Positions 1 through 44,688 of a stretch of 44,688 nucleotides of DNA are shown here, in pieces; position 1 is the first letter of the stretch, and the number at the start of each line of letters is the position of its first letter. Position numbers and translations under genes: made by a program. Location: assembly GCA_002695005.1 (NCBI GenBank), contig NZNT01000023.1:1-44688 (forward strand). Reading direction: 5' to 3'. The stretch comes from Maritimibacter sp. GTDB taxonomy: Bacteria; Pseudomonadota; Alphaproteobacteria; Rhodobacterales; Rhodobacteraceae. The notes under the pieces are model-generated. The model ran no database searches. It saw only the letters and a program-made list of their open reading frames with translations, and was not told where the DNA came from.

Positions 1-890
<890 letters not shown>

Positions 891-1288
891 AAAACCGATT
901 ACTCGGTTATCCTTGACGTTCGAACCTCTGCACATCAATTCCAACCGGCTAAGGTTGGAACCGTCTCTGTTTGTTGTGCTTCAGTACCAAAGGTACCGAA
1001 AGCCGTCCAAACAGTGAAGCTGACTATCCATCATCGCTAGGGCTCGAAAGCCTTCGCTAGGTAGTTTGATATGCAGTTGTTTGTTCATCGAATGAACCAA
1101 ACCGCCCACATATCTCTTCAGATACCATCGATTTCAAAGAGCGTAGAGACAAAAACCCGACTGGTGCGCCCTAACTTCTTCGGCGCGCCCGCCTGATCTA
1201 GCCTCTAATTTTTTGCCTCGCTTCCCTCTGGAGCGTCGCTCCGTCGTTCCGTCTGGCGTTCCGTTGTGCGCCTCAGCGCCGCCGGTGA
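891..1288 (-). other. rRNA operon leader with BoxA-like antitermination site
   Basis: This roughly 400-nt transcribed leader lies between the rrn promoter and mature 16S. It contains a BoxA-like element on the minus strand at 1132-1143 (CGCTCTTTGAAA), resembling the NusB/NusE binding site of rRNA operons. It also has an 8-bp perfect hairpin, TTCCAACC/GGTTGGAA at 939-946 and 953-960, and smaller stems probably involved in 16S processing. Short reading frames across it show no protein family and no convincing ribosome binding site, so I treat it as noncoding. Confidence 0.75.
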
Positions 1289-1293
1289 GGGGG

Positions 1294-1322
1294 GTTCTAC
1301 GGTTATGGGCCGTACCCCGCAA
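1294..1322 (-). promoter_or_regulatory. rRNA operon promoter
   Basis: On the minus strand a -35 box TTGCGG (1317-1322) is separated by exactly 17 bp from a -10 box TAGAAC (1294-1299). The tract immediately upstream (1324-1400) is very A/T-rich for this genome, with runs of seven T at 1327 and further T runs, as expected of an UP element. Its position about 400 nt before 16S and its orientation make it the probable main rrn promoter. A second promoter further upstream cannot be excluded. Confidence 0.75.
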
Positions 1323-1471
1323 GTGCTTTTTTTCAGAAACATGAGATTTTTTGCCGGAAAGATGTAAGGCACTGTTTTTATTATATCTTTTTGTGTGTTT
1401 TTCCTCCTGATACCCCTTGGAGGTCCGGAAATCTTGGGCGCTAACAGCGCCAAATCACCCTCAACCCCCCC

Positions 1472-1480
1472 TTATCCACA
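1472..1480 (+). promoter_or_regulatory. Perfect DnaA box
   Basis: The 9-mer TTATCCACA matches the DnaA box consensus at every position. It sits one base before the first of 14 GANTC sites and about 70 bp from the A/T-rich tract at 1324-1400. I found no second perfect box close by. A single box can occur by chance, but its placement at the edge of the GANTC cluster argues for a functional link. Confidence 0.6.
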
Positions 1481-1688
1481 GACTCACCGGGACTCAGAGA
1501 CCCGTTTCACCCCCGATTCAGCCGTTTCGAGCCGGGAATCTCCCCGTGAATCGCTTGTGAGAGTCGGTGACTCGGTGGAATCGGGGGGTGAATCGGCGGA
1601 TTTTTGTGGCGCAGGCCCCGATTCAGGGGTGAATCGGGAGGCGATTCATATGCGCCGGGGGCGATTCACCCGGAAATCCGGGTGAATC
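1481..1688. repeat. Dense GANTC (CcrM methylation site) cluster with iterated GTGAATCGG motif
   Basis: Fourteen GANTC sites start at 1481, 1491, 1515, 1536, 1548, 1561, 1569, 1578, 1590, 1620, 1631, 1643, 1663 and 1684. Under one is expected by chance in 208 bp. Many are part of a longer iterated word, GTGAATCGG or its complement CCGATTCA, in both orientations. Spacings cluster near 8-13 and 20-24 bp, close to one or two helical turns. GANTC is the target of the cell-cycle methyltransferase CcrM of alphaproteobacteria. The stretch lies between the 3' end of msrQ and the rrn promoter and has no credible gene. Confidence 0.85.
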
Positions 1689-1689
1689 G
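1662..1689. repeat. 13-bp perfect inverted repeat, 3' of msrQ
   Basis: The arms CGATTCACCCGGA (1662-1674) and TCCGGGTGAATCG (1677-1689) are perfect complements separated by two bases, and each contains a GANTC site. The element starts seven bases after the msrQ stop codon, so on the minus-strand transcript it could act as a terminator hairpin. However, no run of U follows it. It may instead be a protein-binding palindrome belonging to the GANTC cluster. Confidence 0.7.
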
Positions 1690-1695
1690 GGGGTT

Positions 1696-2313
1696 TCAGG
1701 CGTTCGCTGTCTGGCGGCTGCGCTTCGGAAAGCGAATCCGCACTGCGAGAAGCAGGACGATTCCGACAAGATAGAACACCGGCTCGAGCTGGATGCCCTT
1801 GCGCAGGAGCAGGAAGTGAATCCCGCCCAGGATGATCGCCGGATAGAAGAGCTTGTGGATCTGCTTCCACGTCCCGCGCAGTTTGCGCATTGACCAGTTA
1901 TTCGACGTGACCGCCAGCGGGATGAGAAGCGCGAAGGCCCCCATGCCGATGGTGATGTAGGGCCGCTTCACGATATCGGCCCAGATCTGGCTCCAGATCT
2001 GCACGTCGAGAAACAGCCACACCGCGAGGTGACAGACGATATAGAAGAACCCGACGAGGCCGAGCGCCCGGCGGAACTTCACGAGGTTGATCCGGGTGAA
2101 CCGGAACAGCGGCGTAATCGCCAGCGTCGCGATCAGAACCTGAAGACCGAGGAGCCCGATCTGATGCTCCATCGCCTTCACCGGGTCCACGCCGAGGTTG
2201 CCGGTGACACCCTGATAGAAAAGCCACGCGGGCGGCACGACCCCGATCAGGTAGATCGGCCAGGCCGGGATCTTGCGCAGGGCGCCGTTTGTCGTGCGTG
2301 CGAACTCGGACAT
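1696..2313 (-). CDS. msrQ: MsrQ, heme-binding membrane subunit of the MsrPQ methionine sulfoxide reductase
   Basis: This is a 205-residue polytopic membrane protein of the YedZ/MsrQ ferric-reductase-like family. It passes electrons from the quinone pool through heme b to periplasmic MsrP, which repairs oxidised methionine in envelope proteins. About six hydrophobic segments are visible (for example residues 17-35, 52-68, 85-103 and 117-135). Histidines suited to heme ligation occur in the HLAVWLF segment and in the IHKLFYP...GIHF region. The start codon overlaps the msrP stop by one base (TGATG), so the two are translationally coupled. Length and context are normal for the family. Confidence 0.95.
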   Translation of the reverse strand: MSEFARTTNGALRKIPAWPIYLIGVVPPAWLFYQGVTGNLGVDPVKAMEHQIGLLGLQVLIATLAITPLFRFTRINLVKFRRALGLVGFFYIVCHLAVWLFLDVQIWSQIWADIVKRPYITIGMGAFALLIPLAVTSNNWSMRKLRGTWKQIHKLFYPAIILGGIHFLLLRKGIQLEPVFYLVGIVLLLAVRIRFPKRSRQTANA

Positions 2314-3221
2314 CAGAACTTCTCGGACAGGTCCATGCCGGCATAAAGGCTGGCGACCTGATCTTCGTATCCGTTGAACATGAGCGTGTCCTTGCGGGCC
2401 GCAAAGATGCCGCCGCCGATCACGCGTTCCGTGGCCTGCGACCAGCGCGGGTGATCCACGTTCGGGTTCACGTTACTATAGAAGCCGTATTCCCGCGCGT
2501 TCGCCTTGTTCCAGGTTGTCGGCGGTTCATCCTCGACCAGCGAGATCCGAACGATCGACTTGATCGACTTGAAGCCATACTTCCACGGCACCACCAGCCG
2601 GATCGGTGCGCCGTTCTGTTTCGGCATCGGCTCGCCATAGATCCCGGTGGCCATGAGGGTGAGCGGATGCATCGCCTCATCCAGCCGCAGACCCTCGACA
2701 TAAGGCCATTCGACGACCGGGAACTTCACGCCCGGCATTTCCTCGGGGCGATAGGCCGTCTCGAACGCCACATACTTGGCACCCGACTGAACACCCACTT
2801 TTTCCAGAAGCTGGTTCAGCTCGAACCCGTTCCACGGGATCACCATCGACCAGGCTTCCACACAGCGGAAGCGATAGATGCGCTCCTCGGTCGTCATGCC
2901 CTCGGTCAGATCGGCATAGAAATAGGTGCCGGGGCGGTCGACCAGCCCGTCCACTTCGATGGACCACGGGTCGGTGGTCAGCATGTGGGCGAACTTGGCC
3001 GGATCTTCCTTGCCGGTCCCGAACTCATAGTAGTTGTTGTAGTTGGTGATCTCTTCGAACGTATTCGGCTCGAGCTCGTTTTGTGCGAGCGCCGGGGCCG
3101 CGATGCCGCCGGCCATGAGGCCCGCCGCGCTCGCCATGATCTGCCGGCGGTTCATGTAAAGTGCTTTCGGCGTGACGTCGTCACGGGTCAAATCGGGTTT
3201 GTATCCCATCGGGTCCTCCAT
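2313..3221 (-). CDS. msrP: MsrP, periplasmic molybdopterin methionine sulfoxide reductase catalytic subunit
   Basis: This 302-residue protein belongs to the MsrP/YedY family of the sulfite-oxidase fold. It reduces protein-bound methionine sulfoxide in the periplasm using electrons from MsrQ. A twin-arginine export signal is visible: the RR pair is at residues 25-26, followed by a hydrophobic stretch and an ALA-Q cleavage site near 47. Cys120, in the motif YRFRCVEAW, is the expected molybdenum ligand. A second possible start, Met5, has a stronger GGAGGA site a few bases upstream, so the first four residues are uncertain. It overlaps msrQ downstream and follows the glutamate-synthase-like gene by 55 bp. 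Confidence 0.95.
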
Positions 3222-3276
3222 CGTCCTTCTTCTCCCGTCTTACGGAAGGAACGAGACGCGGCCCAATAAAGGTGCA

Positions 3277-4779
3277 TCACGATAGCGCGTGAGTACTGTA
3301 ACTCGGGTATATCTCGTTCATCGGGATCGAACGCCCATCACCCTGCACGATCCGCACATGCCGCCGCCGCATCTGGCGCGGCTCCGCGACACCAACGGAA
3401 TGGGCGATCGTCTCGACCTCGCGGATCATGTTGCGCGCGAAACTCGCCACCTTGGTCGCCTTGTCCTTGGGCACGAGTCCCTTCTGCAAACGCGGGTCGT
3501 GGGTGGTGACGCCGGTGGGGCAGGTGTTCTTGTTGCACTTGAGCGCCTGAATGCAGCCGAGGCTGAACATGAAACCGCGGCCCGACACGACGAAATCCGC
3601 CCCCGCGCAAATCGCCCAGGCCACGTCCGACGGGTTCACCATCTTGCCCGACGCGATCATGCGGATGCGGTCGTGCAGCCCCCGCTGGTCGCGAAGATCG
3701 ACGATCCGGGGCAACGCCTCGCGGATCGGCATCCCCACCAGGTCGATCAGCGGCATCGGCGCGGCCCCGGTGCCGCCCTCGCCCCCGTCGATGGTGATGA
3801 AGTCCGGCGCGGAGTCGGGACCGCGCCGCATGATGCAATCGAACAGGTCCGAGAACGGGTCGACCGCGCCCACCACCGTCTTGAACCCGACGGGCTTGCC
3901 GGTGACCTCGCGGATATGGGCGATCACGTCGAGCAGATCGTCCCAGTCGTCGATCTCCTCATGTCGGTTGGGCGACTCGCTCGCCTCACCGATGGGGATA
4001 CCCCGGATGCGCGACACCTCTTCGTCCACCTTGGCCGCCGGAAGGATGCCGCCCTTGCCGGGCTTGGCCCCCTGCGCGAGCTTCAGCTCGAACATCTTTA
4101 CCTCGGGATGCGCCGCCACATTGCGCAGCATCTCGTCCGACAGCTTGCCGTTCGCGTCGCGCACCCCGTATTTCGCGGTGCCGATCTGATAGACGATGTC
4201 GCAGCCCCCCTCGAGGTGATAGGGCGCCATGCCCCCCTCGCCGGTGTTCAGCCAGACCCCCGCCTTCTTCGCCCCCATCGACAGGGCGCGCACGGCAGGT
4301 TGCGACAGCGCGCCATAGGACATGCCGGAAATGTTGAAGAAGCTCGGCGCCTCATAAGGCTTCGCCGCCGTCGGCCCGATCACGATCGGCGCGGTCTTGG
4401 CATACTGGAACCCGAGCGGCGGAAAGGCCGCGTTCACGAAGATCGTCGTGCCGGGCATCGAGATGTTTCGGGTGGAGCCGAAGGCGACCGTGTTGTCCTT
4501 GTCCGACGCGGCCCGGTAGACCCAGTCGCGCTGCGCCCGGTTGAACGGCATCTCCTCGCGGTCCATCGCGAAGAAGTATTGCCGGAAGAATTCCCCGAGG
4601 TTCGTGAAGATATGGCGAAAGCGCCCGATGACCGGGTAATTGCGCCGCACCGCGTCCGCCGTCTGGAACTTGTCCACGAACCACCAGAGCAGGACGATCA
4701 GAACGCCAAGCCCGATCAGGAAGACAAAGAACATCGCGAGATATTCAAGGATCCAGAACGTCGTGGTCATGTCGTCCAT
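3277..4779 (-). CDS. FMN-binding glutamate synthase family protein, membrane-anchored
   Basis: This 500-residue protein carries the FMN/iron-sulfur synthase domain of glutamate synthase (roughly residues 90-470). It has no amidotransferase domain, no glutamate synthase C-terminal domain, and an N-terminal membrane segment at about residues 8-34. Family motifs are present: GEGGMAPYH, KPGKGGILP, the FMN-binding IDGGEGGTGAAP and the cysteine motif CNKNTCPTG. The first ATG is chosen because GGAGGG lies four bases upstream. The family is widespread, but its substrate is unknown to me; true glutamate synthase activity should not be assumed. It follows the FkbM gene by 21 bp, suggesting cotranscription. 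Confidence 0.9.
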   Translation of the reverse strand: MDDMTTTFWILEYLAMFFVFLIGLGVLIVLLWWFVDKFQTADAVRRNYPVIGRFRHIFTNLGEFFRQYFFAMDREEMPFNRAQRDWVYRAASDKDNTVAFGSTRNISMPGTTIFVNAAFPPLGFQYAKTAPIVIGPTAAKPYEAPSFFNISGMSYGALSQPAVRALSMGAKKAGVWLNTGEGGMAPYHLEGGCDIVYQIGTAKYGVRDANGKLSDEMLRNVAAHPEVKMFELKLAQGAKPGKGGILPAAKVDEEVSRIRGIPIGEASESPNRHEEIDDWDDLLDVIAHIREVTGKPVGFKTVVGAVDPFSDLFDCIMRRGPDSAPDFITIDGGEGGTGAAPMPLIDLVGMPIREALPRIVDLRDQRGLHDRIRMIASGKMVNPSDVAWAICAGADFVVSGRGFMFSLGCIQALKCNKNTCPTGVTTHDPRLQKGLVPKDKATKVASFARNMIREVETIAHSVGVAEPRQMRRRHVRIVQGDGRSIPMNEIYPSYSTHALS

Positions 4780-4800
4780 GTCGCCCTCCCCGGCGTGCGC

Positions 4801-5565
4801 CTATTCGGCCGCGACCTTTTCCACCTGCGACGCATGGATCAGCAGGTGGTTCTTGTTGAGCCTGTAGCGTTGCACCGTCTTGTCGACGACGTAATCGCGC
4901 GCCTTGGCCCAGGCGAAGAAGTCGTCCTCATTCTCGTTGTCCACTTCGACGAGCAATGTGGGCGTGTGGGTGGAAATGGTCTGCTCCAACCCCGAGAGCG
5001 CCATCATCTCCATCCCCTCGACATCGATCTTGATAAGGTCAGGCGTCACGCCTTCCAGCAGGACGTCGCCAGGCACCACCATAAGATCGCCCTCGCCCGA
5101 CAGCATCTTGGCCCCGCCAAGGTTGCGCTCGCGCTTCTGCATCGCATAGCCCTCCTCGGCCTTGTCCGACAGGCCGACCCCCAGCTTGGCGAGGTCGAAG
5201 ACATCCTCCAGCCGGTTGATGAGGACATTATGTATGAGCAGGCGGTATGCCAGCAGGTTCGGCTCCACCGGAATGACCCGGCCGGCCTTCAGGATGAGGG
5301 CCGCATATAAGGAGTGGTTGCCGACGTTCGCCCCGATATCGACAAAGGTGCCGCCCTCGGGAAACAGCCGCTTGAGGTCCTTGAGCTCCTTTTGCTCATA
5401 GAACTGGCCGCGGCGGTGGTTTCTCTGGATCGGGTCGTTGACCATGTCCACGCAGAAACTCACCCGCGTCTCCTCGATCAGCGTGTGGATGATGGTCACA
5501 TCATGCGCGCGAAACGGTTTGCCGAATTTGATCTTGCGGAGAATGCGTTCGACTTCGGGGCTCAT
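4801..5565 (-). CDS. FkbM family SAM-dependent methyltransferase
   Basis: This 254-residue protein has the FkbM methyltransferase domain. It shows the SAM-binding glycine motif FVDIGANVGNHS, an acidic end of strand 2 (IPVEPN) and the later family motif LIKIDVEGME. Members O-methylate sugars, lipids or small molecules; the substrate here is unknown. The frame extends further upstream, but the ATG at 5565 is preferred because GGAGG precedes it by four bases and the residues upstream look noncoding (Arg/Gly-rich). It probably starts the minus-strand run that continues into the glutamate-synthase-like gene. Confidence 0.88.
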   Translation of the reverse strand: MSPEVERILRKIKFGKPFRAHDVTIIHTLIEETRVSFCVDMVNDPIQRNHRRGQFYEQKELKDLKRLFPEGGTFVDIGANVGNHSLYAALILKAGRVIPVEPNLLAYRLLIHNVLINRLEDVFDLAKLGVGLSDKAEEGYAMQKRERNLGGAKMLSGEGDLMVVPGDVLLEGVTPDLIKIDVEGMEMMALSGLEQTISTHTPTLLVEVDNENEDDFFAWAKARDYVVDKTVQRYRLNKNHLLIHASQVEKVAAE

Positions 5566-5928
5566 CTCGCCTCCAGCTTGCTCGTGCCGCCGGGGTCTCA
5601 TGCCCCGTTTGCGGCGATCATGCCGCGCGCGAGTCGCAGGAACAAGGGAAATCCGGCTGGCCCGCCCCCGGCAGTATCCCGCGCGTATGAAAAAGCCCTG
5701 AAGATCGGCAAAGCCCGGCCAGATACGCCCGCCCGGATCGGTGCCTGTCCGCCACATGGCGAAAGCCCGCCTTTGACGGTCCGGTTTCCGCCGCCCCCGC
5801 GCGGCCCTTTTCGCGGCCCGGCGCTCAAATCCGCCGCCTTGCCTCGCGACGGATGCGCGGGCGCCCCGGTCATGTCCCTCTCGCCTCACCCGCAAGAACG
5901 GGACCACACCAACAACGGAGACAGACAT
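5566..5928. other. Intergenic region between divergent FkbM and EF-hand genes
   Basis: These 363 bp should hold both divergent promoters. I see no convincing -35/-10 pair, no long inverted repeat and no RNA gene. Frames crossing it are rich in Arg, Pro and Gly and lack family features, as expected for noncoding high-GC DNA. Confidence 0.6.
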
Positions 5929-6174
5929 ATGAAACTCGCAAATCTCGCCATCGCCGCTTCCCTCACCATCGGGTCGGTCGCCATCGCTCAGGATGTCATG
6001 CCGATCGACACGGACGGAGACGGCATGGTCGCCCCAGAGGAGCTGATGGCCGCATTCCCGGACGTGAACGAAGACGTCTTCACGGCCGCCGACACGAACG
6101 GCGACGGGATGCTCGACATGGAAGAGCTCGCGTCCGCCCAGGAAGACGGGCTCATCCCCGAGGACGAGGCCTGA
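5929..6174 (+). CDS. Small secreted EF-hand protein (copy 1)
   Basis: This 81-residue protein has an N-terminal signal peptide (residues 1-20, ending AIA-Q) and two calcium-binding EF-hand loops. The loops are DTDGDGMVAPEE (about 27-38) and DTNGDGMLDMEE (about 55-66), with Asp/Asn/Glu at the expected positions. It is therefore a likely exported calcium-binding protein; its partner is unknown. GGAG lies eight bases before the ATG. A paralogue of the same design lies at 6961-7191 beyond one intervening gene on the opposite strand. The mature protein is strongly acidic. Confidence 0.88.
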   Translation: MKLANLAIAASLTIGSVAIAQDVMPIDTDGDGMVAPEELMAAFPDVNEDVFTAADTNGDGMLDMEELASAQEDGLIPEDEA

Positions 6175-6193
6175 CCCCGACCTCGCCTCACCG

Positions 6194-6226
6194 AGCGGCC
6201 CCTGCCTCCCCCCGGTGGGGGCCGCT
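6194..6226. terminator. Possible terminator hairpin between convergent genes
   Basis: A 9-bp perfect stem, AGCGGCCCC (6194-6202) and GGGGCCGCT (6218-6226), has a 15-base loop and lies between the convergent EF-hand and Mpo1-like genes. There is no clear T run on either side, so termination is only inferred from position. Confidence 0.4.
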
Positions 6227-6676
6227 TCAGTAGTTGAGCCCGGCGCGCTGGTAGATGAATGACAACAGCCACGCAGGCCCGATCAGCAGGAACTGCACAT
6301 CCTTGAAGAACGACGGCTTCTTGCCTTCGACCTTATGCCCCCAGAACTGTCCGACCCACGCCAGCACGAACAGGATCAGCGCGGTCGCCCAGATCGGCAG
6401 CGGCACGACAGTCTCCAGAAGCAGGATGATGAGGTAGCCCGCGATCAGCACGATGACGAAGCCCAGCGCGAGCGGCGGCGACAGCATCGCGTAGTAGGCC
6501 AGCGCCGCAATCGCCACAGGCCAGAGCAGGTTAACACCCGCGACCGGCGGGATCGCATAGATCAGCGCCATGACGCAGACGAAGATCACCGGCACACAGA
6601 TCCAGTGGACCTTCTTGTTCGTCTCGTTCTGATGGCTTTCACCGTATTCGGCGAGCAACGCGTCGACTTTTCGCAT
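6227..6676 (-). CDS. DUF962 / Mpo1-like membrane protein
   Basis: This 149-residue protein has about four membrane helices. Its N-terminal motif YGESHQNETNKKVHWICVP matches the DUF962 family, whose yeast member Mpo1 is an Fe(II) dioxygenase acting on 2-hydroxy fatty acids. Conserved histidines in that motif and later (FWGHKVEG) fit metal binding. The bacterial substrate is not established. The ATG at 6676 is preferred over an upstream one because GGGAGGGG lies a few bases before it. It lies between two secreted EF-hand genes on the other strand. Confidence 0.82.
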   Translation of the reverse strand: MRKVDALLAEYGESHQNETNKKVHWICVPVIFVCVMALIYAIPPVAGVNLLWPVAIAALAYYAMLSPPLALGFVIVLIAGYLIILLLETVVPLPIWATALILFVLAWVGQFWGHKVEGKKPSFFKDVQFLLIGPAWLLSFIYQRAGLNY

Positions 6677-6960
6677 ATCGGCCCCTCCCTGCTGCAAGCC
6701 TAAGACCAGTCCGGCCTGTTCTCAAAGGCCGTAGTATTAAGGTGGCGTCACGTCAGGATTGAAGGGCGGGCCGGACCGGTGATGTGAGCATCGGCCAGTT
6801 TGAGCCGACGCAGGCGATATTCCGCCCTATTTTTCAGGAACTTATAGCGAACTGAGCAAGCCAGTCCGCCCCGCCTCGCTTTCCCTCTTTCCAACGCCGC
6901 GCGCACGCTGAATATCGCCCTGCGCCGCGCGTGCGGCGTAACCTTATTGTGGAGACACAC

Positions 6961-7191
6961 ATGAAGTCGCTGAAATTCACCCTTGCCGTTCTCGTGCTGA
7001 CAACGGGAGCCGCCTTTGCGCAGGATCTCGACGCCGACGGCGACGGCTCCGTCACCTATGAGGAAGCCACCGCGCTCTACTCCGGCATGACGGAAGAGGA
7101 TTTCGCCGAAGCCGACACCAATGACGACGGCGTGCTCGACGCGGACGAAGTCGCGCTGGCCGAAGAATCCGGGCTTTTCGCTGCTGATTGA
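6961..7191 (+). CDS. Small secreted EF-hand protein (copy 2)
   Basis: This 76-residue protein has a signal peptide (residues 1-20, ending AFA-Q) and two EF-hand loops, DADGDGSVTYEE (about 24-35) and DTNDDGVLDADE (about 52-63). Its architecture matches the protein at 5929-6174, pointing to a local duplication that has since diverged. The ATG at 6961 follows GGAG by about six bases; an upstream in-frame ATG at 6931 would place unrelated residues before the signal peptide. A strong terminator follows at 7230. In its 5' region, GGCGATATTC (6813-6822) and GAATATCGCC (6910-6919) form a distant inverted repeat that may be chance. Confidence 0.88.
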   Translation: MKSLKFTLAVLVLTTGAAFAQDLDADGDGSVTYEEATALYSGMTEEDFAEADTNDDGVLDADEVALAEESGLFAAD

Positions 7192-7229
7192 CCCGGTATA
7201 GCCCGGACCCCCATCTCCCGGGCAGGACG

Positions 7230-7257
7230 CCCCCGCCGGTTAAACGGCGGGGGTTTT
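7230..7257 (+). terminator. Rho-independent terminator after EF-hand gene 2
   Basis: A 9-bp perfect stem, CCCCCGCCG (7230-7238) and CGGCGGGGG (7245-7253), has a 6-base loop and is followed by TTTT. It lies about 40 bp after the stop codon of the EF-hand gene, between it and the convergent TetR gene. Confidence 0.85.
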
Positions 7258-7268
7258 CGTTCGGTGGG

Positions 7269-7922
7269 TCAGCCTTTTGGCCCGATCCCGTCGAACAGGA
7301 TGGCCAGCATCCCGTCCACTTCCGCCGCGTCGTCCCAGTCCCGCTCGGGCTGGAGGATCGAGCGATGGATGAAATACCCGGCGATGAGCGAGCCGACGGT
7401 GCGAAAGAACCGCTCCCGGTCGGTTGGCGTGACCGGCCCCATGATGCCCACGACCTCGGTCAGTTGTTGAAACAGCGGCGTCGCCTCGGCCACGATCAGG
7501 TCCCGCAACTCGCGGTTCACCAGCGCCTCCTGAAACAGGATACGCACGAGCGGCTCGTAATGGGTCATGAAGGCGAGCCGCGACAGCATCACCTCGCGCA
7601 GGATCAGCCGGGGCTCGTCCCGGTGCTGGTCCAACAGCGCGACCGCCTGCTGCTCGGCCGCCGGGGTCAGGATGTGGCGGATCACCGGCGCGGCCAGCCG
7701 AAGCAGCAGGTCACGCTTGGTGGGGAAATGGCGAAAGATCGTCGCCTCCCCGATCCCCGCCCTCTGCGCGATCATCTTGGTCGATGTGCCGTCGAACCCC
7801 GTTTCGGAAAAACAGTCCAGCGCGGCGAGGATCGCGAGGCGCTTTTTCGGCGCCATGCGACCCTCCTCCTTCTCGACAGCTTCGACAACCGCCTTCGCGG
7901 CTTCTGTTTCCAAATGACTCAT
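7269..7922 (-). CDS. TetR family transcriptional regulator
   Basis: This protein of up to 217 residues has the TetR N-terminal helix-turn-helix. The signature runs from about residue 28, with GFDGTSTKMIAQRAGIGEATIFRHFPTK in two pieces (TSTKMIAQRAG and EATIFRHFPTK). The rest is a helical ligand-binding domain. The 7922 start directly abuts the stop of the upstream membrane protein gene (TGA-ATG), implying coupling. An internal ATG at 7856 has a better GGAGGAGGG site and would give a 195-residue protein of more typical length; both are possible. It probably represses its own operon through the palindromes at 9033-9070. Confidence 0.92.
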   Translation of the reverse strand: MSHLETEAAKAVVEAVEKEEGRMAPKKRLAILAALDCFSETGFDGTSTKMIAQRAGIGEATIFRHFPTKRDLLLRLAAPVIRHILTPAAEQQAVALLDQHRDEPRLILREVMLSRLAFMTHYEPLVRILFQEALVNRELRDLIVAEATPLFQQLTEVVGIMGPVTPTDRERFFRTVGSLIAGYFIHRSILQPERDWDDAAEVDGMLAILFDGIGPKG

Positions 7923-9014
7923 TCAGCCGTTTCTGGCAGGGATCGCAGCCTTGATCCAGATGAGGACGAGTCCGACGACCGCAATCGTGCCGATGAGCAT
8001 CACCGGATACGCAAGGTCGACCCCATGCACCGCGCCCCGGTAGGCCGCCCCGATCCGCTCCAGCCCGGCCCAGCCGGTGAGCGAAGCGAGCCATTCCGGC
8101 GCCGCCGCCGCCGGGGCCATCACGCCCCCGATGGCCGACTGGTAGAAGGCGAGCGGCAGGAGGATCGCGATCATCCACAGGCCCAGCAGCGACAGAAGGC
8201 CGATGAACCCCCAGGTGAGGGCAAGCGCGGTGGGCCAGACCACGGCCCAGGCGGGCAGGAAACTCTCCCACCCCGCCGCGGCGCCCACGACCAGCGCAAG
8301 GCAGAGCGAGGCGACGCCGGTGATCGCCACCGGCAGGATCGTCCGGGTCATCGCCGCACCCCCGCGCCCCTCCATCGCCCGCGTCGCGAGCGTCATCATG
8401 ATCGCGCCCACCAGCGCGGCGAGCCAAGTGGTATAGAGCATCGCGAAGGGCGCCTGGAGTTTCGCCATCGGCCCCATCTCACCCAGCGGCGTCACCGTGG
8501 CGGCGACCGGCATTTCGCCGCTCGGCATCTGCCCCTGCTCCATCGCCAGCCGCATCGAGGCGACACCGGCGGACATGGCAGCGGGCAATATGCGCTCCAG
8601 CTGCTGCGCCGTCTGGACCTCCGCAATCGTCGCGGCGGGGGATGTCACGATCTCGAACTGCGCCTGCGCGCCCTTGAACGCCTGCGACGAGAAGTCCGGC
8701 GGAAAGACGAGCACGACACTCACCTCACCCGCCTCCAGCGCGGCCACCGCCGCATCCCGCGCCGGATAGGCTTCGGTGCGGAACGGAAGCTGACCGCCAA
8801 GACCCGACAGCATCCGCTCGGACACCTTGATCGGCGGCATCGGCAGCCCCTCGTCCTGGTTCACGATACCCAGCGTGACGGACTGGGCCGAACGGGCCGG
8901 GTCCATCGGTGCGGTCAGGTTAAAGACCGAGAACAGGAGCATGATCGCCACCGGCACGATCAGCGCCTGTTTCGCCATCGGGGCGGAGATGAAGGATGAA
9001 AAGAAAGTCGCCAT
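7923..9014 (-). CDS. ABC-2-type / YhgE-like membrane transport protein
   Basis: This 363-residue membrane protein has one N-terminal transmembrane helix (about 16-34), a large extracytoplasmic domain (about 40-190) and about five C-terminal helices (from about 190). That layout is typical of ABC-2 permeases of the YhgE/Pip or drug-export type. No ATPase or membrane-fusion gene is next to it. It shares a promoter with the TetR gene downstream, so it is probably an exporter component induced by the TetR ligand. GGGAGG precedes the ATG by six bases. The substrate cannot be inferred. Confidence 0.8.
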   Translation of the reverse strand: MATFFSSFISAPMAKQALIVPVAIMLLFSVFNLTAPMDPARSAQSVTLGIVNQDEGLPMPPIKVSERMLSGLGGQLPFRTEAYPARDAAVAALEAGEVSVVLVFPPDFSSQAFKGAQAQFEIVTSPAATIAEVQTAQQLERILPAAMSAGVASMRLAMEQGQMPSGEMPVAATVTPLGEMGPMAKLQAPFAMLYTTWLAALVGAIMMTLATRAMEGRGGAAMTRTILPVAITGVASLCLALVVGAAAGWESFLPAWAVVWPTALALTWGFIGLLSLLGLWMIAILLPLAFYQSAIGGVMAPAAAAPEWLASLTGWAGLERIGAAYRGAVHGVDLAYPVMLIGTIAVVGLVLIWIKAAIPARNG

Positions 9015-9032
9015 TGTGAGCCTCCCGAATGA

Positions 9033-9091
9033 TGCGAGTGTTCACTCGCATTTGCATGGGAGTGATTACTCGCATTTCTCGGGCCGGTCAA
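9033..9091 (-). promoter_or_regulatory. Promoter with two TetR-type operators upstream of the ABC-2/TetR operon
   Basis: On the minus strand TTGACC (9086-9091) and TAATCA (9063-9068) are 17 bp apart. Two related palindromes lie on and just after the -10 box. The first is perfect, TGCGAGTG-TT-CACTCGCA (9033-9050). The second is an imperfect copy with core GAGTGATTACTC at about 9060-9070, overlapping the -10 box. The half-site GAGTG/CACTC is shared by both. Occupancy would block RNA polymerase, as expected for autorepression by the TetR protein encoded in the operon. Confidence 0.8.
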
Positions 9092-9097
9092 GACAAA

Positions 9098-9126
9098 CGA
9101 AAACGGGCGGGGTCTCCCCCGCCCGT
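9098..9126 (-). terminator. Rho-independent terminator of clpB
   Basis: A 10-bp stem, ACGGGCGGGG (9103-9112) and CCCCGCCCGT (9117-9126), lies 22 bp after the clpB stop. It is followed on the minus strand by TTTTCGTTT. It insulates clpB from the ABC-2/TetR promoter just beyond. Confidence 0.85.
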
Positions 9127-9148
9127 CACAGCTCTCGTGTCTGGCCTT

Positions 9149-11764
9149 TTAGTGAACGACGGCGTCATCCGGCTTGGGGTTGTTCGAGTTCCCCACCCGA
9201 TCCCCGATGATAAGCCCGTCCGCCCCGGCCGTGACCGGCAGCGTCTCGCCATCCAGCACCTCACCCGAGAGGATCATCTCGGCAAGCGGGTCCTGCAACG
9301 CCTTCTGGATCACCCGCTTGAGCGGGCGGGCACCATAGACCGGGTCATAGCCCTGATCGCCGAGCCAGACCTTCGCGTCATCATCGACCGAGAGCGTGAT
9401 GTTGCGCTTGGCCAGACGCTTGGCGAGCAGGCCAAGCTGGATCTCGACGATGCCCGACATATCCTCCCGGCCCAGCCGGTCGAAGATGATGGTCTCGTCC
9501 AGACGGTTGAGGAACTCGGGCCGGAAATGCGCCCGCACCGCGTCCATCACGTCCTGCTTGGCCTTCGACGCATCCGCGCCGTCCGGCAACTGGCTCAACG
9601 CCTGCGCCCCGAGGTTCGAGGTGAGCACGATCAGCGTCTGCTTGAAGCTGACCGTCCGCCCCTGCCCGTCGGTAAGCACACCGTCGTCGAGCACCTGAAG
9701 CAGCACGTTGAACACGTCCGGGTGCGCCTTTTCGACCTCGTCGAACAGGACGACCTGATAGGGCTTGCGCCGCACCGCTTCGGTCAGAACGCCACCCTCG
9801 TCATAGCCGACGTAACCCGGAGGGGCACCGATCAGCCGGGCCACCGAGTGCTTCTCCATGAACTCCGACATATCTATGCGCACCATCGCGCTGTCGTCGT
9901 CGAACAAAAACTCGGCCACGGCCTTGGTCAGCTCGGTCTTGCCCACGCCGGTCGGCCCGAGGAAGAGGAAGCTGCCCAGGGGCCGCGCCTCGTCGTTCAG
10001 CCCGGCCCGCGCACGCCGCACGGCATTGGCCACCGCGCGCACCGCCTGATTCTGGCCAATGACCCGCTTGTGCAGACCATCTTCCATGCGCAGGAGCTTG
10101 TCGCGTTCGCCTTCGAGCATCTTGGAGGTCGGGATACCCGTCCACCGCTCGACGACCTGCGCGATCTGTTCCGGGCGCACGGCCTCTTCGACCATGATGT
10201 CGTCCTCGACGCTCTCGGCCTCGGACAGCTTGCGCTCCAGCTCCGGGATCACGCCGTAGGACAGCTCACCGGCCTTCGCGAGATTGCCCTCACGCTTGGC
10301 CGAGTCGAGCTCCGCACGGGCGCGGTCCAACTGTTCCTTGAGGTCTCGGGCGCCCTCCAGCTTGGCCCGCTCGGACTGCCATTTGGCCGTCATGCCAGCG
10401 GATTCCTCCTGAAGCCCGGCAAGCTCGGATTCGAGCTTTTCCAGCCGGTCCTTGGAGGCCTTGTCGTCTTCTTTCTTGAGCGCCTCGGCCTCGATCTGAA
10501 GCTGAAGGATATTGCGGTCGAGCTGGTCAAGCTCCTCGGGCTTCGAATCCACCTCCATCCGCAGACGGCTGGCGGCTTCGTCGACAAGGTCGATCGCCTT
10601 GTCCGGCAGGAACCGGTCGGTGATGTAGCGGTTCGACAGGGTCGCCGCCGCCACGAGGGCCGAGTCGCTGATCCGCACACCGTGGTGCAGTTCGTACTTC
10701 TCCTTGATGCCCCGCAGGATCGAGATCGTGTCCTCGACCGTCGGTTCGTCCACCAGCACCGGCTGGAACCGACGGGCGAGCGCCGCGTCCTTCTCGACAT
10801 ACTTGCGGTATTCGTCGAGCGTCGTGGCACCGATGCAGTGAAGCTCCCCACGCGCGAGCGCCGGTTTGATGAGGTTCGCAGCATCCATCGCGCCATCGGT
10901 CTTGCCGGCCCCGACGAGCGTATGCATCTCGTCGATGAACAGCACGATCTCACCGGCGGCGGCGGTGATTTCGTTCAGCACGGCCTTGAGCCGCTCCTCG
11001 AATTCACCGCGATACTTCGCACCGGCGATCAGCGCGCCCATGTCGAGCGCGAGCAGCTTCTTGCCCTTGAGGCTTTCAGGCACGTCACCGTTCACGATCC
11101 TGAGGGCAAGGCCCTCGGCAATGGCGGTTTTACCGACGCCCGGATCACCGATGAGGACCGGGTTGTTCTTGGTCCGGCGGCTCAGGACCTGCATCGCGCG
11201 GCGGATTTCCTCATCCCGCCCGATGATCGGGTCGATCTTTCCGTCCTCGGCCGCCTCGGTCAGGTCGCGGGCATACTTGTTGAGCGCTTCATAGCTGTCC
11301 TCGGCGCTCGCGCTGTCGGCGGTGCGGCCCTTGCGCACGTCGTTGATCGCGGTGTTCAGCTTCTGCGCTGAAACAGCCCCGGCCTCCAGTGCCTCCTTGG
11401 CCTTGGATTTCACCAGCGCCAGTGCAGTCAGCAACCGCTCGACCGGCACGAAACTGTCGCCCGCCTTCTTGGCGACCTTTTCGGCCTCGTCCAGCACGCG
11501 CGCCGTGGCATTGTCGAGATAGACCTGCCCCGCATCCCCGGTCACGACCGGGATACGGCCGACAGCGGCGTCCACCGCCTCGACCACGCGCTCGGGCGAC
11601 CCGCCGGCCTGACGGATCAGGTTGGCGGACATGCCTTCTTCATCATCCATGAGGGCCTTGAGCAGATGCTCGGGCGCGAGTTTCTGATGGTTCTCGCGCA
11701 TCGCGATCGTCTGGGCGGCCTGAATGAACCCGCGCGACCGTTCCGTGAATTTCTCCAAATTCAT
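9149..11764 (-). CDS. clpB: ClpB ATP-dependent disaggregase chaperone
   Basis: This 871-residue Hsp100 protein disaggregates heat-damaged proteins together with DnaK. The order is: N-terminal Clp domain (about 1-145), first AAA+ domain with Walker [11 protein letters not shown] and Walker B LFIDEMH, coiled-coil middle domain (about 410-520), then second AAA+ domain with Walker [11 protein letters not shown] and the C-terminal small domain. The ATG at 11764 (MNLEKF) is the usual family start and has a GGAAAAG site; the frame upstream is noncoding. It is preceded by a sigma-32-type promoter and followed by a terminator, so it is a single-gene transcription unit. Confidence 0.98.
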
Positions 11765-11841
11765 CGTCTTTTCCTTTCTCCAAGCGCCCCATGTCTCGTG
11801 GTGCCCGCTCTGCGGCACACCCCTGTCAGGGCCTCGCGCTA

Positions 11842-11871
11842 TAAATGGGGAGACGGGGCGCGCCTCGCAAG
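11842..11871 (-). promoter_or_regulatory. RpoH (sigma-32) heat-shock promoter of clpB
   Basis: The -10 element CCCCATTTA (11842-11850, minus strand) matches the enterobacterial sigma-32 consensus CCCCATnTA fully. A -35 element CTTGCG (11866-11871) lies 15 bp upstream, close to consensus CTTGAA. The position, about 80 bp before the clpB start, fits heat-shock control. Confidence 0.85.
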
Positions 11872-11982
11872 ACTGTGATCACAAAAAGTCGCAGCACTTC
11901 CTTCAGGTTTCAGAAACTGAAAACGAACCGAAAATTCATGCCTTTCGGTCACTGTCCGCATCGAGGGGGCAAAGGACCGAGT

Positions 11983-12288
11983 ATGAAAGTCACCAACATC
12001 GACATCCGCGATCTGAACTGGGACGATCGCACCCGCTGCTTCCGCGGCTCCGTTTCCATGACCATGATTCCGGGTCACGACGGCCGACCGCGCAACGTCA
12101 ATTTCATCTGTCAGGCGCACCGGGCGCCCGACTGCCCCTCGTCGCTCATCACTTACGATTTCGTCACCCATGCGCTCGAACAGGCCCGCGCCATGCCCGG
12201 TTTCCGGCGGGGGGAGGAGCAGATTTCGGTCGACATCACAAGCGCGGTGGGCCGCCTGCCCCTGTCTCCACGCGCGGCTTCGGCATAG
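11983..12288 (+). CDS. Conserved-looking hypothetical protein
   Basis: This 101-residue protein belongs to no family I recognise. The ATG at 11983 has AAAGGA about six bases upstream. The sequence begins MKVTNIDIRDLNWD, has a CQAHRAPDCPSS segment with two cysteines and ends in a Pro/Ala-rich tail. There is no signal peptide or membrane segment, so it is probably cytosolic. It lies divergent from clpB and 50 bp before the methyltransferase-like gene, with which it may be cotranscribed. Codon use looks like its neighbours. Confidence 0.65.
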   Translation: MKVTNIDIRDLNWDDRTRCFRGSVSMTMIPGHDGRPRNVNFICQAHRAPDCPSSLITYDFVTHALEQARAMPGFRRGEEQISVDITSAVGRLPLSPRAASA

Positions 12289-12337
12289 CCCTGTTCGCGC
12301 GCCGGTTCCGTGCTATCCTGTCCCGACAGGGGGTGTC

Positions 12338-13036
12338 ATGGCGACCATCGCGGACATTCGGGCAAAGTCCGGCTTGAGGCAGATCCTCGAGGGTCAGCCT
12401 CAGCATGTCCTTCTGGCGGTGCTCCTGACCATCGGGGCCGTCGCCCTCATCGCGCCCGTGCCCGATGCGCCCCGCCTCCTCGGCCTCACCGGCACCGGCT
12501 GGGCCACGCTGTCCATCGCACTCGCGCTGACCCATCAGGTCGTGGTGGCCTTGGGCTTTCGCCTCCAGCTTCACCGGGCGCTTTTCACGCGGCTGTTCGG
12601 CGCCCGCGACCTTGCCATCTGGACGGCGATCTTCATGCCGCTCCTCGCCGCACGCCCGATCACGCTGATCCTGACGGGCTGGGCGGACACCGTTCCGATC
12701 ACCGGCCTGCGCTGGCTGGAAATTCCCCTCGGCCTCGCCCTTCTCGCTCCGGCCATCTGGGGCATGCACTCGACCCTCGTGCATTTCACGCTCCGCCGCG
12801 CCGTCGGCGGCGACCACTTCCGCGAGGAGATCCGCGCCCTCCCCCCGGTCCGGGGCGGCGTGTTCGACCATACCGACAATGGCATGTATGGCGTCGTCTT
12901 CCTGGGCTTCTGGGGCATCGCGCTCCTGTTCGGATCATGGAACGCGCTGGTCGTCGCGGCGTTCCAGCACGCCTACATCTGGGTCCATATGTACGCGACC
13001 GAAGCCCCCGACATGCGCCGCCTCTACGGCCCTTGA
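12338..13036 (+). CDS. Isoprenylcysteine carboxyl methyltransferase-like membrane protein
   Basis: This 232-residue protein has about five membrane helices and a C-terminal segment typical of the ICMT/phospholipid methyltransferase-like fold (HTDNGMYGVVFLGFW, then FQHAYIWVHMYATEAPDM). Members methylate small lipophilic substrates with SAM, but many bacterial ones, including this type, are uncharacterised and may not be enzymes. AGGGGG precedes the ATG at 12338 by about five bases. It is followed after 48 bp by pyrF in the same direction. Confidence 0.7.
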   Translation: MATIADIRAKSGLRQILEGQPQHVLLAVLLTIGAVALIAPVPDAPRLLGLTGTGWATLSIALALTHQVVVALGFRLQLHRALFTRLFGARDLAIWTAIFMPLLAARPITLILTGWADTVPITGLRWLEIPLGLALLAPAIWGMHSTLVHFTLRRAVGGDHFREEIRALPPVRGGVFDHTDNGMYGVVFLGFWGIALLFGSWNALVVAAFQHAYIWVHMYATEAPDMRRLYGP

Positions 13037-13084
13037 CCTGCGCCGGTCGCCTGACCAAAAGGGCCGAAACCGAAAGGACGTGCC

Positions 13085-13792
13085 ATGACCGATACGCTCT
13101 CGAAATCCGATGACCGCCTGATCGTGGCGCTCGACGTGCCCAACGCGCTCGCCGGGCTGGAACTCGCGCAGCGGATCGGTGATCCAGTCGGGTTTTACAA
13201 GATCGGGCTGGGGATGCTGACCGGCGGGGGCCTCGCGCTCGCCCGTGAACTCATCGACGAGATGGACAAGCGCATCTTCCTCGACATGAAGCTCTTCGAC
13301 ATCGGCAACACGGTCGAGGCGGCGGTGAAAGGGCTCGCCCATTACGGCCTCGACTTCCTCACCGTTCACGGCGACCCGCAGGTCGTGCGCGCGGCGCAGG
13401 AGGGCAAGGGATCGTCCGACCTCAAGATCCTCGCGGTCACGGTGCTGACCTCGCTCGACCGCGACGACCTCGACCAGATGATGATCACGCCCGGCGACGT
13501 GCAGGAGATCGTGGTGGAACGCGCCCGCCGCGCGATGGCCGCCGGGGCGGACGGCGTGATCGCCTCACCCCATGAGGCCGCGATGATCCGCGCGCTTCCC
13601 GAGGCGACCGGCAAACTGATCGTCACGCCGGGCGTCCGACCCGCAGGGGCCGAAACCGGCGACCAGAAACGCGTGGCGACCCCGGCCAAGGCCATCTCGG
13701 ACGGGGCCGACCACATCGTCGTGGGCCGCCCGATCAAAAGCGCGCCAGACCCGCGGTCCGCCGCCGAAGCCATTCTTGCCGAGCTGCCCTAG
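13085..13792 (+). CDS. pyrF: Orotidine 5'-phosphate decarboxylase
   Basis: This 235-residue TIM-barrel enzyme catalyses the last step of UMP synthesis, OMP to UMP plus CO2, in the cytosol. The catalytic motif DMKLFD places Asp67, Lys69 and Asp72 in the D-x-K-x-x-D pattern, and VTPGVRP and VVGRPI form the phosphate-binding end. Length is normal. AAAGGACGTGCC precedes the ATG with good spacing. No other pyrimidine gene is nearby, as is common for pyrF. Confidence 0.97.
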   Translation: MTDTLSKSDDRLIVALDVPNALAGLELAQRIGDPVGFYKIGLGMLTGGGLALARELIDEMDKRIFLDMKLFDIGNTVEAAVKGLAHYGLDFLTVHGDPQVVRAAQEGKGSSDLKILAVTVLTSLDRDDLDQMMITPGDVQEIVVERARRAMAAGADGVIASPHEAAMIRALPEATGKLIVTPGVRPAGAETGDQKRVATPAKAISDGADHIVVGRPIKSAPDPRSAAEAILAELP

Positions 13793-13860
13793 AGGGATTC
13801 CCCAGCGGAATTCTTCGCCCTTCATGGTATCCTCGGGTCATTGATCCGAAGGACATTGCC

Positions 13861-14613
13861 ATGACCCAGCCCGATACCGGCCTTCGCGAAGAGGCTCAGA
13901 ACGACCTCGTCCTCGAATACCTCAACGTCCGGCGCGCGCTCGGCTACCTCGGCTTTCTCCTGCCCGCCATGCTCATCGCCTACGCGCTCACAGCGAAGGG
14001 CACCTTCGCCCCTTCGATCAGCGAGTTCTATTACACCCACATGGGCGACATCTTCGTCGGCATCATGTGCGCCATCGGCGTGTTCCTGTTCACCTACAAG
14101 GGCTACGCCCGCCGCCCGGAGAAGGGGGAGATCCTGTCGGACCGCTGGCTGTCGCGCATCGCGGGGGCCTTCGCCATCGGGGTCGCGATATTTCCCGTGC
14201 GGGTGGAGGCCCCGATGCTCTGCACCGAGGAGGGCATAAACCTCGGGATCGAATGTCACCCGAACCTGTTTCACTTCGGCTCGGCCACCGGCTTCTTCGC
14301 CGCTCTCGCGATCCTGTCGATCTTTCAGTTCACCAAGGGCGACCGGGACGAGGAGGGCCGCATCCGCTGGACCGGCGACAACCTGATTTTCGTGGGCTGC
14401 GGCGTGGTCATGATCCTGTGCCTGCTGGCGCTCGTGCCCTACGTCCTGATCGACGCCGCGACCGAGGCGCTCGCCCCCTGGAAATACATGTTCGTGATGG
14501 AGACGGTCGCCTGCGTCGCCTTCTCGATCTCATGGCTCGTGAAGGGCAAGCAACTCGGCGCGATCCGCACGGCGGTGGGCCGGATGGCCCCGGCGGGTGT
14601 CAGTCCTGATTGA
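13861..14613 (+). CDS. Polytopic membrane protein of unknown function
   Basis: This 250-residue protein has about six hydrophobic helices (near residues 28-48, 58-78, 97-115, 138-158, 175-200 and 208-226). Conserved-looking pieces are FAPSISEFYYTHMGDIFVG and a loop with two cysteines (LCTEEGINLGIECHP) followed by HFGSA. The layout recalls DUF998-like or other small integral membrane families, but I cannot assign one. AAGGA lies eight bases before the ATG. It converges on the NfeD gene and the two overlap by 14 bp at their 3' ends. Confidence 0.75.
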   Translation: MTQPDTGLREEAQNDLVLEYLNVRRALGYLGFLLPAMLIAYALTAKGTFAPSISEFYYTHMGDIFVGIMCAIGVFLFTYKGYARRPEKGEILSDRWLSRIAGAFAIGVAIFPVRVEAPMLCTEEGINLGIECHPNLFHFGSATGFFAALAILSIFQFTKGDRDEEGRIRWTGDNLIFVGCGVVMILCLLALVPYVLIDAATEALAPWKYMFVMETVACVAFSISWLVKGKQLGAIRTAVGRMAPAGVSPD

Positions 14614-14872
14614 TGTCGCGGTGAAAGGTCTGCGTCTGGCCTTTGCGCACCCCGAAGGCCCGGCGCAGCACGATCCAGACGACGACCGAGAACACGGCGA
14701 AGATCACCAGCGACACCGGCAGGCTGAGGACAAAGCCCAGCGCGAATATGATGCCGACCAGCGCCGCGCCCAGCGCGAAGCCGACGAAGATGAAGCCGGG
14801 GGCGAACAGTTCGAGGATCGCGAGGACGAGCGCCGCCGCGATCCAGACCCACCAGATTTCCCAGATCATCAT
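14600..14872 (-). CDS. NfeD family short membrane protein
   Basis: This 90-residue protein has two or three membrane helices and matches the short NfeD (NfeD1b) type. Such proteins are encoded next to SPFH/stomatin proteins and act with them in membrane quality control or microdomain organisation. Its start overlaps the SPFH stop by four bases (ATGA), so the pair is translationally coupled. The C-terminal OB-fold of longer NfeD proteins is reduced here. Confidence 0.88.
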   Translation of the reverse strand: MMIWEIWWVWIAAALVLAILELFAPGFIFVGFALGAALVGIIFALGFVLSLPVSLVIFAVFSVVVWIVLRRAFGVRKGQTQTFHRDINQD

Positions 14873-15765
14873 GTCGAGCGTCCTTTCAGCATCCCGAAGG
14901 CATTCTTGAACGCATCAACTGCATCGGCGGGGAGCAGGATCATCTGGTTGCCCGGCCCGTCACCCACCTTGGTCAGCGCCTCGACCTGCTTGAGCGCCAC
15001 CTGGTATTGCGCGGCCTCCAGCCCGTTATCGGCGATGGCCTTGGCCACGACCTCGGTCGCATAGGCCTCAGCATCCGCCTGAATCCGCCGCGCCTTGGCG
15101 ATCTGTTCGGCCGCGTAAAGCTCGGCATCCGCCGACAGCTCCACCGCCCGTTTCTTGCCTTCAGCCTCGGTCACCTGCGCACGGCGGGCCCGTTCGGCGT
15201 TGAGCTGCTGGAGCATCGCGTCGCGGGTCGCCTGATCGAGGTTCACGTCGAGGATTTCCGCCCGCGTCACTTCGATCCCCCAGGCATCGACCGCATCCTC
15301 CACCTGCGCCTTGATCCTTAGGATCAACTGCTGACGGTTCGACTGGACGTCGTCGAGGTCCATCATCCCGATCTCGCTCCGCACGATCCCGGCGACGGTG
15401 GTGGAGATCGCCCCGTCCACGTCACGGATTCGGTAGACGGTCTTTTCCGGGTTGAGGATGCGGTAGAACACGCTCGTATCCACCTGCACCAAAGCGTTGT
15501 CGCGGGTGATCGCGTCCTGGGTATTCGTCGGCAATTGCCGTTCGAGGATCGACACCTTGTGGCGCACACGGTCGAGGAAGGGGATGATGAAGTTGATCCC
15601 CGGCCCGAGCACGCTTTGCAGCCGCCCGAACCGCTCGACCACGAACTTCTCGGACTGCGGCACGATCCGCACACCCAGAAAGACCGAAACGATCAGGAAG
15701 ATGGCAACCAGCAGCAGGACGATGTTAGCCCCGACAAACTGAGACAGGAAATCCTCGGGGGTCAT
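14869..15765 (-). CDS. SPFH/Band 7 (stomatin-like, QmcA-type) membrane protein
   Basis: This 298-residue protein has one N-terminal membrane anchor (about 13-33), a Band 7/SPFH domain (about 35-200; motif FGRLQSVLGPGINF) and an Ala/Glu-rich coiled-coil stretch (about 200-265). It resembles QmcA or the paraslipins, scaffold proteins that form cage-like assemblies and partner with NfeD, encoded immediately downstream. The ATG at 15765 is chosen because GGAG lies about ten bases before it; the ten residues upstream in frame are not typical of the family. Confidence 0.92.
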   Translation of the reverse strand: MTPEDFLSQFVGANIVLLLVAIFLIVSVFLGVRIVPQSEKFVVERFGRLQSVLGPGINFIIPFLDRVRHKVSILERQLPTNTQDAITRDNALVQVDTSVFYRILNPEKTVYRIRDVDGAISTTVAGIVRSEIGMMDLDDVQSNRQQLILRIKAQVEDAVDAWGIEVTRAEILDVNLDQATRDAMLQQLNAERARRAQVTEAEGKKRAVELSADAELYAAEQIAKARRIQADAEAYATEVVAKAIADNGLEAAQYQVALKQVEALTKVGDGPGNQMILLPADAVDAFKNAFGMLKGRST

Positions 15766-15849
15766 AGGGTCGCTCCGCTGCTGAAATGCTCGCACACTAT
15801 GCTGTGGCGCGGTCTGCTCATCAAGGCAAGATATGCGGTCCTTCAGCCC

Positions 15850-16257
15850 TCACAGGTCGTGCATCTCCTCCATCGCCTCGGCGACCCGCATCCGGAAATG
15901 CGGGATCACGTCATCGCGCAGCACCCATTCGGCCGGGTGTATCAGGGCGATCTCCTGCCCCTCGTCTCCCAACCGCAGGTCCCCGGACACAACCTGGGGT
16001 AGTTTCGCGGCGAAACTCCAGGCCGGGTCGGGGCGCGGATAGAACCTGCGCCAGATCAGCGCTTCGGGCGGGATCATCAGACCGGTTTCCTCGGCCGTTT
16101 CGCGCAGAACGCAGGCTTCGGGGGTTTCCTCGCCCTCGCGCCCGCCGCCGGGCAGGTCCCACAGGCCGGGCCAGGGGATCGCCGGGTCGTCGTCGCGCCG
16201 GATCGTCACCAGTTTGCCGCCGATGAGCAGGATCAGTTTCGCACCTGTGAAATTCAT
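15850..16257 (-). CDS. NUDIX hydrolase
   Basis: This 135-residue protein contains a complete Nudix box from about residue 38 (GGGREGEETPEACVLRETAE, then ETGL), fitting the pattern GX5EX7REUXEEXGU. That box binds the metal for hydrolysis of nucleoside diphosphate derivatives. The substrate is unknown; length and the WDLPGGG segment resemble MutT-like or ADP-ribose-type members. The ribosome binding site is weak. It is divergent from the dioxygenase gene. Confidence 0.92.
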   Translation of the reverse strand: MNFTGAKLILLIGGKLVTIRRDDDPAIPWPGLWDLPGGGREGEETPEACVLRETAEETGLMIPPEALIWRRFYPRPDPAWSFAAKLPQVVSGDLRLGDEGQEIALIHPAEWVLRDDVIPHFRMRVAEAMEEMHDL

Positions 16258-16331
16258 GGGGGAACGATAGCCGAGTTCGCGTTATCATCCAGCCCGAGAC
16301 ATCAGCCGTATCCGCCAAAACGGAGAACCAC

Positions 16332-17246
16332 ATGATCCCGCACATCCAAGGACTGCACCACGTCACCGCCTTTGCCGGCCCGGCCCCGGAAAACAACGCC
16401 TTTTTCACGGACACGCTCGGCCTGCGCCGGGTCAAGACGACGGTGAATTTCGACAACCCCTATGTCTATCACCTGTATTTCGGAGACAAGAACGGCACGC
16501 CCGGTACGGTCATGACTCATTTCCCCGACCGCAAGTGGTCGCAGGGGCATCGCGGCACCGGCGAGGTTGCCATAACCGCCTTTGCCGTGCCGCGCGGGTC
16601 CCTGGGCGACTGGGAAAAGCGGCTGACCGACAGCACGCGGGTCGAGGTGTTCGGCGAAGCGCAGCTCCGCTTCCCCGGCCCGGACGGCGAAACGCTGGCG
16701 CTGGTCGAAAGCGACGACACGCGGACCCCGTGGACAGCCCTGCCAAAGGGCATGGCGATCCGCGGCTTTCACTCGGTCACGCTGATGATCGCCGACCCGC
16801 GCCCGACGCTCGATCTACTGACCGCGATGGGCTACGCCGAAGCGGGGAACGAGGGCACGACCACGCGCCTCACGATGGATGCGCCGGTGGGCGTGATCGA
16901 CGTGATGGCCGCGCCGGACATGCCAAAATCCGTGGAAGGCGCCGGATCGGTCCACCACATCGCCTTCGCCACGGCGAACGACGAAAGCCTGCTGGCCGTG
17001 CGCGAGGCGGTGATCGACGCGGGGATGCGGCCGACCGAGGTGCGTGACCGCAACTATTTCCACTCCATCTACTTTCGTGAGCCGGGCGGCGTGTTGTTCG
17101 AGGTCGCGACGCTCGACATCGGGTTCGACGCGGATGAGCCGGTGGAAACGCTGGGCGATGCGCTGAAGCTTCCGTCTCAGCACGAGCATCTGCGCAGCGA
17201 ACTGGTCAAGACGCTGGAGCCGATCGACGGGCTGGACCTGAGCTAG
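16332..17246 (+). CDS. Ring-cleaving dioxygenase, VOC (glyoxalase/bleomycin resistance) superfamily
   Basis: This 304-residue protein has two tandem VOC domains (about 5-145 and 150-290). It starts with IQGLHHVTAFAG, where His10 is a likely metal ligand, and has a second-domain metal histidine in FHSVTLMI and a terminal FREPGGVLFEVAT with its Glu ligand. It is closest in layout to MhqO/PcpA-type extradiol dioxygenases that open hydroquinone rings. The true substrate is not known. GGAG precedes the ATG by six bases. Its 3' end overlaps the convergent membrane gene by four bases. Confidence 0.88.
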   Translation: MIPHIQGLHHVTAFAGPAPENNAFFTDTLGLRRVKTTVNFDNPYVYHLYFGDKNGTPGTVMTHFPDRKWSQGHRGTGEVAITAFAVPRGSLGDWEKRLTDSTRVEVFGEAQLRFPGPDGETLALVESDDTRTPWTALPKGMAIRGFHSVTLMIADPRPTLDLLTAMGYAEAGNEGTTTRLTMDAPVGVIDVMAAPDMPKSVEGAGSVHHIAFATANDESLLAVREAVIDAGMRPTEVRDRNYFHSIYFREPGGVLFEVATLDIGFDADEPVETLGDALKLPSQHEHLRSELVKTLEPIDGLDLS

Positions 17247-17653
17247 CCGATCAGCGAGAGCGCATATGCGATCACGGCAAGCACGGTGCCCGCGAGAATC
17301 ACGCGCCAAGGAGTCTTGACCCCGGACATACGCTCAACCCGCCAGGTCACGGCCAGCATCGGAACGGCCAGAACGCTGGCCATGACGAAGGCATAGCCCG
17401 TGCCATAACCGAGGTCCGGTGTGACCCGAAAGACGAGCACGGCGTAGCCCAGCGCCACGGCGAGCGTGCCGAACCCGATGGCAAGGTAAAGCGCGCGAAA
17501 GACAAGCGTGACCCCCGGTGCCTCGGGGTCTGCACTCGCGCCCATTGCGTCCTTGTGATAGCCATGAATACCGCGCGCGAGCCCGTATCTGGCAGCCATC
17601 GCGACAAGCACCAAGAGTGTCAGGATGTGAAAGATGGTCTCGGCAATCTGCAT
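17243..17653 (-). CDS. Small membrane protein of unknown function
   Basis: This 136-residue protein has four hydrophobic helices (near residues 5-22, 50-72, 80-102 and 115-134). No family is recognised. The ATG at 17653 (MQIAET) has a G-rich tract six bases upstream and is preferred to an upstream frame extension. It ends within four bases of the dioxygenase stop on the other strand. Confidence 0.65.
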   Translation of the reverse strand: MQIAETIFHILTLLVLVAMAARYGLARGIHGYHKDAMGASADPEAPGVTLVFRALYLAIGFGTLAVALGYAVLVFRVTPDLGYGTGYAFVMASVLAVPMLAVTWRVERMSGVKTPWRVILAGTVLAVIAYALSLIG

Positions 17654-17732
17654 GTGGAATCCCCCCCGATGCCCAATGCATTTCACTCTGGCTCTTTGCG
17701 GCCCCCACGTCCAACGCGTTTCGTCGCGCCCC

Positions 17733-18380
17733 TCAGAACGGCGGCTTCGCCTTGACCGTCGTGCCCTTGCCGCCGTCGGGATGGCGAAAGCGAAGGCTTT
17801 CGGCGTGCAGCATCAGGCGGGGGAAGTCGCGGGCCGGGCCTTCGGCATAGAATGGATCGCCCAGGATCGGGTGGCCAAGCTCCAGCATGTGGACGCGCAA
17901 CTGATGGCTGCGCCCGGTCTTGGGAAACAGCCGCATCCGCGTCGTCCCGCCTTCGCGTTTGAGAACCTTCCAGTCGGTGAGGGCGGGCTTGCCCTTGTCG
18001 AAATCGACATGCTGTCGCGGGCGGTTGGGCCAGTCGACGATGAGCGGCAGGTCCACGGTTCCCTCGTTCCCCTCGACGTCGCCCCAGACGCGGGCGATGT
18101 AGGTTTTCTTCATCTGCCGCTTTTCGAATTGCAGACCAAGGTGGCGCTGCGCGTGCGGGGTCAGAGCGAACACCATCACGCCGGAGGTGTCGCGGTCGAG
18201 CCGGTGAACGAGCAGCGCCTCGGGAAACGCGGCCTGCACACGGGCGAGCAGACAATCGGCAAGCTCTTCGCCCTTGCCCGGTACCGACAACAGGCCCGCC
18301 GGTTTGTTGGCAAGCAGGACTTCGTGATCCATGTGCAGGACCTCGAGCGGATCGTCGGGCGGGATATAGCGTTCGTCCAT
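17733..18380 (-). CDS. RluA family pseudouridine synthase
   Basis: This 215-residue protein has the RluA/RluC catalytic domain. The motif HRLDRDTSG (residues 59-67) provides catalytic Asp62, and LFPKTGRSHQLRVHM with GHPILGDPFY are further family motifs. It lacks the N-terminal S4 domain, as RluA and TruC do. It converts a uridine in rRNA or tRNA to pseudouridine; the exact target cannot be told from sequence. Confidence 0.93.
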   Translation of the reverse strand: MDERYIPPDDPLEVLHMDHEVLLANKPAGLLSVPGKGEELADCLLARVQAAFPEALLVHRLDRDTSGVMVFALTPHAQRHLGLQFEKRQMKKTYIARVWGDVEGNEGTVDLPLIVDWPNRPRQHVDFDKGKPALTDWKVLKREGGTTRMRLFPKTGRSHQLRVHMLELGHPILGDPFYAEGPARDFPRLMLHAESLRFRHPDGGKGTTVKAKPPF

Positions 18381-18417
18381 GCCCGCGCTTTCGCAAAGCA
18401 GGCCGGATTGCGCAAGC

Positions 18418-19041
18418 CTAGCGTTGGCCGCCGGTCAGGACGAGCCGGAGCGCAAGGGCGGCATAAACGGCCGCGCTCACCCGGTTGAGCAGGCGCGCAT
18501 GGCGGGTGAGTTTCGCGCCCGCGACACCGGCCGCGACGCCGTATCCGGCGGTGATGAAGAACCCCGTCGCGGCGAAGAGCGCGCCCAGCGCGAGGATCTG
18601 CGCCCAGAGCGGCCCCGCCTCGGGGGCGGTGAACTGCGGCAGGAGGGCGAGGATGAAGAGCGCGACCTTGGGATTGAGCGCATTGGTCACGAAGCCGCGC
18701 CAGACGGCCCGGCCAAGTCGGCGTGCGCCCTCACCGCCCTGCGCGGCCCCCGCGCGCCAGCTTTTCCACGCGAGCCAGAGGAGGTAAGCCGCCCCCGCAT
18801 AGCGTACCGCGTCATAGGCCAGCGGAAAGGCCGCGAGGAGCGCCGACAAGCCCGCCGCCGCCAGAATCGTATGCCACAGCGCGCCCAGCGCGACGCCGAG
18901 CGCGGCGGCGGCCCCGACACGCGGCCCGCCGGACACGCCAGAGGCCGTGGCGAACATCACGTCTGCGCCGGGGGTGAGGTTGAGCACGACCCCGGCCCCG
19001 AGAAAGGCGAGCACGGAGGCCGGATCGAGCCCTAGGATCAT
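18418..19041 (-). CDS. LysE family amino acid / metabolite exporter
   Basis: This 207-residue protein has about six membrane helices and the LysE/RhtB family start, with NLTPGADVMF near residues 21-30 and NPKVALFILALLPQF in the middle. It probably exports an amino acid or similar small molecule. Its ATG overlaps the stop of the upstream GFA gene by four bases (ATGA), making it the last gene of a four-gene operon with free-methionine-sulfoxide reductase and two GFA proteins. Confidence 0.92.
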   Translation of the reverse strand: MILGLDPASVLAFLGAGVVLNLTPGADVMFATASGVSGGPRVGAAAALGVALGALWHTILAAAGLSALLAAFPLAYDAVRYAGAAYLLWLAWKSWRAGAAQGGEGARRLGRAVWRGFVTNALNPKVALFILALLPQFTAPEAGPLWAQILALGALFAATGFFITAGYGVAAGVAGAKLTRHARLLNRVSAAVYAALALRLVLTGGQR

Positions 19042-19406
19042 TCGATCTCGCTTTCGGGGATCGCGTAGTAGTCCCCCTTGTCCTCTAGGTGGATATGGGT
19101 CGAGGTCGTGAGCCCGGTGGCCCCGTCCAGCGTCCCGGTCATCACCGACGTCATCTCTCGCCCGCCCTGCTGCCAGAACAGCGACGACCCGCACTTCACA
19201 CAGAAACCCCGCCGCGCCTCGGGTGAGCTCTGGAACCAGGCGAGCGTGTCACCGGCAATGGTCAGATTGGCGGTCGGGACCTGCGTCGCCGAGAGGTAGT
19301 GTCCCGTCGTCTTGCGGCACTGGGTGCAGTGACACGCCATGCTGGGTCGCCACGGTCCCTCGGAGGCATAGGTGACCTCCCCGCACAGACAGCTCCCCCG
19401 TTTCAT
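19038..19406 (-). CDS. GFA family (CENP-V/GFA domain) zinc protein, copy 2 of tandem
   Basis: This 122-residue protein has the full GFA cysteine set: Cys6, Cys8, Cys25, Cys27, Cys30, Cys69 and Cys72, which bind two zinc ions in the family. The family is named for glutathione-dependent formaldehyde-activating enzyme, but most members have no proven substrate. It overlaps both neighbours by four bases. It is a clear paralogue of the gene directly upstream, sharing SCLCG, CHCTQCRK, RRGFC and CGS.FWQ motifs. Confidence 0.93.
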   Translation of the reverse strand: MKRGSCLCGEVTYASEGPWRPSMACHCTQCRKTTGHYLSATQVPTANLTIAGDTLAWFQSSPEARRGFCVKCGSSLFWQQGGREMTSVMTGTLDGATGLTTSTHIHLEDKGDYYAIPESEIE

Positions 19407-19780
19407 TCGGTGTCCACCTGCGGCTCATCCCCGGGGATGGTGTAGTAGTCGCCCTTGTCGGCGGTGAAGATATGGCGGAACCCGGTCACGCCCGTCGGCC
19501 CGTCGATGGCGCCCAGCGCGACCCCGATCTCGTCCGACCCGTTCGCCTGCCAGAACAGGAACGACCCGCAGGTCGGGCAGAACCCGCGCCGGGCCGCGTC
19601 ACTGGCCGCATACCAGCGCGGGTTTCCGGTGATTTCGATGTCCGTGAGAGCGACCTCGCCCGAGGCCCAGATATGCCCGGATTGCTTGCGGCACTGGGTG
19701 CAGTGGCACGCGCCTGCGTCGCGCAACGGTCCCGAGACGGAAAACCGGATCGCGCCGCAGAGGCAGGAGCCGGTCAGCAT
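19403..19780 (-). CDS. GFA family (CENP-V/GFA domain) zinc protein, copy 1 of tandem
   Basis: This 125-residue paralogue of the next gene has Cys6, Cys8, Cys25, Cys27, Cys30, Cys68 and Cys71. Its start lies inside the 3' end of the free-methionine-sulfoxide reductase gene (7-base overlap) and its end overlaps the second GFA start. The two GFA copies differ at many positions outside the metal sites, so the duplication is not recent. Confidence 0.93.
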   Translation of the reverse strand: MLTGSCLCGAIRFSVSGPLRDAGACHCTQCRKQSGHIWASGEVALTDIEITGNPRWYAASDAARRGFCPTCGSFLFWQANGSDEIGVALGAIDGPTGVTGFRHIFTADKGDYYTIPGDEPQVDTE

Positions 19781-20223
19781 TTCCCGAAGACCTCATCCAG
19801 CAGGGCGGTGAGCACCGTCGCGTCTTCCTCGGTGAAGGCGTCGGGCCGGTCGCTGTCGATGTCGAAGACCCCGATGACCGCGCCCGCGCCGTTACGAACC
19901 GGCAGGACGAGTTCGGAGCGGGTGGAGGAGGAACAGGCGATGTGCCCCGGAAACGCTTCCACATCCGCCACAAGCTGCACCTCCCCCGTGCGCGCCGCCG
20001 CGCCGCAGACGCCGCGCGAGAACGGGATCGTCAGGCAGCCGTGTCCGCCCTGGTAGGGCCCAATCTTGAGCAGCTCCGGTTCGGTCACCCGGTAGAACCC
20101 GGTCCAGTCGAAGCGGTCGTCGAAATGATGCACCTCGCAGGCCATGGTGGCCATGAGGGCGACCTCGTCGGTTTCCTCCTCGGTCAGGGCGCGGATGCGT
20201 TGGGTGAGTTCGGCGTAGTCCAT
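19774..20223 (-). CDS. msrC: Free methionine-(R)-sulfoxide reductase (GAF domain, fRMsr)
   Basis: This 149-residue GAF-domain protein has the three redox cysteines of fRMsr: Cys63, Cys73 and Cys97. Their spacing of 10 and 24 is that of the characterised enzyme, within GCLTIPFSRGVCG and FPGHIACSS. It reduces free L-methionine-R-sulfoxide in the cytosol, using thioredoxin in the family. It is the first gene of the operon leading into two GFA proteins and a LysE exporter. The window also encodes MsrPQ for protein-bound, periplasmic methionine sulfoxide. Confidence 0.93.
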   Translation of the reverse strand: MDYAELTQRIRALTEEETDEVALMATMACEVHHFDDRFDWTGFYRVTEPELLKIGPYQGGHGCLTIPFSRGVCGAAARTGEVQLVADVEAFPGHIACSSSTRSELVLPVRNGAGAVIGVFDIDSDRPDAFTEEDATVLTALLDEVFGKC

Positions 20224-20240
20224 GCGGATCTCCGGTTGGA

Positions 20241-20300
20241 GAGGCCGGGGGGCTGTCTGCCCCCCGGACCCCCCGAAGGTTTCTTGAAACAGAGAAGATC
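20241..20300 (-). repeat. Dispersed intergenic hairpin repeat, copy A
   Basis: Read on the minus strand, this follows the thiolase stop. It has a pyrimidine-rich start (CTTCTCTGTTTC), the block CCTTCGGGGGGTCCGG and a 9-bp hairpin: on the plus strand, CCGGGGGGC 20245-20253 and GCCCCCCGG 20259-20267 with a 5-base loop. The same layout is found at 27253 and 32580. It could serve as a terminator for the thiolase gene. Confidence 0.7.
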
Positions 20301-21477
20301 AGACCCGTTCGATGGCGATGGCCGTGCCTTCCCCGCCGCCGATGCAGATCGCGGCGACACCGCGTTTGAGGCCGCGTGTCTCAAGTGCGTTAAGCAGCGT
20401 CACGATGATGCGGGTGCCGGAGGCGCCGATCGGGTGGCCCAGCGCGCAGGCGCCGCCGTTGACGTTCACGATCTCACGGTCGAGGCCCATTTCCTGCATG
20501 AAAGCCATGGGGACGACCGCGAACGCCTCGTTCACTTCCCACAGGTCGACATCCGCCGTGGTCCAGCCGATCCGGTCGAGAAGTTTCTTGGCCGCCGGCA
20601 CCGGCGCGGTCGGGAAGAGCGCGGGGGCCTGGGCGTGTGACGCGTGACCGAGGACGCGTGCGCGAATCTTGAGCCCGGCCTTGTCAGCGACGGCTTCACC
20701 GGCCATCACGAGCGCGGCCGCGCCATCCGAGATCGACGAGGAATTGGCTGCCGTGACCGTCCCGTCCTTGCGAAAGGCCGGTTTGAGCCCCGGGATCTTG
20801 TCGGGCCGCGCCTTGGCGGGCTGTTCGTCTTCCGACACCACCACGTCGCCCTGGCGGGTCGAGATCGTGAAGGGCGCGATTTCGCCCGCGAAGCCGCCGG
20901 ATTTCTGCGCCTCCAGCGCACTTTCGAGCGAGCGGATCGCGTAGTCATCCTGCGCCTCGCGCGTGAACTGGAACGCCTCGGCGCAATCCTCGGCGAAGGT
21001 ACCCATGAGGCGGCCCTTGTCATAGGCGTCCTCGAGCCCGTCGAGGAACATGTGGTCGATGACCTGCCCATGCCCGATCCGCGCGCCGCCGCGCATCTTG
21101 GGCAGAAGATAGGGCGCGTTGGTCATGCTCTCCATCCCGCCCGCGACCATGATGCCGGTCTGGCCGAGGGCCAGCTGGTCGAAGGCGACCATGGCCGTTT
21201 TCATGCCCGACCCGCACATCTTGTTCATGGTCGTCGCCGGCACCTCTTCCCCGAGGCCAGCCGCGAATCCGGCCTGCCGCGCGGGGGCCTGTCCCTGGCC
21301 GGCGGGCAGGACGCAGCCCATCAGAACCTCTTCGATCCGGTCGGGGCCGGCCCCGGCATCGGCCATCGCCGCCTTGATCGACGCACCGCCGAGGTCCGCT
21401 GCCGGAACGCCGTCGAACACGCCCTGAAATCCCCCCATCGCGGTCCGTGCCGCGCCTGCGATCACCACGTTTTCCAT
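20299..21477 (-). CDS. Acetyl-CoA C-acyltransferase / acetyltransferase (thiolase)
   Basis: This 392-residue thiolase condenses two acetyl-CoA to acetoacetyl-CoA or runs the reverse reaction. The acyl-enzyme Cys88 lies in NKMCGSG, the catalytic His in GGACALGHPIGASG, and the second catalytic Cys in AICIGGGEGTA near the C terminus. It resembles biosynthetic thiolases (PhaA/AtoB). No phaB or other acyl-CoA gene is adjacent, so the pathway is not fixed by context. GGAGGA lies four bases before the ATG. Confidence 0.95.
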   Translation of the reverse strand: MENVVIAGAARTAMGGFQGVFDGVPAADLGGASIKAAMADAGAGPDRIEEVLMGCVLPAGQGQAPARQAGFAAGLGEEVPATTMNKMCGSGMKTAMVAFDQLALGQTGIMVAGGMESMTNAPYLLPKMRGGARIGHGQVIDHMFLDGLEDAYDKGRLMGTFAEDCAEAFQFTREAQDDYAIRSLESALEAQKSGGFAGEIAPFTISTRQGDVVVSEDEQPAKARPDKIPGLKPAFRKDGTVTAANSSSISDGAAALVMAGEAVADKAGLKIRARVLGHASHAQAPALFPTAPVPAAKKLLDRIGWTTADVDLWEVNEAFAVVPMAFMQEMGLDREIVNVNGGACALGHPIGASGTRIIVTLLNALETRGLKRGVAAICIGGGEGTAIAIERV

Positions 21478-21574
21478 CGCGTCCTCCTATCAGGTTTCTG
21501 TCGGCCGCTTACGGGTTGGTAACGAAGCTTGCCTAAGGTCGCCCGCATCAAAACGCCTGCGAAGGAGAATGGCA

Positions 21575-21916
21575 ATGGAGCTCATGTCGAGGGATGTCGG
21601 GGATCTTCGGGTCGTCACGGTGGCCGACGCCCGGATCGATGCGGCTGTTGCGATCCAGTTCAAGGATCAGATGCGCGCGCTGATCGACACCGGGCCGGAC
21701 CGCGTGGTGCTCGATCTGTCCTCGGTCGCATTCGTGGACAGTTCGGGGCTGGGTGCCATCGTCGCCGCGATGAAACAGGCGGGCGAACCACAGCGGCTCG
21801 AGCTGGCTGGGCTCACCCGCAACGTGGCGAAGGTCTTTGCCCTGACCCGGATGGACCGGGTCTTTACCATCCACGCCGACGTCGCCACGCTTGAGGGGCT
21901 GGCCGATGCAGGCTGA
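21575..21916 (+). CDS. STAS-domain anti-sigma factor antagonist
   Basis: This 113-residue STAS protein is of the SpoIIAA/RsbV type. The phosphorylation motif VDSSGLGAI (from about residue 47) holds the serine that a partner kinase modifies. Unphosphorylated STAS proteins bind the RsbW-like kinase and release its target. The ATG at 21575 is chosen over one six bases earlier because the AGGAG site is then seven bases away. The next gene encodes the likely partner and overlaps by 11 bases. Confidence 0.9.
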   Translation: MELMSRDVGDLRVVTVADARIDAAVAIQFKDQMRALIDTGPDRVVLDLSSVAFVDSSGLGAIVAAMKQAGEPQRLELAGLTRNVAKVFALTRMDRVFTIHADVATLEGLADAG

Positions 21917-22415
21917 ACCGCTGCGCTTCATGGGACACGCCCGCGACCGCCACCGGCCCGGCCCCTTCGCGGGAAACGGCGGGCTTCACCTCCTGTTCCC
22001 CGCCACCGACATGGCCGTGCGCCGGGCGCTGAGCACGGCTGTCTCTGCTGCCGAAGCGATGGGCGTGGGGCCGGATGCATCGGGGCTGGTTGAGCTGGTG
22101 CTGGCAGAGGTGATGAACAACGTGGTCGAACACGCCTTTGCCGACCGGGGCCACGGAATCATCGAGCTTGAGGCATGGCGCACCGGTCAGGCCCTGTCGG
22201 TGCGCATCCGTGACGACGGCGTGCCGATGCCGGATGGCGAAGCGCCGCCGGCCCGGCACCATGACCTCACGGTCGTGTATGAGGACCTGCCCGAAGGCGG
22301 GTTCGGCTGGGGGATCATCCGCGATCTGACGCGCGACCTGCGCTATCGCCGCGACGGGGCGCGAAACGAGCTGACCTTTTCCATCGACCTCGACATTTCG
22401 ATCGACGCGGGCTGA
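21906..22415 (+). CDS. RsbW-like anti-sigma factor / serine kinase (HATPase_c)
   Basis: This 169-residue protein has a GHKL ATP-binding fold: an N box ELVLAEVMNNVVEHAF (about residues 65-80), a G1-like motif RDDGVPM and a G2-like motif GGFGWGII. It should bind and phosphorylate the STAS protein encoded just upstream, in a partner-switching module. No sigma factor or PP2C phosphatase gene is adjacent, so its output target is unknown. GAGGGG upstream lies within the STAS gene. Confidence 0.88.
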   Translation: MQAEPLRFMGHARDRHRPGPFAGNGGLHLLFPATDMAVRRALSTAVSAAEAMGVGPDASGLVELVLAEVMNNVVEHAFADRGHGIIELEAWRTGQALSVRIRDDGVPMPDGEAPPARHHDLTVVYEDLPEGGFGWGIIRDLTRDLRYRRDGARNELTFSIDLDISIDAG

Positions 22416-22535
22416 AGGTCCGAGGCGAGACCACGTCGGGAATTATTAACCAAGCCCGACCCATTTGCCCCCGAAATGCCCTATTGGCTCCCAAACGCGA
22501 ACAAAAACCGCGGTCATAAACATCCTCGTAGCTGC

Positions 22536-22608
22536 AATGCTTCCCTCGGTGCCGCGTGTAACAGCCCCCACCCAGTGCGCGGCACCGAGGTTCTCACCCC
22601 CAAGCATT
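22536..22608. other. 73-bp compound inverted repeat, possible structured RNA
   Basis: A perfect 13-bp pair, CCTCGGTGCCGCG (22544-22556) and CGCGGCACCGAGG (22578-22590), encloses a 21-base loop. Outside it a second pair, AATGCTT (22536-22542) and AAGCATT (22602-22608), closes an asymmetric bulge (1 base on one side, 11 on the other). The element lies in the 242-bp gap between the convergent RsbW-like and hspQ genes. No T run follows on either strand, so a simple terminator is unlikely. The strand is undetermined and I do not recognise an RNA family. Confidence 0.5.
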
Positions 22609-22657
22609 GAAAAGCGCACCGCCGGTTACACGGCGCGGCTGACATCCTGCGGGACGT

Positions 22658-22984
22658 TCAGTTGAGCTGGAAGTGCAGCGGGTAGTGACCATCCTCGAAA
22701 TCGCCGAAGAGATCTTCGACATCCGGATGGGTCACGGGTTCGCCCGAGTAATCCTCGACGAGGTTCTGTTCGGAGACATAAGCCACATAGTAGCTCTGAT
22801 CGTTCTCGGCGAGCAGGTGATAGAAAGGCTGATCCTTGGGCGGACGGCTATCCTCGGGAATGGCCTCATACCATTCGTCCGTGTTCGAAAACATTGCATC
22901 CACGTCGAAAATAACACCCCGAAAGGGATGCTTGCGGTGGCGCACGATCTGGCCAAGGTGATATTTCGCGTGCGTTTTCAACAT
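22658..22984 (-). CDS. hspQ: HspQ heat shock protein (YccV-like / hemimethylated DNA-binding domain)
   Basis: This 108-residue protein matches HspQ throughout: KYHLGQIVRHRKHPFRGVIFDVD near the start (given here in pieces as KYHLGQIVRHR and FRGVIFDVD), then QPFYHLLAEND and YVAYVSEQNL. In enterobacteria HspQ binds hemimethylated DNA and acts as a specificity factor for Lon. No obvious sigma-32 promoter was found upstream. It is divergent from the AEC transporter. Confidence 0.93.
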   Translation of the reverse strand: MLKTHAKYHLGQIVRHRKHPFRGVIFDVDAMFSNTDEWYEAIPEDSRPPKDQPFYHLLAENDQSYYVAYVSEQNLVEDYSGEPVTHPDVEDLFGDFEDGHYPLHFQLN

Positions 22985-23067
22985 AAATCAACAGTCCCCA
23001 CACCACTACTAGACACTCAACCCGGCGCTGTCCATTACCGGGGCGCGCGATTCAGGGGAAACAGATT

Positions 23068-23949
23068 GTGAACCTCGTTCTTACAGTGTTGGAAATCGTG
23101 GCGCCCGTGTTTTTGCTGGCCGGAATCGGCTTTGCATGGGTCCGCCTCGGCCACGAATACCGAATCAATTTCGTCACGAAACTGGCGATGACGCTTGGCA
23201 CCCCGGCCCTCATCTTCACCGCCCTCATGCAAACCGAGATCGACCCGAGCGCGCTCACCTCCCTCTCGCTCGCCACGGCCGCCGCCTATGCCGCCGTCTG
23301 CCTCGTCTTTTTCGTGATTCTGAAGCTCCGGGGCCTGAACCTGCGCAGCTACCTCGCCCCGCTGACCTTCGGCAACACCGGTAACCTGGGCCTGCCGCTC
23401 GCGCTGTTCGCCTTCGGCGATACCGGGCTGAGCTATGCCGTCGTCGTCTTCGCAATCATGGCGATCGGGTCGTTCACCTTCGGCCTGTGGCTGGTGTCGG
23501 GCGGCGGCTCGCCCGTCGCCGTGCTGAAAGACCCGATCCTGCTCGGCACCCTCGCGGGCACCCTGTTCCTCGTGATGGGATGGCAGACGCCCACGTTCCT
23601 GACCAACACGCTGGAGCTTATCGCCCAGCTTGCGATCCCGCTCATGCTCCTGACGCTCGGGGTCGCCGTGGCCCGCCTGCGTCCCGCCGGGTTCCTGCCG
23701 GCCCTTGGCATGTCGCTGGTCAAACTCGTCGCGAGCGTGGCCCTCGCCCTCGGCATCGGCCTTGCCTTGAAACTCGAGCCGGTGGCCCTCGCCGTGCTTG
23801 TCGTGCAGCTTTCCACCCCCGTCGCCGTGTCGAACTACCTCCTCGCCGAGAAGTACGACACCGACCCCAACGCGGTCGCCGGGCTCGTCGTCGTCTCGAC
23901 GCTCCTGTCCGTCCTCGCCCTGCCCGTCATCCTCGCGTTTTTCGTCTGA
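23068..23949 (+). CDS. AEC family transporter (auxin efflux carrier-like permease)
   Basis: This 293-residue membrane protein has about ten helices arranged as two five-helix halves, typical of the AEC family. Motifs include TPALIFTALM, LTFGNTGNLGLPLAL and TPVAVSNYLLAEKY. Bacterial members carry malate, malonate or other small acids; the substrate here is unknown. Translation appears to start at GTG (23068) with GGGGA nine bases upstream. Confidence 0.9.
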   Translation: MNLVLTVLEIVAPVFLLAGIGFAWVRLGHEYRINFVTKLAMTLGTPALIFTALMQTEIDPSALTSLSLATAAAYAAVCLVFFVILKLRGLNLRSYLAPLTFGNTGNLGLPLALFAFGDTGLSYAVVVFAIMAIGSFTFGLWLVSGGGSPVAVLKDPILLGTLAGTLFLVMGWQTPTFLTNTLELIAQLAIPLMLLTLGVAVARLRPAGFLPALGMSLVKLVASVALALGIGLALKLEPVALAVLVVQLSTPVAVSNYLLAEKYDTDPNAVAGLVVVSTLLSVLALPVILAFFV

Positions 23950-24023
23950 AAAGACCGGCCATTTCCAAATCGCCCCATATCCGCTATGCTTCCTTCAAAA
24001 TAAAAGAACATAGCGAGAGGCAG

Positions 24024-24614
24024 ATGAGCAGGTTTCTCCGCGCGATAGCGATGCTGGCCGTCACAGCGGCCCTGATTTCATGCGGGCAGAATTTTTCTGC
24101 GCCGCGCAACCTCGACGATGCCTGTGCCATCGTCAAGGAACGGCCCAAGTATCTGCGCGCCATGACGGCGACAGAGCGCAAGTGGGGCGTGCCCGTGCCT
24201 GTTCAGATGGCGATCATCTATCAGGAATCGAAGTTCATCGGGAACAACCGGACCCCGGTCAAATACGCGCTCGGCGTGATCCCGATGGGCCGTCAGAGTT
24301 CCGCCTACGGCTATGCTCAGGCGCTCGACGGGACGTGGGAGGAATACCAGAACGACCAAAGACGGCGCAGCGCGAAACGCCACGACATCCGCGCGGCGAC
24401 TGATTTCATCGGCTGGTACATGACCCAGACGGTCGAAGAGACCGGGGTGCAGCTGGGCGACGCCAAGAACCAGTATCTCGCCTATCACGAAGGCCGCTCC
24501 GGCTATCTGCGCGGCAGCCACAACAGCAAGTCCTGGCTCCTGCGCATTTCGGATGAAGTGGCGGCCCGCGCGGCGATCTACGACATGCAGCTCAAGTCTT
24601 GCGGCAAGCGCTAG
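24024..24614 (+). CDS. Lipoprotein with lytic transglycosylase (SLT-like) domain
   Basis: This 196-residue protein has a lipoprotein signal (residues 1-20, lipobox LISC) and an SLT-like domain: VPVQMAIIYQESKF contains the probable catalytic Glu, and SAYGYAQALDGTW and YLAYHEG are the usual later motifs. It probably cuts peptidoglycan from the inner face of the outer membrane. GAGAGG precedes the ATG at 24024. Its stop overlaps the stop of the convergent UbiH gene by four bases. Confidence 0.88.
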   Translation: MSRFLRAIAMLAVTAALISCGQNFSAPRNLDDACAIVKERPKYLRAMTATERKWGVPVPVQMAIIYQESKFIGNNRTPVKYALGVIPMGRQSSAYGYAQALDGTWEEYQNDQRRRSAKRHDIRAATDFIGWYMTQTVEETGVQLGDAKNQYLAYHEGRSGYLRGSHNSKSWLLRISDEVAARAAIYDMQLKSCGKR

Positions 24615-25837
24615 ATCTGGCGCCCTTGCAGGAGTTTCGGCAGGTCGCCGGTCAGCCCGGCGGCCTCGCGGATGAAGCCACGCCGCAGACCGGGCAGCGC
24701 GTTCACCACGCCAAGCCCCACCTCGCGCGCCGCGCGAAGGAGCGGATTGTCGTTCGAAAACAGTCGGTTCGCGCCCTCGGTGGCAAGCACCATCTGCATC
24801 ACGTCGAACCGCCGCCACGCCTGATACCGGTCGAGCACGTCGCGCCGCCCGAAGTCCTCGCCGCGCCGGCGGGCAAGGGTCAGCACCTCGGCCAGCGCGC
24901 CCACATCCTTGAGCCCGGCGTTCAGCCCCTGCCCCGCGATCGGATGCATCCCGTGCGCCGCATCCCCGACGAGAGCGACGCGCTCCTCTACGAACCGCTC
25001 CGCCACGGTGAGGTTGAGCGGATAGGTAAACCGCGCCCCTGCCAGAGAGATGTCCCCGAGGAAATCCCCGAACCGGGGCCGCAGATGATCAAGGTAGCCG
25101 GCCTCGTCCAATGCGTGAACCCGCGCGGCATCCTCGGAGGTTTCGGTCCAGACGATGGAGGAACGGTTGCCGGTCAAAGGCAGGATCGCGAGCGGTCCGG
25201 GCGGCATGAAGAACTGGTGCGCGGTGCCGTGATGCGGCAGCTCATGAGCGATGGCGGCGACCAGCGCGGTCTGGCCGTAATCATGGCCCCACCGGTCGAT
25301 CCCGGCGCGCTGCGCGGTGCCCGAGGCGCGTCCGTCACATCCGACGATGAGCCGCGCGGTAATCTCGCGCCCGCCTGCAAGCGTGACACGCGCCACGGCC
25401 CCGTCGGCCGCCTGCGCCACCACCGTTTCACCCGACAAGAGCGTCACACGCGGATGCGCCGCGACAGACGCGGCCAGCGCCTGCGACAGGAACCGATCCT
25501 CGACCATGTAGCCCATCGGGCCCTCGTCGATCTCGGCATGGTCGAATTCGAGCACGAAGGGCCCCGGCCCGGCGTCCGGCTTGCCGTCCGATATGCGGAT
25601 TTCGAGAAGGGGCGTGGCGTTCTCGGCCACCCGCTCCCACACCCCGATGACCTTGAGCAGCCGCTGCGAGGCAAGGGCGAGCGCATAACCGCGCCCGTCG
25701 AACGAATCCTCGCCCCGCGCACCCGCCGGCAGCGCGTCCACGACGGTCACGTCGAACCCGGTATCCCCCAGCGCGAGGGCCAGGGCGGGGCCGTTCAGCC
25801 CGCCGCCCACGATCACGATATCTGTGTCGGTCGTCAT
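24611..25837 (-). CDS. UbiH/UbiF/VisC/COQ6 family FAD-dependent hydroxylase
   Basis: This 408-residue flavoprotein monooxygenase has the N-terminal FAD motif GGGLNGPALALALG (about 9-22), a central DG motif and the second FAD motif GDAAHGMHPIAGQGLN. Family members hydroxylate the ubiquinone ring; which position it acts on cannot be told from sequence. An ATG at 25873 with a G-rich site would add 12 residues (MDNPGASAQKDP). I prefer 25837 because the homology starts there. It is divergent from the amidase. Confidence 0.93.
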   Translation of the reverse strand: MTTDTDIVIVGGGLNGPALALALGDTGFDVTVVDALPAGARGEDSFDGRGYALALASQRLLKVIGVWERVAENATPLLEIRISDGKPDAGPGPFVLEFDHAEIDEGPMGYMVEDRFLSQALAASVAAHPRVTLLSGETVVAQAADGAVARVTLAGGREITARLIVGCDGRASGTAQRAGIDRWGHDYGQTALVAAIAHELPHHGTAHQFFMPPGPLAILPLTGNRSSIVWTETSEDAARVHALDEAGYLDHLRPRFGDFLGDISLAGARFTYPLNLTVAERFVEERVALVGDAAHGMHPIAGQGLNAGLKDVGALAEVLTLARRRGEDFGRRDVLDRYQAWRRFDVMQMVLATEGANRLFSNDNPLLRAAREVGLGVVNALPGLRRGFIREAAGLTGDLPKLLQGRQI

Positions 25838-25920
25838 GGGGTCTTTCTGCGCCGATGCGCCGGGATTGTCCATGCGCCCCCCTGCCGCTACCGTCCCCGA
25901 AACGGCGCGGGGAGAGGCGA

Positions 25921-27249
25921 ATGTCGGACGATTGGTTATGGATGAGCGCGGCGGACCTTGGGCGGGGGATCGGCGCAGGCCGGATCGACCCCGTTGCGCT
26001 GGCCGAGGCCCATCTGGACGCGGCCGAGGCACATCCAGACGGCACCCGCATCTACGCCCGCCTCACCCGCGAGCGCGCATTGGCCGAAGCCGGCGCGGCG
26101 GCGGCGCGCGCCCGTGCCGGTCAGCGGCTGGGCCCGCTGGACGGTGTGCCGGTAAGCTGGAAGGATCTGTTCGACACGGCGGGCGTCGCGACCGAGGCGG
26201 GCTCGGCCCTTTTGCGGGACCGGGTTCCCGAGCGCGACGCCGAAGTGCTCGCCACCGCGACGTTGGGCGGGCTCGTCTGCCTCGGCAAAACGCATATGTC
26301 GGAATTCGCCTTCTCGGGCCTCGGGCTCAACCCGATCACCGCGACCCCGCCGAACATCCACGACCCCCAGGCCGCCCCCGGCGGCTCGTCCTCCGGTGCG
26401 GCGGCCTCGGTCGCTCACGGCCTCGCCCCCGCCGGAATCGGGTCTGACACCGGCGGCTCGGTGCGCGTGCCCTCGGCGTGGAACGATCTCGTGGGCCTCA
26501 AGACCACGCATGGGCGGCTGTCGCTGCGTGGCGTCGTCCCCCTCGCCGCCCGGTTCGACACGGTGGGGCCGCTGTGCCGGACGGTGGAAGACGCGGGCCT
26601 CCTGCTCGCCGCGCTGGAAGGTGGCCGCCCCGCCGATCTCACCGGCGCGACGCTCTCGAACGCCCGCCTCCTCGTGCTGGAAAACGGCCTCGCCGACTGC
26701 CGCGACGCACCTGCCGCCGCCTTCGAAACCGCCGTCTCGCGCCTGTCGAAAGCCGGAGCGCAGATCGACCGCGCTCATATCCCGGAGCTCGACTCGGCGC
26801 AAAGCATGTCGGGCGTCCTTTACACCACCGAAGCCTGGGGCACCTGGGGCGACCGGATCAGCGCGGACCCGGACGCCATGTTCGCCCGCATCCGCGAGCG
26901 GTTCGAGGCGGGGGGAAAGGTCTCGGGCGCTGACTACGTCGCCGCCTGGCGCCGCCTCGACGCGATCCGCGAAACCGTGCGCGCCCGGGCCGCGGGCTAC
27001 GACGCGCTCATCCTGCCCACCACACCCAACATGCCTCCGAATGCCCGGCGCCTGCTGGACGAGGACGACTATTACGTCACCGAGAACCTGATGACCCTCA
27101 GAAACACCCGGTTCGGCAACCTGCTCGAAGGCGCCTCGCTTACCTTGCCCACCGACACACCGGGCGCGGGCCTCATGTTCCTTGGCAAGCCGATGGGCGA
27201 AGAACGGCTGCTCCGGCTCGGAGCCGCCGCCGAGGCCGCACTGGCCTGA
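25921..27249 (+). CDS. Amidase (amidase signature family)
   Basis: This 442-residue protein carries the amidase signature. The Ser-cisSer-Lys triad is placed at Lys81 (SWKDLFD), Ser156 (GGSSSG) and Ser180 (GSDTGGS); the 24-residue gap between the two serines is that of characterised members. It hydrolyses an amide bond, but the substrate is unknown. It is not part of a gatCAB set in this window, so a role in Gln-tRNA formation is unlikely. GGAGAGG precedes the ATG. Confidence 0.93.
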   Translation: MSDDWLWMSAADLGRGIGAGRIDPVALAEAHLDAAEAHPDGTRIYARLTRERALAEAGAAAARARAGQRLGPLDGVPVSWKDLFDTAGVATEAGSALLRDRVPERDAEVLATATLGGLVCLGKTHMSEFAFSGLGLNPITATPPNIHDPQAAPGGSSSGAAASVAHGLAPAGIGSDTGGSVRVPSAWNDLVGLKTTHGRLSLRGVVPLAARFDTVGPLCRTVEDAGLLLAALEGGRPADLTGATLSNARLLVLENGLADCRDAPAAAFETAVSRLSKAGAQIDRAHIPELDSAQSMSGVLYTTEAWGTWGDRISADPDAMFARIRERFEAGGKVSGADYVAAWRRLDAIRETVRARAAGYDALILPTTPNMPPNARRLLDEDDYYVTENLMTLRNTRFGNLLEGASLTLPTDTPGAGLMFLGKPMGEERLLRLGAAAEAALA

Positions 27250-27252
27250 CCC

Positions 27253-27335
27253 CTTCTTCGGTCCGAAAATACCTCGGGAGGGTCCGGGAGGGCAGCGCCC
27301 TCCCGGCGGGTCGACGCGGGCGTCAGCCCCCGGCG
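27253..27335 (+). repeat. Dispersed intergenic hairpin repeat, copy B
   Basis: It starts a few bases after the amidase stop with CTTCTTCGGTCCGAAAATACC. The 10-bp hairpin CCGGGAGGGC (27284-27293)/GCCCTCCCGG (27297-27306) has loop AGC. A second hairpin with loop GTCA (GGGC/GCCC) lies near 27320-27331. It matches copies at 20241 and 32580 with compensating stem changes. It may terminate the amidase transcript. Confidence 0.75.
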
Positions 27336-27466
27336 AAACGCTCTCAACTCAAAAGCCACATAACTCCCCGGATTCCCGCCTTTTTCTGGACCGGGACGCA
27401 CAATCCCGTTATCCTGTATCTAAATCGGGGCGTCAAAGACCCCGGCACTTTGAGGCATATAGAACG

Positions 27467-28651
27467 ATGACGGCGTTCCCCGAGCGGTTTTCGAACCTGC
27501 CAGAATACGCGTTTCCGCGTTTGCGGAGCCTTCTCGACGCACATGCGCCGGGGGGAGAGGTCGTTCATATGACCATAGGTGAGCCGCGCCATGCGAGCCC
27601 CGCGTTCGTGTCGCGCATCATCGCCGAGACGGCCGACGATTTCGGGCGCTACCCCCCGAACGAGGGCACGCCGGAACTGCGCGGCGCCTTTACCGACTGG
27701 CTCAACCGGCGCTACGGCATCGACGTCGACCCCGAAACGCAGGTCATGGCGCTCAATGGCACGCGCGAAGGGCTGTTCAACGCGGCCATCGCGCTCTGCC
27801 CCGAAAAGGTGCGCGGGCAGACGCCTGTAATCCTCATGCCCAACCCGTTCTATCAGGTCTACGCCGTGGCCGCCGCGACCGTGGGGGCCGAACCGGTGTT
27901 CGTTCCCGCGACCGCCGAGACCGGGTTTCTGCCGGACTACGCGAGCCTGCCCGCCGACATCCTGACGCGCACTGCCATCGTCTATATCTGTTCGCCCGCC
28001 AATCCGCAGGGCGCCGTGGCCGACCGCGATTACTGGGCCAACCTGATCGCGCTGGCCGAGAAGTATGATTTCCGCATCTTCGCGGACGAATGCTATTCCG
28101 AGATCTACCGCGACGCCCCGCCCCCCGGCGCGGCCGAGGTCGCGAGTTTCGGCGGCGCCGACCCCGAGCGTGTGGTGATCTTTCATTCGCTGTCCAAACG
28201 CTCCAACCTGCCCGGTCTGCGCTCGGGTTTCGTGGCATCAGGCCCGCAGAACATGGCCCGCATCCGCCAGTTGCGCACCTATGCGGGGGCACCGCTCCCG
28301 CTGCCGCTGCAACACGCGGCCGCTGCCGTCTGGGCGGACGAGGACCACGTCATCGCCTCGCGCAAGCTGTATCAGGACAAATACGCCATCGCCGACGCGG
28401 TGTTCGCGGGTGATCCGCTCTACAACCCGCCGCAGGCCGGGTTCTTCCTCTGGCTTCCGGTCGAGGATGGCGAGGCGGCGGCGATGAAGCTCTGGACCGA
28501 GACCGGCATCCGGGTGCTCCCCGGCGCCTATCTCGCCCGCGAGGTGAACGGGACCAACCCCGGCGACCAATTCATAAGAGTGGCGCTTGTCGCCACGAAA
28601 GAAGAGACGCAGCGCGCATTGGAAACGATGCGCGACTGTCTCCGCGACTGA
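27467..28651 (+). CDS. PLP-dependent class I/II aminotransferase (DapC-like)
   Basis: This 394-residue fold-type I aminotransferase has the PLP lysine in [17 protein letters not shown], an ADECYSEIY segment with the cofactor Asp and Tyr, and a C-terminal FIRVALV with the carboxylate-binding Arg. In the Roseobacter group a gene like this sits before ftsK and is often annotated as succinyldiaminopimelate transaminase (lysine/peptidoglycan precursor synthesis); I regard that as probable, not proven. Its stop is 14 bp from ftsK, suggesting cotranscription. Confidence 0.9.
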
Positions 28652-28665
28652 GGACGAGGACACAC

Positions 28666-31600
28666 ATGGCATACCAGATCAGGGAACGTGATCCGATTTT
28701 CGACGAAGCCACACAGGCGATGATCGAACGACGGGGCAAGGAACTTCTCGGCCTCGCGCTGGTCGCGGCAGCGCTCGCCGTCGCGCTGATCCTGGGCAGT
28801 TACTCGCCCGACGATCCCGGCTGGATGTCCGCCACCGAAGGCCCGGCACAGAACATGTTCGGACAGACCGGCGCGACCATCGCCTCGCCGCTCGTCATCA
28901 TCCTGGGCTACGGGGCGTGGGGCTTCGCCATCGCCTTTGCCGCCTGGGGCCTGCGCCACATGTTCCATTCCGGCGAAGAGCGGTTCATGGGCCGCGCCAT
29001 CTTCGCCCCGATCGCCATCGCCCTCGGCTCGGTCTATGCCTCCACCCTCGTGCCCTCTGCGGGCTGGACCCATTCCTTCGGCCTCGGTGGCCTCTTCGGG
29101 GATACCGTGCTGGGCGCGATCCTTGGCGTGGTGCCCGGCTCTGCCGCCTTCGGCCTGAAACTCCTCGCCGTGCTGGCGAGCTTCGCCGCACTGGTCGTGG
29201 GGGCCTTCTCGCTCGGCTTTACCCGCTGGGAACTGGGCCGGATCGCGCGGTTCATGATCGTCGGCGTGGTGATGAGCTATGCCGGCATCCTGAAACTGGC
29301 CCGCATGGGCGTGCGCGGTGCCGCCGTCGGCGCCCGCGCCGGGGCCGGGGCCGCCGCCAGTGCCGCAGGCGCCGCCGCCCGCGGCGTGCAGGAGCGTCAG
29401 AGCCAAAGGCGCGATGCCCAGACCACATGGACCCCGCCGCAGGGCGATGCGCTGGTCGAGGATGACCGCGACTTCGACGCCCCGCCCCCGATGGCGGCCA
29501 AACGCGTGATCCGTGCCGAGCCGCCGATGGAGCCTCCGGTGCGCCAACCGGCCCCGGCGCAGGCGCAGCCGCAAATGCAACATCAGCCGCAAGTCGCCCC
29601 GCAACCGGCCCCTGCGCCGCAACCCAAGGGCGGGCTTCTGTCGCGTATGCCCGGCCTGATGAAGCGTCAGCCGGACCCGGAGCCGGAACTGGTCGACAAC
29701 ACGTTCCACGGCGCGGTGCCGGAGACGGACGACAACCCCGACCGCATCTCGGCCAAGATCGCCAATGCCCTGCGCAACCGCACCGCGTCGGCCTCCGGTC
29801 ATGTCGCCCCGGCCGAGGAGCCGCCGACCACGACCGAACAGATGATCGCCCGTGCCGCCGCCCGCGCCCGCGCCCAACGCCCGCAGACCATTCTGCGCGC
29901 CGAGCCGGTGATGCGCGCCGAACCGCCCGTCACGGCAGGTGCGGCCCCCGTGCCGCAGGCGCCGGAGATGGAGGGCGGCAACATCTTTTCGGACATCGAC
30001 GAAGCGCCGATGGTCGAAGCCCCGTATGACGAGGCCGCGATGACCCAGGCCGAGGCGGAGCCGCTCCACCTCGACTCCGCCATGCGCGCCTACGACCGCC
30101 CGCACGAGCCGGGCCTCGTCGATGGCTGGACCCCCGGCCCCGAGGACGACTTCGCACCGGATTACGAGGCCGACTTGCAGCCGGAGCCCTATGCCCCGGC
30201 CCCGGACATGTCCGCCCCGGCCCAACCGCAGGCCTATTCAGCACCGCCGATACCCGAACCCAAGAAGGTCGTGCAGCACCCGCCGCGCAAGGCACACAAG
30301 CCCTCCAGCCGCGCGATGGCCGAGGCGCAGCCCTCGCTCGCCTTCTCGGACCCCGAGCAGACCTATGAGCTGCCCCCGCTGTCGCTCCTCACCAACCCGG
30401 TGAACATCGAACGCCACCACCTCTCGGACGAGGCGCTCGAAGAAAACGCGCGGATGCTGGAAGCGGTGCTCGACGACTACGGCGTGAAGGGCGAGATCGT
30501 CTCGGTCCGCCCCGGCCCCGTTGTCACGATGTACGAGCTGGAGCCCGCGCCGGGCCTCAAGGCCAGCCGCGTGATCGGCCTCGCCGACGATATCGCACGC
30601 TCCATGTCGGCCCTGTCCGCCCGCGTCTCCACCGTGCCCGGCCGCAGCGTGATCGGTATCGAACTGCCCAACGCGAACCGCGAAAAGGTGGTGCTGCGCG
30701 AAATCCTGTCGGCCCGCGACTTCGGCGATACGAACCAGAAACTGCCGCTTGCGCTGGGCAAGGATATCGGCGGCGACCCGATCGTGGCCAACCTCGCCAA
30801 GATGCCCCACCTCCTGATCGCGGGCACCACCGGCTCGGGTAAATCCGTGGCGATCAACACGATGATCCTGTCGCTCCTCTACCGGCTCACGCCCGAGGAA
30901 TGCCGCCTCATCATGATCGACCCCAAGATGCTGGAACTCTCCGTCTACGACGGCATCCCGCATCTCCTCTCCCCCGTCGTCACCGACCCGAAAAAGGCCG
31001 TCGTCGCGCTCAAATGGGTCGTGGGCGAGATGGAGGAACGCTACCGCAAGATGTCCAAGATGGGCGTGCGCAATATCGACGGTTACAACAGCCGCGTGGC
31101 CGACGCGCTCGGCAAGGGCGAGATGTTCTCGCGCACCGTCCAGACGGGCTTTGACGAGGATACGGGTGAGCCGATCTTCGAAACGGAAGAATTCGCGCCC
31201 GAAAAGATGCCCTTCATCGTGGTCGTCGTGGACGAGATGGCCGACCTTATGATGGTCGCCGGGAAAGAGATCGAGGCCTGCATCCAGCGCCTCGCCCAAA
31301 TGGCCCGCGCCTCCGGCATCCACATCATCATGGCCACGCAGCGCCCCTCGGTCGACGTCATCACCGGCACGATCAAGGCGAACTTCCCCACCCGGATCTC
31401 GTTCCAGGTGACATCCAAGGTCGACTCGCGGACCATCCTCGGCGAACAGGGTGCCGAACAGCTCCTCGGCATGGGCGACATGCTCTACATGGCCGGCGGC
31501 GCGCGCATCACCCGCGTTCACGGGCCGTTCGTGTCGGATGAAGAGGTCGAGGAAATCGTCACCTACCTCAAAAGCTACGGCCCGCCCGAATACATCGGCG

Positions 31601-31875
31601 GCGTGGTCGAGGGGCCGGATGACGAAAAGGCCGACAACATCGACGCCGTTCTCGGCCTCAACACGGGCGGAAACACCAACGGCGAGGATGCGCTTTACGA
31701 TCAGGCGGTCGCGATCGTCATCAAGGACCGCAAGTGCTCCACCTCCTACATCCAGCGCAAGCTCGGCATCGGCTACAACAAGGCTGCGCGACTCGTGGAG
31801 CAGATGGAGGAGGAAAGCCTCGTCTCGCCCGCCAACCACGTTGGCAAGCGCGAGATCCTCGTGCCCGAGCAGTAA
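28666..31875 (+). CDS. ftsK: FtsK DNA translocase
   Basis: This 1069-residue protein pumps DNA at the division septum and activates XerCD recombination at dif. The N-terminal 220 residues hold four or five membrane helices. A long Pro/Ala/Gln/Glu-rich linker follows (about 225-570). The RecA-like motor has Walker A GTTGSGKS at about 721 and Walker [13 protein letters not shown] at about 850. The C-terminal winged-helix gamma domain (about 1005-1069; [17 protein letters not shown]) reads KOPS sites. It lies between the aminotransferase and lolA, the usual order in this family. Confidence 0.98.
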
Positions 31876-31973
31876 GCGATATCGGGACGCCGCTATGGCA
31901 TAACAGGCGGCGTCCTGCTCACATGGCAGGGAACCGGGATGGATTCCCGGCAGTTCAGACCTAGATGAGAGCC

Positions 31974-32576
31974 ATGAAACAGATTCGCCTTCTCGCCGCC
32001 GCCCTCGCGCTGGCCGCCACCACCCTGCCCGCCGCGGCGCAACAGCTGTCGCTGGGCGCACTGTCCAACTACCTCAACAGCCTGACGACCGCGCAGGCAG
32101 AGTTCACGCAGATCAACGCCGACGGGACGATCTCGACTGGTACGATCTTCATCAAGCGTCCGGGGCGCGCACGGTTCGAATACAACCCGCCCGAGCAGAC
32201 GCTGGTGCTCGCCTCCGCCGGGCAACTGGCGATCTTCGACGCGAAATCCAACACCGGGCCCGAGCAATACCCGCTCGAACGGACCCCCCTGAACCTGATC
32301 CTCGCGCGCAACGTCGACCTCACGCGCAACAACATGGTTGTGGGGCAGAGCTATGACGGCACCGCGACCACGGTGACGGCGCAGGACCCGGAAAACCCGC
32401 AATACGGCAATATCCAGCTGACCTTCACAGCGAACCCGACCGAGTTGCGCCAATGGGTCATCACGGACGACGCGGGCCAGCAGACCACCGTGATTCTGGG
32501 CGAATTGCGCCGCGGCGGGTCGATCTCCGACCGCAATTTCTCGATCGTGGCCGAGGTCGACAGCCGCAACCGCTGA
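31974..32576 (+). CDS. lolA: Outer-membrane lipoprotein carrier protein LolA
   Basis: This 200-residue periplasmic protein has a signal peptide (about 1-23, ending AAA-Q) and the LolA fold: QAEFTQINADGT, KRPGRARFEYNPP and the late VELGELRR-like strand. It carries lipoproteins from the inner to the outer membrane. Two ATGs (31965 and 31974) are possible; the second gives the typical signal peptide start MKQ. It follows ftsK by about 100 bp. Confidence 0.93.
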   Translation: MKQIRLLAAALALAATTLPAAAQQLSLGALSNYLNSLTTAQAEFTQINADGTISTGTIFIKRPGRARFEYNPPEQTLVLASAGQLAIFDAKSNTGPEQYPLERTPLNLILARNVDLTRNNMVVGQSYDGTATTVTAQDPENPQYGNIQLTFTANPTELRQWVITDDAGQQTTVILGELRRGGSISDRNFSIVAEVDSRNR

Positions 32577-32579
32577 CGG

Positions 32580-32695
32580 TCTTTCCGGTCTCCAAATATC
32601 CCGGGAGAGCGCGAGAGGGCAGCGCCCTCTCGCCCGCCGCGTCGATCTGCCGAAGGCAGGAAGGCGCAAAACCTGCGCGGGGCGTCAGCCCCGCA
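32580..32695 (+). repeat. Dispersed intergenic hairpin repeat, copy C
   Basis: It directly follows lolA. After TCTCCAAATATCCCGGGAG comes a 10-bp hairpin, GCGAGAGGGC (32611-32620)/GCCCTCTCGC (32624-32633), loop AGC. A second stem, GCGGGGC/GCCCCGC with loop GTCA, lies near 32677-32694. Compared with copy B the stem sequence differs on both sides while pairing is kept. It may terminate lolA and the convergent Trm112-like gene. Confidence 0.75.
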
Positions 32696-32703
32696 CCTCG
32701 TCC

Positions 32704-32886
32704 TCAGTCGTCGAGCTTACGCGCCTCGTCGACCAGCATGATCGGAATCCCGTCGCGGATCGGAAAGGCGAGCCGCGCCGAGGCCGAGACGAGTTCCATC
32801 CGCTCCGGATCGAACTCCAGAGGGCGCTGGCTCACCGGGCAGATCAACGCCTCGAGCATGTGCCGATCATACTCGGTATCGCTCAC
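32704..32886 (-). CDS. Trm112 family protein
   Basis: This 60-residue protein of the YcaR/Trm112-like family has [16 protein letters not shown], then [14 protein letters not shown]. Only one cysteine of the usual CPxC-type pair remains, which is common among bacterial members and argues against zinc binding. Its molecular role is unknown. Its start overlaps the LON-domain gene by four bases, making it the last gene of a run from the thioredoxin-like gene. Confidence 0.9.
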
Positions 32887-33518
32887 TGAAGGCTCCCTTC
32901 TCCGCCGCCGGAAGCCAGCGCGAATTCCATCAGGGTGACGAGCGTTTCGCGCCGGGTGGTCAGCGACGGCGCCTCCAGCAGCGCCTGCTTGTCCTCCGGG
33001 TCGAACGGGCAGAGCATCGAGAGTGAATTGATCAGCAACTCGTCCTCCGCGTCCTTCATGCTGCCCCAGTCGGTGCGCAGGTCGGCCACGTCGAAATAGC
33101 GGGCGAGCAGGTCGAGGAATCGGTCGCGGTCGAGCCCCGGGTCTTTCTCGGTGCGCCCGAGGTCACGTTCGAAACTGTCCCAGTTCACCTGCGCGCGCCG
33201 GTAAGGGGTGAACCCCTCCACCTCTTCGGTCAGGCGGAACCGGCTCACGCCCGAAAGCTGCACCATGTAGCGGTTATCGTCCGTCTCGGTGAAGGACGTG
33301 ATCCGCCCGGCACAGCCGATGGTGTGGAGGCGCGAGCCGTCCGCGACCGCCGGCTGGATCATCCCGATCAAGCGCGCGGTCGTCTTCAGCGCATCGTCGA
33401 ACATGGCGAGGTATCGCGGCTCGAAGATGTTGAGCGGCAGCCGCCCGCGCGGGAGCAGAAGCGCCCCCGGCAGGGGAAAGAGCGGCAGGACCTCCGGCAA
33501 ATCGGTGCGCGGGATCAT
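32883..33518 (-). CDS. LON peptidase substrate-binding domain protein
   Basis: This 211-residue protein consists of the Lon N-terminal substrate-binding (PUA-like) domain alone. It starts [24 protein letters not shown] and shows a typical MIQPA...GCAGRI segment; there is no ATPase or protease domain. It may present substrates to a protease or act independently. It starts one base after the thioredoxin-like stop region and is coupled downstream to the Trm112-like gene. Confidence 0.92.
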
Positions 33519-33519
33519 C

Positions 33520-34434
33520 TCAGACGAGGATCATCGAGCTGAGCTTGCGGCGACCCGACAGCGCCACCGGATCATTGGGCGGGAGCGCCTCGAAGATGGT
33601 AAAGAGCTGCTGTTTCGCGGCCGCGTCGTTCCACTCCCGGTCACGCCGGAACAGTTCGAGCAGTTCGGCCACCGCCGCCTCGGTCTGACCCGAGGCATAG
33701 AGCGCTTGAGCGAGGTCGAAGCGCGCCTGATGGTCGTCGGCATTCGCGTCGACCTTGGCCTTGAGTTCGTCCACGGGACCCGCCGCTTCGGCCTGCCGGG
33801 CGAGTTCGATCTGGGCATGAACCGCCTCGATCTCGGGCGCTTCCGAGATCTCGGCCGGGACACCGTTCAGGACTGCCTCGGCCCCCTCGATATCGCCCTT
33901 GGCGACGTGGCAGCGGGCGAGCCCGGCATAGGCCACGGCCATCTTCTGATCCGCCTCGATGATCGCGGCGAAGGTCTGCATGGCGTCGTCGACCGCGCCG
34001 GTTTCCAGCATTTCCTCGGCAGCGGCGACCGCATCGGCGAGGCCCCCGTCGCCTTCGGGGCCGGAGGCTGCGATCTTTTCGACGAACTGCTTCACTTCGC
34101 TGGGCGCGAGCGCCCCCTGGAACCCGTCAATGGGCTGGCCGTCGGCAAAGGCATAGACGGTCGGGATCGACTGCACCCGCATCTGCGCGGCGATCTGCTG
34201 GTTCTCGTCCACGTTGACCTTTACCATCTTCACCTTGCCGCCCAGCGCGTTCACGGCCTCTTCGAGCGCGGGGCCAAGCGTCTTGCAGGGCCCGCACCAC
34301 GGCGCCCAGAAATCGACGATGACCGGCACCTCCTTGGAGGCTTCGACGACCTCGACCATGAAATCGGCCTCGGTAATCTCTTTCACATGGCCGCCCGCGG
34401 GCGCGCCACCACTCGTCTGACCCAGTTCCAGCAT
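33520..34434 (-). CDS. Thioredoxin-domain/TPR protein (CnoX/YbbN-like)
   Basis: This 304-residue protein has an N-terminal thioredoxin domain (about 18-125) with an intact active site, WAPWCGPCK, and C-terminal tetratricopeptide-like helices (about 130-300). This architecture is that of CnoX, a chaperedoxin that protects proteins from oxidation and hands them to GroEL. Enterobacterial CnoX lacks the CxxC pair, whereas this one keeps it, so it should also be redox active. AGGAG precedes the ATG by six bases. Confidence 0.9.
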   Translation of the reverse strand: MLELGQTSGGAPAGGHVKEITEADFMVEVVEASKEVPVIVDFWAPWCGPCKTLGPALEEAVNALGGKVKMVKVNVDENQQIAAQMRVQSIPTVYAFADGQPIDGFQGALAPSEVKQFVEKIAASGPEGDGGLADAVAAAEEMLETGAVDDAMQTFAAIIEADQKMAVAYAGLARCHVAKGDIEGAEAVLNGVPAEISEAPEIEAVHAQIELARQAEAAGPVDELKAKVDANADDHQARFDLAQALYASGQTEAAVAELLELFRRDREWNDAAAKQQLFTIFEALPPNDPVALSGRRKLSSMILV

Positions 34435-34518
34435 GTCAGGCTCCTTTTGTCCGTCTTGCGCCCAATATGGGCGCGCATGTCGTCCGCTCCAAGCCCGAAG
34501 CGCTGCGTCATCGCGGCG

Positions 34519-35307
34519 CTACAGGTCGAATGTCGCCAGCACCGGCGCGTGGTCCGACGGTTTCTCCCACCCGCGCACGTCGCGCAGGATGCGGCTGCCG
34601 TGGGCGGCGTTGGAAATGTCGGGCGTCGCCCAGATATGGTCGAGCCTGCGGCCCTTGTCAGCCGCGTCCCAGTCGGGCGAGCGATAGGACCACCAGGAAT
34701 AAAGGTTTCCTTCGGGGATGTCCTGCCGCGTGATGTCGACCCACTTGCCCGCGTCCTGCACCGCGCCGAGGTGATCGACCTCGACGGGCGTATGGCTCAC
34801 GATCTTCAGCAGTTGCTTGTGATTCCACACGTCATCCTCGCGCGGGGCGATGTTGAGATCGCCGACGAGGATCGCCTTTTCAGGGCGTTCGCCGTGGAAC
34901 CAGTCGCGCATCTCGGTGAGGTAGTCGAGCTTCTGGCCGAACTTCTCGTTCACCTCGCGGTCCGGCTTGTCGCCGCCGGCGGGGACATAGAAGTTATGGA
35001 TCGTCACCCCGTTCTCCAGCGTCGCCGCGACATGGCGGGCATGGCCCAGCGCTGCGAAATCCTTGTCCCCCGCGTCGGTGAGCGGCAGTTTCGACAGGAT
35101 CGCGACCCCGTTGTAGCCCTTCTGTCCGCGCGCGATCATGTGATCATAGCCCCGCGCCTTGAAGATATCGTGGGGGATCTTCTCGACCGGCGATTTGCAC
35201 TCCTGAAGGCACAGGACGTCCGGTTCCTCCTCCGCCAACAGGCGCGAGACGAGGTCCGCGCGCAACCGCACGCTGTTGATATTCCAGGTCGCAAGTGTGA
35301 AGGACAT
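34519..35307 (-). CDS. xthA: Exodeoxyribonuclease III (AP endonuclease)
   Basis: This 262-residue exonuclease/endonuclease/phosphatase-fold enzyme cleaves DNA at abasic sites. It starts with FTLATWNINSVR (metal Asn), then CLQECKS (metal Glu), GDLNIAP (catalytic Asp/Asn) and the terminal SDHAPV (Asp-His). The ATG at 35307 has GGAG six bases upstream; a GTG two codons earlier is less likely. It is divergent from ectD. Confidence 0.95.
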   Translation of the reverse strand: MSFTLATWNINSVRLRADLVSRLLAEEEPDVLCLQECKSPVEKIPHDIFKARGYDHMIARGQKGYNGVAILSKLPLTDAGDKDFAALGHARHVAATLENGVTIHNFYVPAGGDKPDREVNEKFGQKLDYLTEMRDWFHGERPEKAILVGDLNIAPREDDVWNHKQLLKIVSHTPVEVDHLGAVQDAGKWVDITRQDIPEGNLYSWWSYRSPDWDAADKGRRLDHIWATPDISNAAHGSRILRDVRGWEKPSDHAPVLATFDL

Positions 35308-35483
35308 AACCACTCCCGTAGAGATTCTGCGGGCACCCTATCCGGGGGCCCGGAGCAGTTCCACCCGCGAACATTACAAGTTCCGGCCGCTTGGAACAGC
35401 CGCGTAAAACCCCGCGTTGCTCCGGCATGCCCGCCCGGCGGGATCTAGACTTCTAGAACGAGAATTCGAAAAGGATAGAAACC

Positions 35484-36431
35484 ATGAACATCTCAACCAA
35501 AGCCCTCCAGCATTATGATGCGGTGGATGCCTACCCGACCCGTCTGCCGGATCGTGAACTGATCTCCGAGCGCACCGACCCCGTGCTCTGGAGCGACTGG
35601 TCGGAAGCCGCGCCCATCTCTCGGGATGAAGCGGATCATTATGCCAACAACGGCTACCTCGTGCGCCACGACATGTTTTCCGAGGATGAGCTCGACGTGC
35701 TGGTCGACACTGCCCAGCGTCTGCGCGACACCGACCCGGCACAGCGCCCGGCGGATTTCGTGACCGAGCCGAATTCCGACGACGTTCGCACGGTCTTCCG
35801 TCTGGACGAGCATTCGCCGATCTTCGCGCGACTCGCCGCCGACACCCGCCTCGCCGGTGTGGCCGAGTTCCTGCTCAATGACCGTGTCTATCTTCACCAG
35901 TCGCGGCTCAACTACAAACCCGGCTTCAAGGGCAAGGAGTTCTACTGGCACTCCGACTTCGAGACATGGCACGCCGAAGATGGCCTGCCCCGGATGCGCG
36001 CCGTGTCCGCCTCGGTCCTGCTGACGGATAACTCCAAGCTGAACGGCCCGCTGCTGTTGATTCCCGGCTCGCAGAACGAATTCATCGCCTGTCTGGGCGA
36101 GACACCCGAGAACAACCACGAAAGCTCGCTCAAGGCGCAGGAAGTGGGCGTGCCGCAACCGGACACGATCCGGGCCTTCGCCGACACCCTCGGCCTCGAC
36201 GCGGCCGCCGGTCCCACCGGCACGGTGGTTTTCTTCGACTGCAATACGCTGCACGGCTCGAACGGGAACATCACCCCGGACCCGCGCTCCAATGCGTTCT
36301 TCGTGTTCAACGCGATCACGAACCGCCCGGTGGAACCCTTCGCCGCGCCGGAGCCGCGCCCCGCATGGCTCGCCAACCGCGACCGCATCCGTGCGATCGA
36401 CCCCGTCGAGGGGCGCATCGCGCGCGGCTGA
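35484..36431 (+). CDS. ectD: Ectoine 5-hydroxylase EctD
   Basis: This 315-residue Fe(II)/2-oxoglutarate dioxygenase converts ectoine to 5-hydroxyectoine, a compatible solute. The family signature begins FYWHSDFETWHAEDG (from residue 153). The iron ligands are His156, Asp158 and His257, the last in TLHGSNGN. Length equals the family norm. AAGGA lies eight bases before the ATG. The neighbours are xthA and an ABC importer; no ectA, ectB, ectC or ask_ect lies in the window. It may therefore act on ectoine taken up from outside, or ectABC may be elsewhere. Confidence 0.95.
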   Translation: MNISTKALQHYDAVDAYPTRLPDRELISERTDPVLWSDWSEAAPISRDEADHYANNGYLVRHDMFSEDELDVLVDTAQRLRDTDPAQRPADFVTEPNSDDVRTVFRLDEHSPIFARLAADTRLAGVAEFLLNDRVYLHQSRLNYKPGFKGKEFYWHSDFETWHAEDGLPRMRAVSASVLLTDNSKLNGPLLLIPGSQNEFIACLGETPENNHESSLKAQEVGVPQPDTIRAFADTLGLDAAAGPTGTVVFFDCNTLHGSNGNITPDPRSNAFFVFNAITNRPVEPFAAPEPRPAWLANRDRIRAIDPVEGRIARG

Positions 36432-36438
36432 TGAAAGC

Positions 36439-36466
36439 GAAAGGCCCCGGAGGACCGGGGCCTTTC
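36439..36466. terminator. Bidirectional terminator between ectD and the ABC binding-protein gene
   Basis: A 12-bp perfect stem, GAAAGGCCCCGG (36439-36450) and CCGGGGCCTTTC (36455-36466), has loop AGGA. The arms end in A and T runs, so it can work on both strands, and it lies between two convergent genes. Confidence 0.85.
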
Positions 36467-36486
36467 CTGTGTCGTTCGCGTTCGTC

Positions 36487-37275
36487 TCAGAACGTCGGAA
36501 GCACCGGCAGCGGCTGACCCAGCCATTTCTGCGAAATCTCGTCCAGCTCTCCGCCCAGCTTCTTGTGCAGGATAAAGACATTGACCCACTGGAGCAGATC
36601 GTAGTTGCCCTTCTTCACGCCGATGAACGCGGGGCTTTCCTTCAGGATGAACTTGGTTTCCAGCATCATCTCCGGATTCTTCTCGGAAATCTCCGCGGCC
36701 GCCGTGTTCCCCGAAACGAGCACATCCACCTGACCCGACTGGAACGCCGACAGGGTGGCGGCATTGTCGCCGAAGCGCACGATCTCGACGTCATCGGGCG
36801 CGATCGAGGTCAGTTCGAGATCCTCGAGCGTGCCGCCTGTCAGGCCGACCTTCATGCCCGACAGGTCCTCGGGCGCGCTGATCTCCATCTCTGCCGGCGC
36901 GAAGGCGCCCGAGAAGAACGGCGCATACGCCGCCGAGAACCAGATCGACTTGGCCCGGTCCGGGTTTGCGCCCATGACGGAAATCACAAGGTCCACGCGG
37001 TCCGTCTCCAGAAACGGGATGCGCTGCTTGGACACGACCGGCACAAGCTCCAGTTCCACGCCCAGGTTGTCGGCGATCAGCTTCGCCACATCCACGTCGT
37101 AACCCACATGCTCGCCCTCTTCTCCGAGCGAGCCGAAGGGGGGAAAGCTCTCCGGAACGGCGATCTTCACCACGCCGGCCTCCAGAATGTCCGTCAGCTC
37201 GGCCTTGGCGGGCGCCGTGAACGGCAGCGCAAGCGCGGCGGCGGCCACGAGCGTCTTGATGGTTTTCGCAATCAT
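36487..37275 (-). CDS. ABC transporter substrate-binding protein, polar amino acid type
   Basis: This 262-residue periplasmic protein has a signal peptide (1-27, ending AKA-E) and a SBP_bac_3 domain: ILEAGVVKIAVPESFPPFG at the start, then VGYDVDVAKLIADNLG and LETDRVDLVISVMG. It should bind an amino acid or related solute for the two permeases encoded upstream. Its position facing ectD raises the possibility of ectoine-type ligands, which is inference only. GGAG precedes the ATG by six bases. Confidence 0.93.
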   Translation of the reverse strand: MIAKTIKTLVAAAALALPFTAPAKAELTDILEAGVVKIAVPESFPPFGSLGEEGEHVGYDVDVAKLIADNLGVELELVPVVSKQRIPFLETDRVDLVISVMGANPDRAKSIWFSAAYAPFFSGAFAPAEMEISAPEDLSGMKVGLTGGTLEDLELTSIAPDDVEIVRFGDNAATLSAFQSGQVDVLVSGNTAAAEISEKNPEMMLETKFILKESPAFIGVKKGNYDLLQWVNVFILHKKLGGELDEISQKWLGQPLPVLPTF

Positions 37276-37298
37276 GTCTGTCTCCTCTGTTGATTGAC

Positions 37299-38012
37299 TC
37301 AGGCGGCGACCGGAAGCGGTGCCTTTTCGTCCTTTACGGTTCCCAATCGCTTTTCGAGATGCCGCGACCACAGGGTCAGCGGATAGCAGAGCACGAAGTA
37401 GATCAGCGCCATGATGGGGAAGATGATGAACGGCTCGGACCCGTCGACCGGGGCGTTGGCCCAGCGCTTGCCGATGGCCATGAGGTCGTGAAAGCCGATG
37501 ATATAGGCCAGCGAGGTGCCCTTGATGATCTGCACCATGAAGCCGACCGTCGGGGCCAGCGCGATGCGCACGGCCTGCGGAATGATGACGAGGCGAAGGG
37601 TGGGCACGAACCGCAGCCCCAGCGCCTCGGCCCCTTCCCACTGTCCCTCGGGGATCGATTCGACCGCCCCGCGCCAGACGTCCGACAGGTAAGCCGAGGA
37701 ATAGATGATGAGCGACACGACCGCGGCGGTCCAAGGGTTCACGTCGATGTCGAGCAGACGCGGCACGCCCAGCCCGGTCAGGAACAGCATCATCAGAAGC
37801 GGGGTGGACTGGAACAGCCAGATATAGCTCACCGCGAACCGCTTGGCGGCCTTTGAGGGCATGATCCGCATCAGCGTGATAATCCCGCCGACGATCCCGC
37901 CCCCGAGAAAGGCGATCAGGGACAGGTAGATCGTGAACTGCGTCGCCTCGACCAGCTGGAACAGGATGATCCCCTCGGGCTTGCCGAGGATGGTGATGAA
38001 CGCCTCTTTCAT
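37299..38012 (-). CDS. Amino acid ABC transporter permease (HisM/GlnP family)
   Basis: This 237-residue inner-membrane permease has about five helices and the family motifs QLVEATQFTIYLSL and the EAA loop EGAEALGLRFVPTLRLVIIPQAVR. The start overlaps the other permease stop by four bases (ATGA). With its paralogue next door it should form the heterodimeric channel of the importer. No ATPase gene is present beside it. Confidence 0.93.
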   Translation of the reverse strand: MKEAFITILGKPEGIILFQLVEATQFTIYLSLIAFLGGGIVGGIITLMRIMPSKAAKRFAVSYIWLFQSTPLLMMLFLTGLGVPRLLDIDVNPWTAAVVSLIIYSSAYLSDVWRGAVESIPEGQWEGAEALGLRFVPTLRLVIIPQAVRIALAPTVGFMVQIIKGTSLAYIIGFHDLMAIGKRWANAPVDGSEPFIIFPIMALIYFVLCYPLTLWSRHLEKRLGTVKDEKAPLPVAA

Positions 38013-38686
38013 CGCGCGGTCTTCCACCGGAACGCCCGCACCTCGATCACCTGCATCAGCGCTTTGAACGCCAGCGATAGCAGGATGTAGAGCACGGTGA
38101 GCGAGATATAGACCTCGAACGACCGGAACGTCCGGCTGTCGATGTAGAGGCCCGCGAAGGTCAGATCCCGCACCCCGATCTCGGAGATGACGCCGGTGGT
38201 CAGGAACAGGAAGATGAATTGCGAATTGAGCGAGGCGAACATCTGCGCGATGGACTGCGGCAGAACGATCCGGACGAACCGCGTGAACCGCCCGACGCCC
38301 AGGGCCTGCGCGGCCTCCTTCTGCCCCTGATCGACGGTCTGGAACCCGGCGCGCAGGATCTCGGCGAAATAGGCCGAGAAGTTGATGGTCAGCGCAAGCA
38401 CGGCATGGGCCCAGAACGGCCAGACATAGCCCAGCAACAGCGGCAGGCCGAAAGCCACGAAGAACAGCTGGACGATCAGCGGCGTGTTGCGGATGAAATC
38501 GACCCAGGCCGCGGCGACCCATCTGAGCACCGGAACACGCTCAAAACGCGACAGCGCCAGCCCCACGGCGAGCATGAAACCGAGCGTCGCACCGGCAAGC
38601 GTCAGCCCCGCAGACATCCCGACACCCTCGGCCAGCAGCCAGAGATACTCCGGATTGCGGTATATTTCGAAGAACCGTAGCTCCAT
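38009..38686 (-). CDS. Amino acid ABC transporter permease (HisM/GlnP family)
   Basis: This 225-residue permease of the same family is the first gene of the transporter operon. It shows EGVGMSAGLTLAGATLG, FIRNTPLIVQLFF and the EAA loop EAAQALGVGRFTRFVRIVLPQS. The ATG at 38686 (MELRFF) is chosen; it has GAGGGG close upstream. A TTG further upstream in frame would add an unlikely N terminus. A possible promoter (TTGGGC, 17 bp, TGATAA) lies at 38756-38784. Confidence 0.92.
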   Translation of the reverse strand: MELRFFEIYRNPEYLWLLAEGVGMSAGLTLAGATLGFMLAVGLALSRFERVPVLRWVAAAWVDFIRNTPLIVQLFFVAFGLPLLLGYVWPFWAHAVLALTINFSAYFAEILRAGFQTVDQGQKEAAQALGVGRFTRFVRIVLPQSIAQMFASLNSQFIFLFLTTGVISEIGVRDLTFAGLYIDSRTFRSFEVYISLTVLYILLSLAFKALMQVIEVRAFRWKTAR

Positions 38687-39001
38687 GTCCCCTCGCGCGG
38701 TCGGCCCGGACAGGAGGCCAAAAGCACGGGGTTCGCTCAACGCGCGCGGGGCGATTTATCATGAAGAATCCGGGTGACGCCCAATATCTGTGCGCGCAAA
38801 CAGCCGCTGCACAAACGCGACCCCGAAAAAAAAGACCCGGCGCGTGGCCGGGTCAGTCCAACAGGGAGGATGCCGTGCCATTGCCCCGACACGGCGAGGG
38901 GATCACTCGTATTGTCGCCTTATAAGAAACAATACCATGTTGACTTCCAGTTTACTTCCGAAAGCAGGCGGCAATAAGGCAGGTTTCCACCCCTGTTGCG
39001 G
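38687..39001. other. Intergenic region between response regulator and ABC transporter operon
   Basis: These 315 bp contain a possible promoter for the permease operon (minus strand, TTGGGC 38779-38784, 17 bp, TGATAA 38756-38761) and the terminator at 38826-38854. They also hold a roughly 150-bp 3' region of the response regulator gene that is A/T-richer than average. No ATPase gene or RNA gene is recognisable. Confidence 0.55.
38826..38854 (-). terminator. Rho-independent terminator for the response regulator gene
   Basis: On the minus strand an 8-bp stem, GACCCGGC (38854-38847) and GCCGGGTC (38841-38834), with a 5-base loop is followed by eight T (38833-38826). It lies about 150 bp after the stop codon of the regulator. 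Confidence 0.88.
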
Positions 39002-39688
39002 TCACGCCACAAGCCGGTAACCGCCGGATTCAGTCACCAGCAGGCGCGCATTGCCCGGATCGGGCTCGATCTTCTGGCGCAGGCGATAGATGTGGGTCTC
39101 AAGCGTATGGGTCGTGACGCCGGCGTTGTAGCCCCAGACCTCATGCAAAAGGACGTCGCGCGCGACCACGCCTTCCTGACTCCGGTAGAGGAATTTAAGG
39201 ATGTTGGTCTCTTTCTCGGTCAACCGGATCTTCCGGTCGTCCTCGGTCATCAGCATCTTCATCGCGGGCTTGAACGTGTACGGCCCAAGCTGGAACACCG
39301 CGTCTTCGGATTGCTCGTGCTGGCGCAACTGGGCGCGAATACGGGCGAGCAGGACGGGGAACTTGAACGGCTTGGTCACATAATCATTGGCCCCCGCGTC
39401 GAGGCCGAGGATCGTGTCCGCGTCGCTGTCATGGCCCGTGAGCATCAGGATCGGGCACTTCACCCCCTGCTTGCGCAGAAGCTTGCACAGCTCGCGCCCA
39501 TCCGTGTCGGGCAGGCCGACGTCGAGAATCACGAGGTCGTGGATCTGTTCCTTGGCCTTCTGCATCGCGTCGGCGCCGTTGGCGGCCTCGAACACGTCGA
39601 AGTCTTCTGTCATGACCAGTTGCTCGGCCAGTGCCTCGCGCAGGTCCTCGTCGTCGTCAACGAGCAGGATGTTTTTCTGGGTCGCCAT
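39002..39688 (-). CDS. OmpR/PhoB-family response regulator (possibly CenR-like)
   Basis: This 228-residue protein has a receiver domain with acidic cluster DDD (11-13), phospho-acceptor Asp56 (VILDVGLPD), LTGH and TKPF switch residues. A C-terminal winged-helix domain (about 130-228; LTEKETNILKFLYR, HIYRLRQKIEPDP) follows. No histidine kinase gene is adjacent. The overall look resembles the essential alphaproteobacterial envelope regulator CenR, an assignment I hold with moderate confidence only. GGAGGA lies seven bases before the ATG. Confidence 0.93.
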   Translation of the reverse strand: MATQKNILLVDDDEDLREALAEQLVMTEDFDVFEAANGADAMQKAKEQIHDLVILDVGLPDTDGRELCKLLRKQGVKCPILMLTGHDSDADTILGLDAGANDYVTKPFKFPVLLARIRAQLRQHEQSEDAVFQLGPYTFKPAMKMLMTEDDRKIRLTEKETNILKFLYRSQEGVVARDVLLHEVWGYNAGVTTHTLETHIYRLRQKIEPDPGNARLLVTESGGYRLVA

Positions 39689-39840
39689 GGTGGTTCCTCC
39701 GTGTCATTTTCCCAGACCTCGGGTCTCGTCACGGGTCCGGCAACGTTTGTGGCATTACGTTCACGCGCTCGTGTCGGGATCACTGGAAATGTTTCACTTT
39801 TCCGTGGGCCAGACCTATTGAGGGCGACGGAAGGACCGAG

Positions 39841-40926
39841 ATGACGCTGCAACCGACCCGCACCGAACTGACCGCCCGCGCCCGCGCAGACCTGCGTATG
39901 GGGCTGCCCGTGATCGTGGAAATCGACGGGCACGCCGGGCTTGTCGCGGCGGCCGAGACGGTGTCGGCAGACCGGCTCGCGGACCTGCGCGGCTTCGGCC
40001 AGCCCGTCCTCGCGATCACACCGCGCCGGGCCGATACGCTCAAGGCGCGTGCCTATTCCGACCACGTCGCCCGCGTGCATCTGCCTGAGGGCGAGGGCGT
40101 GACCTGGGTGCTTGGCGTGGCCGACCCCAAGGACGACCTGATGAAGCCGATGAAGGGCCCGCTTTCGACGGAGCGGGGCGGGGACGAACGCATCGCCCGC
40201 GCCGCCATCGCGCTCGCCAAATCCGCGATGCTTCTGCCTGCCGCGCTCGTTGTGGATGTGCCGGATGCCGCAACGCTGGCCGTCACCCACGGCCTCACCC
40301 GGCTCGACCTCACCGACCGGCCCGACGACCCGCCGGTCACGGCGCTGGAGGAGGTCGTCTCGGCCCGCGTGCCGCTCGAGGTGTCCGAGGCCGGGCGGCT
40401 GCACATCTTTCGCCCCGAGGACGGGGGGGAGGAGCACTACGCGGTGGAAATCGGCCGCCCCGACCGCGATCAGCCGGTGCTGGCGCGCCTGCACTCCGCC
40501 TGTTTCACCGGCGACCTGCTCGGCAGCCTCAAATGCGATTGCGGCCCGCAACTGCGCGCGGCCCTCGCCGCGATGGGCGAGAACGGGACCGGGGTGCTGC
40601 TGTATCTCAACCAGGAAGGGCGCGGAATCGGGCTGGCCAACAAGATGCGCGCCTATTCGCTTCAGGATCAGGGCTTCGACACGGTCGAGGCCAATCACCG
40701 GCTGGGGTTTGAGGATGACGAGCGCGACTTCCGGCTCGGGTCCGAGATCCTCTCGCGCCTTGGCTTTTCCTCGGTCCGGCTGATGACGAACAACCCGGCC
40801 AAGGTCGCGATGATGGAGGCGAACGGGATCGCCGTGACCGAGCGGGTGCCGCTTCAGGTCGGGCGCGGGGCGCACAACACCGCCTATCTCGACACCAAGG
40901 CCGCGAAGTCGGGCCACCTGCTGTGA
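39841..40926 (+). CDS. ribA: GTP cyclohydrolase II with degenerate N-terminal RibB-like half
   Basis: This 361-residue protein has a C-terminal GTP cyclohydrolase II domain (about 165-355) with zinc cysteines in SACFTGDLLGSLKCDCG and the motif NQEGRGIGLANK. It catalyses the first step of riboflavin synthesis. The N-terminal 150 residues align in outline with the DHBP synthase half of RibBA but lack the acidic active-site motif expected near the start, so that half is probably inactive. AAGGA precedes the ATG by six bases. It is divergent from the response regulator. Confidence 0.92.
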   Translation: MTLQPTRTELTARARADLRMGLPVIVEIDGHAGLVAAAETVSADRLADLRGFGQPVLAITPRRADTLKARAYSDHVARVHLPEGEGVTWVLGVADPKDDLMKPMKGPLSTERGGDERIARAAIALAKSAMLLPAALVVDVPDAATLAVTHGLTRLDLTDRPDDPPVTALEEVVSARVPLEVSEAGRLHIFRPEDGGEEHYAVEIGRPDRDQPVLARLHSACFTGDLLGSLKCDCGPQLRAALAAMGENGTGVLLYLNQEGRGIGLANKMRAYSLQDQGFDTVEANHRLGFEDDERDFRLGSEILSRLGFSSVRLMTNNPAKVAMMEANGIAVTERVPLQVGRGAHNTAYLDTKAAKSGHLL

Positions 40927-41432
40927 TCCCCCGCCGCGCGGACATGGTCGTGACCCGCTGGGGCGCACGCTTCGCCGGGCGGCGCTTTCCGGTCGCCATC
41001 GGGCGCGGCGGCATCACCACCCATAAACGCGAAGGCGACGGGGCCACGCCGGCGGGCGTCTGGCACCTGATGGGCGGTGGCTACCGCGCCGACCGGGTCC
41101 GGCCGCCCGCCGCCCCGTTCCCCATCGGCGCGACGGGGCCACGGGACCTGTGGTGCGACGACGCGGAGCATCCGGCCTACAACCACCCGGTCCACGCGCC
41201 CTTCGGCGCTTCGCATGAGCGTCTGGCCCGCGCGGACGGGCTGTACGATGTGTTCATCGTCACCGATTGGAACTGGCCCGATGCGACGCCCGGCGACGGC
41301 TCGGCGATCTTCATCCACTGCTGGCGTGGCCCGCGCAAACCGACGGCCGGCTGCCTTGCCTTCCGGCCCGATCACCTGCGCTGGATACTGGAGCGTTGGA
41401 CCCCGCGCTCACGGGTGCTCGTCAAGGCCTGA
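40923..41432 (+). CDS. L,D-transpeptidase (YkuD) domain protein without signal peptide
   Basis: This 169-residue protein has the YkuD catalytic motif, with His132 and Cys144 in IHCWRGPRKPTAGC. YkuD enzymes crosslink or modify peptidoglycan outside the cytoplasm, yet the N terminus here (residues 1-25) has no hydrophobic signal sequence. The GTG start overlaps the ribA stop (GTGA), indicating translational coupling. No better upstream start exists outside ribA. Confidence 0.85.
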   Translation: MIPRRADMVVTRWGARFAGRRFPVAIGRGGITTHKREGDGATPAGVWHLMGGGYRADRVRPPAAPFPIGATGPRDLWCDDAEHPAYNHPVHAPFGASHERLARADGLYDVFIVTDWNWPDATPGDGSAIFIHCWRGPRKPTAGCLAFRPDHLRWILERWTPRSRVLVKA

Positions 41433-41474
41433 CAGCCTCTCCTCGCGATGAGAGGGCACCGGCCTCGAAGAGCG

Positions 41475-42128
41475 TCAGCCGTAGACTCGTTCCCCGAAAA
41501 TGGCCGAGCCGACGCGCACATAGGTCGCGCCTTGCGCCACGGCTTTCTCGTAATCGCCGGACATGCCCATCGACAGCTCGTCGATCCCGTTGCGCTTGGC
41601 GATTCTGGCCAGCAGCGCGAAGTGGAGCGACGGCTCTTCGTCGACCGGCGGAATACACATGAGCCCGTCGATGGTCAGGCCAAGGTCCCGACACTCCGCG
41701 ATGAACGCATCCGCCTCGGTCGGCAGCACCCCCGCCTTCTGGTCTTCCTCGCCCGTATTCACCTGGACGAACAGTTTGGGACACTGTCCCAGCTCATCCG
41801 CAAGCCGCGCAATGGTCCGGGCGAGCTTCGGGCGATCCACGGTCTCGATGGCGTCAAACAGCTCCATCGCCTGCCGTGCCTTGTTTGTCTGGAGCGGGCC
41901 GATCAGGTGAAGCTGCACCCCCTCGTACCGCGCGCGGAGGTCCGGCCACTTGCCGGCCGCTTCCTGCACCTTGTTTTCTCCGAACAGCCGGTGACCCTCT
42001 TCCAGCACGGCAACGACCCTTTCGAGCGGCTGGACCTTGGACACGGCGATCAGGCGGGTCGCGCCCACGTCCCGGCCCACGCGGGCCTCTTCGTCACGAA
42101 TGGTCTGGAGAATGTCGGACAAGGACAT
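41475..42128 (-). CDS. YggS family PLP homeostasis protein
   Basis: This 217-residue protein is a single-domain, fold-type III PLP-binding protein. Lys31 in TRLIAVSKVQP forms the Schiff base, and HLIGPLQTNKA, FVQVNTGEEDQKAGV and SMGMSGDYEKAV are family motifs. Members (YggS/PipY/PLPBP) buffer free PLP and affect amino acid pools, with no proven enzymatic reaction. It stands alone between the L,D-transpeptidase and porin genes. Confidence 0.95.
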   Translation of the reverse strand: MSLSDILQTIRDEEARVGRDVGATRLIAVSKVQPLERVVAVLEEGHRLFGENKVQEAAGKWPDLRARYEGVQLHLIGPLQTNKARQAMELFDAIETVDRPKLARTIARLADELGQCPKLFVQVNTGEEDQKAGVLPTEADAFIAECRDLGLTIDGLMCIPPVDEEPSLHFALLARIAKRNGIDELSMGMSGDYEKAVAQGATYVRVGSAIFGERVYG

Positions 42129-42192
42129 GTCGCGGGTTCCTCTCGTTTCGTCCGGATTTGCTCAGTGACAAATCACGAGAGGCCCAAAAAGA

Positions 42193-42219
42193 AAAGAGCG
42201 GGCACAAGGCCCGCTCTTT
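42193..42219 (-). terminator. Rho-independent terminator of the porin gene
   Basis: An 11-bp perfect stem, AAAGAGCGGGC (42193-42203) and GCCCGCTCTTT (42209-42219), has a 5-base loop. It is followed on the minus strand by TTTTCTTTTT. It lies 20 bp after the porin stop. Confidence 0.9.
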
Positions 42220-42239
42220 CCCATTCAAATCCGGTTGGA

Positions 42240-43103
42240 TCAGAATGCCATGGACACGCCAGCCCACACCGCGGTCGAAGCCGTGGTGAAGTCGCGAGCA
42301 ACGCCGGCCTCGAGGCCAACACCGCCGCCGAGGTCGTAGGAGGCTTTCGCACCGTAGTCGAGGCCACCGAAGCCAACAGCGTCGGACTCGACGAAGGCGG
42401 ACACGGCGTAGGGGCCGGTCGCGTAGCCGAGGTCGGCACGGTAGTAGACGCCGGTGCCGATGTCGAAGGTCGCTTTGACAGCGCCGGTGAAGCCACCGAT
42501 GGAAGCGGACGCACCAGCGGCCACGTCGATGACGTTACCGTCGGCGTCGTTCGCGTCACGAGCGACAGACGCCCAGACCGAATAATCGCCGAAGGAGTAG
42601 GTGCCTTTCACGCCGACATCGCCAGCAGTCGTGGCAGTCGAGCCCGGAGCGACGAGAACGCCGTAGGCTTCGAGGCCGAAGTTGCCCCAGGTGTTCGTGT
42701 AGGTCACGGTGATGTCTTGGTCACCGGGGGTCGTGGCGTCGCCGTCAGCGTTCGTGTCGTAAGCGATCGCGACTTTGCCCCAGGAACCGGACAGGTAGAC
42801 GTTGGCGCCGAGCACAACACCAGCCGCCGGCGGCCAGTCGTTGGCACCGAACTGAGCGTCCGACGGATCTTTCTGCATGGACTGACCAGCGGCCAGAACC
42901 GTCACGGAGGCGCCGGCTTCGAGGCCTTGGTCCGTGGTGGTCATCATGCCGGCGGTGAAGAGCGCCGAGATTTCCGGGTAGAGAACAGCAGTGGTGATGT
43001 TGTAGCCGAGACCAGCGTAAGCGCGGCCGGTGAACGACACATCTGCAGCGGCGAAACCGGTGGTGCCCACCAGTACCGTCGAAGCAAGGAGAATCTTTTT
43101 CAT
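42240..43103 (-). CDS. Outer-membrane porin (Rhodobacteraceae type)
   Basis: This 287-residue protein has a signal peptide (1-20, ending AAA-D), alternating amphipathic beta strands with many Gly and aromatic residues, and a C-terminal Phe (GVSMAF) typical of beta-barrel outer-membrane proteins. It resembles trimeric porins of Rhodobacter relatives and probably lets small solutes through. It is flanked by a strong terminator and a 309-bp upstream region with inverted repeats, as expected for an abundant, regulated protein. Confidence 0.9.
   Translation of the reverse strand: MKKILLASTVLVGTTGFAAADVSFTGRAYAGLGYNITTAVLYPEISALFTAGMMTTTDQGLEAGASVTVLAAGQSMQKDPSDAQFGANDWPPAAGVVLGANVYLSGSWGKVAIAYDTNADGDATTPGDQDITVTYTNTWGNFGLEAYGVLVAPGSTATTAGDVGVKGTYSFGDYSVWASVARDANDADGNVIDVAAGASASIGGFTGAVKATFDIGTGVYYRADLGYATGPYAVSAFVESDAVGFGGLDYGAKASYDLGGGVGLEAGVARDFTTASTAVWAGVSMAF

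Positions 43104-44688
<1,585 letters not shown>

Follow-up and report, generated by a model that had tools for sequence, protein, structure and literature searches.

A row of 14 GANTC sites joined to a single DnaA box lies upstream of an rRNA operon of Maritimibacter sp., and the same arrangement recurs upstream of rRNA operons across the Rhodobacteraceae. We read this row as probably a CcrM-methylated, DnaA-linked region that controls the rRNA promoter from upstream and give this reading a probability of about 0.6. The sequence basis consists of the place of the row, selection for GANTC, helical phasing, the DnaA box, the limits of the row in the taxa examined, a partial link to the presence of CcrM, and the CcrM and GcrA genes of the genome itself. 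It has long been asked how bacteria adjust rRNA synthesis to replication and gene dosage, and here an initiator site and cell-cycle methylase sites appear in fixed helical register with predicted rRNA promoters in many Rhodobacteraceae genera.

We analyzed a 44,688-nucleotide stretch (here called the window), in which all parts of the locus run leftwards, in the order msrP-like gene, msrQ-like gene, GANTC row, DnaA box, A/T-rich tract, predicted promoter, and 16S rRNA gene (Table 1). We take the gene with the Ferric_reduct domain to encode MsrQ and the gene with the Oxidored_molyb domain to encode MsrP. The DnaA box is a perfect TTATCCACA at 1472-1480 and is the sole match to TTATNCACA in the window; the reverse complement of TTATNCACA is absent from the whole window. 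It lies 149 bp from the predicted -35 element. The GANTC sites start at 1481, 1491, 1515, 1536, 1548, 1561, 1569, 1578, 1590, 1620, 1631, 1643, 1663, and 1684, with spacings of 10, 24, 21, 12, 13, 8, 9, 12, 30, 11, 12, 20, and 21 bp. The initial annotation had described this box, 14 GANTC sites in 208 bp, spacings near one or two helical turns, and an A/T-rich tract at 1324-1400; the sequence bears out the box, the site count, and the tract, and most of the spacings are as claimed. Three more GANTC sites (1734, 1759, and 1818) lie inside the msrQ-like gene, and there are none in the window between 586 and 1481, so none falls between the predicted -10 and -35 elements. A match to the SorX sRNA (RF02784; 65.2 bits) lies elsewhere in the window, at 38828-38901 on the minus strand.

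Table 1. Features of the rRNA upstream locus in the window and the CcrM and GcrA genes of the same genome
Feature	Position	Strand	Basis
16S rRNA gene, 5' part, cut by contig end	1..890	-	Rfam RF00177
Predicted rRNA -10, TAGAAC, 17-bp spacer	1294..1299	-	Prediction
Predicted rRNA -35, TTGCGG	1317..1322	-	Prediction
A/T-rich tract, immediately upstream of the predicted -35	1324..1400	.	Sequence; same place A/T-rich in relatives
DnaA box	1472..1480	-	TGTGGATAA read along rRNA transcription; abuts first GANTC (1481)
Row of 14 GANTC (CcrM-type) sites	1481..1688	.	Sequence; zone and phase conserved in relatives
msrQ-like gene	1696..2313	-	Pfam Ferric_reduct
msrP-like gene	2313..3221	-	Pfam Oxidored_molyb
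CcrM gene, own genome	L276:8032-9126	-	RAMA and N6_N4_Mtase domains; PDB 6pbd, E 1.6e-159
GcrA gene, own genome	L317:293-877		PDB 7ye1 and 5yiu matches

The window is GANTC-poor overall, with 80 sites versus 237 expected from dinucleotide shuffles, and the 63 sites outside 1400-1900 correspond to a background of 0.30 per 208 bp. The densest 200 bp of the row holds 13 sites, and the best 200 bp elsewhere in the window holds 3. We sampled the genome in 20 pieces of 20 kb each (400 kb, or 9.4% of a 4.27-Mb draft of 30 contigs) and counted 593 GANTC sites; the densest 200-bp window had 6, versus 13 in the row. Equally dense clusters elsewhere would have counted against the initial annotation, and there were none in this 9.4% sample, although a sample of this size does not prove that the row is the densest in its genome. 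Another sampled place had 5 GANTC sites in and beside coding DNA (L273). Perfect copies of TTATCCACA occurred twice in the 400 kb, both strands counted; the word is therefore not rare in itself, and it is the conserved place that matters.

We determined the distribution of GANTC upstream of rRNA operons with a 16S query over 199 genomes of the family, which matched in 67. From 84 upstream stretches, we used 72 (at least 900 bp; L173 was dropped as a copy of L056). GANTC was enriched about 12-fold in a single zone 550 to 800 bp before the 16S gene, with 19.8 sites per kb between -800 and -550 versus 1.6 per kb further upstream; per 50 bp, the count was about 0.1 or less outside the zone and peaked at about 1.4 to 1.5 inside it. 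The zone held 357 GANTC sites versus a mean of 85.3 in 100 shuffles (standard deviation, 7.8; largest, 105). Among the 12 words with one mismatch to GANTC, GANTT alone exceeded its scaled background (66 versus 51), and among letter permutations GANTC reached 357 versus 28.7, followed by AGNCT (73 versus 31) and TCNGA (89 versus 59). The middle base of the zone sites was free (T, 146; G, 88; A, 71; C, 52). These counts indicate that GANTC sites are under selection as such. The iterated GTGAATCGG/CCGATTCA word of the initial annotation holds within the window but not in the relatives, where GANTC alone is prominent, the base before it being mildly biased toward C or T and the base after it toward G. 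Since the relatives share only GANTC with these mild flanks, we rejected GTGAATCGG as a binding word. We also rejected GTGAATC as a weak DnaA box, as the middle base is G in 25% and C in 14% of sites and there is no shared GTG before the site.

At least 5 zone sites were present in 34 of the 72 upstreams and at least 3 in 53. Taking one upstream per genus gave 64 genera, 59 of them RAMA positive or RAMA untested; with the RAMA-negative genera left out, these 59 had at least 5 zone sites in 32 cases and at least 3 in 48, where 0.24 sites were expected from their own flanks. Copies can differ within a genome: one genome (G173) has 0 and 6 zone sites at its copies and another (G076) has 1, 3, 1, and 3.

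We also approached the locus from its msrP side. The best 80 loci among the matches to an msrP protein query included 58 taken as family members by title (L034-L091), and 56 of these 58, among the matches listed, had an msrQ match. The stretch after msrQ held at least 5 GANTC sites per 200 bp in 20 and at least 4 in 24 of 53 loci among the matches listed, versus 0 and 3 of 53 that reached 5 and 4 sites in the part before the msrQ end; compared locus by locus with the rest, the stretch after msrQ won in 30, tied in 9, and lost in 14 of the 53 listed. Six other genomes of the same genus (L017-L022) had maxima of 2, 7, 4, 6, 2, and 10 GANTC sites per 200 bp, and a seventh (L023) had only a partial msrP match. 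The cluster is conserved at this locus in relatives, a finding that favors the initial annotation. The gene order itself recurs: in 53 of the 56 family loci among the matches listed, the msrPQ-like pair immediately precedes an rRNA operon or contig end, with 16S or the contig end within 2.5 kb past msrQ, and the median gap from msrQ to 16S or contig end over the 56 loci is 456 bp, many contigs ending early.

The DnaA box is found in the same place. In the last 1,500 bp of the 72 upstreams, TGTGGATAA with at most one mismatch occurred in the rRNA sense 26 times in the two bins from -650 to -550 and 11 times in the other 28 bins; on the other strand, the counts were 4 and 1. The box was perfect in 11 of the 72 upstreams and had at most one mismatch in 23 (zone -690 to -520), and a larger, redundant set of 108 upstreams had 31 perfect boxes in 31 of them. 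A GANTC site abuts the box in 7 of the 23 upstreams, the window included, and many relatives have a weaker second box 12 bp upstream of the first. The initial annotation had joined the box and the row into one element, and the sequence data support that the two belong together. In one genus, the roughly 50 bp that follow the DnaA box (CCCCAAATCTGGTATGTTCTGTTTC...GCCTAAGAAAATTGCGA) form a strongly conserved block (L194, L195, L201, L205, L206, L209, and L214).

The row is helically phased. Spacings between adjacent sites peak at 10 to 12 and 21 to 23 bp, pair distances recur near 32, 43, and 53 bp, and the site period is about 10.7 to 11 bp. When each genus was represented by a single upstream, the power was 29.6 at 11 bp, compared to 19.2 at the 99% level and 28.2 at most among the largest powers of 1,000 within-array re-placement nulls over periods of 7 to 20 bp. 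Measured from the DnaA box (17 boxes and 113 upstream sites), the sites lie at about -5, -17, -27, -38, -49, -60, and -71, a phase with a Rayleigh p of about 1e-14 at 10.75 bp if the sites are treated as independent, which they are not fully. We measured the phase to the promoter in 77 upstreams (one per genus plus 13 named loci that may duplicate some of these genera), in 58 of which a rule found a predicted -35 element; these provided 50 arrays with 3 or more sites each and 363 sites in total. The best period was 10.7 bp with a power of 55.9, across a distance of 160 to 370 bp in relatives, where the median distance from the nearest GANTC to the predicted -35 is 157 bp. When the arrays were slid as blocks, none of 2,000 nulls reached 55.9 (largest, 23.1), and in 22 arrays with no box the power of 17.6 to the -35 was reached by 0.0005 of the nulls. 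The gap from the box to the -35 falls mostly in classes one turn apart, at about 148, 159, and 171 bp: among 29 boxes that were perfect or had one mismatch, it was 146 to 150 bp in 13, 158 to 160 bp in 10, 170 to 172 bp in 3, and 84, 94, and 95 bp in the other three. Shared ancestry could explain repeated gaps but hardly the one-turn steps. These results support a row that keeps helical register with the predicted rRNA promoter at a distance of about 150 bp.

We compared the occurrence of the row with that of CcrM, using the RAMA domain match as its marker. From 100 genomes of other families with a 16S match, we took loci from 29, of which 28 were full length (1,495 to 1,500 bp). The row was absent from these 28 other-family alphaproteobacterial upstreams, none of which had more than 4 GANTC sites per 200 bp, and 22 of the 29 genomes had a RAMA match (21 over the cutoff). 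Since these RAMA-bearing outgroups have no row, the row is a trait of the Rhodobacteraceae among the taxa examined and not of CcrM carriers at large. Within the family, the RAMA match was missing in 11 of 395 genomes (G020, G032, G061, G100, G107, G185, G192, G205, G605, G675, and G677), and the 16S query had no match in three of these (G061, G605, and G675). Scoring an upstream as enriched when its sites numbered 3 or more and their rate was at least threefold that of the flanks, we found enrichment in 34 of 45 RAMA-positive versus 2 of 8 RAMA-negative upstreams (Fisher p = 0.0096, with phylogeny ignored and with two of the eight, G032 and G677, from one genus); the first five RAMA-negative upstreams alone gave a p of 0.13. 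In 11 of the 45 RAMA-positive genera, the copy examined had fewer than 3 zone sites, and one genome with a weak RAMA match (G688), counted in neither group, had 1 zone site (L320). The flanks of RAMA-negative upstreams held 1.76 GANTC sites per 280 bp versus 0.24, in line with the GANTC avoidance that the available portion of PMC3973325 reports for CcrM carriers. These comparisons point to a partial link between the row and the presence of CcrM.

In the control region that we propose, the row, one DnaA box, and the -35 element would share one helical face. CcrM most likely methylates the row, and a reader of this methylation would assemble with DnaA on the shared face and contact the promoter complex, perhaps via looping or through a continuous protein-DNA array. 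Passage of the fork would leave the row hemimethylated until CcrM acts, and we propose that rRNA output is in this way tied to replication and to the DnaA state. Methylation might raise or lower rRNA transcription, and the methylation-sensitive switch on the promoter that the initial annotation considered is a hypothesis at this stage. The family-wide layout is suggestive, though no proof, of a link between ribosome production and the chromosome's replication and methylation state. As a more tentative possibility, on which we would not rely at present, the helically phased CcrM-site row and DnaA could form a single nucleoprotein antenna that serves as an epigenetic clock of ribosome synthesis throughout the family; if so, the methylation state, reset at each fork passage, would set rRNA output through an architecture not previously described. 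For this order, the accessible text of PMC8116508 suggests that replication-mediated methylation changes perhaps play no major role.

The best candidate for the reader is GcrA, which would bring to the row its binding to sigma70 RNA polymerase. A GcrA match was present in all 67 genomes searched, seven RAMA-less genomes included, so the presence of GcrA tracks neither CcrM nor the row. In the rRNA sense, the middle base of 424 sites was G or T in 277 and another base in 147, against a background of 79 to 52 that is itself 60% G or T of 131; the G/T share was 75% in the bin at -640, 82% in the bin at -600, and 50% in the last bin, which had 10 sites. YGAKTCG occurred in 65 of the 424 sites and its reverse in 35. 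This bias resembles YGAKTCK, reported in the available part of PMC7987155 as the GcrA-activated motif of Caulobacter, and we treat it as a lead only. Counter-points to the proposed control region are this 60% background, the 11 RAMA-positive genera with fewer than 3 zone sites, the difference between copies within genomes, the universal presence of GcrA in the genomes searched, and the distance of the row from the -35. GANTC sites of GcrA-controlled Caulobacter promoters are close to the promoter, as far as the accessible part of PMC4287350 describes them, whereas the window has no GANTC near or within the -10 and -35 elements and in relatives the nearest site is a median of 157 bp from the -35.

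Several other explanations could account for the row. The initial annotation had considered a replication origin, for which a DnaA box and an A/T-rich tract would be expected hallmarks, but an oriC has several DnaA boxes beside its unwinding region and one place per chromosome that is not bound to rRNA operons. The window has one perfect box, its A/T-rich tract adjoins the rRNA promoter and belongs to the promoter region, and the row follows rRNA operons, with rows at two of them in three genomes (G140, L115 and L144; G149, L128 and L147; G229, L203 and L246). We took hemE, which we assume to be an origin marker although this need not hold here, in 17 genomes, and its distance to the operon was about 2 kb at the short end (G229) and about 1 Mb at the long end (G232). 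An origin is consequently very improbable. A strong DnaA box and many CcrM sites would also suit a site that titrates DnaA, as proposed in the same annotation, or a sink for CcrM. A sink needs neither a fixed distance nor a helical phase to a promoter, and a titration locus of the datA type has several DnaA boxes close together, whereas the window has one perfect box and the 31 perfect boxes of the larger set come one to an upstream. Pure titration is unlikely because most elements have one strong box, and we consider the titration or sink explanation as a whole quite improbable. We assign practically no weight to chance or a mutational repeat: the sites of the window do share a GTGAATCGG-like word, but GANTC alone is strongly raised among comparable pentamers, and at least 3 zone sites in 48 of 59 genera stand against the 0.24 expected from flanks. 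Hairpins or a terminator in the RNA after msrQ are almost as hard to credit. The row of the window folds better than its shuffles (z of -5.97 and -2.66), as do those of two relatives (L050, z of -3.53; L057, z of -3.04), and stems of at least 9 bp are present in 9 of 77 rows versus 2 of 77 for either flanking zone; however, the middle bases of 286 neighboring pairs are complementary no more than by chance (z of -0.4), and the row keeps near the 16S gene and its operon even where msrQ lies further off (L054, L057, and L061). A long inverted repeat surrounds two GANTC sites of the row (window 1662-1689) and could be a 3' hairpin of the msrPQ transcript.

Two further explanations have a somewhat better claim, and both make use of the helical phasing. 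In E. coli, SeqA binds spaced clusters of hemimethylated GATC, and the row likewise clusters methylation sites at helical spacing, with another methylase site and, unlike the SeqA-bound GATC clusters, with a link to a promoter. A SeqA-like protein might therefore bind the freshly hemimethylated row after the fork has passed and silence the rRNA promoter for a time, offsetting the doubling of the operon. The phase to the promoter would fit such sequestration, which by itself leaves the DnaA box unexplained, and we know of no reader of the SeqA kind for such a row; we regard this explanation as unlikely, if worth keeping in mind. Slightly less weight goes to a structural or nucleoid role, in which the row would dock a protein that bends DNA or gathers operons, with methylation tuning this or being incidental. 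Its position upstream of highly expressed operons is consistent with such a role, but one-mismatch words are not enriched, and selection of GANTC with a free middle base argues for a methylase site rather than a structural word.

A CcrM-methylated, DnaA-linked control region would have partial counterparts in known systems. Fis-activated rRNA promoters of E. coli use phased upstream sites that act from one helical face; the sites of the row are instead GANTC and a DnaA box, and they lie further upstream. A 1993 study reportedly dealt with the upstream regulatory regions of the rRNA operons of Rhodobacter sphaeroides, the same kind of region in the same family, and to our knowledge it describes no GANTC row. 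Our full-text literature search, in a collection with few subscription papers, found no paper whose title or opening abstract lines describe such a row, so that prior notice is possible. Caulobacter uses GANTC together with GcrA and sigma70 polymerase at promoters, according to the available portions of PMC8116508, PMC4287350, and PMC7987155. As far as these portions go, its CcrM/GcrA promoters (ctrA P1 and podJ P2, among others) resemble the row in that GANTC serves as a cis-acting mark reset by replication, and they have one or few GANTC sites, no more than about 50 bp from the transcription start, compared to up to 14 in the row. Unlike those promoters, the row is in helical register at a median of 157 bp or more upstream of the -35, belongs to rRNA operons, and has a DnaA box. 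In Alphaproteobacteria, GANTC is rare overall and enriched between genes, a general statistic that names no rRNA array in the accessible part of PMC3973325.

The densest place in the sample of the Maritimibacter genome lies between rpsT and dnaA (L280:18600-18763; contig C29, about 338600; gene names assigned by eye from translations), where 6 GANTC sites fall in 200 bp. In the dnaA upstreams of relatives (L287-L316), three GANTC sites with spacings of about 20 and 58 to 60 bp recur, and this trio lies about 300 to 660 bp before dnaA in many of the 27 usable loci.
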